Source: Echinicola arenosa | GTDB taxonomy: Bacteria; Bacteroidota; Bacteroidia; Cytophagales; Cyclobacteriaceae | Reading direction: 5' to 3' | Assembly: GCF_014841125.1 (NCBI RefSeq) | Contig: NZ_JACYTQ010000001.1 | Span: 992,001-1,056,000 of the forward strand | Length of the DNA stretch: 64,000 nt | Part shown: in pieces, positions 1 through 64,000 of the stretch | Layout of the letters: every line of letters begins with the position of its first letter | Position numbering within the stretch: the first letter of the stretch is position 1 | Notes under the pieces: generated by a model | Told to the model about the DNA's origin: nothing | Database searches by the model: none | Seen by the model: only the letters and a program-made list of their open reading frames with translations | Position numbers and translations under genes: made by a program

Positions 1-936
1 TGTGATGATTTCAAAAAAGATCAAAACCACCATTATTTGTGACCATTTCAATATACTTGACTTCCGATAAGAAAGCCTATATACTTTATAAATAAACCAA
101 AGGTGAATGCCCAATAAGAGTAAAGAGAATGATCTGTGAATAAGGAAATCTATTCCCAAATGATCAATCCACTCTGCCCGGAAAAGGTTACCAAATTTCA
201 TGGCCACCATATCCACCTGCTCTCTTACCTGTGTTCCCCAGACAACTTGTAACATCATCAGTACAAAACCAATGACTAATACTACAAACAAATGAGAAGG
301 CTTATCAGTCTTCAGCTTTATAACATGATTCAGTTTGTATGCCCTATAGTGAACATAAAGCAATAAACATACAATCAATAAAGCCAAAATCATGTGTACC
401 GTAATCATCCAGTGAAGGAGATTGGTCGATACCACTATGGAACCAATCCAGCCTTGGAAAATAACCAACACCAAATTCAGGAAAGAAAGAAGAGGCAGTA
501 ACTTATCTTCATTTCGCAATTTCCATGAATATAGGAAAGTGGCTATCACCAATAAGCCAATAATCGCTCCGGTAAGCCTATTCAAGTATTCGATCCAGGT
601 CTTTGTCGCATTAAACTCACCTTCGATAAGTATTGCTTTATCATGCTTGATTTCCTCAGCCTTCTCATGGAAGCCCAAGGCATGAAGCATTTTGACAAAC
701 CTTTCGTTTTTCTCTAACCTTTTGTTGAGATAAACTTCTTGATAATTTTCGGGAAGTTGACTGACATCCGTTGGAGGCACCCAACACCCGAAGCATTTTG
801 GCCAGTCTGGGCATCCCATTCCGGAACCGGAACTGCGAACAATCCCTCCGACCAAAATCAAGAAATAAACAGCGATCACAGTGATCAAACTGACCCTGCG
901 AAAGCTGCTAATATTTTTAAGCGTCTTTTGATTCAT
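1..936 (-). CDS. ctaA: Haem A synthase CtaA/COX15, 3' end outside window
   Basis: Converts haem O to haem A for the aa3-type oxidase encoded just upstream. The frame is open from the ATG at 934-936 to the window edge, giving 312 residues; the last few tens of residues expected for the family lie outside. An N-terminal membrane segment (about residues 12-32) is followed by the COX15-type loop VRSSGSGMGCPDWPKCFG, which carries the conserved cysteine pair. EYLNRLTGA, LLHWMITVHM and HRSFSLLLLG match the conserved helices with haem-ligand histidines. The start lies inside the coxA 3' end (20-nt overlap), so translation is probably coupled. Identification rests on these motifs and the neighbouring oxidase genes. 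Confidence 0.9.
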   Translation of the reverse strand, partial: MNQKTLKNISSFRRVSLITVIAVYFLILVGGIVRSSGSGMGCPDWPKCFGCWVPPTDVSQLPENYQEVYLNKRLEKNERFVKMLHALGFHEKAEEIKHDKAILIEGEFNATKTWIEYLNRLTGAIIGLLVIATFLYSWKLRNEDKLLPLLSFLNLVLVIFQGWIGSIVVSTNLLHWMITVHMILALLIVCLLLYVHYRAYKLNHVIKLKTDKPSHLFVVLVIGFVLMMLQVVWGTQVREQVDMVAMKFGNLFRAEWIDHLGIDFLIHRSFSLLLLGIHLWFIYKVYRLSYRKSSILKWSQIMVVLIFFEIIT

Positions 937-2812
937 TAGCTACAAGGACATCTCCACCCTCTTCGGCCATGATTTCTTTCTCCAATTTCACTTGCTCTGC
1001 TTCGTGAGGCAAGTTAGACTCTGGAGTTGAAGACAATGGCACAGTTTGAGGTATGAAGTCATCTTTTGCACCTGGCTTAGAGTAATCATATGGCCATCTG
1101 TAAACCGTTGGGATTTCTCCAGGCCAGTTACCATGCCCAGGCTCCACCGGAGTAGTCCACTCCAAAGTGTTGGATTTCCATGGGTTTTGAGGTGCTCTTC
1201 TTCCTCTGTACATGCTGTAGAAGAAGTTGAACAAGAAAATAAACTGAGAACCGAAAGTAATGATCGCTGCTACGGATACAAACATGTTCAAGTCTGTATA
1301 CATGTCAGCAAAGTTAAAGTTCGTCCAGCTATAGTATCTTCTAGGGAATCCCGCAATACCGATGTAGTGCATTGGGAAGAACACCATATAGACTCCCACG
1401 AACGTCAACCAGAAGTGGATATAACCTAATTTGGCATCCATCATTCTTCCAAACATCTTAGGGAACCAGTGGTACACACCTGCCATCAACCCAAAGAAAG
1501 AAGCAGACCCCATTACCAAGTGGAAGTGAGCCACTACGAAATATGTATCGTGAAGCTGAATATCCACCGCAGAGTTACCCAAGAAAATACCGGTAAGACC
1601 TCCAGAGATAAAGAAAGACACCAAACCGATAGAGAAAAGCATCGCTGGCGTAAATACCAAGTTGCCTCTCCAAAGAGTAGTCAGGTAGTTAAATACTTTT
1701 ACAGCTGAAGGCACCGCAATAATCAATGTCAAGAACATAAAGATAGATCCCAAGAATGGGTTCATTCCTGACACGAACATATGGTGAGCCCACACCACGA
1801 AAGACAATACAGTAATGCCCAACATGGAAAGGATCATGGCTTTGTAACCGAAGATTGGCTTTCTAGAATTGGTTGCAATTACTTCAGAAGTAATTCCTAA
1901 TGCAGGAAGCAATACGATGTATACTTCTGGGTGACCTAGGAACCAGAATAAGTGCTGGAATAATACGGCACTACCTCCAGTATTTGGCAATGCCTCACCA
2001 CCAATATAAATATCAGATAGGTAGAAAGAAGTACCGAAACTTCTATCAAATACCAATAACAATGCCGCAGCAAATAGTACAGGGAAAGACAATAGTCCAA
2101 TCACTGCAGTCAAGAAGAATGACCAAATGGTCAAAGGAAGTCTAGAGAAAGACATTCCCTTTGTTCTCAAGTTAATGACAGTAGTGATATAGTTGATACC
2201 ACCCAACAACTGAGAAGCAATAAAGAACACCATAGACACCAACCAAAGGGTCATTCCTAGACCTGAACCTGGAATGGCCTGCTGCAAAGCAGACAAAGGA
2301 GGATATATCACCCAACCACCACCAGCAGGACCAGTAGAAATAAACAAGGAAATAAACATGATCAAACCAGCCATAAAGAAGAACCAGTAAGAAAGCATGT
2401 TCATAAATCCAGAAGCCATGTCTCTAGCACCAATCTGAAGTGGAATCAAGTAATTAGAGAATGTACCACTCAGACCAGCTGTCAATACAAAGAACACCAT
2501 GATGGTTCCGTGCATGGTCACCAAGGCTAAGTAAAAGTTTTGATCCAATCTTCCGCTTTCGTCGATCCATCCACCTAAAATCGGCTTAAGGAAAGTCATA
2601 TCCATTTCAGGAAAACCTAACTGTAACCTAAACAGGATGGAAAGGAAACCACCGATTAGTGCCCATACAATACCGGTAACCAAAAACTGCTTACCGATCA
2701 TTTTATGGTCGGTACTAAAGATATACTTAGTGATAAAATTATCACTATGTGCATGATCATCGTGATGATCATGTGCCGTAGTACCGTGTGATGATATGTT
2801 AGCTACTGCCAT
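917..2812 (-). CDS. coxA: Cytochrome c oxidase subunit I (aa3-type)
   Basis: Catalytic haem-copper subunit that reduces O2 to water at haem a3-CuB and pumps protons. The 631 residues contain the low-spin haem ligand context MHGTIMVFF. They also contain GHPEVYIVLLP (CuB His and the cross-linked Tyr, with the Glu typical of A1-type oxidases), AHHMFVSGMNP (CuB His pair) and VVAHFHLVMG (haem ligands). Twelve or so membrane segments are evident. The N-terminal tail is histidine-rich (SSHGTTAHDHHDDHAH) and the C-terminal tail is acidic. It lies 27 nt after coxB and overlaps ctaA. No subunit III gene is seen in the window; it may lie beyond the left edge. Confidence 0.97.
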   Translation of the reverse strand: MAVANISSHGTTAHDHHDDHAHSDNFITKYIFSTDHKMIGKQFLVTGIVWALIGGFLSILFRLQLGFPEMDMTFLKPILGGWIDESGRLDQNFYLALVTMHGTIMVFFVLTAGLSGTFSNYLIPLQIGARDMASGFMNMLSYWFFFMAGLIMFISLFISTGPAGGGWVIYPPLSALQQAIPGSGLGMTLWLVSMVFFIASQLLGGINYITTVINLRTKGMSFSRLPLTIWSFFLTAVIGLLSFPVLFAAALLLVFDRSFGTSFYLSDIYIGGEALPNTGGSAVLFQHLFWFLGHPEVYIVLLPALGITSEVIATNSRKPIFGYKAMILSMLGITVLSFVVWAHHMFVSGMNPFLGSIFMFLTLIIAVPSAVKVFNYLTTLWRGNLVFTPAMLFSIGLVSFFISGGLTGIFLGNSAVDIQLHDTYFVVAHFHLVMGSASFFGLMAGVYHWFPKMFGRMMDAKLGYIHFWLTFVGVYMVFFPMHYIGIAGFPRRYYSWTNFNFADMYTDLNMFVSVAAIITFGSQFIFLFNFFYSMYRGRRAPQNPWKSNTLEWTTPVEPGHGNWPGEIPTVYRWPYDYSKPGAKDDFIPQTVPLSSTPESNLPHEAEQVKLEKEIMAEEGGDVLVANESKDA

Positions 2813-2839
2813 AATTATTTTATTATATCAATTTATATC

Positions 2840-3865
2840 TTATTCACCGATTTGAATCTGAGCCAACTCCTTGATCTCAGCAGGAGCGTCAGCAATCAAT
2901 TCAGGGTCCATTTCAATAAATGTTTGTTGCTCAGCCATCCACTTTTGGTACTCTGCTGGCTCCACTACTTCAATCTCTCTTCTCATGGAGAAGTGACCAC
3001 CACCACATACTTCAGTACAAGCCAATTCGTAAACGAATTCTTCATCCTTAAGCTCTGCTCTCATTTCAGCAGTAGTTTTGGTAGGAACAAACCAAAATCG
3101 AGTAGGCATCCCAGGAACAGCATCCATTTTCAATCTCATATGAGGAGCAAACACTGAGTGCAATACATCTCTAGATCTGATTTTGAAAAGCACAGGCTCT
3201 CCTTTAGGAATGACGATTTTCTGCGCAGGAAAATCATCCAACGAATTCTTGTCAGTGAAATCCACACCACGAGAGTTAGAAGGATTGATCAATCGGTAGT
3301 CATAGCTTCCTAACTGATTGTCCTTCCCAGGGTATCTGAATTCCCAAGCAAATTGATATCCCATTACTTCCACTACATGCGCATTTTCAGGCGCAGGAGC
3401 AGTAATGTCCGTCCAAGCTTTCCATCCCGAAACAATTAAAACAGTCAAAACCAATGCAGGGACCAAAGTCCAAATGATCTCCAACTTGTTGTTGTCTGGA
3501 TAAAAAGAAGCTCTTTTATCCTCTTTGTATTGGTAAGTATAGCTGAACCAGAAAAGCAATATATGTGTGATGATAAATACCACTCCAGTAACGGCCATGG
3601 TTATCCAAAACAGCTTATCAGTCACCACTCCATGCTCAGAGGCAATCGGCAGGGTATAATTATCAAATTCTTTGATGGAATACCAAAACATCAAACCACC
3701 AGCACCCAATAAGAAAAGGATAAACAAGGCAGCGTTGATTTTGTTGCTTCCTGTAGCAGTTTTCTTGTCAGAACCTTTAACTACAGAAACCAAAGATTGT
3801 ATCCTGTACACCATCCATATGATGGATACTAATATTAAAACACCTAGTGCAATAAGAAATCCCAT
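2840..3865 (-). CDS. coxB: Cytochrome c oxidase subunit II with CuA site
   Basis: Accepts electrons from cytochrome c at the binuclear CuA centre and passes them to subunit I. The CuA motif CTEVCGGGHFSM (C-x3-C-x3-H-x2-M) is intact, and DVLHSVFAPHMRLKMDAVPG supplies the other His. The 341-residue protein has about four N-terminal membrane segments (near 1-22, 45-63, 85-108 and 130-148), two more than the textbook subunit II. The periplasmic cupredoxin domain starts near residue 160. It sits between actF (24-nt gap) and coxA, which couples complex III directly to the oxidase. No haem c motif is present, so this is a caa3-less type. Confidence 0.96.
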   Translation of the reverse strand: MGFLIALGVLILVSIIWMVYRIQSLVSVVKGSDKKTATGSNKINAALFILFLLGAGGLMFWYSIKEFDNYTLPIASEHGVVTDKLFWITMAVTGVVFIITHILLFWFSYTYQYKEDKRASFYPDNNKLEIIWTLVPALVLTVLIVSGWKAWTDITAPAPENAHVVEVMGYQFAWEFRYPGKDNQLGSYDYRLINPSNSRGVDFTDKNSLDDFPAQKIVIPKGEPVLFKIRSRDVLHSVFAPHMRLKMDAVPGMPTRFWFVPTKTTAEMRAELKDEEFVYELACTEVCGGGHFSMRREIEVVEPAEYQKWMAEQQTFIEMDPELIADAPAEIKELAQIQIGE

Positions 3866-3889
3866 AATTCTATCTTTTTCGGATACGTA

Positions 3890-5287
3890 TTAAATGTGAT
3901 GATGATAAGTTTCCTCCAACATTGGGTGGTTCTTAGCGATCAGGTTTTTCTTAGAAAGACCTGTCAACACAACCATAATAACCACTGATCCATACAACAT
4001 AAACATGCCAATCTCCATGAAACCAACCCCACCGTTATGTCCTAAGGTACCTGGTTGAACCATCAAGAAGAAGTCAACCCAGTGGCCAATGATAATCAAA
4101 GTACAAACTACCTTTAAGAATATAGTGTGTCTTTTGGCATCTCTAGTCATCAACACCAAGAACGGCAATACGAAGTTCATGATCAAGTTAACAAAGATAA
4201 AAGCACCATATTTATCGCTGCTCAATCTTTCGATGAAGTAAACAGATTCCTCAGGAATGTTGGCGTAATAGATCAATAGGAACTGAGAGAACCACAAATA
4301 AGTCCAGAAGATGGAGAATCCAAATACAAACTTACCTAAATCGTGAAGGTGGTTTTCATTGAACATTTCCAAATAACCTCTCTCTTTCAGCATAATGGTC
4401 ACCAAAGTAATAGAGGAAAGCCCTGCTACAAACCAAGAGGCAAATACATACCATCCAAAAAGTGTAGAGAACCAGTGTGTATCAATTGACATCACCCAGT
4501 CCCAAGCACTGATAGAAGAAGAAACGGCGAAGATTACCAAGAAAATAGCTGACCATTTTCTAATATTATACCAATAGCTAGTTCCCCCATTCAAATCTTC
4601 TTGGAAAGAAAGGTTCTTCAATTTGTTGAAGAAGAAGATCCACAAACCAAAGAAGATTACCATTCTTGCTACCCAGAAAATCGGGAAGCTACCTTTTGCC
4701 AAAGGCCAGTAAAAGAATCCACCTTTTCCATCAATGATTTTGTCATAATGAGCACCACCTTCTACAAAAAGATCATGATGTGTCCAGTGGAACAGATCAT
4801 GTCCTGCAATAAAGTACGTTACGATCATCAAAATCGCTGCAAAAGGCAACCAGTTGCCAAAAGAGATCATTACTCTTAAGATTGCAGTAGCCCATCCAGC
4901 TTGTGCTGCATATTGAATGGCAAAGAAAAAGACACCAATAATGGCGATTCCTGCAAAATACACATTGTTAATCCAAAGATTGGCGAAGAAACGTTTAGAC
5001 CAGTGGTATCCACCATGTCCTTCATCTTCATGAGCAGCTTCAGCATGATGATCACTTTCCTCTGCATGTCCAGCCTCAGCCGCATGATCGCCGTGATCAG
5101 CAGGAGCTTCTACATGTTCAGTTCCATGACCGGCCGCTTCGTGTCCGTGTTCCCCACCTCCCATAGAAGTGAAGATTCCAATGACTAACAAGATTGCTCC
5201 AATACCTCCCATCAGCATGATGGACTTCTTCAGAGCAGCCGTGAAGTCAAATTTTTGATCCAGGTTAAAATTTGTAACGTGCGCCAT
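3890..5287 (-). CDS. actF: Alternative complex III membrane subunit ActF
   Basis: Polytopic NrfD/PsrC-like subunit of the quinol:cytochrome c oxidoreductase ACIII, paired with ActC in the membrane. It has 465 residues with roughly ten membrane segments, starting with residues 23-41. Between the first and second segments lies an unusual loop (residues 47-95) with 12 histidines and many Glu/Asp/Ala. The start, MAHVTNFNLDQKFDF, sits two bases after the actE stop, so the two are translated together. Assignment to ActF rather than ActC rests on length and operon position. The His-rich loop could be a metal reservoir, but nothing in the sequence proves it. Confidence 0.92.
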   Translation of the reverse strand: MAHVTNFNLDQKFDFTAALKKSIMLMGGIGAILLVIGIFTSMGGGEHGHEAAGHGTEHVEAPADHGDHAAEAGHAEESDHHAEAAHEDEGHGGYHWSKRFFANLWINNVYFAGIAIIGVFFFAIQYAAQAGWATAILRVMISFGNWLPFAAILMIVTYFIAGHDLFHWTHHDLFVEGGAHYDKIIDGKGGFFYWPLAKGSFPIFWVARMVIFFGLWIFFFNKLKNLSFQEDLNGGTSYWYNIRKWSAIFLVIFAVSSSISAWDWVMSIDTHWFSTLFGWYVFASWFVAGLSSITLVTIMLKERGYLEMFNENHLHDLGKFVFGFSIFWTYLWFSQFLLIYYANIPEESVYFIERLSSDKYGAFIFVNLIMNFVLPFLVLMTRDAKRHTIFLKVVCTLIIIGHWVDFFLMVQPGTLGHNGGVGFMEIGMFMLYGSVVIMVVLTGLSKKNLIAKNHPMLEETYHHHI

Positions 5288-5289
5288 TA

Positions 5290-5916
5290 TTATTGTTTCT
5301 GAATTACTTGTTTAACATAGTGAACAATCTTCCATCTTCTTTCCGGAGTGATCTGAGAAGCATGAGCTCCCATTCTACCTTTTCCGTGCGTAATTACATG
5401 GAAAATGTGTCCTTCTGTAAGGTTGATGTAAGCACCACCTGTTAGGTTAGCGACACCACCAATTACTTCGCCTACTTTACCATCACCCTGACCTGCAGGT
5501 CCATGGCATGGCAAGCAATATTGCATATAAGTATGCTCTCCCTCTTTCAATACATCCTCTGATACTTCTATAGGATTTTGAACACTGTCAGCACCAGTAA
5601 GATCTGCTACTTTCAGTCTATAAGGAAGCATTCCATATTGATTTCTAGGAACCGTGTTTGGCACTGGTTCTCTCATGTTCATGTTATGAGGATTGTGAAC
5701 GTTACTGTTGTAAAATTCACCTTTACCATCTTCTCTATTGGACAACCAGCTTCCAGCTTCTTCGTTTTGAATTTGGGTAAGTGGTTCATAAGCGACAGAG
5801 TGATACATTTGAGGAGCATATTCCAGCCCCTGGTTCTCCCCTGAAGCTCCGCAAGATACTACTCCCAATGAAGCAGCAGAAAGCGCAACTAAATATATGG
5901 ACTTAATAATTTTCAT
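5290..5916 (-). CDS. actE: ACIII mono-haem cytochrome c subunit ActE (lipoprotein)
   Basis: Periplasmic class-I-like cytochrome c of ACIII that relays electrons to the oxidase or a carrier. The 208-residue protein begins with a lipoprotein signal ending in SLGVVSCG, so Cys22 is probably acylated. A single haem site CLPCHGPAGQGDGKVGE lies near residue 133, and a candidate axial Met is in KGRMGAHASQI. The C-terminal helix ERRWKIVHYVKQVIQKQ is typical of small cytochromes c. It lies between actD (14-nt gap) and actF (2-nt gap). Confidence 0.93.
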   Translation of the reverse strand: MKIIKSIYLVALSAASLGVVSCGASGENQGLEYAPQMYHSVAYEPLTQIQNEEAGSWLSNREDGKGEFYNSNVHNPHNMNMREPVPNTVPRNQYGMLPYRLKVADLTGADSVQNPIEVSEDVLKEGEHTYMQYCLPCHGPAGQGDGKVGEVIGGVANLTGGAYINLTEGHIFHVITHGKGRMGAHASQITPERRWKIVHYVKQVIQKQ

Positions 5917-5930
5917 ATCTTAAACGTTAC

Positions 5931-6461
5931 CTATTCAAAACTTTTATTATTCACTTCTGAAGCTCCTGAAGACTGTAACACTTCTTTGATTTTAGCTTCT
6001 TCGATACTGGCATTGTTCGCAATATCAATCGCCATCACATGCTTGTCATCTGTACTTCTTAGGTCAAAAATTCTTGGTTGTCCCCATGGCTTAAGGTTAC
6101 TGCTGATCATGAAAACACCCACCATTCCGAATGAAGCCAAAAGTACGGTCAATTCGAAGGTTACAGGGATAAAATCAGGAATCGGAGCGTGATCTTTACC
6201 ACCAATGATCATTGGCCAGTCAACAGCCATCATCAACAACTGCATGGTCAGGGCAAGGCAAGTACCCAGCATTCCGAACAAAAAGGCAGCGATTGGCAAC
6301 CTACTTCTTCTATATCCCAACACATCTTCAAGACCGTGAACAGGATAAGGGGTATATACTTCGTGAATCTTCACGCCACTATCCCTCACCTTGGTTACTG
6401 CGTCTTTTAACACATCCTCATCATCATAAATACCGAGGATAAAATTCGTATCTCTTTCCAT
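5931..6461 (-). CDS. actD: ACIII subunit ActD (DUF3341)
   Basis: DUF3341-family membrane subunit of ACIII with no redox cofactor motif. The 176 residues have a soluble N-terminal domain (about 1-55, LGIYDDEDVLKDAVTKVRD) and two membrane helices (near 57-82 and 103-125). A soluble tail that includes DDKHVMAIDIAN follows. Its ATG shares one base with the actC stop (TAATG), a strong sign of translational coupling. The role is known for the family as structural anchoring; no catalytic residue can be pointed out here. Confidence 0.9.
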   Translation of the reverse strand: MERDTNFILGIYDDEDVLKDAVTKVRDSGVKIHEVYTPYPVHGLEDVLGYRRSRLPIAAFLFGMLGTCLALTMQLLMMAVDWPMIIGGKDHAPIPDFIPVTFELTVLLASFGMVGVFMISSNLKPWGQPRIFDLRSTDDKHVMAIDIANNASIEEAKIKEVLQSSGASEVNNKSFE

Positions 6462-7825
6462 TATTTATTTACTTTTTCAGATGAAGACTTTAATACTGAT
6501 TTCACCTCAGCCATGTTGATTACCGGGAAGAACTTGGCAAATAACAAGAACAAGGTAAAGAATAAACCAAAGGTGAACAGGTAAACTCCAACATCTGCCC
6601 AAGTTGGGTAGAACATGGCCCATGAAGATGGCAAGAAGTCCCTGTGAAGTGAGGTTACAATAATTACAAATCGTTCGAACCACATACCGATGTTTACCAC
6701 CAATGAAAGTGCAAAAGTAAATACAATGGAGGTTCTAATTTTCTTGAACCAGAAAAGTTGAGGTGAAATCACGTTACAAGTCATCATTGACCAGTAAGCC
6801 CACCAATATGGTCCAAAAGCACGGTTAATAAAGGCATATTGTTCAGCAGCTACTCCAGAATACCAAGCGATAAAGAATTCCGTAATATAAGCGATACCTA
6901 CGATCGACCCTGTTATGATAATTACAATGTTCATCAACTCGATGTGTACCATTGTAATATAGTCTTCCAGTTTAAATACTTTCCTTGTGATGATCATCAA
7001 GGTCAATACCATGGCAAAACCAGAGAAGATCGCTCCCGCCACAAAGTAAGGAGGGAAGATCGTGGTATGCCATCCGGGGATAACTGAAGTCGCAAAGTCA
7101 AAGGATACAATAGTGTGTACAGAAAGTACAAGTGGTGTGGCCAAACCTGCCAAGATCAAAGAAACAGATTCATATCTCATCCAAGTTTTTGCAGCACCAT
7201 CCCAACCAAAACTCAATGCTCCATATATGGTCTTTCTGATTCCAGTTGCTCTATCTCTGATGGTAGCAAAATCCGGGATCAAACCAATGTACCAGAATAC
7301 CAACGAAACCGAGAAATAAGTAGAGATCGCAAATACGTCCCAAAGGAGTGGAGAGTTAAAGTTAACCCAAAGAGAACCAAAGACGTTAGGAAGAGGCAAT
7401 GCCCAGTAAGCTCCTAACCAAGGTCTCCCCATGTGTAGTACCGGGAACATCGCTGCACAGATTACAGCGAAGATCGTCATCGCTTCTGCTGCACGGTTAA
7501 TAGATGTTCTCCATTTTTGTCTGAAAAGTAAAAGTACGGCGGAAATCAAAGTACCCGCGTGACCGATACCTACCCACCATACGAAGTTGGTGATATCCCA
7601 TGCCCAACCGACAGTTTTGTTCAATCCCCACATACCGATACCTTCCCAAACAGTGGCAGCCACCGCAATGAATCCCAATAACAAAACGCCTATTGATACG
7701 GCCAAACCCAAAAGCCAGCCAATTGTTGGCTTGCCTTCTACCTGTCTGGCAACGTCATGGGTAACGTCTTTGTAAGTTTTACCGCCCGTAACTAACGGCT
7801 CGCGTACGGATGAAGTAACCTGCAT
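6461..7825 (-). CDS. actC: ACIII quinol-binding membrane subunit ActC (NrfD-like)
   Basis: NrfD/PsrC-family integral membrane protein that provides the quinol-oxidation site of ACIII near the iron-sulfur subunit ActB. The 454 residues have about ten membrane segments after a soluble N-terminus ([20 protein letters not shown]). The stretch [20 protein letters not shown] is the typical conserved helix in this family, with the His and Gly residues near the quinol pocket. [13 protein letters not shown] and RRDFL-like turns further along also fit. It lies 18 nt behind actB and shares a base with actD. Confidence 0.94.
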
Positions 7826-7843
7826 ATCTTATAAAATTATTAT

Positions 7844-10800
7844 TTACGCTTCTTTTTTGTCCTTATTTCTAATCTTGGTGAAGTACCACACATTTGGGCT
7901 CACGTTGATTTCCTCCAATACGTGGTAAGCTCTTTCCTCATTCACCTCTTTCACTGCTGAAGTTGTATTCTCCTTGATCTTCAACAATTGTGAAACTTGG
8001 CTATTAGGATCGTTCATATCACCGAATACCAATGCGTCAGTAGGACAAGCCACGGCACAAGCAGTAGTCACTTCTCCATCCTGTATCTTTCTTTTCTCAC
8101 GCTTCGCGGCTAATTTACCCGATTGGATTCGCTGCACACACAAACTACATTTTTCCATAACCCCTCTAGCTCTAACAGTCACGTCAGGGTTAAGTACCAT
8201 CTTACCAAGATCATCGTTTTGAGCCACATTGACTGTAGCGAAATCTTTATTGTCGTGGTATTTGAACCAGTTAAATCTTCTTACTTTATAAGGACAGTTG
8301 TTGGCACAATAACGAGTACCGATACATCTGTTATAAGTCATCTGGTTAAGACCTTCAGAACTGTGCGTAGTTGCAGCCACAGGACAAACGGTCTCACAAG
8401 GAGCGTTGTTACAGTGCTGGCACATCATAGGCTGGAAGGTTACTTCAGGATTATCAGAAGCTTTTTCCAAACCATCCAAATCTCCCGCCTCAGCATCTGA
8501 GCTGTAGTAACGGTCAATTCTGATCCAAGCCATCTCTCTTCTGTTCAACACCTCTTGTTTACCTACTACTGCCACATTGTTCTCCACTTGACAAGCAATA
8601 GTACAAGCTCCACAACCGATACATGAGTTCATGTCAATTGCTAAGCCCCAGTGGTGTTGGCTATACTTATGACCATTCCAAAGTGAGATTTTGGAAGGTT
8701 TTACAAACTCACCATCCTTGTAAATTTCAGGATGAACACGGCCTGCGGAAGGATCCTTTTTATATTCTGACAAAACAGACTCTTGAATCACGTTTTCACG
8801 GTTCATATAAGTTTGGTGTGTCTGCGTTTGTCCGATTTTATAACTATCAGCAGTAATCTCAATAGATACTCCTGAAGTAATGTCATAGTTTACAAAGCCT
8901 TTAGTGACATCCAACAATTGGTAAGCGTTAACACCTACGCCGTTGGCCACTCTACCAGCCTTCGTACGTCCATACCCTAGAGCCAAACCGATGGTTCCAT
9001 CTGCTTGTCCAGGCTGAACCAATACAGGAACGATAAGCGACTTACCATTTACTGTAATTTTTGCTTTCTTGGTTTCCCCTTCAAACATTTTAAGACCATT
9101 TTCATTGGCCCATTTTTGAGAAACAGTCAAGTAATTATCCCAAGTAGCTTTGGTGATTGGATCGGACATCTCTTGCAACCAAGGGTTGTTTGCAAAAGTA
9201 CCGTCACCCATTCCTACTTTCTGATAAATCACCAACTCTGCTCCGGTATTGGAAGCGGTATAAGCTTTCCCAACAGCAGCAGCGGCAGCATTAACATCCC
9301 CAACAGCCGTCAAATCTGCAGCTTCAGATGCCAATGGCGTAGAATATACACCGTTATATAATGCTCTATCCCAGAATTCTTGGAAAGTACTGACTTCTGA
9401 TTGACCGTTGAAAAGTACTTTCCAGCTATCCTGAAGGAAATCATAATAGTTAGTGGAAACGCCAGCCCAAGTCAAGAAAGATTCTTGTGCTTGTCTGGTA
9501 TCAAAAAGAGGAGAAATAGCTGGTTGGGACAAACTGTATTCTCCAGCCTTAGGATTGAAATCATTCCATGATTCCAAATAATGATGATCTGGGGCAATGT
9601 ACTGAACCAAAGATGAAGTTTCATTCATGGTCTGGTTAGTAGACACTGAAACTTTTGCTTTAGCTATTGCCTGCCCTAATGTTTCACCTTGAGGATAATC
9701 ATAAACTGGATTACAGTTATAGAAAATCACACCACCTACTCTTCCAGCAGCAAGGTCAGCAGTAAACTTGGCCATATTGGCGTCACTACCCTTCTTGAAG
9801 TTAGCAGATTTGGTATAGCTTATGGTCGAATTATTGCTTTCAAGTAGTTCATTGATAGCGTTTACAATCACTTGGACATTAGGGTCATTGGATCCGGAAA
9901 CGACCAATGACTTTCCTTTGCTGGCCCATAATTCATTGGCTGCTTTGCTCAAGTGCTCCACCTCAACGGCTGCGGCTCTTACAGTAGCTGCTCCAGCTTT
10001 TTTGGCAATCAAATTATAAAGTGCTAAAACTGCCAACCCACTCTGAGAAGCTCTGATTGGTGTTCTATAGTCAGCATTAGCACCGGTAAGGGAAAGATTA
10101 GATTCAAACTGATAATGTCTTGACATCACCGGATGCTCTGTAGATATCTTTCTTCCTTTTGAATATCCTTTAGCAAATTCAATCGGTGAAATCCAAGTTC
10201 CTAGGAAGTCAGCACCAAAACTTACAATCACATCAGCCTTTTCGAAATGATAACTAGGAAGCACATTGGCACCATAATACATTTCATTCGCCTTGGTGAT
10301 ACCATAAGTAGAAGCAGCATCATAAGTAACGACCTCTGCACCTCCTACTGATTCTGAAAGCGCTTGGATAGCCTTCTCAGTTGATGGAGATAAAATGGTG
10401 TTGGTTACGATCTTAACATTGCCGGCCGATTTTAGCTTTGCGGCCACTTCCTTATCTACTGTTGCCCAGTCTGAAAGTTGGCCACCTTTATAGGGTCCAG
10501 TAAGTCTTTCTTTGTCATAAAGCGACAGCACGGAGGCTTCCACGATGGCATTTACACCACCTTGTGTGATTGGAGACAACTTGTTACCATCGATTTTAAT
10601 AGGTCTACCTTCTCTGGTCTTCACCACTACAGAAGCATAATCACCTCCGCTTACAAATGTAGACGCGTAATAATTGGGTACGGAAGGGTTTACATCAGCT
10701 GGCTTGTTCACATAAGGAATAGCTTTTCTAACTGGCGCCTCACAAGCTGCCAATGATGCTGCTGCAAGACTGAAACCCATTAGTTTTAGGAAGTCTCTTC

Positions 10801-10933
10801 TAGAAGATCCTCCTTCTTCTTGTCCGCTTATAGGAAGGTACTCAGGAAATTCGCGATCAGCATTTTTTACAAATTCCGGATCGTTTGTCAACTGTTCTAA
10901 TCCCTTCCAGTATGTCTTTTTATTTTCTTTCAT
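7844..10933 (-). CDS. actB: ACIII iron-sulfur / molybdopterin-oxidoreductase-like subunit ActB
   Basis: Large periplasmic subunit that carries electrons from the quinol site along iron-sulfur clusters. The 1029 residues open with a twin-arginine signal (RRDFLKLMGFSLAAASLAAC) that also carries a lipobox, so the mature protein is likely both Tat-exported and lipidated. Residues from about 60 to 690 resemble a molybdopterin oxidoreductase fold; in characterised ACIII this domain has no Mo cofactor. The C-terminal part is a four-cluster ferredoxin domain with CIGCGACTIACQ, CQHCNNAPCETVCP, CIGTRYCANNCP and CSLCVQRI...CAVACPTDA. It lies 39 nt after actA in the operon. Confidence 0.96.
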   Translation of the reverse strand: MKENKKTYWKGLEQLTNDPEFVKNADREFPEYLPISGQEEGGSSRRDFLKLMGFSLAAASLAACEAPVRKAIPYVNKPADVNPSVPNYYASTFVSGGDYASVVVKTREGRPIKIDGNKLSPITQGGVNAIVEASVLSLYDKERLTGPYKGGQLSDWATVDKEVAAKLKSAGNVKIVTNTILSPSTEKAIQALSESVGGAEVVTYDAASTYGITKANEMYYGANVLPSYHFEKADVIVSFGADFLGTWISPIEFAKGYSKGRKISTEHPVMSRHYQFESNLSLTGANADYRTPIRASQSGLAVLALYNLIAKKAGAATVRAAAVEVEHLSKAANELWASKGKSLVVSGSNDPNVQVIVNAINELLESNNSTISYTKSANFKKGSDANMAKFTADLAAGRVGGVIFYNCNPVYDYPQGETLGQAIAKAKVSVSTNQTMNETSSLVQYIAPDHHYLESWNDFNPKAGEYSLSQPAISPLFDTRQAQESFLTWAGVSTNYYDFLQDSWKVLFNGQSEVSTFQEFWDRALYNGVYSTPLASEAADLTAVGDVNAAAAAVGKAYTASNTGAELVIYQKVGMGDGTFANNPWLQEMSDPITKATWDNYLTVSQKWANENGLKMFEGETKKAKITVNGKSLIVPVLVQPGQADGTIGLALGYGRTKAGRVANGVGVNAYQLLDVTKGFVNYDITSGVSIEITADSYKIGQTQTHQTYMNRENVIQESVLSEYKKDPSAGRVHPEIYKDGEFVKPSKISLWNGHKYSQHHWGLAIDMNSCIGCGACTIACQVENNVAVVGKQEVLNRREMAWIRIDRYYSSDAEAGDLDGLEKASDNPEVTFQPMMCQHCNNAPCETVCPVAATTHSSEGLNQMTYNRCIGTRYCANNCPYKVRRFNWFKYHDNKDFATVNVAQNDDLGKMVLNPDVTVRARGVMEKCSLCVQRIQSGKLAAKREKRKIQDGEVTTACAVACPTDALVFGDMNDPNSQVSQLLKIKENTTSAVKEVNEERAYHVLEEINVSPNVWYFTKIRNKDKKEA

Positions 10934-10972
10934 TTTATATTAAAGAAAAGAATGTTCTTAAAGATTTTTCAA

Positions 10973-12235
10973 TTAATAGTGGCACTTAGCACATTCTAGG
11001 CCTCCGATGTCCTTCACCTTAAGGGCATCTTTTGATTTAGACTCAGCGTGCAACTGTACCAACTTATCGTAGTACTCATTACCAGCAGTTTGGATGTCTG
11101 TCTTTCTGTGACAGTCAATACACCATCCCATAGTCAAGGCACTGTGCTGGCCTACTACTTCCATCTCCTCTATAGGACCGTGACAAGTTTGACATTCAAT
11201 CTGGCCCACTTTCACGTGTTGCGAGTGATTGAAATATGCCAAATCAGGTAGGTTATGAACCCTTACCCACTCTATCGGCTGATCATTATCTATTGCATCG
11301 TATATTTTCTGAATCTCAGTGGATACACCTTCTTTACCCTCCACATTCTGAATGTGCATATGGCAGTTCATACAAATGTTAGGAGAAGGAATATTTGCAG
11401 ACCTTCCGATCTCAACTCCAGTGTGACAGTATTGACATGGAATCTCTTTATCGCCAGCGTGTAGCTTGTGAGAGAAAGCAATAGGCTGAGTAGGCTGGTA
11501 ACCTTGTTGTACACCTACTGAGAACAAGCCGTCAATTGCTGTTTTTGCTACAAGAGCTATAACTATCGCTGTGATAATGATTATGAAAGCATCACTTCTG
11601 AATACTTTCTTAAGATCTGTCTTTTGGTTGATAAACTCTTTGTCATCTTCCTCAAGAGGCTGTTTGTTCAAGTATTTGGTCAACACGGAAACAATCAGTC
11701 CCAAAACAATTAGGATCAACAATAACACAACCACTAAAACCGCTAAAATAATGGTTAGGTATTCGCTTGGAACACCTCCTGTTGCTGTTGCAGCGCCAGC
11801 AGCTCCTTCAGCGGGAGTAGCCGCAGCTTCTTCCTTACCACCAAATTCTATATAAGACAACAAGTTCATTACGTCGTCGTCACTTAAGAATTGGTGAGCA
11901 GGCATCACCGTATTGTTAAATTCCGCAAAAAGAGCAGTAGCAGTTGGATCACCGCTCTGGATCACTTTTTGTGAGTTTTTCACAAATGACTGAATCCAGG
12001 CTATATCTCTTCGGTCACTTACCCCTCTTAGCGCAGGGCCCGTGAACTTTTGATCTAGCTTGTGGCAGGTCTTACAGTTGGCGTTGAATAGTGATTCACC
12101 GGCCTTGACGGCTTCATCACTATCAGATACTTCAGGGTCAGCAGCAAAAGCATTTATTCCTATCAAAAGGAAAAAAATCAACGCCATGTTGCAAAATCTG
12201 AACGGAACACTTAATAATGAGCGTTTGATTGACAT
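10973..12235 (-). CDS. actA: ACIII multihaem cytochrome c subunit ActA, six CXXCH sites
   Basis: First gene of the respiratory operon. It is a membrane-anchored multihaem cytochrome c that takes electrons from ActB. A cleavable or anchoring signal (MALIFFLLIGINAFAADP) precedes a mono-haem domain (CKTCHKLD, with Met in VMPAHQF). An Ala-rich linker and a membrane helix (near residues 160-185) lead to a second helix and then five more haem sites: CQYCH, CMNCH, CQTCH, CIDCH and, at the extreme C-terminus, CAKCHY. ActA is usually described as penta-haem, so this protein reads as a penta-haem ActA fused to a small cytochrome c. The length is 420 residues. Confidence 0.94.
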   Translation of the reverse strand: MSIKRSLLSVPFRFCNMALIFFLLIGINAFAADPEVSDSDEAVKAGESLFNANCKTCHKLDQKFTGPALRGVSDRRDIAWIQSFVKNSQKVIQSGDPTATALFAEFNNTVMPAHQFLSDDDVMNLLSYIEFGGKEEAAATPAEGAAGAATATGGVPSEYLTIILAVLVVVLLLILIVLGLIVSVLTKYLNKQPLEEDDKEFINQKTDLKKVFRSDAFIIIITAIVIALVAKTAIDGLFSVGVQQGYQPTQPIAFSHKLHAGDKEIPCQYCHTGVEIGRSANIPSPNICMNCHMHIQNVEGKEGVSTEIQKIYDAIDNDQPIEWVRVHNLPDLAYFNHSQHVKVGQIECQTCHGPIEEMEVVGQHSALTMGWCIDCHRKTDIQTAGNEYYDKLVQLHAESKSKDALKVKDIGGLECAKCHY

Positions 12236-12283
12236 ATTTATAACTCTTTAATCAGTTTATTTCACGGTTTTTAAAACTCCCCA

Positions 12284-12314
12284 CAAATGTACTACCCAAC
12301 TTCTATTTTTCAAA
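12284..12314 (-). promoter_or_regulatory. Promoter of the act-cox operon
   Basis: On the minus strand TTTG (12314-12311) is followed after 19 bases by TACATTTG (12291-12284). This is an exact match to the Bacteroidota housekeeping consensus TTTG-N19-TAnnTTTG. The predicted start near 12280 gives a leader of about 45 nt before actA. No operator palindrome is obvious beside it. The rest of the gene-free stretch 12315-12558 is AT-rich and I see nothing else in it. Confidence 0.8.
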
Positions 12315-12558
12315 CCCGTATAATATGCTTCAACCAAATTGTCTCAAAGTTTAAAAACCACCTATAATACTGAAAAACAGCGTTTTAAAGCCTTAACTTA
12401 TTTTTGAATTTCTATTTAGAACCTTTATAAATAACTTGTTTCAAGCAATTAGTTTTATTTCAACTGTATATCGGCAGCCAATTTGCAATATCGAAGCTCA
12501 CCTGATTGAAATGGTTTGACGAATTGAAATAAAAATTACTAAAATTTTAATTCAACAA

Positions 12559-12590
12559 TTTTGGATAAAATCAGAATATCTATACATTTG
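12559..12590 (+). promoter_or_regulatory. Promoter of tRNA-Cys
   Basis: TTTTG (12559-12563), a 19-base spacer and TACATTTG (12583-12590) match the Bacteroidota -33/-7 consensus exactly. They lie about 15 bases before the tRNA 5' end, as expected for a stable RNA promoter. Confidence 0.8.
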
Positions 12591-12605
12591 CATCTCAATT
12601 CAGAT

Positions 12606-12676
12606 GGTCGAGTGGCCGAGTGGCTAGGCAGAGGTCTGCAAAACCTTGTACAGCGGTTCGAATCCGCTCTCGACCT
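12606..12676 (+). tRNA. tRNA-Cys (anticodon GCA)
   Basis: A cloverleaf can be drawn by hand. The acceptor stem is GGTCGAG/CTCGACC and the D arm is GCC-GAGTGGCTA-GGC. The anticodon stem GAGGT/ACCTT holds loop CTGCAAA (anticodon GCA), and the T arm is AGCGG-TTCGAAT-CCGCT. U73 is the discriminator base characteristic of tRNA-Cys. CCA is not encoded (CTCGACCTCAC). The 71-nt length suits a Cys tRNA with a short variable loop. Confidence 0.95.
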
Positions 12677-12681
12677 CACTC

Positions 12682-12710
12682 AAAAAGCATCCGACATGAC
12701 GATGCTTTTT
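12682..12710 (+). terminator. Terminator after tRNA-Cys
   Basis: AAAAAGCATC and GATGCTTTTT form a perfect 10-bp inverted repeat around a 9-base loop, six bases after the tRNA, ending in five T. Confidence 0.8.
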
Positions 12711-12857
12711 CTATTTTTAGCTCAATCTTCCTTAACGTTCCAGCAACAACACTCCTTTCATCCCTGTGGTTTATCGGACAACCTTGACCAAGAAGAACAT
12801 TTATTCTTTCCATATTTTTCTTAAATTAATGGTCCATAAAACTTAAAAGACCAAACC

Positions 12858-13730
12858 ATGAAATTCGGAAGTGTTGAAGATCCTTCATCCATAGATTTTA
12901 CATTACCGGAAGACCATCCGGAAACAAAAAAAATCCTCAATAAATATAAATCAGACAAGCCCTTTGAAGTATATGTGGGATGCGCCAAATGGAACAGGTC
13001 TGACCTAAAGGGGTTCTACCCAAGAGGCACCAAAGACGAGCTGACTTATTACTCCAAACAATTCAACTCTATTGAGCTCAATGCTACTTTCTACAGTTCA
13101 CCCAGCATAGAACAAGTAAGGACTTGGGCTGACAAAACACCTGAAGGGTTTAAATTCTTTCCTAAAATCCCTAATTCTGTCAGCCACTTCAAGCGCCTGA
13201 TCAATGTTCAGGAACCTGTCATGGCCTTCGCAGATTCCATTGCCAATTTTGAAGACAAGCTGGGCATGGCATTTCTTCAAATGCATGATAATTTCAAACC
13301 AAAGGATTTTGACAGGGTAGAGAAGTTTGTCAATGAATTCCCCCCCGAAATCCCACTGGCCTTGGAATTGAGAAATGCAGAGTGGTTTGCCAATGAAGAG
13401 GTTTTGAATAAATATTGTAATCTTTTGGTTGAAAACAATCGGGCCAATATTGTTGTTGATACAGCAGGTAGGAGGGACATGCTCCATATGAGACTTACTA
13501 ATGACACTGCATTTATTCGTTATGTTGGAGCCAATGCTGAGAGCGATTACAGCCGATTGGATGATTGGATGGAAAGAATCATCAGCTGGAGAGAGATGGG
13601 ACTGCAAAAACTCTACTTTTTTGTACATCAAAACATTGAAAAGGAATCCCCTTTACTTTCTGCTTACCTTATCAAAAAACTGAACAAGCAATTTAATCTG
13701 GATTTAAAGATCCCCAACGAGGACCAATAG
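12858..13730 (+). CDS. DUF72 (YecE-like) family protein
   Basis: A 290-residue soluble protein of the DUF72 family, which has a TIM-barrel fold and no established biochemical role. Hallmarks are YVGCAKWNRSDLKGFYP at the start of the barrel (near residue 38), SIELNATFYSSPS, FFPKIPNSVSHFKRL and LALELRNAEWF. About 35 residues precede the usual family start (MKFGSVEDPSSIDFTLPEDH), a common Bacteroidota variant. The gene stands alone between the tRNA-Cys terminator and a shared terminator with rpsA, so it gives no context clue. Confidence 0.85.
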   Translation: MKFGSVEDPSSIDFTLPEDHPETKKILNKYKSDKPFEVYVGCAKWNRSDLKGFYPRGTKDELTYYSKQFNSIELNATFYSSPSIEQVRTWADKTPEGFKFFPKIPNSVSHFKRLINVQEPVMAFADSIANFEDKLGMAFLQMHDNFKPKDFDRVEKFVNEFPPEIPLALELRNAEWFANEEVLNKYCNLLVENNRANIVVDTAGRRDMLHMRLTNDTAFIRYVGANAESDYSRLDDWMERIISWREMGLQKLYFFVHQNIEKESPLLSAYLIKKLNKQFNLDLKIPNEDQ

Positions 13731-13784
13731 CGATTTATATCACGACTTAAATCCATATAAAAAATCAACTTACTGCAAAAACAA

Positions 13785-13812
13785 AAAAGCATCCGCCGTG
13801 GCGGATGCTTTT
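13785..13812. terminator. Bidirectional terminator between DUF72 gene and rpsA
   Basis: GCATCCGC-CGTG-GCGGATGC (13789-13808) is a perfect 8-bp stem with a four-base loop, flanked by A-runs on the left and T-runs on the right. It can therefore end the rightward DUF72 transcript and the leftward rpsA transcript. Confidence 0.85.
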
Positions 13813-13838
13813 ACTTTTATAGCGGAATAAGCTTACGC

Positions 13839-15614
13839 TTATTTTTTGTCTCCACCTTCCATTTTCTCTTTCAAAGCAGAAAGAGCATCTAGATCTCCAA
13901 GAGTAGATTTCTCCTGAGGCTCAGTACCGGCAGCTTTCTTCTTAGGAGCAGCTTTCTTAGCGGCTGGCTTAGCAGCAGGAATAGCTTCTTCTTTGAAAGT
14001 AGCAGTATGAGAAAGAACGATACGCTTATCATCCTTAGAGAATTCAGTTACTCTGAAGTCAAGAGACTCTCCAACTTCTACTTGAGAACCATCTTCTTTC
14101 TCTAGGTTTTTGATAGTAGCGAATCCTTCCAATCCGTAAGGAAGCTCTAGAACCGCACCTTTGTCGTTTTTAGAAACAACAGTACACTTGTGAACAGAAC
14201 CTACTGGGAAGATACCTTCGAAAGTATCCCATGGATTCTCTTCCAATTGCTTATGACCTAGGGCCAATCTTCTGTTATCAACATCAAGTTCAAGAACGAT
14301 TACTTCTAATTCATCCCCTACCTTAACGTACTCAGATGGGTGTTTGATTTTCTTGGTCCAAGAAAGGTCAGAAACGTGTACAAGACCGTCGATACCTTCT
14401 TCAAGCTCAAGGAACAATCCGAAGTTAGTCAAGTTTCTTACCACGCCTTTGTGCTTAGTGCTTACAGCGTACTTAGTCACCATGTCTTGCTTAGTCCATG
14501 GATCTTCAGTCAATTGCTTGATACCAAGAGACATTTTTCTGTCTTCCTTGTCAAGAGTAAGTACTACTGCTTCGATTTCGTCACCTACTTTAACAAAGTC
14601 AGCAGGGTTTCTCAAGTGCTGAGACCAAGACATCTCAGAAACGTGGATCAAACCTTCAACGCCTGGAGCCAATTCAAGGAATGCACCATAATCAGCAACG
14701 TTAACAATTTTACCCTTCACTTTAGAACCAACTTCCAACTCAGCAGAAAGAGAATCCCAAGGATGAGCAGTAAGCTGCTTCATACCCAAAGAAATACGTT
14801 TCTTGTCATCATCAAAGTCAAGTACCACGATCTGAACTTTGTCGTCAAGGTTAAGCACTTCTTCTGGATGGTTGATTCTGCCCCAAGAGATGTCTGTAAT
14901 GTGAAGTAGACCATCTACACCACCCAAATCGATGAATACACCGAAGTTGGTCATGTTCTTGATCACACCTTCTAATACCTGACCTTTCTCTAGGTTGTTT
15001 AGGATTTCTGCTTTTTGCTTCTCTAGATCTTTCTCGATCAATACTTTGTGAGAAACAACAACGTTATCGTTAGCGTGGTTAATTTTAACCACTTTCACTT
15101 CCATTTTCTTACCTACATAAACATCAAAGTCTCTGATAGGCTTCACGTCAATTTGAGAACCTGGCAAGAAGGCTTCTACACCGTAGATATCTACGATCAA
15201 ACCACCTTTGGTTCTTCTTTTCACAAGACCCTCGATCACATTATCAAATTCAAGTGCATCTTCGATGTCTTGCCATGCACGTACCATTTTGGCTTTCTTT
15301 CTAGAAAGAACCAATTGACCCAATGCATTTTCTTGCTCTTCAATGAAAAGTTCTACTTCGTCACCGATCTTAAGATCAGGAAGGTCACGGAATTCAGTTC
15401 TTGGCACCAAACCATCAGATTTAAAACCAATGTTGATGATCACATCCTTATCATTGACACCTACTACAGTACCTTTGATTACTTCCTTCTCACTGATTTC
15501 AGTCAAGGTTTGGTCATAAAGTTTTTCCATCTCTGCTCTCTCGGCAGAAGTGTAACCTTCACCAAAACCTTTGGTTTCGAACTTGTCCCAGTTAAAATCT
15601 TCTTTGTTAGACAT
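13839..15614 (-). CDS. rpsA: 30S ribosomal protein S1
   Basis: RNA-binding protein that recruits mRNA to the 30S subunit. The 591 residues contain six S1 (OB-fold) repeats, roughly 44-108, 128-193, 213-281, 298-367, 385-454 and 472-540. Repeats 3-5 are strongly alike (GVDGLLHITDISW, GVEGLIHVSEMSW, GIDGLVHVSDLSW), and repeats 1 and 2 are diverged as usual. The tail is Lys/Ala-rich and low-complexity (AAKPAAKKAAPKKKAAG) before an acidic end. In Bacteroidota, where Shine-Dalgarno use is weak, S1 is expected to matter particularly for initiation. It is a single-gene unit with its own promoter and a structured leader. Confidence 0.96.
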   Translation of the reverse strand: MSNKEDFNWDKFETKGFGEGYTSAERAEMEKLYDQTLTEISEKEVIKGTVVGVNDKDVIINIGFKSDGLVPRTEFRDLPDLKIGDEVELFIEEQENALGQLVLSRKKAKMVRAWQDIEDALEFDNVIEGLVKRRTKGGLIVDIYGVEAFLPGSQIDVKPIRDFDVYVGKKMEVKVVKINHANDNVVVSHKVLIEKDLEKQKAEILNNLEKGQVLEGVIKNMTNFGVFIDLGGVDGLLHITDISWGRINHPEEVLNLDDKVQIVVLDFDDDKKRISLGMKQLTAHPWDSLSAELEVGSKVKGKIVNVADYGAFLELAPGVEGLIHVSEMSWSQHLRNPADFVKVGDEIEAVVLTLDKEDRKMSLGIKQLTEDPWTKQDMVTKYAVSTKHKGVVRNLTNFGLFLELEEGIDGLVHVSDLSWTKKIKHPSEYVKVGDELEVIVLELDVDNRRLALGHKQLEENPWDTFEGIFPVGSVHKCTVVSKNDKGAVLELPYGLEGFATIKNLEKEDGSQVEVGESLDFRVTEFSKDDKRIVLSHTATFKEEAIPAAKPAAKKAAPKKKAAGTEPQEKSTLGDLDALSALKEKMEGGDKK

Positions 15615-15639
15615 ATTAGTAAATGACTCTGACTTTCAA

Positions 15640-15725
15640 CAGCCCTAGAGTCTTCAGGCTGAGGTTTTTAGTTATGAATTTCCCTCCTTACTTGTAAGCA
15701 AGATGAAAACCGTCCACCCGAACGG
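15640..15725 (-). promoter_or_regulatory. Structured 5' leader of rpsA (three small hairpins)
   Basis: In transcript order: CCGTTC-GGGT-GGACGG (15725-15710, six pairs including one G-U), CTTG-CTTA-CAAG (15702-15691) and CAGCC...GGCTG (15661-15640, 12-base loop). The first would sit at the very 5' end of the RNA if the promoter at 15730-15758 is used. Leaders of ribosomal protein genes are often autoregulatory binding sites; whether S1 binds here is inference only. Confidence 0.4.
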
Positions 15726-15729
15726 ACTG

Positions 15730-15758
15730 CAAAGGTACTGATTTTTTAGAACATCAAA
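15730..15758 (-). promoter_or_regulatory. Probable rpsA promoter
   Basis: Minus strand TACCTTTG (15737-15730) fits the -7 consensus TAnnTTTG. TTTG (15758-15755) lies 17 bases upstream, slightly closer than the ideal 19; a TTG at 15761-15759 would give 21. The predicted start is near 15725, leaving a leader of about 110 nt. Confidence 0.6.
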
Positions 15759-15913
15759 CAATTTGAATTGAAAAAATTAGAATAGGATTCATGGTCACTT
15801 CTCATAAACAGCAACTGATTCTCAATACCTTACCTAGAAAGTATTTTAAGAAATTCAAAATTACCCGAAGATGCATCACTCCTTATACTTAAAAATTACC
15901 AACAAAAAATCAG

Positions 15914-16081
15914 TTATTTATACATCACCGGTTCGCCCCCTTTAAGGAAAACTAATTCATACAAATACTTAAAGTGGATAAAACCCCAGGACTTCAAATA
16001 CTCCTCTTTTGATATCAAACCCAACCCCTTCAATCGATAATAATCCAGTATAGAACGAAATAAACGCCCATACACCAGCAT
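15914..16081 (-). CDS. Possible small protein of 55 residues, unknown
   Basis: An ATG-to-TAA frame in the 619-bp gap between rpsA and the dipeptidase. The 55 residues are rich in aromatic and basic side chains (RLFRSILDYYRLKGLGLISK; KSWGFIHFKYLYELVFLKGG). The composition looks like real protein rather than random AT-rich translation. No family is recognised. Promoter evidence is weak: TAGTTTCA about 18 nt upstream, 17 nt after a TTG. It could equally be the remnant of a longer gene, since open frame also continues upstream of a TAG. The flanks 15762-15913 and 16082-16233 hold nothing I can identify. Confidence 0.35.
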   Translation of the reverse strand: MLVYGRLFRSILDYYRLKGLGLISKEEYLKSWGFIHFKYLYELVFLKGGEPVMYK

Positions 16082-16233
16082 TAAAACCTGAAACTATGGT
16101 GTTGGTATTATTTCAAAAACATAGAAGCCTATTAAAGTCAGTAAAATCAAATGTACTAAATTTGATAATTCAGCAAATTTTTAATTGCGTTCAAATTCCA
16201 CCTAAAATTGTTCTCGGTGAACCAGGACTATCC

Positions 16234-17304
16234 TCAACCCCAAGCTTGCCTTAAAAATCTGAGCCAATTTCCGTGCATGACTTTTTTTATGTCAGCCTCC
16301 GAATAACCTCTTGTCTTTAACAAGCTAGGGATTTTTTGTATATCTGAAATAGTCTCCAGATCATAGGGGCATTGCTCCTTTCCAAAAGCACCATCCAAAT
16401 CCGTTCCAATACCAATATGATCTGCATTTCCTGCTAGCTGGCAGATGTGATCCAAATGATCCAACATGACCTCTAAGTTGCAGCCTGTTTCCGAAGGAGT
16501 GGACTTTCCCCTCACCCAACCTGGAACCATCATCCAAGCATCCAGAGCCCCGCCAATCACCGCTCCTCTTGATACGAGTTCTTTAATTTGCTCATCACTA
16601 AACTGCCTATTGTGGTTTACCAATGCCCTACAGTTGTTGTGACTGGCCCACACATGGCCACTAAAGTGATCCATTGCTTCCCAAAAACTATCATCACAAA
16701 GGTGCGTTGCGTCTAAAATAATATTAAGACGCTCCATCTCTTTTAGAAGTTCTCGTCCCTCCTTACCCATAAAACCTATCGCATCAGTTCCCTGCGCATA
16801 TCTTCCTGGACCATAGTGGGCTGGGCCAAGCGCTCTCAAGCCATAGTCATAGGCTTTTTCGAGATAGCTCAGATCAACAATCGAATCTGCCCCTTCAAGC
16901 GACAATATATACCCAACAGGCTTCTTCTCATTTGATGGCCCGTCTAGCCAATGATCAAGGTGGCGCTCAAGGCCTTCCAGATCCTTCACTTGGACCATTT
17001 CTCCAACCTCTTCCATGGCTTTATACCAAGCCAGCTGACCTTGCGTTTGTGCCCAAGCCTGAGCGGGAGAGTGCCAACCTGGCAAAGGATTATCAGCAGA
17101 TACATACCTGGCTATTTGAGTAGCGACCACCAGCCCTACATTGCCTTTCCGTAATTCTGGTAATGATACGGTGGCATTTCCTCTATCTGGTTTATCATTT
17201 TGCCCTTTTTCTCGAGCATTGATTGAATCAACCGACTGTGTCAAATCCCTGTTCCATTCCAAGGCATTCATACTTAAATCCAAATGGGCATCTATGGTAA
17301 ACAT
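16234..17304 (-). CDS. Membrane-dipeptidase family (M19) peptidase
   Basis: Zinc dipeptidase of the renal-dipeptidase (M19) family. These enzymes split dipeptides and several accept a C-terminal D-residue. The 356 residues start with the metal motif IDAHLDLS (HxD) and contain YILSLEGADSI (bridging Glu), ILDATHLCDDSFW and VWASHNNCRALVNHNRQFSD (metal His positions). HIGIGTDLDGAFG and the C-terminal NWLRFLRQAWG complete the fold. No signal peptide is seen, so it is probably cytoplasmic. It is last in the run gntP-ridA-PLP enzyme-dipeptidase, 82 nt after the PLP enzyme, which suggests that it releases amino acids for that enzyme. Confidence 0.88.
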   Translation of the reverse strand: MFTIDAHLDLSMNALEWNRDLTQSVDSINAREKGQNDKPDRGNATVSLPELRKGNVGLVVATQIARYVSADNPLPGWHSPAQAWAQTQGQLAWYKAMEEVGEMVQVKDLEGLERHLDHWLDGPSNEKKPVGYILSLEGADSIVDLSYLEKAYDYGLRALGPAHYGPGRYAQGTDAIGFMGKEGRELLKEMERLNIILDATHLCDDSFWEAMDHFSGHVWASHNNCRALVNHNRQFSDEQIKELVSRGAVIGGALDAWMMVPGWVRGKSTPSETGCNLEVMLDHLDHICQLAGNADHIGIGTDLDGAFGKEQCPYDLETISDIQKIPSLLKTRGYSEADIKKVMHGNWLRFLRQAWG

Positions 17305-17386
17305 TTTCTTTAGTTATTGGAGCACTCGATCAAAATTGATTTCAAATTAGAGAAACAATAAATTCAGTATCAAGTCTAAATCTTCC

Positions 17387-18508
17387 CTAAATATTAATTT
17401 TTCTTTTTCTAGATAAGGTCTTCCAACAGCCAGTCAGACGCCCTTCCATTACGGTCAAAACTTTATCATACATCGCTACAGTCGGGCAAATATGATTAGG
17501 AATCGCATAGACTACTTGGCCTACTACCAAATAATCCTCTCCAATATCCACCACCATATGTTCTTCATGATGACTCAAAATCTTCCATTTTGGATGTTCT
17601 AAAAACCAAGTCCTGCTTTCCAAAGTCCCCTCAGAAGCAATCGACTTATATCCCAAATCCAAACAAATTAGATTCGGTGCTGGTCTGGAAATCACCCTGC
17701 AAAGCAACACTGCCGCATATTCAAACTGTTGCTCAGGCAAGGCATCATGATATCCTTTGTCCCAATAAGCAAAAGTACCAGGACTACAAATCACACCTTC
17801 CCTGTCCTTATGAACCGGAAAAGTGGGTGTACCACCTGCTATGACATTAAAATCCTTACCATACTTTTCCTTAATGGTTCTGATCAACCTGTTGACTGGC
17901 TCAAAGGCCTGGTCACACTTCTCTTTTCTCTTCTCTAAATCCAACTGCCTGATATGGCCATCATAAATATGTAATCCCATGGTGATCAAGTGACTCGTCG
18001 TTTTACAAAAGTCATACAGATCCATAGCGCCTCCATCCGGAGCGATCCCAGTCCTATTGGTGCCCACATTTAAATCAACATATATCCGAAGATATACATC
18101 GGCTTGATACGTATGATCTGATAAATGCTGAGCTTGTTCCGGACAATCTACCAAACATGAAAATTGCGTATCCTGGTAAGCCAAAACCAGCTTGATCATG
18201 CGGTTAACTTTTGGCCCCACCATTGGATAAGCGATCAGAACCTCACTGGCTCCTGCCATGGCCAGCATCTCTGCCTCGGCTATCGTCGCACATTTGAACT
18301 TAGAGATCCCATCCTCCATAAGCATGTCCACGACCTCCCTACATTTAAATGTCTTGACATGGGGCTGCAGTCTTTCAGGATCAGAGACCATGGATTTTAG
18401 CTGCTTGATATTATTCCTTACTCGTTTAGGGTAAACTAGCAAGGCCGGTGAATCTATCGTCTCTATACCTTTTACAGTATACCAATCTTGTGAGTCTTCC
18501 AACATCAT
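17387..18508 (-). CDS. D-threonine aldolase / D-serine dehydratase family PLP enzyme
   Basis: Fold-type III PLP enzyme (alanine-racemase-like barrel) of the metal-activated D-threonine aldolase / D-serine dehydratase family. The PLP lysine lies in LQPHVKTFKCREV near residue 53. The C-terminal domain ends with the metal-binding His-x-Cys, NHICPTVAMYD. The 373 residues suit the family. The exact substrate (D-threonine, D-serine or 3-hydroxyaspartate) cannot be read from the sequence. The start overlaps the ridA stop by one base (TGATG), and a RidA partner favours a dehydratase that releases an enamine/imine intermediate. Confidence 0.85.
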   Translation of the reverse strand: MMLEDSQDWYTVKGIETIDSPALLVYPKRVRNNIKQLKSMVSDPERLQPHVKTFKCREVVDMLMEDGISKFKCATIAEAEMLAMAGASEVLIAYPMVGPKVNRMIKLVLAYQDTQFSCLVDCPEQAQHLSDHTYQADVYLRIYVDLNVGTNRTGIAPDGGAMDLYDFCKTTSHLITMGLHIYDGHIRQLDLEKRKEKCDQAFEPVNRLIRTIKEKYGKDFNVIAGGTPTFPVHKDREGVICSPGTFAYWDKGYHDALPEQQFEYAAVLLCRVISRPAPNLICLDLGYKSIASEGTLESRTWFLEHPKWKILSHHEEHMVVDIGEDYLVVGQVVYAIPNHICPTVAMYDKVLTVMEGRLTGCWKTLSRKRKINI

Positions 18509-18969
18509 CAGTGTAGTTCAAAAACGGCTTCAACCTCCACTGGAATGTTATCGGGCAGGGAACCAAATCCTACAGCACTTCTGACCCCAATACCATTTTC
18601 CTCTCCCCAAACGGCTGCAAAAAGCTCGCTACAGCCATTAATGACATATGGATGTCTCTCAAATTCAGGCACACAGTTTACCATCCCCAGTACTTTGATC
18701 ACTCTCTTGACTTTATTGAGGCTCCCCAAATTAGCTCTTATGGTAGAAAGCATGGCAAGCCCAACCTGTCTGGCGGCCAATTTACCTTGTTCAATATCCA
18801 GTTCTTGCCCAATCCTCCCCATAATCAAATTCCCATCATCCTTGACGGTTCCATGGCCTGACAAATACAAATATTTACCATCTATTAAACAAGGCTTGTA
18901 AACTCCCAAAGGCTTGGGTGCGGGAGGCAAATTCAATTCTAACTTATTAAAATTCTCTTCTGCTGACAT
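18508..18969 (-). CDS. RidA/YjgF/UK114 family enamine-imine deaminase
   Basis: Small trimeric protein that hydrolyses reactive 2-aminoacrylate-type imines made by PLP dehydratases. The 153 residues contain LYLSGHGTVKDDG, LAMLSTIRANLGSLNKVKRVIKVLGMVN and IGVRSAVGFGSLPDNIPVEVEAVFEL. The Arg in VRSAVGF is at the usual substrate-carboxylate position. It is longer at the N-terminus than the roughly 130-residue core, as in the DUF1969/YjgF-like subgroup. It is translationally coupled to the PLP enzyme. Confidence 0.88.
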   Translation of the reverse strand: MSAEENFNKLELNLPPAPKPLGVYKPCLIDGKYLYLSGHGTVKDDGNLIMGRIGQELDIEQGKLAARQVGLAMLSTIRANLGSLNKVKRVIKVLGMVNCVPEFERHPYVINGCSELFAAVWGEENGIGVRSAVGFGSLPDNIPVEVEAVFELH

Positions 18970-19032
18970 TTTACTATGTTTTATTGGTGATACCTTTTAC
19001 CAGCATCTTCCATTTTCCAATTTACTTCAAAC

Positions 19033-20349
19033 TCAAAACAATATCCAATCCAATAACATGACCCCAAATAACCCAACCACAGCTACAATGGTCTCCATCA
19101 CTGACCAAGACTTGATTGTATCTTTGATGCTGACATTAAAAAACTCCTTATACATCCAAAAACCTGCATCATTAAAATGTGAAAACATCAGGCTTCCTGC
19201 ACCGATGGCCAACACAACTAGATTAGGATCTACGCCAGTACCATGTATAAGCGGCGCGATGATACCGGCAGTTGTTAAGCCAGCTACGGTAGCTGAACCT
19301 ACACAAACCCTGATTACCGCAGTAATCGTCCATGCCAATACCAAAGGATGAACATCCCATCCTTCTAAGGAATCCGCAATAACTTGGCTTACACCACTAT
19401 CCATCAAGACTTGCTTTAATGCTCCCGCTCCTGCTATAATCAAGATGATCATTGAAACATCTTTGACGGCTACCACATAGATGTCCATCAAATCCTTCAT
19501 TCCCACTTCCATCTTTAAGCCCAAAGTAAATGTAGCCACAAGGAGGGAGATCAACATTACCATGCCTGGATCAGAAACAAATATAATATAAGGATATAAG
19601 GCGTAATCTTGCGGCACTTGAAGGGTCAAAACCGTAGTGCTAATTAATAAAACTACAGGCAAAAGAGCAGAAAAGAAACTATTGAATGTTCCTGGCAATT
19701 CTTCTTTGGGCTTAGTATTGGCACGAAAAGTCTCTAGCGGATTGGAAGGAATCTTTTTTAACATTTGGGAAAATATAGGTCCTGCAACCAAAATGGTAGG
19801 CACAGCTATAATGATCCCATATAATAAGGTAAGCCCCATGTTTGCATCAAACTGTGCCACCAAGGCCGCAGGTGACGGATGAGGAGGCAAAAAACCGTGG
19901 GTCACGGACAAAGCCGCCAATAAGGGCATCCCCACAAAAACCGCTGGAAGCTTGTATTGGTAGGCAACAGTAAAAACCAAAGGCACTAATAAAACAAAAC
20001 CTACATTATAAAACAACGGGATTCCAACCACCAGGCCAGTTAGCATCATGGCCCAATGGATGTATTTCTTTCCGAAAATTCTCATCAGAAAATCCGCTAT
20101 CCTTTGGGCTGCTCCTCTTTCTGCTACCAATTTCCCCAACATCGCCCCCATGGTGATGATGATAATCAAATCACCTAAAAGATTACCCATTCCTTTTTGA
20201 ACAGAAGCCGCAATATCCTGAGCAGGGATACCCAGCAAAAAACCAGCGGTAATGGAGGTAATCAGAAAAGCGATAAAAGGATTGATCTTTGCCCAAACAA
20301 TAAGCAAAACTAAGAGCATTATGCTAAGCAGCACAAATAATATGGTCAC
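19033..20349 (-). CDS. GntP-family permease (gluconate/D-serine-type)
   Basis: Integral membrane H+-symporter of the GntP family, which includes gluconate transporters and the D-serine permease DsdX. The 438 residues have about 12 membrane segments, beginning MTILFVLLSIMLLVLLIVW from a GTG start. Family signatures are PHPSPAALVAQF, IITMGAMLGKLVAERGAAQRIAD, TAVIRVCVGSATVAGLTTAGIIAPL and GSLMFSHFNDAGFWMYKEFF. It lies 63 nt before ridA in the same direction. The amino-acid genes downstream suggest a D-amino acid rather than a sugar acid as substrate, but that is context only. Confidence 0.88.
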   Translation of the reverse strand: MTILFVLLSIMLLVLLIVWAKINPFIAFLITSITAGFLLGIPAQDIAASVQKGMGNLLGDLIIIITMGAMLGKLVAERGAAQRIADFLMRIFGKKYIHWAMMLTGLVVGIPLFYNVGFVLLVPLVFTVAYQYKLPAVFVGMPLLAALSVTHGFLPPHPSPAALVAQFDANMGLTLLYGIIIAVPTILVAGPIFSQMLKKIPSNPLETFRANTKPKEELPGTFNSFFSALLPVVLLISTTVLTLQVPQDYALYPYIIFVSDPGMVMLISLLVATFTLGLKMEVGMKDLMDIYVVAVKDVSMIILIIAGAGALKQVLMDSGVSQVIADSLEGWDVHPLVLAWTITAVIRVCVGSATVAGLTTAGIIAPLIHGTGVDPNLVVLAIGAGSLMFSHFNDAGFWMYKEFFNVSIKDTIKSWSVMETIVAVVGLFGVMLLDWILF

Positions 20350-20445
20350 AGATAGGTTGGATTTTGGTTAAAAAACCAATATAAAAATTAATCCGTGAAA
20401 CAATGGTCTAAATCATTATTAATCAATCAAAACAATGTAGATTTC

Positions 20446-20961
20446 TCAATCACTCTGAACAGTCCTCACTTCTAAAAATGGCATCCATTCTTCTGCATTT
20501 TTCTCCGCATATTCTGATAAAAAATAGGATAGGGATGGTTTAAAAGGTCGTCTTTTCATCAAAAAGCCTACTTCCTCAGGAGTTTTGTCCCCTTTCTGCA
20601 CATTACATCGGTGGCAAGCTGTAATCAAATTAGTCCAGCTACTTTTACCTCCTTTGGAACGAGGAACCACATGATCTATTGTCAAATGTTTCTGTGAACC
20701 ACAATATTGGCACTCATTATTATCCCTTTTGAATAAATTGCCCCGGTTCAGCAAAACACCTCTGTAAGGAACATTTTTGTATTCGTCCAACCTAACTACC
20801 GCAGGATACTTAAATTCTTGGTCCACTGTTCTAATACTTAGAAAAGGGTAATCGGCCAAAATGCTAACCTTCTCCAGAATAGAGAGCACCATCGCTTTCT
20901 GAACTGTTACCACTGCCACAGGCGTATGATCTAAGTTGAGCACCAATACCTTCTTTTCCAT
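20446..20961 (-). CDS. HNH endonuclease domain protein
   Basis: A 171-residue protein with a zinc-binding HNH nuclease module in its C-terminal half: CQYCGSQKHLTIDHVVPRSK, then NLITACHRCNVQKGDKTPEE. The two CxxC pairs and the DH/N/H catalytic set are intact. The N-terminal 70 residues (KVLVLNLDHTPVAVVTVQKA) are a conserved partner domain in this widespread, uncharacterised chromosomal family. It abuts the NlpC-like gene by one base and is not part of a visible mobile element, so a housekeeping role is more likely than restriction. Confidence 0.88.
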   Translation of the reverse strand: MEKKVLVLNLDHTPVAVVTVQKAMVLSILEKVSILADYPFLSIRTVDQEFKYPAVVRLDEYKNVPYRGVLLNRGNLFKRDNNECQYCGSQKHLTIDHVVPRSKGGKSSWTNLITACHRCNVQKGDKTPEEVGFLMKRRPFKPSLSYFLSEYAEKNAEEWMPFLEVRTVQSD

Positions 20962-20962
20962 C

Positions 20963-21775
20963 TTATTTCATTAATCTCCTGATTTTCAAAACCTGATATA
21001 AAGGAGAATTGTTTTTGGTCATCTTGGTTCCATCAAGTTTTACTTTATCTACTCTTACCTTGCCTTTCACATGAATCACCTGACTGTCACCAATATATAT
21101 TCCTGCATGATGCGGAATATCTTTGTTATTTCCAAATATTAACACATCACCCAGCTGGATTTCGCGATAATCTATTTCTTTTCCCGCTTCCACAAATTGG
21201 GAGATATACTTTGGAGCCTTATAGCCTCCAATCTTGTAAACAAGCTGGATAAAACTCCCAGACCCAATTCCAAAAAAGCCCCTTCCGCCAGACAGAAAGG
21301 GCACATTAATGAACATCTTGGCAAGGGACACCAGTTCTTCCCCAGTGGCCTTGTCCTTATAATGTCTTGAATTTCCTTTAAAATCAATGGTTCCATCCAT
21401 ATCAAACAATTCACTGGAACCTATATGTAAACTACTTCCTGGTAAAATATAAAGGAGGTCTCCCTTGAACTTGATTGACGAGAGAGGGGAAGTCACCACT
21501 TGAAAATCCTCATCCTTATAAAAATTATACGCTTCCTCAGATACGGCCTCATACTGGGCTGCTGGCATCCAGCCCACGACACCATCAGCCTCTACCTTTA
21601 CTTTGAGCCATTTACGATCAGGGGTTGCTTCCTCCACCTCATAAGTCTCTCCAAAAAGTATCTGTGTTAATAAACCGGCACCCGGTCTAGGCTCTTGATA
21701 CACACTTATTAAACTTAGCCTGCATATTCCATATTTCTCATCAATAGGCCATTTTGTCAAGTTCTCTTTTTGCAT
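20963..21775 (-). CDS. SH3 - NlpC/P60 protein with catalytic Cys replaced by Ser
   Basis: Cell-wall peptidase fold: an N-terminal bacterial SH3 domain (residues 16-80) followed by an NlpC/P60 domain (about 140-270). The canonical active-site segment FGIDCSGF reads FGIGSGSF here (residues 168-175). The nucleophile is therefore Ser172 (TCT) and the preceding Asp is Gly. The WGG of the family is SGG. The His region HHAGIYIGDSQVIH is kept. The reading frame is intact, so it looks like a pseudoenzyme, perhaps a peptidoglycan-binding or regulatory protein. There is no signal peptide. The start overlaps smpB by 35 nt; starts further in are possible. Confidence 0.85.
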   Translation of the reverse strand: MQKENLTKWPIDEKYGICRLSLISVYQEPRPGAGLLTQILFGETYEVEEATPDRKWLKVKVEADGVVGWMPAAQYEAVSEEAYNFYKDEDFQVVTSPLSSIKFKGDLLYILPGSSLHIGSSELFDMDGTIDFKGNSRHYKDKATGEELVSLAKMFINVPFLSGGRGFFGIGSGSFIQLVYKIGGYKAPKYISQFVEAGKEIDYREIQLGDVLIFGNNKDIPHHAGIYIGDSQVIHVKGKVRVDKVKLDGTKMTKNNSPLYQVLKIRRLMK

Positions 21776-22205
21776 CTTTTTTCTTTATGTCCTGACGTTT
21801 GTCATGAAGTTTTTTACCTCTACCCAGGGCAATTTCCAGTTTAGCTAAACCCTTGTTATTGATAAATATACGAACCGGAATGATAGAAAGCCCTTTCTCT
21901 GTTAATTTACTTTCTAATTTATCAAGCTCTCTTTTATTAAGCAATAGTTTACGCTCCCTAACTGCATCATGATTGAAGTGTGCTGCTTGGGAATAAGGAG
22001 AAATATGCATTTGTTTGACAAAAAGCTCTCCCCTTCTAAAATAACAATATGCTTCCTTCAAAGAAACTTTCCCTTCTCTGATGGACTTGATTTCAGTTCC
22101 TACTAGAGACAAACCTGCCACATAGGTATCCAGAAATTCAAATTCAAAACTTGCTTTCCTATTTTTTATATTGATGGTTTTACTAAACCTATTCTCCTTG
22201 GCCAT
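21741..22205 (-). CDS. smpB: SsrA-binding protein SmpB
   Basis: tmRNA partner for rescue of stalled ribosomes. The 154 residues contain FEFLDTYVAGLSLVGTEIKSIREGKVSL and the tmRNA-binding barrel (FVKQMHISPYSQA). The basic C-terminal tail KLHDKRQDIKKKDAKRELDK enters the decoding centre. It lies 10 nt after tsaD; the downstream NlpC-like gene starts inside its last codons. Confidence 0.96.
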   Translation of the reverse strand: MAKENRFSKTINIKNRKASFEFEFLDTYVAGLSLVGTEIKSIREGKVSLKEAYCYFRRGELFVKQMHISPYSQAAHFNHDAVRERKLLLNKRELDKLESKLTEKGLSIIPVRIFINNKGLAKLEIALGRGKKLHDKRQDIKKKDAKRELDKMAY

Positions 22206-22215
22206 TACTATTTAC

Positions 22216-23229
22216 TTATTTTCCTAATTTCATTTTTGCCATTGGGCTGACATCAAGCCCACAAAACTCTCCTTTGAGGTATTTGTAGTGTGCAGCCATG
22301 GCGATCATAGCGGCATTGTCTGTGCAATACTCAAATTTTGGGATATAAACTTTCCAGCTCAATTCTTTTGCCAGGTTTCCCAACTCACTCCTTAACCCTG
22401 AATTAGCAGAAACGCCACCGGCAATAGCAATGTCTTTGACTTTATATTCCCTTGCTGCCCGCTTCAGCTTTTGCATCAGCATCTTGATTAAAGTATGCTG
22501 CACAGAAGCACAAATATCTACCATATTTTCATCAATAAACGATGAATTAACTTTCAACTGATCCCTTAAAAAATATAGGACAGCCGTTTTGATGCCACTG
22601 AAAGAATAATTCAGACCTGGCATTTCCGACAGTGGAAACTTATAAGCCCCCGGATTTCCTTCTTTGGCATATTTATCGATCATCGGACCTCCAGGATAAG
22701 GTAAACCCAACAATTTAGCAGTCTTATCAAAGGCCTCTCCTACCGCATCATCCAAGGTCTCCCCAATTACTTCCATCTCCAGGTAGTCCTTCACCAACAC
22801 CAACTGGGTATGGCCTCCACTTACCGTTAGACAGATAAATGGAAAACTTGGCTTGGGGTCATCTATGAAATGAGCCAAAATATGCGCTTGCATGTGGTTC
22901 ACATCGATCAAAGGAATGCCCAAAGAATAGGCAAAAGACTTGGCAAAGGAAACCCCTACCATCAAGGACCCCATCAAGCCTGGCCCTCTTGTAAATCCCA
23001 CAGCAGACAAGTCTTCTTTTTTCAAACCAGAACTTTCTATTGCCTCATGGATCACTGGAATCAGGTGTTGCTGATGCGCACGGGATGCCAATTCAGGAAC
23101 CACCCCCCCATATTTTTCATGAACCGATTGCGTGGCGACAATATTATTAAGTATTTTGCCGTCAGATATAATAGACGCGGAAGTCTCATCACAGGAGGAC
23201 TCAATTGCGAGTATATTAATATTCTTCAT
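22216..23229 (-). CDS. tsaD: tRNA N6-adenosine threonylcarbamoyltransferase TsaD
   Basis: Transfers threonylcarbamoyl to A37 of ANN-decoding tRNAs, together with TsaB, TsaE and TsaC (not in the window). The 337 residues begin with the ATPase motif ILAIESSCDETSASII. They carry the metal site HMQAH (HxxxH), the glycine loops CLTVSGGHTQLVL and AIAGGVSANSGLR, and the C-terminal DNAAMIAMAAHY. It is first of the leftward group tsaD-smpB-nlpC-HNH and diverges from tamB with only 57 bp between starts. No good consensus promoter is visible in that gap (TAACTTTC is the closest). Confidence 0.97.
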   Translation of the reverse strand: MKNINILAIESSCDETSASIISDGKILNNIVATQSVHEKYGGVVPELASRAHQQHLIPVIHEAIESSGLKKEDLSAVGFTRGPGLMGSLMVGVSFAKSFAYSLGIPLIDVNHMQAHILAHFIDDPKPSFPFICLTVSGGHTQLVLVKDYLEMEVIGETLDDAVGEAFDKTAKLLGLPYPGGPMIDKYAKEGNPGAYKFPLSEMPGLNYSFSGIKTAVLYFLRDQLKVNSSFIDENMVDICASVQHTLIKMLMQKLKRAAREYKVKDIAIAGGVSANSGLRSELGNLAKELSWKVYIPKFEYCTDNAAMIAMAAHYKYLKGEFCGLDVSPMAKMKLGK

Positions 23230-23286
23230 AATCCTTTGGAAAAGAAATCGAAAGTTACGGAATTTTTGCAGAAAGCTTTGAGGGGA

Positions 23287-26200
23287 ATGCTTCGTGTAGC
23301 AGTATTTCTCCTTCTAATTATCATCTTGGCCGCCATTGCCCTGCAAATTCCTTCGATTCAAACCTCTGCCACCCAGTTTTTAGCGGAGCAGTTGAGCAAG
23401 AACACTGGATTTGAAACAAAAATTCAAAAAGTCAATATACGATGGTGGGATGCCATCAACCTTAAGGGGCTGACTGTTCACGATCCAAAGGACAGCTTAA
23501 TGGCAGATTTTCAGGATGTTTATATTGACTTTTCACTCAGAGGGCTTTTGGACAGTAATGAACCTGGCTTGGATGAAATCCAACTTAAAGGAGGCCAACT
23601 CCGTTTCCTGACTCATCCCGATGAAGACCTACCCAATATTTCCTTGTTCATCAACCAAATCAATGGCTTTTTAGGCAAGCGCAAGAAACAAAAAACAGCC
23701 AGTACCAGTCAATTCTCCATAGACCGGATGTCATTTGAAGGAACGTCATTGGATATTTTTGACCTAAGAAAAACACCTATAGATGATGGCTTTGATTATA
23801 CTAGGCTCCGTTTCAGAAACTTGATAGGCGGAGCAAGGGATTTTCTTTCCAAGGACGGAAAAATCTCCTTTGACATTAGGTACCTAAGAGGTTTGGAAGC
23901 CACTTCTGGCATGGAATTCCAACAGCTGTTGGCCAACTTCTCTTATTCTGGACAAGCCATGGAATTCAAGGATTTGTTTTTCAAATCCAATGAAACCATC
24001 GTCAAAAACTATTTAAAATTTAGTTACGAGAACATAAAATCGCTCAGCGATTTCAACAACCAAGTGACTATATCTGCGATATTGGACGAGTCCATACTAG
24101 ACATCAAAGACCTTAAATATTTCACGGATAAAATCCCTGATTTTGACGACCGTATTTTCCTCAGCGGAGCCATCAAGGGAAAAGTCAGCGACCTGTATTC
24201 TGAGGAGCTTTTGATTAGATTTGGTGAAAGGAGCGCATTATTTGGCCAATTCAAAATAGATGGCCTTCCCAAGGTAGACAGTACCTTTTTCCAACTTTCC
24301 CTGGTCAATTCCAGTGTCACAAGTACGGATTTAGCTCCTTATTTGAATGAAAAGTCCCGTAAAGAAATCAGTAAATTCCGGGACATTCACTTCGACACTG
24401 ACTTCAACGGCTACCTGACCAGATTCCAAGCCAAGGGAGAATTCAGAACACAAATAGGCACCGTAGCTGGAAAACTAAATTACCTGATAGATGACAATAG
24501 TCCGAGATATTATGGACAATTAACGGTCAACAACCTGGATTTAGGACGAATCATGGAAGACCGTGAGACCTACCAAAGAATCTCTCTCAAAGGAAACCTC
24601 CGAGGAACAGGTACCACATTGGAAACGGCCTTATTGGAGTTGGACGCAAAAGTAAGCAAAGTAGGTATCAACCAGTACAATTACACAGAAATTACCACCA
24701 ATGCCACCTATGGCAAGGACCTTTTTAAAGGAAGGCTAACTATTAAAGACCCCAATTTAAAAATGAGTCTTGATGGCATTTTAGACCTTAGAAATGGAAA
24801 AGATTCTGCGAGACTTTCTGCCAAACTTGACACCGTCTTTCTGCAAAATCTTCATTTAACAGAAAAAGAATTCTTTGTAAGTGGTGGAGTAGAGTTGGAC
24901 ACCAAGGGTACAGATTTGGATAAAGTAGAAGGAATCGCTCGCTTTAGAGACCTTTTGATCAGCCATCAGGGAAGGAACCTTGCTATTGACAATTTCTTCT
25001 TTCAATCAGTCTTTGCTGAAGAAACGAGAATGATTTCCCTCAATTCTGATTTACTAGTAGCAAGTATATCAGGAAAGTTTCAGGCCAAAGAAGTTTATAG
25101 AGACATTCAATACTTACTTGATGACTACCTGGCCATAATCACCAACACAGACATCGAGAAAAAGCCAGACAAATTGGAAGGACTCAATGAATATAACTTG
25201 GACATTAACATGAGTCTAAACGATATCAATCCTATTGTACAGCTCTTTGTGCCATCCCTTTATATTTCAAAAAACACCTCTGTTGAAGGAGCTTTTTACC
25301 AAACTGTAGAAAACACCATTTTCAACTTCTACTCAGGGATTGACACTATTCAATATGACAGCAAAATCTTTCTCGAAAATGATCTGGATTTTAACACTTC
25401 CAAAATCAGAAATTCAAGGGAAGTACTGGCTGCTTTTTACATCAACTCCAAAGAGCAGCAGCTTACGCAAGACGTGGTCTTCAACAATCTCAGTATGGAG
25501 GCCATTTGGGATGAATCTGCCATTGATTTCAACCTAGGCATAGACCAGCTTAAGACTGATAGTTATGCACAGATCCAAAGTGAGATTCAATTGTCTCCCT
25601 CTCAAACATCAATAGTTTTCGCTCCTTCAGATATTAAAATACTGGAAAATTACTGGGAGTTTGATGAAGATAATTCAATTGTCATCTCAGAAGGGCAAAT
25701 AGATTTTGATAATTTGAAGCTCTCCAATGATGGACAGTTCCTGGCTTTAAACGGGCGAATTAATGAAAACCCTGAAGAAATCCTCAGTTTTGAGATCAAT
25801 GATGTCAACTTGGATTTTCTCAATACTTTTGATACCAAACAGTATCAAGGCACCGCCAATGGCATATTTGCTTTCAACAATTTTTCAGAAAGAGCTGGCT
25901 CTTATGGCAGTATCACGCTGGACAGCTTGCGTATCAACAATTTTCTCATTGGAAACTTGGAAGCTGCCACCTATTTTGAAAACGAAAAAGTTAACCTGAA
26001 CCTCACCAATTACAGGGATGATCAAAAAACAGTTGAAATCACTGGTTTTCTCAATACAAATGATGATCAGTTAGCCTTAGAAGGTAATTTCGAAAATACC
26101 AAACTGGATATATTGGAACCCTTCCTTTCTGATTATTTAACTGAATTTGGAGGAACTGTTTCTGGAAACATCGAGATGACAGGCACCCTAAAACAACCTA

Positions 26201-27861
26201 ACGTAAGAGGCATAGGAAAACTGACAGGTGGTGGGGTCAAGGTCAATTACCTAAACACCTACTATACCGTTGATGGGAACATCAATTTCACTCCGAATGA
26301 AATTAGTTTCAAAGGCCTAAATATTACTGATATCCAAGGCAACACGGCTAGAATGAATGGAGGAATTGCCCATGATGGTTTTAAAAACTTTGTTCTGGAT
26401 ATTTCATCAGATTTAAATAATTTTCAAGTCCTCAATACTTCTTCACGTGACAATGATCTCTTTTACGGAACTGCCTATGCCAGTGGAAAATTAGAAATCT
26501 TCGGAGCGGCCAGCAACCTCGACATTACAGCAAACGCCACAACAAGACCTAACACCAAAATTTATATCCCAATAGGAGAATCAGAAGGTCAAGCCCAAGA
26601 AGAATTTATCAACATTATTAATGTAAGAGATACCACTAGGGAAATTCAAATTGAAGAGGCTGTAGAAAAACTGGAAATAGATAATGTCCGAATGAATTTT
26701 GTATTGGATGTCACGCCTGATGCTTACACTGAAATTCAAATCGATCCTCGTACAGGCGAAAATATCCAAGGGAGAGGAAGAGGAGTTCTGAATCTCAATA
26801 TTGACACGCAAGGCAATTTTAGCATGACCGGCGATTATGAAATCGTGGATGCCAAATACAATTTCTCCCTTTACAATATCATCAACCGTCAATTTGAAAT
26901 TCTACCGGGAGGAAGGATCTCATGGTACGGCGACCCTTACGGGGGAGTAATGAACATCAAAGCTACCTATGAAGAGAATGTTTCCCTGACCAGTTTACAA
27001 AACACACAAACTTCCAATTCAGAATTTGATAATTCACAACTGTACAGGAGGTATCCTGTTAAAGTAATTATGGACTTGGATGGACCGCTGCTTACTCCTG
27101 ACATCAACTTTGATTTTGACTTTTCAGAGTTTCCTGATGGTGAAAGCCAAACCACCATTTCCGCTTTCAAAAACCGAATTGCCAATGATGAGCAGGAAAA
27201 AAACAGACAGGTTTTCTCCTTGATCATGCTAAGAAGGTTCTCTCCTGAAGGGCAATTTAACAGTGCTGGAATTGGCTTCTCCAACCTCAGCCAGTTGGTT
27301 TCTTCCCAGCTAAATGCCTTGATATCACAAGTTGACCAAAACCTCGAAATCAACATTGATCTTGCGTCTTTGGATAATACCGCTTTAGAGACTTTTCAGC
27401 TCAGGGTGGCTTACACATTCTTGGATGGAAGATTAAGGGTAACCCGTGACGGGAGCTTCACAGATCCACAAGGCAATGCGGATTTCAGCAGTATTGCAGG
27501 GGATTGGCAAGCTGAATACCTCATCACGGACGATGGCAGGTACAGAATTAGAATTTACAATAGAAACAATTTCAATTCCTTCACTTCCACTTTAAATATT
27601 ACGGACAGGGTAAATACCTATGGTGTTTCTGTATCCCAGACTTTGCTTTTTAGCTCTTTAAAGGAGTTGTTCCAAAATATTGGAAGAAGTAAAAAAGAAA
27701 AATTACTGATTAATGACACAGATGATTTTTTGCGGTACGATTACCAAAACAACTCTACACCTACAGCGCCAGACCCTATCAGTCCTGCTGATTCAATAAA
27801 GATCAATATCATTGATGCTAAGCCAAAAGATGAAAATAAACTTGCTTCTCCAAACAATTAA
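23287..27861 (+). CDS. tamB: TamB-like translocation/assembly module protein
   Basis: Very large inner-membrane-anchored protein that bridges the periplasm, of the TamB/AsmA-like group involved in outer-membrane protein or lipid delivery. One membrane helix (MLRVAVFLLLIIILAAIALQ) is followed by about 1500 residues of beta-rich repeats. The C-terminal TamB domain lies near residues 1040-1470 (GNIEMTGTLKQPNVRGIGKL; TGDYEIVDAKYNF; GVSVSQTLLFSSLKELFQ). The open frame extends upstream to 22870 antisense to tsaD, but that part is not protein-like. I place the start at ATG 23287 (1524 residues). A TTG at 23236 would add 17 residues of plausible basic N-terminus. The family usually pairs with a TamA/BamA barrel, not seen here. 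Confidence 0.85.
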   Translation: MLRVAVFLLLIIILAAIALQIPSIQTSATQFLAEQLSKNTGFETKIQKVNIRWWDAINLKGLTVHDPKDSLMADFQDVYIDFSLRGLLDSNEPGLDEIQLKGGQLRFLTHPDEDLPNISLFINQINGFLGKRKKQKTASTSQFSIDRMSFEGTSLDIFDLRKTPIDDGFDYTRLRFRNLIGGARDFLSKDGKISFDIRYLRGLEATSGMEFQQLLANFSYSGQAMEFKDLFFKSNETIVKNYLKFSYENIKSLSDFNNQVTISAILDESILDIKDLKYFTDKIPDFDDRIFLSGAIKGKVSDLYSEELLIRFGERSALFGQFKIDGLPKVDSTFFQLSLVNSSVTSTDLAPYLNEKSRKEISKFRDIHFDTDFNGYLTRFQAKGEFRTQIGTVAGKLNYLIDDNSPRYYGQLTVNNLDLGRIMEDRETYQRISLKGNLRGTGTTLETALLELDAKVSKVGINQYNYTEITTNATYGKDLFKGRLTIKDPNLKMSLDGILDLRNGKDSARLSAKLDTVFLQNLHLTEKEFFVSGGVELDTKGTDLDKVEGIARFRDLLISHQGRNLAIDNFFFQSVFAEETRMISLNSDLLVASISGKFQAKEVYRDIQYLLDDYLAIITNTDIEKKPDKLEGLNEYNLDINMSLNDINPIVQLFVPSLYISKNTSVEGAFYQTVENTIFNFYSGIDTIQYDSKIFLENDLDFNTSKIRNSREVLAAFYINSKEQQLTQDVVFNNLSMEAIWDESAIDFNLGIDQLKTDSYAQIQSEIQLSPSQTSIVFAPSDIKILENYWEFDEDNSIVISEGQIDFDNLKLSNDGQFLALNGRINENPEEILSFEINDVNLDFLNTFDTKQYQGTANGIFAFNNFSERAGSYGSITLDSLRINNFLIGNLEAATYFENEKVNLNLTNYRDDQKTVEITGFLNTNDDQLALEGNFENTKLDILEPFLSDYLTEFGGTVSGNIEMTGTLKQPNVRGIGKLTGGGVKVNYLNTYYTVDGNINFTPNEISFKGLNITDIQGNTARMNGGIAHDGFKNFVLDISSDLNNFQVLNTSSRDNDLFYGTAYASGKLEIFGAASNLDITANATTRPNTKIYIPIGESEGQAQEEFINIINVRDTTREIQIEEAVEKLEIDNVRMNFVLDVTPDAYTEIQIDPRTGENIQGRGRGVLNLNIDTQGNFSMTGDYEIVDAKYNFSLYNIINRQFEILPGGRISWYGDPYGGVMNIKATYEENVSLTSLQNTQTSNSEFDNSQLYRRYPVKVIMDLDGPLLTPDINFDFDFSEFPDGESQTTISAFKNRIANDEQEKNRQVFSLIMLRRFSPEGQFNSAGIGFSNLSQLVSSQLNALISQVDQNLEINIDLASLDNTALETFQLRVAYTFLDGRLRVTRDGSFTDPQGNADFSSIAGDWQAEYLITDDGRYRIRIYNRNNFNSFTSTLNITDRVNTYGVSVSQTLLFSSLKELFQNIGRSKKEKLLINDTDDFLRYDYQNNSTPTAPDPISPADSIKINIIDAKPKDENKLASPNN

Positions 27862-27897
27862 AGGACTTTTTGATTCTAAGGTAAACAAACTTGAAAT

Positions 27898-29196
27898 ATG
27901 AAGGAAAAAATCACACTCTTTTGGATGAGAAGAGACCTTAGGCTTGAAGATAATACAGCACTCTATTATGCCTGTCAAAATGAAGAAAATGTCCTTCCGG
28001 TTTTTATTTTTGATTCCCAAATTTTAGATGAGCTGGAAGATAAAAAAGACGCCAGGGTAGAGTTTATTCTCCAAGAACTACAGAAAGTCAACCAATCACT
28101 CCAAGATAATGGTTCTTCTATTTTAACCAAGATTGGAAAACCCGTAGAGGTTTTTAAAACCCTTATAGAGCAATACGACATCCAAAACGTTTATACCAAC
28201 AGGGATTATGAACCTTATGCTATTTCTCGAGACAAGGCCGTTGAGAAGCTTCTAAAAGATCAAAAAATAGATTTCTTTGACTTTAAGGACCAAGTGATCT
28301 TTGAAAAAGATGAAATCTTGAATGAAAGCGGAAGCTTTTACAAAGTTTACACCCCATATAAAAATACATGGCTACAAAAATTCAATGCAAACCCTCCTTC
28401 TCTTCATCAGGTCAATTTCAAAAAGCTTTATCAAACCGATCCTCAAGACCTTCCAGAGCTCAAAGAGCTAGGTTTTGAAGCTACAGACATACAGCTTCCC
28501 GCATTGGAAATTGACAAGGAGCTTATAAAAGCCTATGACCAAAACCGGGATATCCCAGCACTTGATCATACTTCAAGACTGGGTATTCATCTCCGCTTTG
28601 GCACCATCAGTGTACGGAAGTTAGCCCTCGAGGTCAAAAAATTAAATGAGGTTTTCCTAAGCGAATTGATCTGGAGGGAGTTTTTTATGATGATACTTTA
28701 TCACAATCCCCAAGTAATAGAAGAATCCTTTAAATCAAAATATGATCAAATTCCTTGGAGAAACAATGAAGAGGAATTCTATAAATGGTGTGAAGGCCAG
28801 ACAGGTTATCCGATTGTTGATGCTGGCATGAGGGAGCTCAACCAAACCGGCCATATGCATAATCGGGTCAGAATGATTGTGGCAAGTTTCTTAACCAAAC
28901 ATCTTTTAATTGACTGGCGTTGGGGAGAAGCGTATTTTGCAAAGAAATTACTGGATTACGAATTGGCCTCCAACAATGGCAACTGGCAATGGGCTGCAGG
29001 AACTGGAACGGATGCCCAACCCTATTTTAGGATTTTCAACCCATCATCTCAAGTCAAAAAGTTTGACAAAGACTTAAAATATATTAAAAAATGGGTCAAA
29101 GAATATGGCAGTGACCAATACCCTGATCCAATAGTAGACCATAAAATGGCTCGTGAGCGAGCACTAAAAACTTACAAATCAGCATTAGAAAAATGA
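27898..29196 (+). CDS. phrB: Deoxyribodipyrimidine photolyase / cryptochrome
   Basis: FAD enzyme that uses blue light to split cyclobutane pyrimidine dimers. The 432 residues have the N-terminal antenna domain (FWMRRDLRLEDNTALYYA) and the FAD domain from about residue 200. The latter includes TSRLGIHLRFGTISVRKL, ELIWREFFMMIL, YPIVDAGMRELNQTGHMHNR and RMIVASFLTKHLLIDWRWGE. NNGNWQWAAGTGTDAQPYFRIFNP carries the electron-transfer tryptophan region. This fits a class I CPD photolyase; a sensory role cannot be excluded. It follows tamB by 36 nt and overlaps the Smr gene by four bases (ATGA). Confidence 0.93.
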   Translation: MKEKITLFWMRRDLRLEDNTALYYACQNEENVLPVFIFDSQILDELEDKKDARVEFILQELQKVNQSLQDNGSSILTKIGKPVEVFKTLIEQYDIQNVYTNRDYEPYAISRDKAVEKLLKDQKIDFFDFKDQVIFEKDEILNESGSFYKVYTPYKNTWLQKFNANPPSLHQVNFKKLYQTDPQDLPELKELGFEATDIQLPALEIDKELIKAYDQNRDIPALDHTSRLGIHLRFGTISVRKLALEVKKLNEVFLSELIWREFFMMILYHNPQVIEESFKSKYDQIPWRNNEEEFYKWCEGQTGYPIVDAGMRELNQTGHMHNRVRMIVASFLTKHLLIDWRWGEAYFAKKLLDYELASNNGNWQWAAGTGTDAQPYFRIFNPSSQVKKFDKDLKYIKKWVKEYGSDQYPDPIVDHKMARERALKTYKSALEK

Positions 29197-30149
29197 ATAT
29201 AGGAGACAAAGTGCGCTTGTTGCACGGAAACGAAGAAGGTACCATCACCAAAATTTCCGGAAGCGGTAGGATTGAAATAGAAATCGAAGATGGTTTCCGG
29301 ATTCCAGCCATGAAAAATGAGGTGGTGGTCATCCATGAAACCGAAAAGCAATATTTCGGAGAAGAAAAAATCTCATCAGGTAAAGAGGCCCCTTTAAAGG
29401 CTGTTAAGAGCCCTCAAATGGACGCTGGTTTATACCTTAGCTATGTCCCCATAAATGACAAAGACCTTAGCCTTCATCTGATCAACAACAGTGAAAAGGA
29501 TTATATATTTGTCGCTTCGGAAGTTTTTGGAGACAACTCCAAAACGTTGGATTCAGGAACCATTGCTGCTAAAACTTCAAAAAAAATGGATGAAAAATCC
29601 ATTCCTCAGTTTGAAAAGTGGCCCATCCTTTTCCTCCAGTTTATCCCTATAAACCATCAAGCGGAAAAAACGCTTCCCCCATTTGAAAAAAAGGTAAAAT
29701 TCAAAGCTTCCTCATTCTTCAAAAGTCAAAGTACCGCACCTATAACTGGAAAAAAAGGCTACTTATTTGCGATTGACCAACAAGTAAAAACGCTGGACAT
29801 TCAACAGTTGAACAAATCGCTCAACGAGGGAAAAGCCGAAGAAGTCACCTCAAAGCAGTTCAAAAGACCAGAGAAACAGATTGACTTGCATATAGAAAAA
29901 TTGACTGAGGAGTATGAGTTTATGAGCAATACCGAGATGCTCAAGCTACAGATGGAGACCTTTGAAAAGAACCTTAATTATGCTATCGCATCAGGCATGG
30001 ATGAAATCACTTTTATCCATGGACTGGGCAACGGTGTACTGAGAAAAGAAATCCATAAATACCTGAGCCAATTGGAAAATATTAAGTATTTTCAGGATAC
30101 CCAAAAGAGCCGGTTTGGATATGGTGCTACTCTTGTACGTATAAACTAG
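29193..30149 (+). CDS. DUF2027 and Smr domain protein
   Basis: A 318-residue protein with an N-terminal DUF2027 region (MNIGDKVRLLHGNEEGTITK, a small SH3-like barrel, then a beta domain to about 170). A C-terminal Smr domain (about 230-318) contains IDLHIEKLTEEYEFMSNTEM, ITFIHGLGNGVLRKEI and FGYGATLVRIN. Smr domains (as in MutS2) bind or nick branched nucleic acid or act on stalled ribosomes; HGxGxGxLR is intact. The role of the Bacteroidota DUF2027-Smr proteins is not known to me. It is coupled to the photolyase gene, which hints at nucleic-acid maintenance but is not proof. Confidence 0.85.
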   Translation: MNIGDKVRLLHGNEEGTITKISGSGRIEIEIEDGFRIPAMKNEVVVIHETEKQYFGEEKISSGKEAPLKAVKSPQMDAGLYLSYVPINDKDLSLHLINNSEKDYIFVASEVFGDNSKTLDSGTIAAKTSKKMDEKSIPQFEKWPILFLQFIPINHQAEKTLPPFEKKVKFKASSFFKSQSTAPITGKKGYLFAIDQQVKTLDIQQLNKSLNEGKAEEVTSKQFKRPEKQIDLHIEKLTEEYEFMSNTEMLKLQMETFEKNLNYAIASGMDEITFIHGLGNGVLRKEIHKYLSQLENIKYFQDTQKSRFGYGATLVRIN

Positions 30150-30155
30150 AAAACT

Positions 30156-30995
30156 ATGCAGGTTCAACAAGTCTCTCCCATCTTTCAGCTCTTCGACCAA
30201 CAGTACACTTTGGCCAAAAAACTGTTTTATTCCTTGACCAAGTTATTCAAGTCAAAAAAGGCAATTGAGCTCGAAGAAAAACTGATCTTTCTGGAGATAT
30301 ACATTGACTTGCTTAGCAGAATCCACTTTAATGAAAAGAAGCTAAAATTTCAACTTTTCGGTCCTTATAAAGAACTATTTAAAAGCCTCAAAAAAGTCCT
30401 TCACATCAAATTGATTCAAGAAGCTCTTGTAGCAGAATCCATTAAGGTGCAAACTAACTTTTCCTCTTATGAAAGAGAACTTCTGAGAGACAAGAAAAAC
30501 ATTTACACCGAAGCTTATGATGTCATCATGGCCACTCCCTTGAATATATGGGAAGAGCTTTACAGGGAGGCCTTTGAACACAGTAAAAATTTAAGACCTT
30601 TGATGATCAATACCTCCACAATCCAGATCATCAATGAGGAATTGGAATTCTTCAAATTTGACAGCGAAAAAAAACTGGAAGCTAAGGAGATTAAAGATAT
30701 TTATGAAGGTCTTCAGGAAATCATCACCTTAGAAAATGTTAGAATTGTTTCTGGCCTGAATGCTACATTCACAGAATTGGTGCACAAACATATGAATAAC
30801 CTCAGTCAGCTTCTCTACAAGTGGTACCAAAACCACCTTTTTTTACAACATTTGACTTACACTCTTTCTATAAAAGAAGAACTACCATCCAAGAAATATC
30901 AAGCGCTGATCAATTCACTGAAAAGCAACAAAAAAAAGCTAACCACCAAAGTGGTTAGCCAATGTCAACATCTCTTTTCTGATATTTTAGGTTAG
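30156..30995 (+). CDS. Unknown helical protein
   Basis: No family recognised. The 279 residues are almost wholly helical, Lys/Leu/Glu-rich, with no signal peptide or membrane segment (KLFYSLTKLFKSKKAIELEEKLI; FELV-type helices). The heptad-like His/Arg-poor layout vaguely recalls CHAD-like helical bundles, but the diagnostic histidines are not evident. It follows the Smr gene by six bases and is probably cotranscribed with it. Its last 22 codons contain the hairpin that terminates the opposite-strand gene, and its stop codon overlaps that gene's stop by three bases. Confidence 0.7.
   Translation: MQVQQVSPIFQLFDQQYTLAKKLFYSLTKLFKSKKAIELEEKLIFLEIYIDLLSRIHFNEKKLKFQLFGPYKELFKSLKKVLHIKLIQEALVAESIKVQTNFSSYERELLRDKKNIYTEAYDVIMATPLNIWEELYREAFEHSKNLRPLMINTSTIQIINEELEFFKFDSEKKLEAKEIKDIYEGLQEIITLENVRIVSGLNATFTELVHKHMNNLSQLLYKWYQNHLFLQHLTYTLSIKEELPSKKYQALINSLKSNKKKLTTKVVSQCQHLFSDILG
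30931..30959 (-). terminator. Terminator of the trans-sulfuration gene, inside the opposite gene
   Basis: Read on the minus strand, GCTAACCAC-TTTG-GTGGTTAGC (30959-30938) is a perfect 9-bp stem followed by seven or more T (30937-30931). It lies 33 nt downstream of the minus-strand stop. It is entirely within codons of the convergent unknown gene. Confidence 0.85.
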
Positions 30996-32137
30996 ATTTT
31001 ACCCAGCGCAGCGGCCAAATCATTTTTAAGATCTTCTGCATCTTCCACCCCTACACTTAGGCGAATCAACGAATCGGTCAACCCAACCTTTTCCCTTTCT
31101 GCTTTTGGAATGCTGGCATGGGTCATCGAAGCAGGATGGCCGCACAGGGATTCCACTCCCCCCAAAGATTCTGCAAGAGAGAAATAATGAAGATTCTCCA
31201 AAACCGTCATGGCATCCTCCAGTTTATCTCCAATGGTGCTAAAAGAAATCATGCCTCCAAAACCCCTCATTTGTTCAACTGCAATATCGTGATTTGGATG
31301 GTCTTCAAAACCTGGCCAAAAGACCTTGTCCACTTTAGGGTGGTTCCTTAGGTAACCTGCAATAGTTTTTCCATTTTGACAATGCCTTTCCATTCTCAAG
31401 TGTAGTGTCTTGATTCCTCTCAACACCAAAAAGCAATCTTGAGGTCCGGGAGTTGCTCCACATGAATTTTGAATAAACGCCAAGTCCTCCGCCAACTTAT
31501 CATTGTTCACTACCAGTGCTCCCATCACTACATCAGAGTGACCAGCTAAATACTTGGTGACTGAGTGCATGACCAAATCTGCGCCAAGGTCAAGCGGATT
31601 TTGCAAATAGGGGGTTGCAAAAGTATTGTCTACACCTAGCAAAACATCATGTTTTTGGGCTATGGCCGCCAAACCTTTGATATCTACGATGTTCATCATG
31701 GGATTGGTAGGCGTTTCCGCCCAAATCAGGCGAGTATTGTCATTGATGTACTTTTCTATGGAAGTTGGATCATCCATAGGTACGAAATGAAATTTGATCC
31801 CATATTTAGCAAAGACCTTGGTGAAAATCCTGTAAGATCCACCATAAAGATCATTGGTACTGATCACTTCATCACCTGGACTTAAAAGTTTAATAACGGC
31901 ATCAATCGCCCCTAACCCGGAAGAAAAACACAAACCATGCTTCCCATTTTCCAAAGCAGCGATGCTATTTTGAAGGGCTGTCCGAGTAGGGTTATGGGTT
32001 CTGGAATACTCATAGCCCTTATGCTGACCAGGAGACTTTTGTACATAAGTGGAAGTCTGAAATATCGGTGTCATGATGGCACCAGTAGATGGATCAGGCT
32101 CTACGCCTGCATGAATTACTTTCGTTCCAAATTTCAT
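30992..32137 (-). CDS. Cystathionine gamma-synthase / gamma-lyase family PLP enzyme
   Basis: Cys/Met metabolism PLP enzyme of about 381 residues. Signatures are MTPIFQTSTYVQ, GLCFSSGLGAIDAVIKLL, TPTNPMMNIVDI, VDNTFATPYLQNPL and the PLP-lysine segment LVMHSVTKYLAGHSDVVMGA. SLGGVESLCGHPASMTH and IRLSVGVEDAEDL end the fold. Sequence alone does not separate gamma-synthase, gamma-lyase and beta-lyase. An in-frame ATG 14 codons further out (32179) is possible. I prefer 32137 because MKFGTKVIHAGVEPD is the usual family start. A -7 box TAAATTTG lies at 32197-32190 with TTTG 22 bases upstream, so a promoter there would serve either start. Confidence 0.87.
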   Translation of the reverse strand: MKFGTKVIHAGVEPDPSTGAIMTPIFQTSTYVQKSPGQHKGYEYSRTHNPTRTALQNSIAALENGKHGLCFSSGLGAIDAVIKLLSPGDEVISTNDLYGGSYRIFTKVFAKYGIKFHFVPMDDPTSIEKYINDNTRLIWAETPTNPMMNIVDIKGLAAIAQKHDVLLGVDNTFATPYLQNPLDLGADLVMHSVTKYLAGHSDVVMGALVVNNDKLAEDLAFIQNSCGATPGPQDCFLVLRGIKTLHLRMERHCQNGKTIAGYLRNHPKVDKVFWPGFEDHPNHDIAVEQMRGFGGMISFSTIGDKLEDAMTVLENLHYFSLAESLGGVESLCGHPASMTHASIPKAEREKVGLTDSLIRLSVGVEDAEDLKNDLAAALGKI

Positions 32138-32264
32138 AGTATAATTCGTCTTTTCTGCTTTTTTGCTCTTGAACTTCAACCAAAGAAAACAAATTTACCG
32201 TTCTCTTTCCTAAAAAATCCAAAAAAACACATCAGAACCAAAGAGACAATCTTGCAAACCCAAA

Positions 32265-32816
32265 TCAATAAGGGGACCAATACGCTATCAAATCCAATCG
32301 GTCATCTACAAAATAAAAATGATAAGCATCATCATATAAAGGAACCGTGATGCAAAACACCTCCACTCCCTTATTCTTCAAGGTCGACTTAAACCATTCA
32401 TTACGCCCTCCTTTGCTCTTATCAACACTTACCTCTAAATTACCCACTATTTCTAACAACTTCTCACTGCTTGTATTTTGGCTTACCAATTCACCTTGGA
32501 ACTTAATCAATAAGCTATCTACCTTTCCTATTTTTAATTCTTCCAAAACATAGTCTCGCTTCCCATTTCCCGTCCATGTGAAACCATCATACTCCAAAGA
32601 ATAAAAGACCTCCCCTTGTTCATCCGAAGACAAAAAACCACATTCATAGTCTGGTTTGGTAATGGCAATGGGCTCTCCAAATTGTTGGAGAATTTCAGTT
32701 TTCGAAGCAAATGCATTCACTCCATTTAAAGTAATGAGGACTTTATCTTTTTGTTGTGAAAAGGCTGATGTGGCAAACAACATCAATAATAGCAGTAAGC
32801 TTATTTCTTTTTTCAT
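32265..32816 (-). CDS. Secreted protein of unknown function
   Basis: A 183-residue protein with a clear signal peptide (MKKEISLLLLLMLFATSAFSQQ, cleavage after Ser or Gln near 20-21). The mature part starts VLITLNGVNAFASKTEILQQ and contains a single pair-less Cys (DYECGFLSS) and a second Cys in VFCITVPLYD. No domain recognised. It is expected to be periplasmic or at the outer surface. It is a single gene with a divergent VTT gene upstream; GATCTTTG at about 32860 is one or two bases off the -7 consensus. Confidence 0.7.
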   Translation of the reverse strand: MKKEISLLLLLMLFATSAFSQQKDKVLITLNGVNAFASKTEILQQFGEPIAITKPDYECGFLSSDEQGEVFYSLEYDGFTWTGNGKRDYVLEELKIGKVDSLLIKFQGELVSQNTSSEKLLEIVGNLEVSVDKSKGGRNEWFKSTLKNKGVEVFCITVPLYDDAYHFYFVDDRLDLIAYWSPY

Positions 32817-32957
32817 GGATCAAAAAGTGTTAAGGTTAAATTGACAAAAGCAAAGATCTTTTAGTCCAAATCAAAACATATGCCCAGAATTCTAAAAAGG
32901 TAAAATTAGAAGCAAATAAAATAAATTATCTAATTTCGGCGTAGATCTGACTCAAAA

Positions 32958-33668
32958 ATGCCCCTTCAAAGTATCAGCCTTTTCAATCGCTTAAAGTTAA
33001 TTTATAAAGATAGCCCAGCCATGGCCTTTGCCCTGCTATGGGTGATGATCATACCCATTATTGGAAGCTCTCTTTTGCTGAGTTTTCTTTACGAATCAGA
33101 CACATCTCCCTTGATGGTGCCCCACTTCTTTGGCGGCTTAGGGCTTATATTAATCGGCAGCGTCATGATGGGATTCGCTTTATGCCCTACCACATTATTG
33201 GCTATAATCACTGGTCTTTTTTGGAGTTGGACTGCCTTTCCTTTTTTGGTTATTGCCTATTCTCTGGCCAGCCTTTTAGGCTACTTTGTCGGGCTAAAAG
33301 TAGACCATAACAGCTTGGGCATCCTTTTAGAAAATTACCCAAAAGCTGCCCAAGTAGTGAGAGGAAAAAGAAACAAAATGGGCACTTTAATATTCTTTGT
33401 CAGGATCAGTCCTGTTATTCCTTTCGCCCTTTCCAATTTGCTCTTTGCCTTACTCCGAACAGGTTGGAAAAATGTCTTGGTTTATGGACTTTTCGGCATG
33501 CTTCCCAGAACCTTAATGGCCTTTGGAATTGGAGTTATGGCTGAATCAATTTTAGAAGCCCTGTCAAATAAAAAAGGAAGCTTTGAAGGCTTCCTTTTCT
33601 TAGTATTGCTTTTCCTAAGCATTTGGGGAATTATCCGTTTTTTTAGGTCAGACCGCTCCAAAACCTAG
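32958..33668 (+). CDS. VTT-domain (TVP38/TMEM64, DedA-like) membrane protein
   Basis: A 236-residue integral membrane protein of the VTT/SNARE-associated family, related to DedA proteins implicated in lipid flipping. Four to six membrane segments are seen (near 17-38, 50-75, 78-105, 150-185 and 205-228). The family motif region GLFWSWTAFPFLVIAYSLAS and the re-entrant signature FFVRISPVIPFALSNLLFALLRTGW are present. It ends two bases from the convergent MscS gene. Transport or scramblase activity is family knowledge, not something seen here. Confidence 0.85.
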   Translation: MPLQSISLFNRLKLIYKDSPAMAFALLWVMIIPIIGSSLLLSFLYESDTSPLMVPHFFGGLGLILIGSVMMGFALCPTTLLAIITGLFWSWTAFPFLVIAYSLASLLGYFVGLKVDHNSLGILLENYPKAAQVVRGKRNKMGTLIFFVRISPVIPFALSNLLFALLRTGWKNVLVYGLFGMLPRTLMAFGIGVMAESILEALSNKKGSFEGFLFLVLLFLSIWGIIRFFRSDRSKT

Positions 33669-33669
33669 C

Positions 33670-35337
33670 TTACTTCTTATGCATCTCCTTTTGGATAAAC
33701 GCATCCAACCTTTTCTTATAAGTATCGATGTTATCTTCATAAACAGGAGACAGTCCTTTCTTTTCCGGGAATGTTTCCATATGCAAGGTTTGGGTAGGGA
33801 ATGCAAAATTGACCCCTAGCTCCTTGGCCAATTTCACAATTTGGATCAACACCTCATGTCTAGCCTGTAGCTCATCTCCCCAAGTGGGCACCTCGAAAAA
33901 CACATAAAACATGACATCCAAACTGAATGCGGACATGTTGTTAAAGTAGACATTGTAATAATCTTTTCTGGTCTTGGGGTGGCTTTTCACAATTTCCCTC
34001 AAACCATCTACAAAAACATTGATCAACTCAGGAGGTGTGTCGTAAGTAACCGTAATGGTTGAGTAGAACCTTCGATATTGTCTCAAGCCATGATTATCAA
34101 TTGTAGCATCGGCTATGCGACCATTTGGAATGTACATCAGGGAATTCCTAAAAGTCCTGACCCTGGTCGACCTAAAACCAACTTCTTCAACAGTACCATC
34201 CACATCTCCACTGGTAATCCAGTCTCCCACTTGAAATGGCTTGTCAATAAAAATCATTACCGAGCCAAAGAAATTCTTTATGGTATCTTGGGCGGCCAAA
34301 GCAAAGGCCAAACCACCAATAGATAGACCTGTCAAAAAAGGCCAAATATCCACTTGTAAACCCTCCTTCAAAATAAAAAGGGAACCAATTACTATCACAA
34401 AAGCCTTTAAGGTCTTTCTAGCTAAAGGCACTAACTGGTCATCCAAATTGGATTCTGTCTTGTCAGCTTGCCTTTCAAAATACGCAGAAAGCAAATCCGC
34501 CAGCTTATAGAAAACTATGGTGATAATAAAAGGCTTAGCTGCATTCAATAACAAAGCAATCCAAGAAACGATTTCGATGGGCAACTGCAAGACACGGATA
34601 AAAATATCCATCAGCAACACAATAAAATAAATACTGATTACCCTAGCGACAGGCAGTAAATACTTCTCAGCCACATGCTTATACCCCACACTTTTAGAAG
34701 CATGAAAAAGACCCCTATCTACAATGAAGGTAAAAAGCTTATGGGCCGTAAAAACAAACAGGAGCAAAATAAATATCCCAAACAATTGCCATAAGTGCAG
34801 CCCGAAATATTTCTGCTGCCCAATCTTTGGCAATAAATTCAGAAGTTTATCTGTACCGTAAGGATAAGTCTCTTTGTGTATCTCATTAATTTGAGATACT
34901 GTAAAGCGGGAAAACTTCCAATCATCCCCTACCTTTTCCAAAAATATCTGCGGAAGCCTATGGGTGTCAAAATAGAATTTTTGTTGGTAGCTATGAGCAG
35001 AATCAGCATATTGAGTTTCGTTGGGGACATCATCCATATCCACATACACCCCTCTCCCATCAAAGATCTGCTTCAATTTGACCACCTGTTTAATGGCATT
35101 ATCTGTGTCCATTTCATAGCCGCCCAAAGTCTTGGCAGCTAAACCGGGCTTATAATTCTCCTCTTCCAAGTTATGAAAGAAAGTCAAGGTGGTATGGTAA
35201 GGTGAAGACAAGTTTAAATAAGAAACTGTATCACTAATAGATTGAAGGGGATCTTCAACCATGGCCTGCCGCCCAAAAAGATTATTGGTAAAAACAAACG
35301 CTATTCCAAGGAGGAAAAGCTTCATTCGAAACCTCAT
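33670..35337 (-). CDS. MscS-family mechanosensitive channel with periplasmic N-domain
   Basis: Channel that opens under membrane tension to release solutes. From the start chosen here there are 555 residues. A signal-like segment (MRFRMKLFLLGIAFVFTNNLFG) is followed by about 160 periplasmic residues, then several membrane helices. The MscS core includes FALAAQDTIKNFFGSVMIFIDKP, GTVEEVGFRSTRVRTF and NSLMYIPNGRIADATIDN. A cytoplasmic C-domain includes FAFPTQTLHMET. A longer frame from 35406 exists, but its first 23 residues are unlike a signal and it would overlap the upstream gene. A TAGTTTTG (35372-35365) about 28 nt upstream of the chosen ATG supports the shorter form. Confidence 0.88.
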   Translation of the reverse strand: MRFRMKLFLLGIAFVFTNNLFGRQAMVEDPLQSISDTVSYLNLSSPYHTTLTFFHNLEEENYKPGLAAKTLGGYEMDTDNAIKQVVKLKQIFDGRGVYVDMDDVPNETQYADSAHSYQQKFYFDTHRLPQIFLEKVGDDWKFSRFTVSQINEIHKETYPYGTDKLLNLLPKIGQQKYFGLHLWQLFGIFILLLFVFTAHKLFTFIVDRGLFHASKSVGYKHVAEKYLLPVARVISIYFIVLLMDIFIRVLQLPIEIVSWIALLLNAAKPFIITIVFYKLADLLSAYFERQADKTESNLDDQLVPLARKTLKAFVIVIGSLFILKEGLQVDIWPFLTGLSIGGLAFALAAQDTIKNFFGSVMIFIDKPFQVGDWITSGDVDGTVEEVGFRSTRVRTFRNSLMYIPNGRIADATIDNHGLRQYRRFYSTITVTYDTPPELINVFVDGLREIVKSHPKTRKDYYNVYFNNMSAFSLDVMFYVFFEVPTWGDELQARHEVLIQIVKLAKELGVNFAFPTQTLHMETFPEKKGLSPVYEDNIDTYKKRLDAFIQKEMHKK

Positions 35338-35402
35338 AATAATTGATCTATGTTGAATATTTGACAAAACTACACATTTATGCGACTTGATCCCACAGCC
35401 AA

Positions 35403-38126
35403 TCATAAGGGCAGCTTATAAGTCGCAAATTGATTTTGATGAATCGCATAGATACTGTATTCATTCTTACTTCCTGAATACTTTACTTCTATCTCTCCCC
35501 TACCATTGATTGGTCTGGTATTGAGCAATTCACCATTGAGGTTATAGAGATAAATGAACTCTTGTACTTGGTCCGTGATGACAAAAATATTTTTGTCGGA
35601 TCCAAAAGAGAAAAACTGGAAGTCGAGATCTTCTGAGGTCATATTCTTTTCAAAAAGCACCTCCATTTCACTGCTCATCACCGAAACACTATTAAACTCA
35701 TGAATAACAAGTAAGTATTGGTCACCTAACTGATCCTTTATTAAATTAAATTTAGGGCTTTTATCTGGCCTTAAGAGCTGGTTCCGAAAAGTGAGCTCAC
35801 CATTAAAATTAACACGAACCACTTCTCCCTCCGCTGAAATGGTCGCCAACTGCGATTCTCCTTGATCTCCTCTTTGTAACAAAACATAATCGGTAGAAAC
35901 TCCTTCCCCTAAATTAACAGGACCTCCCGTCTGTAATTCCCCGCGCCTATTCATAATGTACAATTCTCCGTTTTGATTCATGGCTACCATATAATCCCCT
36001 ATTCCTGAAAGCCTATAATGGGATGGGGCAGTCGCTAATTTTCCAGAAGTCTTCCTAGGTGTCCACCCTTCTAAGTTATTTCCTTTTTTATCGAACAAAT
36101 ACAGATCACCATTTGAAGCCGCCACAAAATACCGGTAATTTTTAGTATTGTTATAATCTACCAAATTCATATGAGTAATGGCTCCGTCATTCAGCAACCG
36201 GATAGGGTACCCCGGCAACGCCTCTCCCAATCGGTCAAATGCATAAATTGCATTTTCCGTAGCAAATACTATCTGCAATTTCCCGTTCTTATAATAATCA
36301 ATTTGAAAAATATCACTGACAATTTTTCCTTCAAGCCCCCTGTCAAAAATCCTTTCTCCTTCGTCATTGAAAAAGTGGATATTGTTCATTTCATCTTGAA
36401 CCACAAAGTCTGTGCTTCTGTCATTGAAGTTCTCTATGGCTTTTGGGCCATAAATCAGGTTTTCACTAAAACGCAAGCCCATGCTTTCTGTCAACAGTAT
36501 ATCCTGGACAGACTTGATTGGATTCAGGTTATAGCCCAATTCTAAGTTCACATATTGATTGCTGCCCACTTCACTAAGCTGCAAAGCCATCAAGTCAATG
36601 GACTTAAGTTGAGGTGCATATTTCTGGAATAGCGCTTGCCAGTCCGGTGAACTATCATCCAGAAGGGTATTCCAGAACCTAGGGATATTGATAATAAAAT
36701 TAAAACCGGCATTTTTGGATACTCCATCCAAGAAACGTCTTTGGTTCAATGATCTTCCCCAAGTATTGTCATTGTAGATATCATCCACAAAAACCTTAAT
36801 TGCTTTCATATTATTGGCCATTACGACCATGTCATCATATTGGGTAATGTAGGTGCGCGTAAATCCTTTAAACTGGCCATTAAAAAGGTGTGCAGGAAAT
36901 TCGGGTTGATTTATCTGAAACACTTCATTTTCCTTATAATAGTCATTGATCAATTCAGATGAATCTCCCTCACTCAATGCTAAACTAAAAGATTTCAATA
37001 ATCCCATCTGTGCTTCAAGATCAGCTGTCTTCATGATCAGGACCTTATCCATCTCCATATTGGGCAGTTCTTCCAAAATCATAAAGCCAATCTCTCCAGA
37101 CAACCCCTCCAAAAAACCCTTTCCAATCACATACTTGTCCACATCCCCTTTAAAGGTATTTTTTGGTTCAAAAGCATAATTATGCAAGGCCTCTACCTGC
37201 TCACTTTCATTGATATTGTACTGATAGTATATGGCTGTTCTATTGGAAATATAATTACTAAAAAGACTTCCCCCTCCACGCTTGTCATTAGCAAAGTCCA
37301 TTTTGTCCCCATCCTTATAAAAAGTAAAACCGTCCAAAAACACCTTGTTCTCCGCAAATTTCAGTTCGAGATTAGCTGATAGTTGGAGTTGGGAAAAGTT
37401 ATTGATAAAATCCAAATTCTCGTTTTTGACAATTCCTTTGACAAAAGTGGCGACTCCTTGGCTTCCTATTCTAAAAATCCCCAGACCATCCTTTGGTTTA
37501 GGCTTGGAGTCGTACAGTTCTCGATAAGCATCTTTAAAACTCCTCAAATTTTCGGATTTGAGGTAACGAATGGCTTCTTCGATCAAAAATGAATTGTAAC
37601 TAGCAACCACCACATTCTCCAGCATGGCATAGGACAGCCTTGTCTGCTGCTCTTGGTCATTATACTCGTAAATGGTTTCTCCACTATAGTTCCTTGTATT
37701 TAAGCTAGAGGCGTCCACCCTGTTTTTGATGGAATTAATAAAATCGTTTTGATTTTTGTCCTTAAAAGCAGTCAAAAACAAAAAATCAAACTCTGACTTG
37801 GCTGTTGGATGTAAAGAAACCACAAACTGGTTGCCGCTTAAAGAACTCTCCAATTTCCCCGATCTTCCGGTAAGGCTATCCAACATCACCAGCTGCTTTT
37901 CCACTCCCTTTAAGGAAGGTACCGCCGATAACCTTTTCCAAATAGGCTGACTCACCAATTGGTTCCAAACCTGAACAGGCTCATCCGTTTCAAATACAAA
38001 AATGGCTTCGTCCGAAACCAAATCAACAGCATCTAACTCTTCCGTAAAAGCTCTTGAACTATAGAAAAGGTAAGCTGCCACCCCCAAAATCACAATCAGT
38101 AAAACTACCAATAAACGCTTCAACAT
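35403..38126 (-). CDS. Large membrane-anchored protein, DUF3352-like plus propeller-like repeats
   Basis: Unknown 907-residue protein. One N-terminal membrane anchor (MLKRLLVVLLIVILGVAAYLFY) is followed by about 520 residues resembling the DUF3352 type of surface or periplasmic protein (VDLVSDEAIFVFETDEPVQ). From about residue 600 there are repeated short beta-blades with Asn/Gly-rich turns (IYAFDRLGEALPGYPIRLLN; LYLFDKKGNNLEGWTPRK; LYIMNRRGELQTGGPVNLG; IYLYNLNGELLNTRPING). These look like quinoprotein/WD-type propeller repeats without cofactor residues I can identify. Most of the protein should face the periplasm. It sits 65 nt upstream of the MscS gene and is probably cotranscribed with it. 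Confidence 0.7.
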   Translation of the reverse strand: MLKRLLVVLLIVILGVAAYLFYSSRAFTEELDAVDLVSDEAIFVFETDEPVQVWNQLVSQPIWKRLSAVPSLKGVEKQLVMLDSLTGRSGKLESSLSGNQFVVSLHPTAKSEFDFLFLTAFKDKNQNDFINSIKNRVDASSLNTRNYSGETIYEYNDQEQQTRLSYAMLENVVVASYNSFLIEEAIRYLKSENLRSFKDAYRELYDSKPKPKDGLGIFRIGSQGVATFVKGIVKNENLDFINNFSQLQLSANLELKFAENKVFLDGFTFYKDGDKMDFANDKRGGGSLFSNYISNRTAIYYQYNINESEQVEALHNYAFEPKNTFKGDVDKYVIGKGFLEGLSGEIGFMILEELPNMEMDKVLIMKTADLEAQMGLLKSFSLALSEGDSSELINDYYKENEVFQINQPEFPAHLFNGQFKGFTRTYITQYDDMVVMANNMKAIKVFVDDIYNDNTWGRSLNQRRFLDGVSKNAGFNFIINIPRFWNTLLDDSSPDWQALFQKYAPQLKSIDLMALQLSEVGSNQYVNLELGYNLNPIKSVQDILLTESMGLRFSENLIYGPKAIENFNDRSTDFVVQDEMNNIHFFNDEGERIFDRGLEGKIVSDIFQIDYYKNGKLQIVFATENAIYAFDRLGEALPGYPIRLLNDGAITHMNLVDYNNTKNYRYFVAASNGDLYLFDKKGNNLEGWTPRKTSGKLATAPSHYRLSGIGDYMVAMNQNGELYIMNRRGELQTGGPVNLGEGVSTDYVLLQRGDQGESQLATISAEGEVVRVNFNGELTFRNQLLRPDKSPKFNLIKDQLGDQYLLVIHEFNSVSVMSSEMEVLFEKNMTSEDLDFQFFSFGSDKNIFVITDQVQEFIYLYNLNGELLNTRPINGRGEIEVKYSGSKNEYSIYAIHQNQFATYKLPL

Positions 38127-38213
38127 ACTCTAGTAGGCAAATATTTTGATTTACATATAAACGTAAAATAAAAACAAGCTTTTGTACTTTCAAATTATAA
38201 TCCAGCCAAAAAC

Positions 38214-38240
38214 AAAAATCCCGACCTGAGGCCGGGATTT
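38214..38240 (-). terminator. Terminator of mdh
   Basis: On the minus strand AAATCCCG...CGGGATTT (38240-38216) forms an 8-bp stem with an inner CC/GG pair, followed by TTTTTG. It is 24 nt past the mdh stop. Confidence 0.85.
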
Positions 38241-38264
38241 GTATCTTTTTAGATCAAAAAGAAA

Positions 38265-39203
38265 TTACTTTGTCGCAAGGTTCTCCAATACAGACATCAC
38301 CTCTTTTACATGAGATCTGGAAGTTTCCAACAACGCTTTTTCTTCTTCATTTAGATCAAGTTCGATCACTTTCTCAATACCGTTTTTACCCAAAATAACT
38401 GGTACACCTAAGTAACAGTCATCAATTCCGTACTCACCTTCCAATTTGATACACACTGGGAATACTCTTTTTTGGTTTTTAACGATGGCTTCCACCATTT
38501 GAGCTGCTGCAGATCCTGGAGCATACCATGCTGAAGTCCCCATCAATTTCACCAATTCTCCACCACCGAATTTGGTTCTTTCGATGATCGCATCCAGCTT
38601 GTCTTTTTCGATCAGTTCAGTCACAGGAATACCTGCTACGGTAGTGTATCTTGGAAGTGGCACCATGGTGTCACCGTGTCCACCCATCAAAATCGCCTGG
38701 ATTTCTTTAGGAGAAATATTTAACTCTTCTGCGATAAATGCCCTATACCTTGCAGTATCCAAAATACCGGCCATACCGATTACTTTGGTACGTGGCAACT
38801 TAGAAGTGATGTGTGCTTGGAAAGTCATCACATCAAGAGGGTTAGAAACGATGATGATAATTGCGTCTGGAGAATGTTTGATAACATTTTCAGTAACAGA
38901 CTTCACAATGCCAGCATTGGTTTCGATCAAATCGTCACGTGTCATCCCTGGCTTACGAGGAAGACCTGAAGTGATTACCACTACATCCGAATTAGCGGTT
39001 TTAGTATAGTCGTTAGTGCTTCCCACTGTTCTGCTGTCATAAGCATTGATAGGAGCTTTTTGCCAAATATCAAGCGCTTTGCCTTCTGCTACACCTTCTT
39101 TGATATCTACCAATACGATCTCTTCGGCGATTTCTCTGTATGCCAAAACATCAGCGCAAGTTGCCCCAACATTACCGGCACCAACTACGGTTACTTTAGT
39201 CAT
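38265..39203 (-). CDS. mdh: Malate dehydrogenase
   Basis: NAD-dependent oxidation of malate to oxaloacetate in the TCA cycle. The 312 residues are of the LDH-like MDH group. Rossmann loop VVGAGNVGATCADVLAYREI is followed by the acidic NAD-selecting VDIKEG, mobile-loop arginines in GLPRKPGMTRDDL, VSNPLDVMTF and the catalytic His in MGGHGDTMVPLPRYT. The Arg-rich substrate pocket with GMTR indicates malate rather than lactate. It is a single gene between two terminators. Confidence 0.97.
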   Translation of the reverse strand: MTKVTVVGAGNVGATCADVLAYREIAEEIVLVDIKEGVAEGKALDIWQKAPINAYDSRTVGSTNDYTKTANSDVVVITSGLPRKPGMTRDDLIETNAGIVKSVTENVIKHSPDAIIIIVSNPLDVMTFQAHITSKLPRTKVIGMAGILDTARYRAFIAEELNISPKEIQAILMGGHGDTMVPLPRYTTVAGIPVTELIEKDKLDAIIERTKFGGGELVKLMGTSAWYAPGSAAAQMVEAIVKNQKRVFPVCIKLEGEYGIDDCYLGVPVILGKNGIEKVIELDLNEEEKALLETSRSHVKEVMSVLENLATK

Positions 39204-39348
39204 GATTTATGATTTTTTATAATTTTATTGAACTTTTGAAAAGCTCCGCTAAGATATTAAAGAAAGCCTATTTTATAAAGCAATCCCTTGATTAGTTGAG
39301 GTATTTCGCTGCCTTTTCGCCTTCAAAATCGTAAATCAGACACTTCTG

Positions 39349-39374
39349 AAAAACCAAGGCCCTTTTTGGTTTTT
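39349..39374 (-). terminator. Probable terminator after the cyclic-nucleotide-binding gene
   Basis: AAAAACCAA (39349-39357) and TTGGTTTTT (39366-39374) form a perfect 9-bp inverted repeat with an 8-base loop, about 14 nt after the stop. The minus-strand product ends in TTTTTC. The stem is AT-rich, so strength is uncertain. Confidence 0.55.
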
Positions 39375-39387
39375 GGCCAAGTCAAAC

Positions 39388-39903
39388 TCACTCAAACATT
39401 TGGCCTAAGTTAAAGAAACCAAAGGAACTTCTATAGGAAGAAAACAGTCTGTGGTTGTTGGTATTGTAAAAGGCCGCTAGTGAAGTAAGCATCTTGGCTT
39501 TGATCTTAGGGCTACTATCAAAAACTTCTTTCATGGCATAATTTGGAATCACCATCAGTTCTGCTTCCTCCGAATCTACCATGGCTGTGTATATCCTTTT
39601 GGCATTGTCCAGCAATGCATTTTCCCCAAAGGCTGTACCCGGCCTAACCCTCAAAATGGTTTCAAAATTATCCTTAATATCCACATTCAATGATACCATG
39701 CCACTTTTTACAATATATAGCGCTTGGCTCGGGTCATTCCTAAAAAACACCACCTCGTCCTTTTGGTATTTTCTGTGGTGGATAGCCGGCATAAATCGAT
39801 ACATCTCCGAATGTCTGAGCGTATTAAAAAACTGGGTATTGGCTAAAAATTCAAAAATCTTTAATTCTCCCTCGGTATATGTTCTCTTAAAAGGGTTAAG
39901 CAT
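39388..39903 (-). CDS. Cyclic-nucleotide-binding-domain protein without DNA-binding domain
   Basis: A 171-residue single-domain protein of the CAP effector-domain fold. YQKDEVVFFRNDPSQALYIVKSGMVSLNVD and RVRPGTAFGENALLDNAKRIYTAMV match the cNMP-binding jelly roll, with the FGE phosphate-cassette position present (Arg follows later than in CAP). There is no helix-turn-helix after it. The C-terminus is helical and ends FGFFNLGQMFE. It cannot act as a classical CRP regulator alone; whether it binds a nucleotide is unknown. It starts six bases after tilS and so is probably cotranscribed. Confidence 0.8.
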   Translation of the reverse strand: MLNPFKRTYTEGELKIFEFLANTQFFNTLRHSEMYRFMPAIHHRKYQKDEVVFFRNDPSQALYIVKSGMVSLNVDIKDNFETILRVRPGTAFGENALLDNAKRIYTAMVDSEEAELMVIPNYAMKEVFDSSPKIKAKMLTSLAAFYNTNNHRLFSSYRSSFGFFNLGQMFE

Positions 39904-39909
39904 GTTCCT

Positions 39910-41232
39910 CTATTTTAATTTAAAATACATTACCTCCTTGGTGACTGGAGTAATCTTAAACCGATCATCTACGCGGTAGCCCAAAACCCAAACCACCTCA
40001 CCATCAGCATCGCAAAGTACCTTCACATCTTTCTTGATGATCATGGGTACTTTCAAATCTATCAAAAAATCACTGATTTTTTTAAACTTCCTCATCCCCA
40101 AAGGCCTAAAACGATCTCCTTCCCTCCATTTCCTTAAAAGCAAAGGAAATTTTAAGCTATCCCTATCCAACATGGCATTTTCCGACCGTATATCCAATGA
40201 GCTACCAATAGGCAAGATCAAAATATCATAGACCTTTTCAGCAAATGACAATTCCAAGTCTGTCTTTTCCAGGAGTACTTCTTCAAAATCTTTTACTTTC
40301 TTGCCCAAAATCAAATACTCACGATCCACATTAACCATAAATAACTCGGACTCAAAACGCTGCCCTACTTCTCCACACCACAAGACATCTAAGATATCGT
40401 CTACTTGAGCATTATTGAACCCATAATCCCTCAACCAATAGTAAAGCAGTGATTTTCTTCCGGGAACCTGTTTGAGCCCATCCTTTTCCAGAAACTGTAT
40501 CTCTCCATCCATCTTGACATGAACTTTTTTCCACGCATCAAACAAATGAAAAAACGCTTTGCCTGTATCCTTTAAGCGATCAAAACTTTGTCGAAGATTT
40601 CCTTCAAAAGACACATCATGACGCTTGATCAATGGCAAAACCTCGTTACGTAGAAAATTTCTTTTGTAAGTACTTTCGCTATTAGAACTGTCTTCTCTCC
40701 AATCAAACCGCTCTTTCACTGCAAAGTTCTCAATATCATCTCTACTGAAAGGCAAAAGCGGACGAATGATGTAATCCCGAATTTCGGACATTCCATAAAT
40801 GCCTTCAATACCGGTTCCTCGAAGCAAATTGAGCAGCACAGTCTCCAGCTGATCATCAGCATGATGGGCTACCACTACACCGTCCAAATCGAACTCTTCA
40901 AGGAGTTGCTCAAACCAATTATACCTTAAGTATCTGGCTGCCATCTGAGTAGAGACACCCTTTTCAGAAGCATGTACTTTAGTTTCAAATCTCTTCACTG
41001 AAATCTCCACCCCCAACTCTTGAGCCAGCTCTCTGACAAACAACTCATCACCATCGCTTTCCTCCCCTCTCAGGCCAAAGTTGCAATGAGCCATTCGAAA
41101 AGGTATAGCCGATTTCTTTAACAACCTGGCCAGCCCCACACTGTCTATCCCCCCACTGATGGCCAAAAGATATTGCTTATCGGTATCCAAAAGCTTTTTT
41201 GTCCGTATATGACTGATAAACTGCTCAAGCAT
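39910..41232 (-). CDS. tilS: tRNA(Ile)-lysidine synthase TilS
   Basis: Modifies C34 of the AUA-decoding tRNA-Ile to lysidine. About 440 residues from the start used here. The PP-loop ATP motif is YLLAISGGIDSVGLARLL. It is followed by MAHCNFGLRGEESDGDE, VVAHHADDQLETVLLNLLRGTG (metal/ATP His-Asp) and REDSSNSESTYKRNFLRNEVLP. The C-terminal TilS domain includes RPLGMRKFKKISDFLIDLKVP. The frame continues to an upstream ATG at 41301. The intervening 23 residues would cross into the promoter of the divergent gene and are not conserved-looking, so I start at MLEQFISHIRTKKLLD. Confidence 0.95.
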   Translation of the reverse strand: MLEQFISHIRTKKLLDTDKQYLLAISGGIDSVGLARLLKKSAIPFRMAHCNFGLRGEESDGDELFVRELAQELGVEISVKRFETKVHASEKGVSTQMAARYLRYNWFEQLLEEFDLDGVVVAHHADDQLETVLLNLLRGTGIEGIYGMSEIRDYIIRPLLPFSRDDIENFAVKERFDWREDSSNSESTYKRNFLRNEVLPLIKRHDVSFEGNLRQSFDRLKDTGKAFFHLFDAWKKVHVKMDGEIQFLEKDGLKQVPGRKSLLYYWLRDYGFNNAQVDDILDVLWCGEVGQRFESELFMVNVDREYLILGKKVKDFEEVLLEKTDLELSFAEKVYDILILPIGSSLDIRSENAMLDRDSLKFPLLLRKWREGDRFRPLGMRKFKKISDFLIDLKVPMIIKKDVKVLCDADGEVVWVLGYRVDDRFKITPVTKEVMYFKLK

Positions 41233-41281
41233 AAACCAAAAATACCATTTTTGATTAATTTTGTCGTTGATTAAAATTAGA

Positions 41282-42937
41282 ATGCTAAAAAAGAATTTCA
41301 CATACCTATATATATTCCTTTTTTTGACTTTGAGTCTAAAAGTTGCTCAAGCCCAAAACCAAGGAACCACCAGAACAATTCAAATTGTCCAAGCAGACCG
41401 GTTGCAGGCAGCAGGAGCCATTCAAAGGCTTATTGATAACGTGATTATGAATCACCAAGGCACCATCATCCACTGCGACTCTGCTTATTTTTATGAAAAA
41501 GAAAACAAAGCAAAACTTTTTGGTCATGTAAAAATCGATAATCCAAAAGATACAGTGACCAGCACCAGCAGGTATGCCGATTACGATGGCAATACTCAGC
41601 TTGTCAAAATTAGGGATAATGTAGTTTTTAAGAAAAGCTCCACCACGCTGTATACAGACTTTCTTGACTACAATAGAAAAACAGGAATAGCCGACTATTT
41701 CAACTCAGGAAAAGTGGTTGATTCCACCAATGTTCTGACCAGCCAAACAGGCAGGTACGAAACCCAAATAGAAAAGATTACTTTCAGAGACAATGTCATT
41801 TTGGTCAACCCCGAGTACACCTTAAAATCAAACACATTGTTCTACTATACCGAACCAAAAACTGCAGAAACAGAAGGTCTAACCAATATACTCTCCACCA
41901 AAGGAGATGAGCTCAACGCCCAAAAAGGCAGCTTCTACGACACACAAAACAAGCTTTTTCGCTTCTACGAAGGAGATGTGGAAAATGAAACCAGCCGCGT
42001 TATTGGCAAAGAACTCTTTTATGATGAAAACAAGAAATACTATGAAGCCAAAGAAGATGTTAGTATTTTCAACAAAGAACGAAATATTGAGGTTTTTGGA
42101 GATTTCGGCAAATATTGGGAAGAAGAAAAATACTCTGAGGTATATGGTAAAGCCTTGGTTCAAAAATATTTTGAATCGGACACTCTGTTTATGACCGCGG
42201 ACACGCTTATCAGCAAAGACAGCGAACTAGTTGAGGAAAGAAGAATGCTCGCTTTTCCCAATACCCGACTTATCAAAGGAGAGCTTTCAGGCAGAGCAGA
42301 TTCTACCGTCTATATTTATTCCGATTCCACAATTTATCTTTACGGGGACCCACTTCTATGGAATAATAAAAGCCAAATATCAGCTGATAGCATCCACTTT
42401 CTGATTGCCAATGAAGACATTGACCGTGCCTTCTTGAAAGACAATGCATTCGCTATCACCTCTGACACGATTGCCAATTTCAACCAAATCAAAGGCCGTG
42501 AAATGACCGGTTTTTTTGCAGAAGGTGAAATGACAAAACTCGATGTTGAGGGGAATGGAGAATCTCTGTATTTCGCTCTCGAAAATGACACCACATTACA
42601 AGGGGTAAATACTTTGCTGTGCGGTAAAATTATCATGCACTTTGAAAAAGGGAATGTTTCCAGCATCAACCACACCATCAACCCCGAGGCTTCTTTCATC
42701 CCCCCTCACCTGCTAAAAGAAGAAAACACCATGCTGGAAGGTTTTGTTTGGAGAATCGAAGAAAAGCCGTCCATGGAAATGATCAACATGTGGCGAACCC
42801 CAAGTAAAAAAGACGAAAATCGTAAGAATCTTTTTAATGAGCCCAACATCAGAATCCCTTATCCCGACGAAGACGAAATACAAACTATCATAAACGAATG
42901 GGTTGAAAAAGAGTCCAATACATCCAAAAAACCCTAA
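41282..42937 (+). CDS. OstA/LptA-like outer-membrane biogenesis protein
   Basis: Periplasmic protein with the OstA-like N-domain, a beta-jellyroll fold that carries lipopolysaccharide toward the outer membrane. A signal peptide (LYIFLFLTLSLKVAQAQ) is followed by repeated strands (GTIIHCDSAYFYEKENKAKLFGHVKI; SRYADYDGNTQLVKIRDNVVF), spread through about 551 residues. This is several times longer than LptA of Proteobacteria but usual for Bacteroidota OstA-like proteins. I choose ATG 41282, because the earlier ATG at 41261 would precede the signal with seven extra residues and overlap a -7 box TAATTTTG (41256-41263). Confidence 0.8.
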   Translation: MLKKNFTYLYIFLFLTLSLKVAQAQNQGTTRTIQIVQADRLQAAGAIQRLIDNVIMNHQGTIIHCDSAYFYEKENKAKLFGHVKIDNPKDTVTSTSRYADYDGNTQLVKIRDNVVFKKSSTTLYTDFLDYNRKTGIADYFNSGKVVDSTNVLTSQTGRYETQIEKITFRDNVILVNPEYTLKSNTLFYYTEPKTAETEGLTNILSTKGDELNAQKGSFYDTQNKLFRFYEGDVENETSRVIGKELFYDENKKYYEAKEDVSIFNKERNIEVFGDFGKYWEEEKYSEVYGKALVQKYFESDTLFMTADTLISKDSELVEERRMLAFPNTRLIKGELSGRADSTVYIYSDSTIYLYGDPLLWNNKSQISADSIHFLIANEDIDRAFLKDNAFAITSDTIANFNQIKGREMTGFFAEGEMTKLDVEGNGESLYFALENDTTLQGVNTLLCGKIIMHFEKGNVSSINHTINPEASFIPPHLLKEENTMLEGFVWRIEEKPSMEMINMWRTPSKKDENRKNLFNEPNIRIPYPDEDEIQTIINEWVEKESNTSKKP

Positions 42938-43028
42938 ACTTGACCAAGCCATCAGAGCAAAACGAAACCGCTTAAAAAAAATTTCACAAGGCTTAACATT
43001 TTTTAACCGCCATTCCTTTAAAAGAACG

Positions 43029-43060
43029 AATCTTATCGGTATTTTTATACGTATAAGATT
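43029..43060. repeat. Palindrome between OstA-like gene and T9SS protein gene
   Basis: AATCTTAT...ATAAGATT, with a further GTAT-TTTT-ATAC inside, separated by a two-base mismatch on each side. It is 48 bp before the start of the sorting-domain protein gene. There is no U-run after it on the plus strand, so it is more like an operator or an RNA hairpin than a terminator. Confidence 0.5.
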
Positions 43061-43107
43061 TAGGAATACCCACATTTAAACAAACATCATATTGGCATAA
43101 CATTTAC

Positions 43108-43824
43108 ATGAAAAATTTTTTATCGCTTTTCACCATAATTTTTATCTTATTTCAGCTTTCCACTGCTGAGGCTAGACAGGTGCGCGTACTGAGTGATAAA
43201 ACCCAATTCACCGGAAAAATCAACAATACCCAAAGAAAATCCGTCATTCTTCAAAATGATTCAGACAAAGCCAATGACTACGTTTTGAAATTTATGCGCG
43301 GGCAAATTGGATCTTCACAAGATATCAAGATCTGTTTAGGCGATGTATGTTTTGACCCAAGAAAAGATTTGGCTAAAATAAAAATCCACCTAGAGCCAGG
43401 AGAAGTATATACAGATCTGTACATTGAATTTCACTCAGGCATAACAGAAACCAAGGGTACTTTTGATTTACATTTCTCTAATGTAGAAAACTTAAGAGAT
43501 GTATTCATTATTGAAGGGGTTTACGAAATATTCGCACCGCAAGATGAAGAAGAAGTCAATCATAAAGACATTTCATTTGGCAGTGTTTACCCCAACCCAA
43601 GTAATAAAATTGCTCAAATAGATTATCAAATTAAAAATCCTGATGCAAAGATCAAATTGCTCATCAATAGCTTTATTGGAAACCCTATTGAAGAGCTCAC
43701 CCTTTCCCCTCAGCAGAAAACACTCCTTATTAATGTGAGTGACTTTAATCCCGGGGTTTATTTTTATACTTTAATAGTTGATGGTAAAAATATTGTTACC
43801 AAAAAGCTCGTTGTCAAAAAATAA
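43108..43824 (+). CDS. T9SS type A sorting-domain secreted protein
   Basis: A 238-residue protein exported by Sec (signal MKNFLSLFTIIFILFQLSTAEA) and then by the type IX system. The C-terminal 80 residues are the T9SS type A sorting domain: SFGSVYPNPSNKIAQIDYQ, KLLINSFIGNPIEELTLS and the closing GVYFYTLIVDGKNIVTKKLV. The domain between is a small beta domain (about residues 25-145) with an isolated Cys pair in IKICLGDVCFDPRKD, probably a disulfide. Ligand or activity unknown. It is a separate transcription unit ahead of the bamD promoter. Confidence 0.88.
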   Translation: MKNFLSLFTIIFILFQLSTAEARQVRVLSDKTQFTGKINNTQRKSVILQNDSDKANDYVLKFMRGQIGSSQDIKICLGDVCFDPRKDLAKIKIHLEPGEVYTDLYIEFHSGITETKGTFDLHFSNVENLRDVFIIEGVYEIFAPQDEEEVNHKDISFGSVYPNPSNKIAQIDYQIKNPDAKIKLLINSFIGNPIEELTLSPQQKTLLINVSDFNPGVYFYTLIVDGKNIVTKKLVVKK

Positions 43825-43850
43825 GCTCCCTCACATACCCTTAAAGTAAC

Positions 43851-43881
43851 TTTGATACAGAATCAAATTCCCTTATATTTG
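43851..43881 (+). promoter_or_regulatory. Promoter of bamD
   Basis: TTTG (43851-43854), 19 bases, TATATTTG (43874-43881) is an exact -33/-7 Bacteroidota promoter. The predicted start near 43885 leaves fewer than about ten bases before the bamD ATG, so the mRNA is almost leaderless. Confidence 0.8.
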
Positions 43882-43891
43882 CAGATTGAAA

Positions 43892-44839
43892 ATGATGAAG
43901 AAGACAATTAAGCATACATTACTTCTAGTAGTGGTTATCGCACTTGGTGCCTGTGGCAGGTTCTATAAACTTGAAAAAAGCACCAACTGGGACGAACTAT
44001 ATACCGCCGCGAACGAATATTACCAGGAAGGAGAATATAACAAAGCCATTATTCTCTATGATAAGGTTTTGCCGGTTATTAGGGGAAGTGAAAAGTCAGA
44101 ATTGGCACAGTTCAATTATGCCTATGCTCATTTTAGGTTGAAAAGATACATTGAAGCGGCAAGCTATTTCAACACTTTCTTTGAAAGCTATAGCCGTAGT
44201 CCAATGGCAGAGGAAGCCCTTTTCATGCATGCTTATTCCCTTTACATGGACGCTCCAGACTACAATCTGGATCAAAAAAGTAGTAGAGAAGCAGTAGCGG
44301 CCATCCAGCAATTTATCAATCGATTCCCGCAGTCGGACTCCTATGAAAGGGCTATGACCATGATCAATGATTTACAGGAAAGATTTGAGAAAAAAGCATA
44401 CGAGGAAGCCCAAATGTATTACCGATTGACAGAAGGGCTTTTCCCTGGCCAATTCTACCTTGCATGCATTGTCAACTTCCAAAACTTTGCCAAGACCTAT
44501 CCTAACAGTGAGCACAATGAAGAATTGGCTTACAAACTTGTCGAAGTAAGCAGTGCCTATGCAGAAAGAAGTATTTTCACCAAAAAAGAAGAACGCCTAA
44601 ACCAAGCACTTGAATTCGGTGACAACTTCAAAAGAAAATTCCCAAAGAGTCTTTATAATAATGAAGTCAATACGCTTGTTGAAAAAACTAAATCGGAGCT
44701 TTCTGAGCACCAAAGTCTGAAAAAGCAGTACGATGAAATCAGGAAGTTAGAACAGGCTTCAAAAGCCAAAAGAGAAGCAGAAGAAAAAGAAACTGAGCAA
44801 TCAGTAACACCAACAGCAACTCCGGAAGGCACCAATTAA
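43892..44839 (+). CDS. bamD: Outer-membrane assembly lipoprotein BamD
   Basis: Lipoprotein of the BAM complex that works with BamA to insert outer-membrane proteins. The 315 residues from ATG 43892 begin with a lipobox signal (TLLLVVVIALGACG). Tetratricopeptide repeats follow, about residues 35-250 (WDELYTAANEYYQEGEYNKA; YAYAHFRLKRYIEAASYF; SYERAMTMINDLQERFEKKA). The C-terminal 40 residues are charged and coiled-coil-like (LEQASKAKREAEEKETEQS). A TTG two codons upstream is not used if the promoter is as read. It is first of a run with rpoZ, coaBC, the DUF4835 gene and recN. Confidence 0.93.
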   Translation: MMKKTIKHTLLLVVVIALGACGRFYKLEKSTNWDELYTAANEYYQEGEYNKAIILYDKVLPVIRGSEKSELAQFNYAYAHFRLKRYIEAASYFNTFFESYSRSPMAEEALFMHAYSLYMDAPDYNLDQKSSREAVAAIQQFINRFPQSDSYERAMTMINDLQERFEKKAYEEAQMYYRLTEGLFPGQFYLACIVNFQNFAKTYPNSEHNEELAYKLVEVSSAYAERSIFTKKEERLNQALEFGDNFKRKFPKSLYNNEVNTLVEKTKSELSEHQSLKKQYDEIRKLEQASKAKREAEEKETEQSVTPTATPEGTN

Positions 44840-44870
44840 TCAATTCCAAAGCAAATAAATCAATATCAAT

Positions 44871-45191
44871 ATGGCAGTTAATCCTTCAATCATCACAAGA
44901 GACCTTGACAAGGTCGCTGAAATCTCAGGTAACTTGTATGAGTCTCTTCATGTTGTTTCTCAAAGAGCCAAACAGATTTCTTTGGACACAAAAGAAGAAT
45001 TAAACAACAAACTTTCTGAATTCGCTTCCACTGTAGACAACTTGGAAGAAGTATTTGAGAACAAAGAGCAAATCGAAATTTCTAAATTCTATGAAAGAAT
45101 GCCTAAGCCATCTACTTTGGCTATGGAGGAATTCATTGAAGGAAAAGTACATTTCCGTCGCCCAGAGGAAAACAGCGAAGAAGAACTTTAA
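44871..45191 (+). CDS. rpoZ: RNA polymerase omega subunit (Bacteroidota type)
   Basis: Small 106-residue RpoZ-family protein that stabilises beta-prime in RNA polymerase. It has the omega N-terminal region SIITRDLDKVAEISGNLYESLHVVSQRAKQI and Bacteroidota-specific additions: a Leu/Glu helix (LNNKLSEFASTVDNLEEVFEN) and an acidic tail. It sits 31 nt after bamD and 9 nt before coaBC, a common arrangement of omega genes in other phyla. Confidence 0.88.
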   Translation: MAVNPSIITRDLDKVAEISGNLYESLHVVSQRAKQISLDTKEELNNKLSEFASTVDNLEEVFENKEQIEISKFYERMPKPSTLAMEEFIEGKVHFRRPEENSEEEL

Positions 45192-45200
45192 AATCAAACT

Positions 45201-46415
45201 ATGGAGCTGCAAGGCAAGAGAATATTACTTGGCGTAACAGGTAGCATTGCCGCCTATAAAGCAGCTCACTTGACCAGATTATTGGTCAAAGAAGGAGCTG
45301 AAGTGCAAATTATAATGAGCACTTCAGCTCTTGGTTTTATTACCCCCCTTACACTTTCGACACTTTCCAAGAGACCTGTCTATCATCAGTTTCACAAAAA
45401 CGAAACCGGTGAATGGAATAATCATGTAGAACTAGGACTGTGGGCTGATCTTTTTCTAATTGCTCCTTTAAGCGCCAGCTCCTTATCTAAACTTGCCAAT
45501 GGCAACTCAGATAATTTGCTCACTGCCACTTATCTTTCTGCCCGCTGCCCTGTCATGTTAGCTCCAGCAATGGACTTGGACATGTACCAACATCCTTCCG
45601 TTAAGATCAATTTAACTAAAGTTCAAGAATATGGCAATGTCATATTAGAAGCTGAAAGTGGTGAGCTTGCTAGTGGCTTAAGCGGACAAGGCAGAATGAT
45701 GGAGCCAGAAAACATCCTTGATTACGTCAGAAAGCATTTCGGCACTAATCAAAATGATTTTACCGGTAAAAAAGTTTTGATTACTGCAGGACCAACACAA
45801 GAAGCCATAGACCCTGTGAGGTTTATTGGAAATCATTCCAGTGGAAAAATGGGCATTGCCTTGGCAGAAAACCTCGCCAAAAGGGGAGCTTCCATTACCT
45901 TGATCCTTGGACCAAGCCAGTCTAAAGTAAACCACCCTAATATCCGCACCATACCTGTCACTAGTGCTCAGGAAATGTTCGGTGAGTCACTGTCACATCA
46001 TGAAGTAAACGATATCTGTATCTTTGCCGCAGCAGTAGCAGACTATGCTCCTATGGAACCTGCTAGTGAAAAGATTAAAAAGTCAGACGAAAGAATGACC
46101 ATCACTCTAAAGAAGAATGTGGACATTGCCGCTAGCTTGGGAGAACGAAAAGCTTCGAACCAAACCCATGTTGGGTTTGCATTGGAGACACAACAAGAAG
46201 AGGAGAATGCTCTAGCCAAATTAAGGAAGAAGAACCTTGACATGATCGTGCTCAATTCTATGAGAGACCGTGGATCGGGCTTTAAGCATGATACAAATAA
46301 GATAACCATTTACCTCAGAACGGGAGAGAAGGTTGTGTCTGTCCTCTTACCCAAAACCGACATCGCTAAACTGATAGTTGACACCCTAAAAAAACAATTG
46401 CTTAAGAAAATTTGA
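45201..46415 (+). CDS. coaBC: Bifunctional phosphopantothenoylcysteine decarboxylase/synthetase
   Basis: Two consecutive CoA-biosynthesis steps in one 404-residue protein. The N-terminal CoaC flavoprotein domain (1-180) shows LLGVTGSIAAYKAAHLTRLL, active-site His in HVELGLWADLFLIAPLSASS, NLLTATYLSARCPVMLAPAMD and the Met/Pro clamp. The C-terminal CoaB domain (about 185-404) shows VLITAGPTQEAIDPVRFIGN, FAAAVADYAP, KKNVDIAASLG and FALETQQEEENALAKLRKKN. It is next to omega as in many bacteria. Confidence 0.96.
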   Translation: MELQGKRILLGVTGSIAAYKAAHLTRLLVKEGAEVQIIMSTSALGFITPLTLSTLSKRPVYHQFHKNETGEWNNHVELGLWADLFLIAPLSASSLSKLANGNSDNLLTATYLSARCPVMLAPAMDLDMYQHPSVKINLTKVQEYGNVILEAESGELASGLSGQGRMMEPENILDYVRKHFGTNQNDFTGKKVLITAGPTQEAIDPVRFIGNHSSGKMGIALAENLAKRGASITLILGPSQSKVNHPNIRTIPVTSAQEMFGESLSHHEVNDICIFAAAVADYAPMEPASEKIKKSDERMTITLKKNVDIAASLGERKASNQTHVGFALETQQEEENALAKLRKKNLDMIVLNSMRDRGSGFKHDTNKITIYLRTGEKVVSVLLPKTDIAKLIVDTLKKQLLKKI

Positions 46416-46457
46416 TTCCAAGTTTATTTTTTAACTTTAAAGCAATACCAAGTACCT

Positions 46458-47360
46458 ATGAGATTCAAATTATCTTTATTCTTTTTCATTATCCTTACTT
46501 CAAAAGTAAGTGCACAAGAACTCAACTTTACCGTAACGATCAACAGTGACCGGGCGAGAACCCAGAATAAAGACATCTTTGACCAGATGAAAAACTCCTT
46601 CGAGCAATTCCTCAATGGAAGAAGCTGGACCAATGACCAATTTGATCCTGAAGAAAGAATCAAAGGGAACATGCTGGTAACGATCAATGATATGCCCCAG
46701 GTCGGTTTCTTTGAAGCAACTGTTCAGATCCAAGCCGTAAGGCCAGTCTATGGATCCAGCTATGAAAGCTTGGCCTTTAATTTTGTGGATCGAAATTGGA
46801 GCTTCGAGTTTTTGGAGTCCCAACCAATGGAATTTAACAGATATTCTCATTTAAGTGAAATCACTTCCTTGCTTGCCTATTATGCCTATATAGTCATTGG
46901 CATTGATTACGACACTTTTGCTCCAGAAGGAGGTGAGCCTTATTTTGAAATTGCCAATAATATCGTTTCCAATGCGCAGCAATCTTCCCGCCCGGGCTGG
47001 GAGCAAAACCCAAGTAATAAAAGAAACCGTTATTGGTTGATCGACGAGCTCTACAGCGCCCAAGTAACCAGACCTGTTAGGGACGCTTACTACCTGATGC
47101 ACCGTTTAGGAATGGATCAACTTACCAAAAAGCCAGCGGAAGCCTATCAGAACATCCTGGAAGCATTGAAAAAACTGGAAGAGGTAAACAGAACCCAACC
47201 TAACAGTATCCTGACCATTACCTTTATGGATGCTAAATCTGATGAGATCAGCAAAATTCTTAAAAATGCTCCCGATGAGATCAAAGAACAGGCGGTGAGC
47301 ATTCTACTAAAAGTAGACCCTAACAATGCCAGAAAATACAATGACATCCTAAAAGGATAG
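46458..47360 (+). CDS. Secreted DUF4835 family protein
   Basis: A 300-residue periplasmic or outer-membrane protein with a signal peptide (LSLFFFIILTSKVSAQ). The family core includes NFTVTINSDRARTQNKDIFD, FNRYSHLSEITSLLAYYAYI and PGWEQNPSNKRNRYWLIDEL. The family is confined to Bacteroidota and typically lies between coaBC and recN. I recall some annotations naming it PorD of type IX secretion, but I am not certain enough to give the symbol. Topology beyond the signal is soluble. Confidence 0.8.
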   Translation: MRFKLSLFFFIILTSKVSAQELNFTVTINSDRARTQNKDIFDQMKNSFEQFLNGRSWTNDQFDPEERIKGNMLVTINDMPQVGFFEATVQIQAVRPVYGSSYESLAFNFVDRNWSFEFLESQPMEFNRYSHLSEITSLLAYYAYIVIGIDYDTFAPEGGEPYFEIANNIVSNAQQSSRPGWEQNPSNKRNRYWLIDELYSAQVTRPVRDAYYLMHRLGMDQLTKKPAEAYQNILEALKKLEEVNRTQPNSILTITFMDAKSDEISKILKNAPDEIKEQAVSILLKVDPNNARKYNDILKG

Positions 47361-47410
47361 CTGGTTTTTGATTACTTTTACCCCAAATCAAAGAAAACCG
47401 ATTTTACTGT

Positions 47411-49060
47411 ATGCTAAAGAACCTGAGCATCTCTAATTATGCTTTAATAGAAACTTTGGAAATGGCGCCCTCTTCTGCGCTGAATATGATTACGGGCGAA
47501 ACAGGAGCTGGTAAATCCATCATGCTAGGTGCTCTTGGACTGCTTTTAGGAAATAGGGCAGATACGAAAGCATTATTTGATAATTCCAAAAAATGTATCA
47601 TTGAAGGTGTCTTTGAGATTGGAAACTATGGATTAGAGACTTTTTTTGAAGAGGAAGACCTTGATTTCGAAACTCCATGTATTATCAGAAGGGAAATCGC
47701 TCCTTCAGGAAAGAGCCGGGCATTTGTCAATGACACGCCCGTTAGACTGGAAATTCTAAAGACATTGGGTAAAGCGCTTATGGACATCCACTCTCAGCAT
47801 GATAATCTCATGTTGGGAGCAGGTGAATATCAACTGAGCTTAATTGATGCTTTTGCCCAGACAAAAACAGAAAAAGCAAAGTATAGCGATGCTTACAAAA
47901 CCTATAAAAAAGCGAAAAAGGCGTTTGAAAAGCTTTCTCATGAAGCCGCTGAACTCAGAAAAGAAGCTGACTTCAATCAGTTCCAATTAGAAGAACTTTC
48001 AACTCTACAGCTTCAAAAAGGTGAACAAGAAGAACTTGAGAATGAACAAGAAATTCTTGACAATGCCGAAGACATCAAATCAAAAATCAATGAAAGCCTT
48101 CAATTATTAAATGGTGAAGAGTTGGGTGCAGCCAATGTGCTCATGCAAGTCAATCAAGTCATTCAAAACCTAAGTAAGTACAGCCATCGTTTTGATGAAT
48201 TAAAAGAAAGATTTAATAGTATTTGTATTGAAGTTGATGACATCGCTGCTTCATTGGAGGATGAAGACAGCAAAATAGAAGTGGATTTTGATAAGCTGGC
48301 AGAAATCCGAGAAAGACTAAGTAAAATTTATCAATTGCAAAAAAAGCATGGTCTGCAGACCGTGGAGGAGCTAATCGATCTTGAAAAAGAATTGGCAGAC
48401 AAAGCGTTCCAAATAGACAACCTTGATGAGGAGTTGGAAGGCTTACAAAAAGTCACAGAAAAGGCTTGGAATGAACTGACTATTGCCGCAGAGAAACTTT
48501 CTCAGAAACGTCAAAAAAGCTTTAATGATTTTTCAGGACAAATCACAAGCCTATTGGCCCAACTCGGAATGGAAAATGCCAAGCTTGACATTTCCCATCA
48601 TATTTCCGAGCCAAACCCTAGCGGCATTGATCACATTGAAATCTTATTCTCTGCCAATAAAGGCATTAAGCCTCAGCCCATCAAGCAGGTGGCTTCCGGT
48701 GGAGAATTCTCCAGATTGATGTTTGCCATCAAATATATTATGGCAGATAAAGTTGCCCTTCCAACCTTGATTTTTGATGAAATCGACACAGGCATTTCTG
48801 GAGAAGTCGCTTTACAAATGGTCTTGATGATGCAGCAAATTGCTCAAGAGCATCAAGTTATCTGCATTAGTCATTTACCGCAAGTAGCAGCCAAAGGAGA
48901 CAAACATTATTTTGTCTTTAAAGATAACAGTGCCCATAAAACGATCAGTAAAATCAAAACTTTGGACGATGAAGAACGGGTTTTGGAAATTGCAAAAATG
49001 ATTGCGGGAGCCAATCCGTCAGAAAGTGCCCTAAAAAGCGCCATGGATTTATTAAAGTGA
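47411..49060 (+). CDS. recN: DNA repair protein RecN
   Basis: SMC-like ATPase active in double-strand break repair. The 549 residues have Walker A (MITGETGAGKSIMLGALGLL) at residues 28-48, then coiled coils about 150-220 and 285-350. The C-terminal ABC signature (QVASGGEFSRLMFAIKYIM) and Walker B (LIFDEIDTGISGEVA) follow, then HQVICISHLPQVAAKGDKHY. Both half-sites are intact. Confidence 0.97.
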   Translation: MLKNLSISNYALIETLEMAPSSALNMITGETGAGKSIMLGALGLLLGNRADTKALFDNSKKCIIEGVFEIGNYGLETFFEEEDLDFETPCIIRREIAPSGKSRAFVNDTPVRLEILKTLGKALMDIHSQHDNLMLGAGEYQLSLIDAFAQTKTEKAKYSDAYKTYKKAKKAFEKLSHEAAELRKEADFNQFQLEELSTLQLQKGEQEELENEQEILDNAEDIKSKINESLQLLNGEELGAANVLMQVNQVIQNLSKYSHRFDELKERFNSICIEVDDIAASLEDEDSKIEVDFDKLAEIRERLSKIYQLQKKHGLQTVEELIDLEKELADKAFQIDNLDEELEGLQKVTEKAWNELTIAAEKLSQKRQKSFNDFSGQITSLLAQLGMENAKLDISHHISEPNPSGIDHIEILFSANKGIKPQPIKQVASGGEFSRLMFAIKYIMADKVALPTLIFDEIDTGISGEVALQMVLMMQQIAQEHQVICISHLPQVAAKGDKHYFVFKDNSAHKTISKIKTLDDEERVLEIAKMIAGANPSESALKSAMDLLK

Positions 49061-49183
49061 TATCACTGTATCACAACACATTAGAGATGTCAAAAACAGA
49101 TTTATCAATACAATCTCATCTGTTTGGGTAAAATTTTATTTATTTTTACGGACTAATAAGCGAAATCAATTAAAAAACATATC

Positions 49184-50002
49184 ATGCCTGAGAATCTACT
49201 GAAAGGAAAAAAAGGAATTATTACAGGCGCTTTGGATGAAAATTCCATAGCCTGGAAAACCGCTCTTAAGGCAAAAGAGCAGGGAGCTAAATTTGTCCTT
49301 ACCAATGCCCCAATCGCTATGAGAATGGGCGCCATCAACGAACTGGCAAAGGAATGTGACACTATCGTAATCCCAGCTGATGCCACTTCGGTAGAAGATA
49401 TCGAAAAACTTTATTCGGAAGCCAAAGAATATCTTGGTGATAACTTCGACTTCCTTCTTCACTCTATCGGAATGTCCCCAAACATCCGAAAAGGAAGGGA
49501 ATATGGTGACCTTAACTATGATTGGGCCATGAAATCCTATGATATTTCAGCATTATCTTTCCACAAAATGATGCAGGTAGCCGAAAAGATGGACATCATG
49601 AACGAATGGGGTTCTATCGTTGGGCTTTCATATATCGCAGCACAAAGAGTTTACCCTTTCTATACGGATATGGCCGATGCCAAAGCACTTTTGGAGAGTA
49701 TTGCCAGAGGTTTTGGATACAGATTTGGTAAAAACAAAAAAGTAAGGGTCAATACAATCTCCCAATCTCCTACTGTGACCACTGCAGGATCTGGCATTGG
49801 AGGATTCAGTTCTTTCTTCAATTTCGCCGAGTCATTGTCTCCACTAGGAAACGCTTCTGCTGAAGCTTGTGCAGAATATATTGTAACGATGTTCTCTGAC
49901 TATACCAGAATGGTCACCATGCAAAACCTTTATCATGATGGAGGTTATTCGTGCACCGGTATCTCCGAGGAGATTATGGAAAAACTTGTCGATCAAAAAT
50001 AA
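49184..50002 (+). CDS. fabI: Enoyl-[acyl-carrier-protein] reductase FabI
   Basis: NADH-dependent final reduction in each fatty-acid elongation cycle. The 272-residue SDR-fold protein shows GIITGALDENSIAWKTALKA (cofactor loop with FabI-type spacing), LHSIGMSPN and the catalytic pair Y-x6-K in YIAAQRVYPFYTDMADAKAL. RVNTISQSPTVTTAGSGIGG and YHDGGYSCTGI are also present. The C-terminal Gly-rich end is typical of FabI rather than FabL. It has its own terminator downstream. Confidence 0.97.
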   Translation: MPENLLKGKKGIITGALDENSIAWKTALKAKEQGAKFVLTNAPIAMRMGAINELAKECDTIVIPADATSVEDIEKLYSEAKEYLGDNFDFLLHSIGMSPNIRKGREYGDLNYDWAMKSYDISALSFHKMMQVAEKMDIMNEWGSIVGLSYIAAQRVYPFYTDMADAKALLESIARGFGYRFGKNKKVRVNTISQSPTVTTAGSGIGGFSSFFNFAESLSPLGNASAEACAEYIVTMFSDYTRMVTMQNLYHDGGYSCTGISEEIMEKLVDQK

Positions 50003-50003
50003 T

Positions 50004-50029
50004 AAAAAAGCTCCCCAGGGGGCTTTTTT
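50004..50029. terminator. Terminator after fabI (bidirectional)
   Basis: AAAAAAGC...GCTTTTTT with a T·G pair and CC/GG closing a small loop (50004-50029), two bases after the fabI stop. A/T runs on both sides allow use by the minus-strand pseudogene too. Confidence 0.85.
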
Positions 50030-50555
50030 CATTTCATATCATACCATAGCTGTATCAATCCAGAAGGGTATGCTATGCTTTTGATTAATTTAATACCTTG
50101 CTCTGGTCTACCATCTTTAAAGAGCCTCACTCCATTTTCCACTAGATAAGGAATAACAGAGACCACCATTTTATCTATCAATTTTTTCTTTAATAGGCTG
50201 AATACCACTTCTCACCCTCCATCACAACAAGTATGCTTTCCTTCTTTTCCTTTCAGAGTTGTAACCAATTCAGTTAAACTCCCTCCATAAAATTCAAGAT
50301 CTTCATTTTTTCCGGAAACCGTCTTGTACAAAACATAACACTTCTTATTCTTATGAGGAAATGGGATTCCAAAAGAAAGTAATTTGTCATAAGTCTTTCT
50401 TCCCCAAATAAGCGTGTCAACATTTCCCTGAAAGTCTTCGCACCCATAATCCTCTCCAGGCACCTCAACCTTTGACAAAAAGTCAATATCATCCTCATCC
50501 TTGGCAATAAAGCCGTCCACGCTCAAGCGATATAGAGAATTACTTTTCTTTCCAT
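50029..50555 (-). pseudogene. Dihydrofolate-reductase-like (RibD C-domain) gene, two lesions
   Basis: Relic of a small NADPH-reductase-fold protein of the DHFR/RibD-C family, about 175 residues. From ATG 50555-50553 the first ten codons read MERKVILYIA and then hit TGA. Dropping back one base restores MSVDGFIAKDEDDIDFL at 50526 (a one-base deletion at about 50526). The frame then runs through WGRKTYDKLLSFGIPFPHK to CCDGG, where TGA (50214-50212) interrupts. Sixty further codons in the same frame complete the family end (EVVFSLLKKKLIDKMVVSVI; RLFKDGRPEQGIKL; GLIQLWYDMK). A weak promoter (TAATATTG with a TTG 18 bases up) precedes it. Confidence 0.85.
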
Positions 50556-50709
50556 TTTTGAAGCTTTTCAGTCCATATGTTCAATATTACAACCATCTAT
50601 TGTAAAACAAAAAGACTCCTGAGTTCAAACTTTTAAAATTGACAGTAAATGACCCATTGCTCAATTCATAAGATCTGGAATCTGCTATATTGTAACCACA
50701 AGGCTAAAA

Positions 50710-50737
50710 CAAAAAACGGAGTCCATTTGGACTCCGT
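50710..50737 (-). terminator. Terminator of the ilv-leu operon
   Basis: Minus strand ACGGAGTCC-AAAT-GGACTCCGT (50737-50716) is a perfect 9-bp stem followed by TTTTTTG. It lies 31 nt past the leuB stop. Confidence 0.9.
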
Positions 50738-50767
50738 CTTCAACTAATCATATCAATGGCAAAATCG

Positions 50768-51835
50768 TTATTTTAAAATCTGTTCTGCCAACCAGTCACC
50801 AACTTCTGACGTTTTATACGCCTTCTCTCCTTCTGCAATGTCCTCTGTCACTATTCCTTCAGCTAAAGAAAGGTTAACTGCATCAGAAATGGCTTTTGCT
50901 TCTTCTTTCAAATCAAAAGCATATTCGAACATCATCGCAGCAGAAAGCACAGTTGCCAATGGATTGGCGATATCTTTGCCGGCCGCTTGAGGGTAAGAAC
51001 CATGAATCGGTTCAAACAATTTGACATCTGTACCTAATGAGGCAGAAGGCATCAATCCCATAGAGCCCGAGATAACACTGGCCTCATCTGTCAAAATATC
51101 ACCGAACAAGTTTTCGGTGATCAACACATCATAAGCCTTAGGCCATTGGATCAACCTCATCGCTACTGCATCCACAAATTCATACTCTACTTTTACATCT
51201 GGATACTCTGGTTCCAATTCCTGCACTGTTTCTCTCCAAAGTCTGGAAGTAGCCAAAACGTTGGCTTTATCCACACAGGTAAGCAACTTTCTTCTTTTCT
51301 GAGCAAATTCAAAGCCCATTCTTGCTAGTCGAGTGATCTCTTCTTTGGTGTAAACATTGGTATCAAAAGCCTTGGTACCTTGCTCATTTCTACCTCTTGG
51401 CTCACCAAAATAAATACCTCCTGTGAGCTCTCTCAAAAACACAAAATCAGTACCTTCAATACGGTCCTTCTTTAAAGGAGATTTATGGATCAATGAAGGA
51501 AAAGTAAAAGTAGGTCGAACGTTAGAGAACAGCCCCAATTTCTTTCTCATAGCCAATAAACCCTGCTCAGGTCTAACTTTAGCCTTGGGGTCATTATCAT
51601 ACTTTGGGTCACCTATTGCTCCAAAAAGAACTGCATCAGATTGCACACAAACTTCATGTGTTTCATCTGGGTATGGGTTACCAGTAGCATCAATAGCTGC
51701 CGCTCCCACAATGGCTTCTTTAAAAGTTATGGTATGGCCAAATTTCTTTCCTACGGCTTTGACCACTTTCACAGCCTGATCGATTACTTCAGGGCCAATG
51801 CCATCACCTGGCAGTAGCGCTAAATTCATTTCCAT
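50768..51835 (-). CDS. leuB: 3-isopropylmalate dehydrogenase
   Basis: NAD-dependent oxidative decarboxylation of 3-isopropylmalate; LeuB enzymes also take the 3-methylmalate formed from citramalate. The 355 residues include [52 protein letters not shown], the metal-site [20 protein letters not shown] and [19 protein letters not shown]. It is the last gene of the operon. Its start overlaps the end of cimA by 32 nt. Confidence 0.97.
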
Positions 51836-53387
51836 ATAAGTTCGTATTTTCTGTTTTTCCGATATTCATTTGTTCAATGATGTTTAGCATTTTTTCCGTG
51901 GCCATCATTGCCGCCACAGTCTGGTCACTATCAAGACCTTTGGTCTTGATAATCCTTCCATAGTCCCAAGTGATTACAGTTTCTACAAAAGCATCTGTTT
52001 TTCCTCCAGGAGGAATACTTACACTAAAATCCGTCAACTTGGGCAAAGTTTTATTGAGTGACTTGTATATTTTATGCAATGCCAGCATAAAAGAATCAAA
52101 CTGCCCATTTCCTGAAGCATGTGCTTCATAAAATTGGTCTTTCACCTTTAGCCTTAATTGCACCGTTGGCTTAAGTCCTTTGGAATGGGTCATATGATAT
52201 CCTTCAATGAGGATATCTTTTTTGATACTGTTGTTCTGTAAAACATCCGAAATGATATAAGGCAAATCCTCCGTTGTAACCCTTTCTTTGCGATCGCCTA
52301 ATTCAATGATCTTTTGGGTCACTTTGCTAAGCTCCTCAGGCTCTAGGGAAATCCCTAGCTCCATCAGATTTTTTAGAATATTGGCTTTACCTGATGTTTT
52401 CCCTAATGCATACTTCCTTGTTCTTCCGAAACGTTCTGGAAGCAAATCATTGTAGTAAAGGTTTTTCTTGTTGTCTCCATCAGCATGAATTCCTGCTGTT
52501 TGGGTAAAGACATTCTCACCGACTACTGGTTTGTTTGAGGGTATATGAAGTCCAGAAAACTGCTCTACCAACTTGCTGATCCGATAGATTTTGTTCTCCT
52601 GAACATTCAACTTAAAATCTGTGAAATCCGTGATACTGGCTACGATACTCTCCAAGGGTGCATTTCCAGCTCGTTCGCCCAAGCCATTGATGGTACTGTG
52701 AATTCCGGAAATCCCATGATTTACAGCTTCCAATACATTGGCTACAGAGAGATCGTAATCATTGTGCGCATGAAAGTCAAAATGGATATCTGGATATTTA
52801 CTGGTAACCTCCTTCACAAAAGTCCTTACTTCTTCAGGCTTTAGAAGTCCTAAAGTATCAGGAAGCATAATTCGCTTCACCTCTTGACTCACCAAAAAGT
52901 CAATTAAACTTATGGTGTAATCCTTGGACTTACGCATCCCACTACTCCAATCTTCCAAGTACACATTTACCGCTATTCCTTTTGATGTAGCACATTCAAT
53001 GCATTTGGCAATATCAGCAAAGTGCTGCTCAGGAGTTTTCTTTAGTTGGTAGGTAAGGTGATTGAGTGACCCTTTGGTCAGAAGGTTCAATACTTTAGCT
53101 CCCGACAAAACCAACCAGTCCACTGAGGCGGGCGTGTCCACAAAGCCCAAAACCTCCACCCTATCCAAGTATCCTTTTTCAGAAGCCCAATGCGTGATTT
53201 TCTTCACCCCTTCCAGCTCCCCCTCAGAAACCCTGGCAGATGCTACCTCTATCCTGTCTACCTTCAATTCCTCCAATAGCAGCTTGGCTATCTGAAGCTT
53301 TTCAGAAGGCAAAAAGGATACACCTGAGGTCTGTTCACCATCCCTCAGTGTGGTATCCATGATTTCTATTTTCTTATGAAGACGCAT
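51804..53387 (-). CDS. cimA: Probable (R)-citramalate synthase (LeuA/CimA family)
   Basis: Condenses acetyl-CoA with pyruvate (citramalate) or 2-oxoisovalerate (isopropylmalate). The 527 residues have the DRE-TIM barrel: [38 protein letters not shown] (metal HxH) and [16 protein letters not shown]-terminal regulatory domain follows (about 390-515, [19 protein letters not shown]). Stretches such as [29 protein letters not shown] and [18 protein letters not shown] closely resemble, from memory, the characterised Leptospira citramalate synthase. They resemble E. coli LeuA much less. Substrate choice remains inference. No other leuA is in the operon. Confidence 0.78.
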
Positions 53388-53400
53388 GTCTCTTTAGTTA

Positions 53401-53991
53401 TTATTTGCTTGCTTCAAAAGCAACGATATCTTCTTTGATGTTCAATAGATAATCGATATCATCAAAACCATTTTTCATATTTTCCTTTTTGTAGGAATTG
53501 ATATCAAACGATTCTGATCTACCAGTGCTCAACAACGTGATGGTCTGTGTACTGATATCCACTTCTACTTCCGTGCTCGGATCTTTCTCTACTTCGGCAA
53601 AGATTTCATCCAAAAATTCAGGAGTCACCGTTACAGGTAGTATTCCAATGTTCAGAGAGTTATTTTTGAAGATATCCGCAAAGAAGCTAGAAACCACACA
53701 TCTGAAGCCATAGTCATAGATGGCCCAAGCAGCATGCTCCCTACTTGATCCTGAACCGAAGTTCTTTCCTGCCACCAACACCTTACCAGAGTAAGTAGCG
53801 TCATTAAGCACGAAATCCGCCTTAGGATTTCCTTCACTATCATATCTCCAATCCCTGAAAAGATTATCTCCAAAACCTTCTCTTTCTGTTGCCTTTAAGA
53901 ATCTAGCTGGAATTATCTGATCCGTGTCCACATTTTCTGTTGGCAAAGGAACCACGGTGCTTTTTAATATATTAAACTTATCGTAAGCCAT
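53401..53991 (-). CDS. leuD: 3-isopropylmalate dehydratase small subunit
   Basis: Partner of LeuC in isomerising 2- to 3-isopropylmalate (and citramalate to 3-methylmalate). The 196 residues include LPTENVDTDQIIPARFLK and the substrate loop NFGSGSSREHAAWAIYDYGF. FADIFKNNSLNIGILPV and a longer C-terminal tail (MKNGFDDIDYLLNIKEDIVA) are of the E. coli LeuD type. It sits 20 nt after leuC. Confidence 0.96.
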   Translation of the reverse strand: MAYDKFNILKSTVVPLPTENVDTDQIIPARFLKATEREGFGDNLFRDWRYDSEGNPKADFVLNDATYSGKVLVAGKNFGSGSSREHAAWAIYDYGFRCVVSSFFADIFKNNSLNIGILPVTVTPEFLDEIFAEVEKDPSTEVEVDISTQTITLLSTGRSESFDINSYKKENMKNGFDDIDYLLNIKEDIVAFEASK

Positions 53992-54011
53992 TTTTGATCG
54001 ATTTTAGATGA

Positions 54012-55409
54012 TTATACTTCGCGTGGATCGGTTACTTCACCAGTAATGGCTACTGCTGCCACAGTCAAAGGAGAAGCCAAAAGGGTTCTTGCTCCAGGCC
54101 CTTGACGACCTTCGAAGTTCCTATTGGAAGTAGATACTGCATACTTTCCAGCTGGAATCTTATCATCATTCATGGCCAGACAAGCAGAACAACCCGGCTG
54201 TCTTAGTTTAAACCCAGCTTCTTCCAAAACGTCTACTAGACCTTCTGCGATGGCCTGCTTTTCCACCTCTCTAGAACCAGGAACTATCCAAGCCGTAATA
54301 TTATCCGCCTTCTTTTTGCCTTTCACAAACTCAGCTACAGCGCGGATATCTTCAATTCTTCCGTTAGTACAGCTACCAACGAAAACATAATCAATTTTCT
54401 TTCCTTTGATTGGCTCTCCTGGTGCAAATCCCATATAATCAAGTGATTTGATATAGGATTTCTTATTGCTACCTTCCATACCTTCAGTAGTAGGGATATT
54501 GTCCTTGATCTTGATCCCCATACCAGGATTGGTGCCATAGGTAATCATTGGTTCAATATCAGCAGCATCATATGCATACTCAATATCAAACTCAGCACCT
54601 TCATCGGTTTTGAGCGTCTTCCAGTAAGCTAAAGCTTTGTCCCAATCTTCACCTTTGGGAGCATGCTCTTTTCCTTTAAGGTAATTAAATGTCGTTTCAT
54701 CAGGAGCAATCAAACCTCCACGAGCACCCATTTCAATACTCATATTACAGATGGTCATCCTTGCCTCCATGCTTAAGCTTTGAATAGCCGAACCGGCATA
54801 TTCAATGAAGTAACCAGTACCACCACTGGCAGAGATTTTAGAGATGATATAAAGAATGATGTCTTTGGAAGTAACACCTTTGTGCAGCTCGCCATCCACA
54901 GTAATTCTCATACGCTTAGGCTTGGACTGCATGATACACTGTGATGCAAATACCATTTCAACTTCGGAAGTACCGATACCGAAAGCAATCGCTCCAAATG
55001 CACCGTGTGTAGAAGTGTGGCTATCTCCACATACAATGGTCATACCAGGCTGGGTGATACCCAATTCCGGTCCAATTACGTGAACAATACCGTGATGATC
55101 TGTACCCAGATCGTGTAATTCAATGCCGTATTTCTTACAGTTTTCACGCAGCTTTTCTACCTGCATGCGAGAAAGTTTATCTTTGATAGTCTTGTCCTGA
55201 TCGATGGTGGGAACGTTGTGATCAGGGGTGGCTACCGTTCTCTCGGGGAAGAGAACTTTGTTGCCTCTTTTTTCTAGGTTAAGGAAGGCGACCGGGCTGG
55301 TTACTTCATGGATAAAGTGTTTATCTATGAAAAACACATCAGGTCCATCAGGGACTGACTTCACTACGTGAGCGTCCCATACTTTGTCAAATAATGTTTT
55401 CTTTTCCAT
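54012..55409 (-). CDS. leuC: 3-isopropylmalate dehydratase large subunit
   Basis: Aconitase-family [4Fe-4S] enzyme with about 465 residues. Cluster cysteines appear in [20 protein letters not shown] and [40 protein letters not shown] and [19 protein letters not shown] are typical. An upstream in-frame TTG (55424) gives MITEA..., but ATG 55409 ([18 protein letters not shown]) is the normal start. Its mRNA follows a structured intercistronic region after ilvC. Confidence 0.96.
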
Positions 55410-55442
55410 CGCTTCTGTTATCAATCATCTTAAACTTCAGAA

Positions 55443-55566
55443 GGAATAGGAACCAGAGTGATCTCTTTCTCCTATTCCTCCCGTCCCGATTTTTAATCGG
55501 AATTAGGGAAAGTCTCTATTTAACTTTTAAACAATCATATCGTTCATTTTATTCCAGAGACTTTCC
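55443..55566 (-). promoter_or_regulatory. Three-hairpin intercistronic element between ilvC and leuC
   Basis: In transcript order: GGAAAGTCTCT...AGAGACTTTCC (55566-55507, perfect 11-bp repeat with a 38-base loop), CCGATT-AAA-AATCGG (55500-55486) and GGAATAGGA-GAA-AGAG-ATCA-CTCT-GGT-TCCTATTCC (55478-55443, 9+4 pairs). None is followed by a U-run. The loop of the first contains ATGAACGATATGATTGTTTAA, a possible six-codon ORF. It could be a stability or processing element separating ilv from leu messages. Confidence 0.6.
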
Positions 55567-55578
55567 TTTAAAGTAATA

Positions 55579-56622
55579 TTAATTGTTCTCTGGTCTCAGT
55601 TTACGAACAGTAGCACCAGCTTGCCACATTTCAGACTCTCTCAGCTCCTTCAACTCTTCTTCCAGCTTCACTCTGTAGTCAGACTTACTGTTAGACTCGA
55701 TAGATTTAGCAGCTTCCTTACCATCTTTAACGCTTTTGTAAAGATCTTCGAATACTGGTTTAGACGCATCTCTGAACGGCTTCCACCAATCCAAAGCACC
55801 TCTTTGTGCAGTAGTAGAACAGTTAGCATACATCCAGTCCATACCGTTCTCAGCAACCAATGGCATCAAACTCTGAGTCAATTCTTCAACAGTCTCGTTG
55901 AAAGCCTCAGAAGGAGAGTGACCGTTTTCTCTCAATACTTCGTACTGAGCTGCAAAGATTCCTTGGATAGCTCCCATCAAGGTACCTCTCTCACCAGTTA
56001 AGTCAGAAGTCACTTCTCTGTAGAAATCAGTTTCAAATAAGTAACCAGAACCTACTCCGATACCTAAAGCAATCACTCTTTCTCTAGCTTTACCAGTAGC
56101 ATCTTGGTAGATCGCGAAAGAAGAGTTCAAACCTCTACCTTCTACGAACATTCTTCTTAAAGAAGTACCAGACCCCTTAGGGGCTACCAAAATCACATCA
56201 ACATCCTTTGGAGGAATGATGCCAGTTTGGTCATTGTAAGTCACGCCGAAACCGTGAGAGAAATACAGAGCCTTCCCTGGAGAAAGGTGCTTCTTTACAG
56301 TTGGCCAAAGGGCGATCTGACCTGCATCAGAAAGCAAGAACTGAAGGATAGTACCTTTTTCACAGGCTTCTTCCAATTCAAAAAGCGTCTCACCAGGTAC
56401 CCAACCGTCAGCTACTGCTTTGTCCCAAGTTTTGGAACCTTTACGCTGACCAACGATTACATTAAAACCATTATCTTTCAAGTTAAGTGCTTGACCTGGA
56501 CCTTGTACACCATAGCCCAATACAGCAATCACTTCGTCTTTAAGTACTTCTCTGGCTTTCTCAAGAGGAAATTCTTCTCTTGTTACTACATCTTCTTCAA
56601 CTGTTCCGAATTTCAGTTTCAT
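55579..56622 (-). CDS. ilvC: Ketol-acid reductoisomerase
   Basis: NADPH-dependent isomeroreductase of valine and isoleucine synthesis. The 347 residues place it in the short class I. The nucleotide loop is VLGYGVQGPGQALNLKDNG, with VGQRKGSKTWDKA after it. KGSGTSLRRMFVEGRGLNSS follows, as does the metal/substrate region LTGERGTLMGAIQGIFAAQYEVLRENG, with conserved Glu residues in EAFNETVEEL. It lies 11 nt after ilvN. Confidence 0.96.
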   Translation of the reverse strand: MKLKFGTVEEDVVTREEFPLEKAREVLKDEVIAVLGYGVQGPGQALNLKDNGFNVIVGQRKGSKTWDKAVADGWVPGETLFELEEACEKGTILQFLLSDAGQIALWPTVKKHLSPGKALYFSHGFGVTYNDQTGIIPPKDVDVILVAPKGSGTSLRRMFVEGRGLNSSFAIYQDATGKARERVIALGIGVGSGYLFETDFYREVTSDLTGERGTLMGAIQGIFAAQYEVLRENGHSPSEAFNETVEELTQSLMPLVAENGMDWMYANCSTTAQRGALDWWKPFRDASKPVFEDLYKSVKDGKEAAKSIESNSKSDYRVKLEEELKELRESEMWQAGATVRKLRPENN

Positions 56623-56633
56623 TGTTTCTAATT

Positions 56634-57137
56634 TTAATTATTTAAGTATTGTTCAATTGTTCCCATTGGTTTGGCCACCGCCACTCTGCCTGATCTGGCA
56701 AATTCAAGGATACTGAAATCCTTCAAAATTTCCAGCAGCGCTTTAGTGTCTTCTTTGTGGCCTGTCATTTCGATCACTACAAACTCTTTCTCTGCTGAAA
56801 TGATCCTTGCATTGTATTGCCTAATGACTTTTTCCAAGCCCGGATCAAGACTGCTGATAGGAATTTTGTAAAGTGCAATCTCTTGGTAAACGACCTCGTC
56901 GTCCTTATAATAAAAGGACTTGATGACGTCAATTATTTTTTCAGTTTGCTTTACAATCTGAATGACCTGCTCTTCAGTCGTGGTCACTTCTATGGTGATC
57001 CTGTGCACACCATCTTCCTTACTTTCAGAAGCAGTAAGGGCATCTATATTCACACCTCTTCTCGTAAAAATCAAAGTTACTCGATTAAGAATACCTATGA
57101 AGTTTTCCGTAAAAAGGGATATTGTATAACGATTCAT
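56634..57137 (-). CDS. ilvN: Acetolactate synthase small (regulatory) subunit
   Basis: ACT-domain regulatory subunit that confers feedback control by valine on IlvB. The 167 residues show ISLFTENFIGILNRVTLIFTRRGVNIDALTA in the first ACT domain and a second domain from about residue 80 (KVIRQYNARIISAEKEFVVIEMTG). It follows ilvB by ten bases and is probably coupled to it. Confidence 0.95.
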   Translation of the reverse strand: MNRYTISLFTENFIGILNRVTLIFTRRGVNIDALTASESKEDGVHRITIEVTTTEEQVIQIVKQTEKIIDVIKSFYYKDDEVVYQEIALYKIPISSLDPGLEKVIRQYNARIISAEKEFVVIEMTGHKEDTKALLEILKDFSILEFARSGRVAVAKPMGTIEQYLNN

Positions 57138-57147
57138 AAAATGTGGC

Positions 57148-58842
57148 TTAGCTTAATCTCACTTCTTCTACTGAACATCCTGTAGGAATCATAGGGAACA
57201 CATTGTCCTCTTTTTCTACGACTACCTCAAGAAAATAAGGACCGTCATGCACCATCATTTCTGCTACAGTATCTCTAAGATTATCCCTTTCCGTTACCTT
57301 AGAAGCTTTCATATTGTAAGCTTCGGCAATCTTGACGAAATCAGGATTATCAAGTTCTGTAAACGAATAGCGCTTATCAAAGAACAACTGCTGCCATTGT
57401 CTTACCATACCTAAGAAATTGTTGTTCAACAAAACAATCTTTACAGGACTTTGAGTTTGCATAATGGTACCAAATTCCTGAATAGTCATCTGTATACCTC
57501 CATCACCGACTACACAAATCACTTGGCGATTTAGATCAGCCAATTGTGCCCCCAATGCAGCAGGCAAACTAAAGCCCATCGTTCCCAAACCTCCGGAAGT
57601 CACCTGAGTTCTAGTAGTTTTATACTTAAAGTATCTCCATGCTATCATTTGATGCTGTCCAACGTCAGTTACCAAAATGGCATCATCCTTTTTGAAATCG
57701 TTCACATAGCGGATTACCTCACCCATAGTCAGGCCAGTTTTAGTAGGCAATAAGTCCAGGGAAACTACCGCACTTTTCTCTTTCTCTTCCAACTTTCTAA
57801 ACTCACCCAACCAGTCCTGATGAGACTTCTCTTTCAGTTTTTCAGTCAGCAAAGGTAAACTTTCCTTGCAATCGCCAAGTATAGACACTTCGCACTTTAC
57901 ATTCTTGTTAATCTCCGCATTGTCTAGCTCCAAGTGAATCACCTTAGCTTGTTTGGCATAACGTTTCAGGTCTCCGGTTACCCGATCATCAAAACGCATT
58001 CCTATTGCAATCAAGACATCACATTTGTTGGTCAGCATATTTGGGGCATAGTTACCATGCATCCCCAATTTCCCTACATACTGTGGATGATCTTCATCCA
58101 AAGCTCCCGATCCTAATAAGGTACAAGCTGCAGGAATACCACTTTTGTCTAAGAATGCTTTGAGCTCTTCTTCTGCTTTACCTATTACTACCCCTTGGCC
58201 ATAGAGCACATAGGGTCTTTTAGCTTGGTTGATTATTTCTGCTGCTTTCGCAACGCTATTTTCATTGACCTTTGGATAAGGACGATAAGACCTGATCCCC
58301 AGACAAGGCACATAATTAAACTCTCCTAAGGCATTTTGAGCATCCTTGGTAATATCTATCAATACAGGCCCCGGTCTCCCTGATCTAGCAATATGAAAAC
58401 CTTTGGCTATAGCCGGTGCTATGTCTTCTACCCTTCTTACTTGGATGTTCCATTTAGTTCCTGGCATGGAAAAACCCACCACGTCAGTTTCCTGAAATGC
58501 ATCCGTTCCCAGCAAAGGCGAAGCCACTTGTCCCGTAATGCAGACCAGAGGAGTACTATCAATCATGGCATCTGCTATCCCTGTGATCAGGTTAGTAGCG
58601 CCTGGCCCTGAAGTAGCCATACAGACTCCGACTTTTCCAGAGACTCGCGCATAACCTTGCGCTGCATGGATTGCTCCCTGTTCATGTCTTGTCAGTACAT
58701 GCTTGATTTGGTCCGCGTAATCATAGAGTGCATCATAAACTGGCATGATGGCACCTCCTGGATAACCGAAAATATATTCGGAATTTTCAGCTACCAAAGA
58801 TTTGATTACGATCTCAGCTCCTCTGATTCTCGAATCTTTCAT
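57148..58842 (-). CDS. ilvB: Acetolactate synthase large subunit
   Basis: ThDP/FAD/Mg enzyme that makes acetolactate or acetohydroxybutyrate. The 564 residues have the catalytic Glu in LTRHEQGAIHAAQGYARVSG and FAD-region motifs VLYGQGVVIGKAEEE. The ThDP motif GDGGIQMTIQEFGTIM...LNNNFLGMVRQW is intact. It lies 55 nt downstream of ilvD, the only sizeable gap in the ilv half. Confidence 0.97.
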   Translation of the reverse strand: MKDSRIRGAEIVIKSLVAENSEYIFGYPGGAIMPVYDALYDYADQIKHVLTRHEQGAIHAAQGYARVSGKVGVCMATSGPGATNLITGIADAMIDSTPLVCITGQVASPLLGTDAFQETDVVGFSMPGTKWNIQVRRVEDIAPAIAKGFHIARSGRPGPVLIDITKDAQNALGEFNYVPCLGIRSYRPYPKVNENSVAKAAEIINQAKRPYVLYGQGVVIGKAEEELKAFLDKSGIPAACTLLGSGALDEDHPQYVGKLGMHGNYAPNMLTNKCDVLIAIGMRFDDRVTGDLKRYAKQAKVIHLELDNAEINKNVKCEVSILGDCKESLPLLTEKLKEKSHQDWLGEFRKLEEKEKSAVVSLDLLPTKTGLTMGEVIRYVNDFKKDDAILVTDVGQHQMIAWRYFKYKTTRTQVTSGGLGTMGFSLPAALGAQLADLNRQVICVVGDGGIQMTIQEFGTIMQTQSPVKIVLLNNNFLGMVRQWQQLFFDKRYSFTELDNPDFVKIAEAYNMKASKVTERDNLRDTVAEMMVHDGPYFLEVVVEKEDNVFPMIPTGCSVEEVRLS

Positions 58843-58897
58843 GTGTAATTAAATTATATTTGAGGTTCTTCTTCCTTCTATTTGGTGGTCTATTGCC

Positions 58898-60580
58898 TTA
58901 CCCCTTGTCTGTAACACAACCCTCTGAAGCAGTAGACACCAATTGACTGTATTTCTTTAAAGTACCTTGAAGATGGCTTAAATCCTTATTCTTCCAGCTT
59001 TTCTTTCTTTCGGCAAACACTTCATCACTTACGTCCACGTTAAGTTCTAAAGTCTCTGCATCAATAGTGATCGTATCTCCATCCTGGATCAAACCAATAG
59101 GTCCTCCCATATATGCCTCAGGAGTGACGTGCCCGACTACAAAACCATGTGTACCGCCGGAAAACCTACCATCTGTAATCAAAGCCACATCTGAACCAAG
59201 TCCAGCACCAATGATAATGGCTGTGGGTTTTAACATTTCTGGCATCCCTGGCCCACCTTTTGGCCCAACAAAACGAATAACTACAACATCCCCCTTCTGC
59301 ACTTTCTTATTTTTCATAGCCTCATTGGCCTCAACTTCACTGTTGAACACCCTGGCTGTGCCTGTAAATGATTTACCTTCTTTACCAGAAATTTTGGCAA
59401 CCGCCCCTTCTGGTGCAAGGTTTCCATGAAGCACACACAAGTGTCCTGTTTCCTTGATTGGATTATCTAATGGATGGATCACACTCTCTTTGGATGTCTT
59501 CACTGGCTCGATACCTTCTAAGTTTTCTGCCATTGTTTTACCAGTAACAGTCATGCAATCTCCATGAAGTAACCCTTCATTCAAGAAGTACTTCAAGAAG
59601 GCAGGCAGCCCCCCCATATCGTAAAGGTCTTCCATCATAAACTTACCACTTGGCTTAAAATCACCCAAAACTGGTGTTTCAGCATTAATTTGCTTAAAAT
59701 CTTCCAAAGTAAAATCTACACCAGCAGTTTTAGCAATGGCCAATATGTGTAAGGCGGCATTGGTACTTCCCCCAAGAGCTACAGTTACCCTCACAGCATT
59801 CTCTATACTCTTCTTGGTTACAATATCCTTTGGCTTTATATCTAGAGCCAAGAGCTGCTTGATATATTTCCCCATGTTCTTACATTCCTCACGCTTCTCT
59901 TTAGAAGTCGCAGGGTAAGAAGAACTAAATGGCAGTGAAAGCCCCATGGCCTCAATAGCTGAGGACATGGTATTAGCTGTATACATACCACCACACGCCC
60001 CTGCACCAGGACATGCATTTTTGATCACACCCATATAATCCTCATCCGATATCTGGCCGTTGATCTTTTTGCCATATGCCTCAAATGCAGAAACAATATT
60101 CAATTTTTCTCCTTTGTAATGTCCAGAGCGAATAGTGCCACCAAAAACCATGATGCTTGGACGATTCACCCTTAACATTCCCATCACAACACCCGGCATA
60201 TTCTTGTCACAACCAGGAATAGTAACCACTCCATCAAATGAGTGTCCTAAAATAAATGACTCGACAGAATCAGCAATTACTTCTCTTGAAGGAAGGCTAT
60301 AACTCATCCCTGCAGTACCCATAGAAATACCATCGGAAATGCCGATGGTATTGAATATAAATCCTGCTAAATCAGACTTGTTGGTCGAAGCTTTGATTTC
60401 TTCGGCGAAACTGTTCAAGTGCATGTTACATGGATTACTTTCATAACCACAACTAGCGACCCCTACAAAAGGCTGTTTCATCTTTTCATCACTCAATCCT
60501 GTAGCGTAAAGCATGGCCATCCCTGCCGGATGCTCCTGGTTATCGCTTATTTCCCAACTATATTTTTTTAAATCACTCAT
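58898..60580 (-). CDS. ilvD: Dihydroxyacid dehydratase
   Basis: Iron-sulfur enzyme that dehydrates dihydroxy-acids to the 2-oxoacids of valine and isoleucine. The 560 residues carry cluster cysteines in [31 protein letters not shown] and [18 protein letters not shown]. The C-terminal [22 protein letters not shown] is also present. It is the first structural gene of the operon, so it sits directly behind the attenuator. Its ATG is 26 bases after the U-run. Confidence 0.97.
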
Positions 60581-60605
60581 TATATATCTAATTCTGTTAT
60601 CGCCT

Positions 60606-60640
60606 TATAAAAAAAAGTGCCTCATGGTATGAGGCACTTT
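60606..60640 (-). terminator. Attenuator terminator before ilvD (segments 3:4)
   Basis: Minus strand AAAGTGCCTCAT-ACC-ATGAGGCACTTT (60640-60614) is a perfect 12-bp stem with a 3-base loop. It runs straight into eight U counting the stem end (60613-60606 plus TTT of the stem). It lies inside the ilv leader, not after a gene. Its 5' arm AGTGCCTCAT can alternatively pair with ATGAGGCGCT at 60679-60670. Confidence 0.93.
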
Positions 60641-60669
60641 ATTGCTTTATGGATGTTCTACAATAGTCT

Positions 60670-60696
60670 AGCGCCTCATTTACAATTGAAAATGAG
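60670..60696 (-). promoter_or_regulatory. Antiterminator/pause segments 1 and 2 of the ilv attenuator
   Basis: Segment 1, CTCATTT (60696-60690), pairs perfectly with segment 2, AAATGAG (60681-60675), across an 8-base loop. Segment 2 extended, ATGAGGCGCT (60679-60670), can instead pair with segment 3 (60638-60629) over ten positions with one G·U. Segment 2 contains the leader peptide stop codon, so a ribosome finishing the peptide covers it. Confidence 0.85.
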
Positions 60697-60735
60697 AATA
60701 ATAACTAGGTTAATGACGCTGACTATTCTTGACAT
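60676..60735 (-). CDS. Leader peptide of the ilv-leu operon
   Basis: A 19-residue ORF reading MSRIVSVINLVIILIFNCK then TGA. Five Ile, three Val and two Leu make up 10 of 19 residues, the amino acids made by the operon. A ribosome slowed on the GTT ATT ATT CTC ATT run (codons 11-15) would hold segment 1, leaving segment 2 free to pair with segment 3 and block the terminator. The ORF starts about 45 nt into the predicted transcript. It is not in the conventional ilvL family by sequence, which is normal because leader peptides are not conserved. Confidence 0.88.
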   Translation of the reverse strand: MSRIVSVINLVIILIFNCK

Positions 60736-60786
60736 GCTTTTAAAGTGTTTAGTGGTATCCTTTTCTGTTTAATTTTAAATGCTTAA

Positions 60787-60817
60787 CAAAAGTAAAACCC
60801 TAATTTGACACTTACAA
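60787..60817 (-). promoter_or_regulatory. Promoter of the ilv-leu operon
   Basis: Minus strand TTG (60817-60815), 20 bases, TACTTTTG (60794-60787). This matches the Bacteroidota -33/-7 pattern with the spacer one base over ideal. It predicts an RNA start near 60780 and a leader of about 200 nt. Between this and ispE (60818-61106) the DNA is AT-rich with poly-A/T tracts and no gene. Confidence 0.75.
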
Positions 60818-61130
60818 TATTTTATTTCTTTTTTTAAAATGAATCAAAAATTAAACTATTGTCTATCCTGAAATCAACACGAGATTTTAGTGGATTTTTT
60901 ATGCAATACCCTCTTTTATGTTTCATAAAAAAATTATTTATCTAAATTTCAGAATTTTCTTCTGATTTTATTTTTTTTTAAATTTTTGTTAAAAAAAACA
61001 GGCTAAACAATGACTAAAACCAACTTTTTAGACATTTTTTAAAACAACCAACAAACATTAACACAAGAATCCTTAAAAAGAACCAAAATTAATACGCCTA
61101 TTTTAATAGTTTTGCATCAATACTTCTTTT

Positions 61131-61946
61131 ATGATTTCTATGATACAATTCCCAAACGCAAAAATAAATTTAGGACTTTCCATTATTGAAAAAAGAAAGG
61201 ATGGCTATCACGAAATCGAAACCTGTATGTTTCCGGTTCCTTTGTGCGACGCCCTTGAAATCACCTTATCAAATAAGACAAAATTCACAGGTACTGGACT
61301 GACCATTCCTGGCAAAGAGAAAGACAACCTCATTTTAAAGGCACTCAAACTTCTCAGAAAAGACTTCAATGAACTTCCCAATATTGATATCCATTTACAC
61401 AAAGCTATTCCGATGGGGGCCGGGCTAGGTGGTGGGTCTGCTGATGCAGCTTTTGCATTATCTATGATGAATAACCTATTTGACCTTCACCTTGAAGATT
61501 GGTTTTTGGAAGATTACGCGGCAGAACTTGGCAGTGACTGTCCATTTTTTATTGAAAACAAACCCAAAATCGCTAAAGGAAGAGGTGAATTATTGGAAGA
61601 AGTAAATCTTGACCTCAATGGATGCTGGATTGCTTTAGTTAATCCTCAAATCCACATTGGCACCAAAGAGGCCTATGAAGGAGTGCACCCTCAACTCCCA
61701 CAATATGAATTAAAAGAAACGTTGGCTGATCGCTCCTTATGGAAAGAAAGACTGGTCAATGATTTTGAGAGCAGCATATTCAACAAGTATCCTGAAATTG
61801 CGGAAATTAAGGCCCAACTTTATCAACAAGGAGCTTTCTATGCCGCCATGTCAGGATCTGGATCAACGGTATTTGGCTTATTTGATAATGAGCCTGAACA
61901 AAGTAGTTGGCCAAAAGAGTATTTTAGATTTGAGGGAGAGCTATAG
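61131..61946 (+). CDS. ispE: 4-diphosphocytidyl-2-C-methyl-D-erythritol kinase
   Basis: GHMP kinase of the MEP isoprenoid pathway. The 271 residues begin IQFPNAKINLGLSIIEKRKDGYHEIET (the catalytic Lys/His region). The ATP loop PMGAGLGGGSADAAFAL, ELGSDCPFFIENKPKIAKGRGE and the C-terminal AAMSGSGSTVFGLF follow. Two ATGs (61131, 61140) are possible; the second is closer to the usual start. A -7 box TAGTTTTG at 61107-61114 lies upstream without a clear -33 partner. Confidence 0.96.
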   Translation: MISMIQFPNAKINLGLSIIEKRKDGYHEIETCMFPVPLCDALEITLSNKTKFTGTGLTIPGKEKDNLILKALKLLRKDFNELPNIDIHLHKAIPMGAGLGGGSADAAFALSMMNNLFDLHLEDWFLEDYAAELGSDCPFFIENKPKIAKGRGELLEEVNLDLNGCWIALVNPQIHIGTKEAYEGVHPQLPQYELKETLADRSLWKERLVNDFESSIFNKYPEIAEIKAQLYQQGAFYAAMSGSGSTVFGLFDNEPEQSSWPKEYFRFEGEL

Positions 61947-62285
61947 AATGTTCAATATTCAATCTTAACACATAACTATTTAGAAGAGGCATTTAAATAT
62001 CTACGGAAAATTATTTATTCATTTTTAATATTATAATTGACTGAAAACAAAGTCACAAAGCTTCCAAATCATTCATTTTTATTTCAACTGATCATAAGTT
62101 AAACACCACCTCATAAACAGGTCTTATTGACTATCTAAGTCTTGCACTAAAATTCTCCAAAAACATAATTATTTAAATTTTTACTTAAATTTTAAATGAA
62201 ACGTTATATTTTGTGTAGTAAGATTTAAATATCTGAAATATCTTTAAATATTAAATTTATTGAATTTTAAAATATTTTTTCTGCA
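61947..62285. other. AT-rich intergenic stretch, nothing recognised
   Basis: About 340 bases of very AT-rich DNA after ispE with short imperfect repeats of TTTAAATATCT-like words (62170-62260). No ORF, tRNA or hairpin terminator is convincing. Confidence 0.5.
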
Positions 62286-62318
62286 TTTTGAATTCAAAAA
62301 ATCTTAACCTTATATTTG
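62286..62318 (+). promoter_or_regulatory. Promoter of the acyltransferase-like gene
   Basis: TTTTG (62286-62290), 20 bases, TATATTTG (62311-62318) fits the -33/-7 consensus. The predicted start near 62325 leaves a 74-nt AU-rich leader. Confidence 0.65.
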
Positions 62319-62398
62319 ATTCAATAGTCAATAGAAACAATACTCCCTCCCTGAATAATTTTACTTTTTGATATAATTATTATATAACTATTGAATAC

Positions 62399-63541
62399 AT
62401 GAACAGGATAGACTATCTGGATAAATATAGGTTCTTCACCGTTACATTTGCTCTTATTTCACATGCAATTCTAGCTCTTAACTTAGAGGAAGTAATTGGA
62501 CAAGAAGGTATTAGCAGTATCAGTTTTATAACGAGATCCGCTACTCCATCGCTGATTATACTTTTTGGTATAATGGCTGAATTCATTTATTATAACAGAT
62601 ATAAATCAAAAGGAAATGCCATTTTCTCTAAACTTATTTACAGGTCATTCCTTTGTTATTTAGTATTTGTTCTTCTTTCAATAGTAACCTTTTTAGTAGG
62701 AAAAAAGAGTATATCCGGACTTATGGGAAGTGCTCTATTACTAAAATCAACTTCATACTCCAACATTTTCGTCATGTATTTTTTCTGGCTTCTTTTATGT
62801 ATCCCTATCCTAAAGCTTAGACACAAATTAGGTTTTTGGGGGTTGCTAGGTTTAGTTGGAGCTATTTGGACAATCGACTACTTTATTATAGCAAAAACAG
62901 TTGAACTTTCTTCTCCCTTTAATTTTATAGGAGGAGTTTTATTAGGCATAGGAAGGGACTGGGGGCCATCTATATTTCATGGCATCACCTTAATCGTTTG
63001 TGGAATGCTATTTGCTGATTTTCTGTTGAACAAAGTTTCAACACCCTCAACAAAAACCATTATTGCAATTATTATGATCGGCTCAATCGTCGCCACCTCA
63101 ATTACAATTTTTAATATCGGTTTTGTTGAATACGTGGAAAACATTGTTGACCCAAGGGCTTATCGATTTAAAAACAACATCTTATATTACCTTTATGGAC
63201 TAAATATAACTTGCCTTATCATTATTTTTTCTTATTTATCCAATTTATTAATAAAAGGGAAACTAAGTAATAATATCAATTTCCTGGGGTCATCTACTTT
63301 TTCTTACTTTGTGATTGGAAACATGATCCTTATCATCTTCCCTACCATTCAAATAGCCTCTGTTTGGGAGGCTTTAATGTTTGTTTTTGTCTTTTTAATA
63401 GCCACCAGTTTCCTGACATTTGTTTGGGAAAAAAAGCTGCAACACTTAAACATGGTACAATCAATAAACATGATGACAAAGAATTCCTCTCAAACAGTTT
63501 GGAACACTGTAAACAAAATTAAAAGGAGGAAATTAAGCTAG
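62399..63541 (+). CDS. Polytopic membrane protein, acyltransferase-3-like
   Basis: A 380-residue protein with about ten membrane segments. The opening MNRIDYLDKYRFFTVTFALISHAIL resembles the start of membrane acyltransferases (acyltransferase_3/OpgC type), where a His follows a helix start and binds the acyl donor. Other support is weak: there is no clear second Arg motif, so the function is tentative. The last 25 residues are basic and soluble (NTVNKIKRRKLS). It is a single gene in unusually AT-rich DNA with its own promoter. This could indicate acquisition or just a surface-modification locus. Confidence 0.6.
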   Translation: MNRIDYLDKYRFFTVTFALISHAILALNLEEVIGQEGISSISFITRSATPSLIILFGIMAEFIYYNRYKSKGNAIFSKLIYRSFLCYLVFVLLSIVTFLVGKKSISGLMGSALLLKSTSYSNIFVMYFFWLLLCIPILKLRHKLGFWGLLGLVGAIWTIDYFIIAKTVELSSPFNFIGGVLLGIGRDWGPSIFHGITLIVCGMLFADFLLNKVSTPSTKTIIAIIMIGSIVATSITIFNIGFVEYVENIVDPRAYRFKNNILYYLYGLNITCLIIIFSYLSNLLIKGKLSNNINFLGSSTFSYFVIGNMILIIFPTIQIASVWEALMFVFVFLIATSFLTFVWEKKLQHLNMVQSINMMTKNSSQTVWNTVNKIKRRKLS

Positions 63542-63613
63542 TCTGTATAAAATCAAATTCAAAAAGGCACTTCATACTTATTAAGTTTATATATCCTCGA
63601 AAGCAGTTTGGAG

Positions 63614-64000
63614 TTACTGCATCCTCAATAGCTGCTTTTGTTTCCTCCTTTTGTATATGAAATTAAATACCGGATAAAGAAAAACAGAAACAAGTATAAT
63701 CAAAGTACCTAGATAAAAACCTGATGTCATCTGTTCCTTTTCTCCAAAAATCAACACCGCCAAAACAATCCCATAAACCGGCTCTAAGTTAACCGTAAGG
63801 TTAATCACAAAAACAGTTAATCTTTTCATCAATTCTACAGATACTGAAAAGGCGTAAACTGTACAGACGCCACTTAATAACAACAACCAAAACCAATCAT
63901 TACTACTTAAGCCTAGTCGTATTTGCCCGTCTTCAGCAAAGAACATTACATAAAACGGCATAAACAAAGCAGTAAAAATACACGCCCCCATCATTTCATA
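63614..64000 (-). CDS. EamA/DMT-family transporter, 5' end outside window
   Basis: C-terminal 128 or so residues of a drug/metabolite transporter; the frame stays open to the right edge of the window. Four membrane segments are visible (near TALFMPFYVMFF, WFWLLLLSGVCTVYAFSVSV, INLTVNLEPVYGIVLAVLIF and GFYLGTLIILVSVFLYPVF). LEPVYGIVLAVLIFGE is the EamA-type signature helix. The basic tail YKRRKQKQLLRMQ is cytoplasmic. Substrate unknown. Confidence 0.85.
   Translation of the reverse strand, partial: YEMMGACIFTALFMPFYVMFFAEDGQIRLGLSSNDWFWLLLLSGVCTVYAFSVSVELMKRLTVFVINLTVNLEPVYGIVLAVLIFGEKEQMTSGFYLGTLIILVSVFLYPVFNFIYKRRKQKQLLRMQ

Follow-up and report, generated by a model that had tools for sequence, protein, structure and literature searches.

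The DNA ahead of ilvD carries an element that we read, with a probability of roughly 0.93, as a ribosome-mediated transcription attenuator of the ilv-leu gene cluster. This element is located on the minus strand of the window, the 64,000-nucleotide stretch of DNA that was analyzed, between the divergent genes ispE (61131–61946, plus strand) and ilvD (58898–60580). It comprises promoter-like boxes, a short leader ORF and RNA segments with two mutually exclusive pairings, the antiterminator 2:3 and the terminator 3:4, segment 3 being common to both. The same reading had been proposed from the sequence alone, and the leader ORFs and pairings of relatives argue in its favor.

Leader segments and the gene cluster

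The nearest IlvD proteins in named records are those of Echinicola salinicaeni, E. shivajiensis and E. pacifica (90–92% identity), and the lineage of the window is accordingly Echinicola or a close relative within the Cyclobacteriaceae. These neighbors presumably place it in the order Cytophagales, in agreement with the lineage named by the sequence-only reading. Ten further genomes among those used for comparison belong to the same genus as the window genome. The parts of the leader are as follows.

60787–60817, minus strand: putative Bacteroidota-type promoter, with a −33 TTG (60817–60815) and a −7 box TACTTTTG (60794–60787), recognized from sequence only
60676–60735, minus strand: leader peptide ORF of 19 codons, MSRIVSVINLVIILIFNCK followed by a stop, with counterparts in relatives
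60717–60727, minus strand: outer 5' arm of segment 1, AATAGTC (60727–60721) and AGCG (60720–60717), within the first leader codons (pairing)
60690–60696, minus strand: inner segment 1, CTCATTT, at about leader codons 14–16 (pairing)
60670–60679, minus strand: segment 2, ATGAGGCGCT, overlapping the leader stop TGA (60678–60676); for 48 sequences, RNAalifold gives the 2:3 pairing as consensus
60662–60668, minus strand: outer 3' arm of the 1:2 stem, GACTATT (pairing)
60629–60640, minus strand: segment 3, AAAGTGCCTCAT, the 3' strand of the antiterminator as well as the 5' strand of the terminator (pairing, terminator scan)
60609–60625, minus strand: segment 4, ATGAGGCACTTT (60625–60614), and a run of 8 T (60616–60609), forming an intrinsic terminator (pairing, terminator scan)

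The boxes are in place where a −33/−7 promoter had been suggested. TATTGT and TAnnTTTG-like boxes also occur in the upstream regions of relatives, as judged by eye and uncounted, and TAnnTTTG is given as the promoter consensus of Flavobacterium psychrophilum (PMC9723704). The leader ORF was confirmed at 60735–60676, and 10/19 of its residues are Ile, Val or Leu, the number claimed before. Ahead of its ATG (60735), a Shine-Dalgarno-like sequence is absent.

Segments 1 and 2 pair through CTCATTT and AAATGAG, the 7-bp hairpin of the sequence-only reading, but that reading had overlooked the outer part of the stem. There, AATAGTC (60727–60721) pairs with GACTATT (60668–60662) and AGCG (60720–60717) with CGCT (60673–60670), joining the first codons of the leader ORF to the sequence past its stop codon. 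The complete 1:2 hairpin contains 18 pairs (7 + 4 outer, 7 inner) and reaches −15.5 kcal/mol, versus −6.4 for the inner part alone. The alternative 2:3 pairing, ATGAGGCGCT with AGTGCCTCAT, was found as described, with 10 positions and one G-U, and so was the overlap of segment 2 with the leader stop. Base-by-base inspection likewise bore out the 12-bp stem of the 3:4 terminator, AAAGTGCCTCAT-ACC-ATGAGGCACTTT. The T run stands, but the end of the run (60609) is separated from the ATG of ilvD (60580) by 28 nt, and not by the 26 nt given earlier.

The cluster behind the leader consists of eight genes, and their NCBIfam matches agree with the ilv-leu operon that had been named.

58898–60580, minus strand: ilvD, dihydroxy-acid dehydratase, first gene of the cluster (TIGR00110, above cut-off)
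57148–58842, minus strand: ilvB, acetolactate synthase large subunit (TIGR00118, above cut-off)
56634–57137, minus strand: ilvN, acetolactate synthase small subunit (TIGR00119, above cut-off)
55579–56622, minus strand: ilvC, ketol-acid reductoisomerase (TIGR00465, above cut-off)
54012–55424, minus strand: leuC, 3-isopropylmalate dehydratase large subunit (TIGR00170, above cut-off)
53401–53991, minus strand: leuD, 3-isopropylmalate dehydratase small subunit (TIGR00171, above cut-off)
51804–53387, minus strand: citramalate/2-isopropylmalate synthase-like enzyme (best match NF042433 CimA, 682.8 bits, cut-off 950)
50768–51835, minus strand: leuB, 3-isopropylmalate dehydrogenase, overlapping the synthase-like gene (TIGR00169, above cut-off)

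The best match of the synthase-like enzyme is a Leptospira-type CimA, a citramalate synthase. Because its score is below the cut-off, this substrate assignment is tentative. Isoleucine may thus be made through citramalate in the window genome; the cluster covers valine and leucine and, with a citramalate-forming synthase, would also include the entry to isoleucine. Elsewhere in the window, a plus-strand ORF of 380 aa (62399–63541) is without an NCBIfam match at E values up to 0.001.

Chance expectation, conservation and spacing

The fold of the 186-nt leader has a z-score of −3.99, and 0/200 dinucleotide shuffles were as stable. A terminator scan of positions 60500–61200 detected the 3:4 stem, listed once per strand, with a shuffle average of 0.2 sites. 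ORFs of 12–25 aa that start with ATG and contain at least 10 Ile, Leu or Val arose in 94 of 20,000 dinucleotide shuffles of 260 nt; taken alone, the leader ORF is an event of about 0.5% in this AT-rich DNA. A leader together with a properly placed terminator was present in 70/140 real ilvD upstreams, a set that includes a few duplicates (L043–L045 = L003, L007 and L009; L166 = L106; L181 = L136), versus 0/1400 shuffled ilvD upstreams. The combination was also absent from the his/trp control upstreams (0/39; L057–L095, 39 of 49 loci, with L096–L105 unused).

The alignment comprises 48 loci (47 distinct, the window included) whose IlvD identity is about 72% or more. Duplicates and near relatives were excluded from it (L043–L045, L047, L049–L051, L053–L056, L107 and L166), and all of these show the leader and the terminator. 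The relatives keep the leader ORF, as the attenuator reading had anticipated; the peptides differ from genus to genus, yet are mostly rich in Ile, Val and Leu. In three close relatives (L108, L112 and L113) the leader is less clearly of this composition, or is without a called terminator. Segments 2, 3 and 4 are retained throughout the 48-sequence alignment, and the unconstrained RNAalifold consensus corresponds to the antiterminator 2:3. Standard pairs fill 75.9% (1:2), 94.0% (2:3) and 96.9% (3:4) of the alignment cells; with the partners slid by 1–3 columns, the paired cells amount to at most 48.0%, 51.1% and 59.8%, respectively.

The sequence-only reading had looked to relatives for compensatory changes in all three pairings. 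The pairings are kept, whereas true compensatory changes are few, and the covariation support for them is therefore only moderate. Changes on both sides affect 8/18 pairs in 1:2, 2/10 in 2:3 and 1/11 in 3:4, these counts referring to sequences and not to evolutionary events. By two of the five measures, namely pairs with both-side changes and further pair types, 2:3 and 3:4 show no excess over shuffles, and further pair types show none in 1:2. One position of segments 2, 3 and 4 is G-C-G in most rows. In 12/48 rows, from Cyclobacterium and neighboring genera, segments 2 and 3 carry A-U instead of this G-C, and in 11 of these rows segment 4 reads A as well. This triple change, which keeps both rival pairings, is probably a single event.

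More distant ilvD loci were searched with a strict detector. It found the element in 14/51 loci of the same family (none in 37/51) and in 11/27 loci from other families of the phylum (none in 16/27), the 51 and 27 loci being the fetched subset of the matches listed. The elements from other families come from all nine fetched loci of one family (f29) and from 2/6 of another (f14). The distant elements share the architecture with the window, with unrelated RNA sequence and different peptides, such as MIFSIVIIVVVLVIITPTTG and MLSVIISLVIIQIIGIPYHPGKAL. Their 2:3 duplexes outscore at least 173/200 shuffles in 25/25 cases and at least 194/200 in 21/25; the 1:2 pairing outscores 190/200 shuffles in only 8/25.

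The distance from the last Ile, Val or Leu codon to the start of segment 2 has a median of 10 nt (sd 3.7, range 0–18) in 71 distinct elements, while the distance from the stop codon to segment 2 runs from −18 to +8 (sd 5.9) in the same set. One element of 72 was dropped for its weak duplex energy. Because segment 2 was located from its strongest duplex with segment 3, the positions of its ends are subject to some error, and the four elements at spacing 0 seem to reflect bulged extensions. As the elements share ancestry to different extents, the difference in spread does not constitute a formal test. Segment 2 starts within the ORF in family f29 and mostly past the stop in the Cyclobacterium group. 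A ribosome covers about 10 nt downstream of its A site, as seen in toeprinting, and the spacing of about 10 nt between the last control codon and segment 2 matches about one such footprint.

The choice of control codons is also biased. In the close group (28 distinct leaders), the valine codon is GTC in 72/87 cases in the leaders versus 155/1039 in ilvD of the same loci; in the distant group (26 distinct leaders), the counts are 52/103 versus 38/463. The leucine codons CTC and CTA make up 39/73 in leaders of the close group versus 175/1210 in ilvD, a preference that is absent from the distant group (12/54 versus 108/609, p = 0.46). About 150 ilvD bases were available for each of L116–L165, so the codon control of the distant group is thin. 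The GTC bias of the close group may be partly structural, because GTC is partly inside the 1:2 stem. A plain rare-codon reading of leader codon bias is a matter on which caution is urged in PMC1183508.

Ribosome position and rival explanations

In the attenuator reading, we infer from the features described above where transcription starts, that the ORF is translated, and that termination and a response to starvation occur. RNA polymerase would start near 60780 and produce the leader RNA, on which a ribosome would initiate the 19-codon ORF. When charged Ile-, Val- or Leu-tRNA is scarce, the ribosome would stall at any of the ten control codons, which lie within codons 4–15. Stalled there, it would open segment 1 and leave segment 2 free, and 2:3 would form before segment 4 is made, with transcription of ilvD as the outcome. 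With ample amino acids, a ribosome at the stop codon would hide segment 2, and 3:4 would form and terminate transcription around 60609. In the event that no ribosome is present, the long 1:2 hairpin would form and termination would be expected too.

The effect of the ribosome was simulated with an in-silico mask that hides the RNA to 10 nt past the A-site codon, the remainder being folded with its end before segment 4. For the window leader, the probability of 2:3 is 0.94–0.96 with the A site at codons 1–15, 0.79 at codon 16, 0.49 at codon 17 and 0.00 at codons 18–20. Codon 15 is the last Ile codon, and 2:3 is lost just beyond it; the model thus sides with the earlier claim that ribosome position decides the pairing. 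The switch point falls 0–3 codons past the last Ile, Val or Leu codon in 62/72 distinct elements. A ribosome at the stop brings 2:3 below half in 62/72 elements and fails to do so in 10/72.

The folding also bears on how readthrough would come about. In the full-length RNA at equilibrium, 3:4 prevails at every ribosome position (P 0.93–0.96). Because 3:4 always wins at equilibrium, antitermination must be kinetic in this model, and readthrough must rest on the persistence of 2:3 while the polymerase crosses the T run. For the ribosome-free RNA, scoring of the ten 2:3 pairs gives probabilities of 0.90 (inner), 1.00 (middle) and 0.99 (outer) for 1:2 and 0.00 for 2:3. A wider measure, in which all upstream partners of segment 3 count and the RNA begins 25 nt before the ATG, brings the ribosome-free 2:3 below half in only 24/72 elements. 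Scored in this way, the window element stays slightly over half (5.8 of 11.1), and most of 2:3 is retained without a ribosome in several Echinicola rows (L003, L004 and L007). For the window, shut-off in the absence of translation is therefore predicted only when the narrow measure is used, and it is not robust.

Other explanations of the leader were weighed against the attenuator. A structured and conserved 5' leader that carries a terminator and precedes a biosynthetic operon would in general also fit a ligand-binding riboswitch, a T-box or a protein-bound leader in which the short ORF is incidental, a reading that we consider very unlikely. At gathering thresholds, the sole match of the Rfam covariance models in the window is a tRNA, the ilvD leader being unmatched, and Rfam models of leaders, riboswitches and T-boxes gave no match at E values up to 1 in L001 (the ilvD leader of the window), L017 and L027. 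Invariant columns are few outside the helices and the T run of the 48 aligned sequences. Moreover, in other families the RNA sequence has changed while the Ile/Val/Leu-rich ORF and its spacing are kept, which an aptamer would not account for. Riboswitch and T-box were rejected on these grounds, being without Rfam matches and without conserved sequence beyond the helices. Bacterial operon leaders can also carry terminators of other genes, and the 3:4 stem could in principle be fortuitous or serve another role, for example that of terminating transcripts from an upstream gene, with no regulatory leader involved. This explanation was rejected because the upstream neighbor, ispE, is divergent and on the opposite strand; the retention of all three segments throughout the alignment and the complete absence of the leader-terminator combination from shuffled upstreams make it extremely improbable.

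The peptide itself could also be the sensor. In nascent-peptide arrest, the leader peptide would stall the ribosome by its own sequence when a free amino acid is bound, and not through a shortage of charged tRNA. The Echinicola peptide is nearly constant, as such a mechanism would have it, and its variable sites fall 5/6/9 on codon positions 1/2/3 (20/60 sites, 11 sequences), a weak excess at the third position. This constancy may, however, stem from the 1:2 stem that overlaps the ORF. Across genera it is the composition that the peptides have in common and not residues at fixed positions, as illustrated by MFVLVSLVVLIVIII as well as MIFSIVIIVVVLVIITPTTG and MLSVIISLVIIQIIGIPYHPGKAL. An arrest peptide is disfavored by this variation between genera, and we give it a very slim chance.

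Known attenuators and other amino acid leaders

By those of its features that can be tested on sequence, the element belongs to the ribosome-mediated leader-peptide attenuators. These were first found in the trp operon of E. coli and the his operon of Salmonella, and the enterobacterial ilvGMEDA, ilvBN and leu operons are listed among them (PMC1183508). The ilvD leader resembles the enterobacterial ilv and leu attenuators in its short ORF rich in the amino acids of the operon, its alternative antiterminator and terminator, and its biased control codons. It differs from them in having no sequence match to any Rfam leader family, no Shine-Dalgarno-like sequence, a putative Bacteroidota −33/−7 promoter, and a single attenuator before a joint ilv and leu cluster.

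Attenuation of this type has already been proposed in Bacteroidota, and this ilvD copy is outside the catalogued RNA families. A 2019 paper (PMC6414381) draws a parallel between the E. coli trp leader and the Bacteroid-trp RNA motif (RF01692; Weinberg et al. 2010, PMC2864571), which shares with the ilvD leader the logic of leader-peptide attenuation in this phylum. Unlike the ilvD leader, the motif serves trp operons, and its model misses the ilvD leader (L001) at E values up to 1. The transcriptome of F. psychrophilum (2021) is described as giving strong clues of leader-peptide attenuation before amino acid biosynthesis operons (PMC9723704). Phylum and proposed type of mechanism are the same as here, and a transcript map is available there; in contrast to the present lineage, F. 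psychrophilum belongs to the Flavobacteriaceae, and the section on conserved structured elements names pheA and hisG among them, and not ilvD. In Corynebacterium, the ilvB-II uORF motif encodes a leader peptide enriched in branched-chain residues that is thought to attenuate the ilv operon (PMC10272879); it differs from the ilvD leader in phylum, in its ilvBNC genes and in being described as a two-stem motif. According to the authors of a 2010 paper, Proteobacteria and Actinobacteria were, as far as they knew, the only groups in which leader-peptide systems had been demonstrated; the paper adds his leaders of bacilli. Titles and the beginnings of abstracts revealed no publication on a Cytophagales ilvD leader; Lopatovskaya et al. 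2010 (Mol Biol 44:128) may contain Bacteroidetes cases.

Candidate leaders also precede other amino acid operons of the same genome. Upstream of trpE in the window's own genome (L082), the leader MKQNHTQYWWWHTGLLDREEQLAIA, which contains Trp-Trp-Trp, is accompanied by a 12-bp terminator, and leaders with three consecutive Trp residues plus terminators are present in 11/11 genomes of the genus (L079, L080, L082–L085, L087 and L090–L093). The Rfam Bacteroid-trp model gave no match at E values up to 1 in the trp leaders of L082, L086 and L088. A match to the Bacteroidales small SRP RNA, above its gathering score, lies within 1.5 kb of trpE (L082, 3930–4025).

Upstream of hisG (L066 in the own genome; relatives L064–L075), a His-rich leader ORF ends in VHHFHHSS before its stop, and upstream of thrA (L202 in the own genome; relatives L197–L206) a Thr/Ile-rich leader ORF ends in SIITRTFFMTTITG. 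The stop codons of both are located in a short hairpin, of 7 bp at his and of about 5 bp plus a wobble pair at thr, the latter below the length of the hairpin scan. Similar unpaired motifs, TTTACATATCGCCCC and CTATTATATTGCCGC, follow the two stop hairpins. A pattern covering both motifs has two perfect matches in the genome, which are these two sites; with one mismatch, there are 21 matches versus 15 for the reversed control. No intrinsic terminator was called at the hisG and thrA leaders of the own genome, and weak calls of 6–7 bp were obtained in L074 and L201. These leaders are possibly a second type, Rho-dependent or translational.

Translation in Bacteroidota starts largely without Shine-Dalgarno sequences. 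Their absence is also mentioned in PMC9723704. A broader proposal, which we put forward tentatively and with more doubt than confidence, is that leader-peptide attenuation may be a phylum-wide and largely uncatalogued control of amino acid operons in Bacteroidota, working without Shine-Dalgarno sequences and needing close coupling of transcription and translation. Selection would then hold the ruler of about one ribosome footprint rather than the RNA sequence, and a second, terminator-free type with a stop-codon hairpin and a shared single-stranded motif would operate at hisG and thrA.

The attenuator reading provides the branched-chain amino acid operon of a lineage that has been little studied with a likely mechanism of control and a likely inducing signal. 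If it is true, the ribosome and RNA polymerase would travel close together in Bacteroidota, and the spacing rule could help to find such leaders where the RNA sequence diverges.
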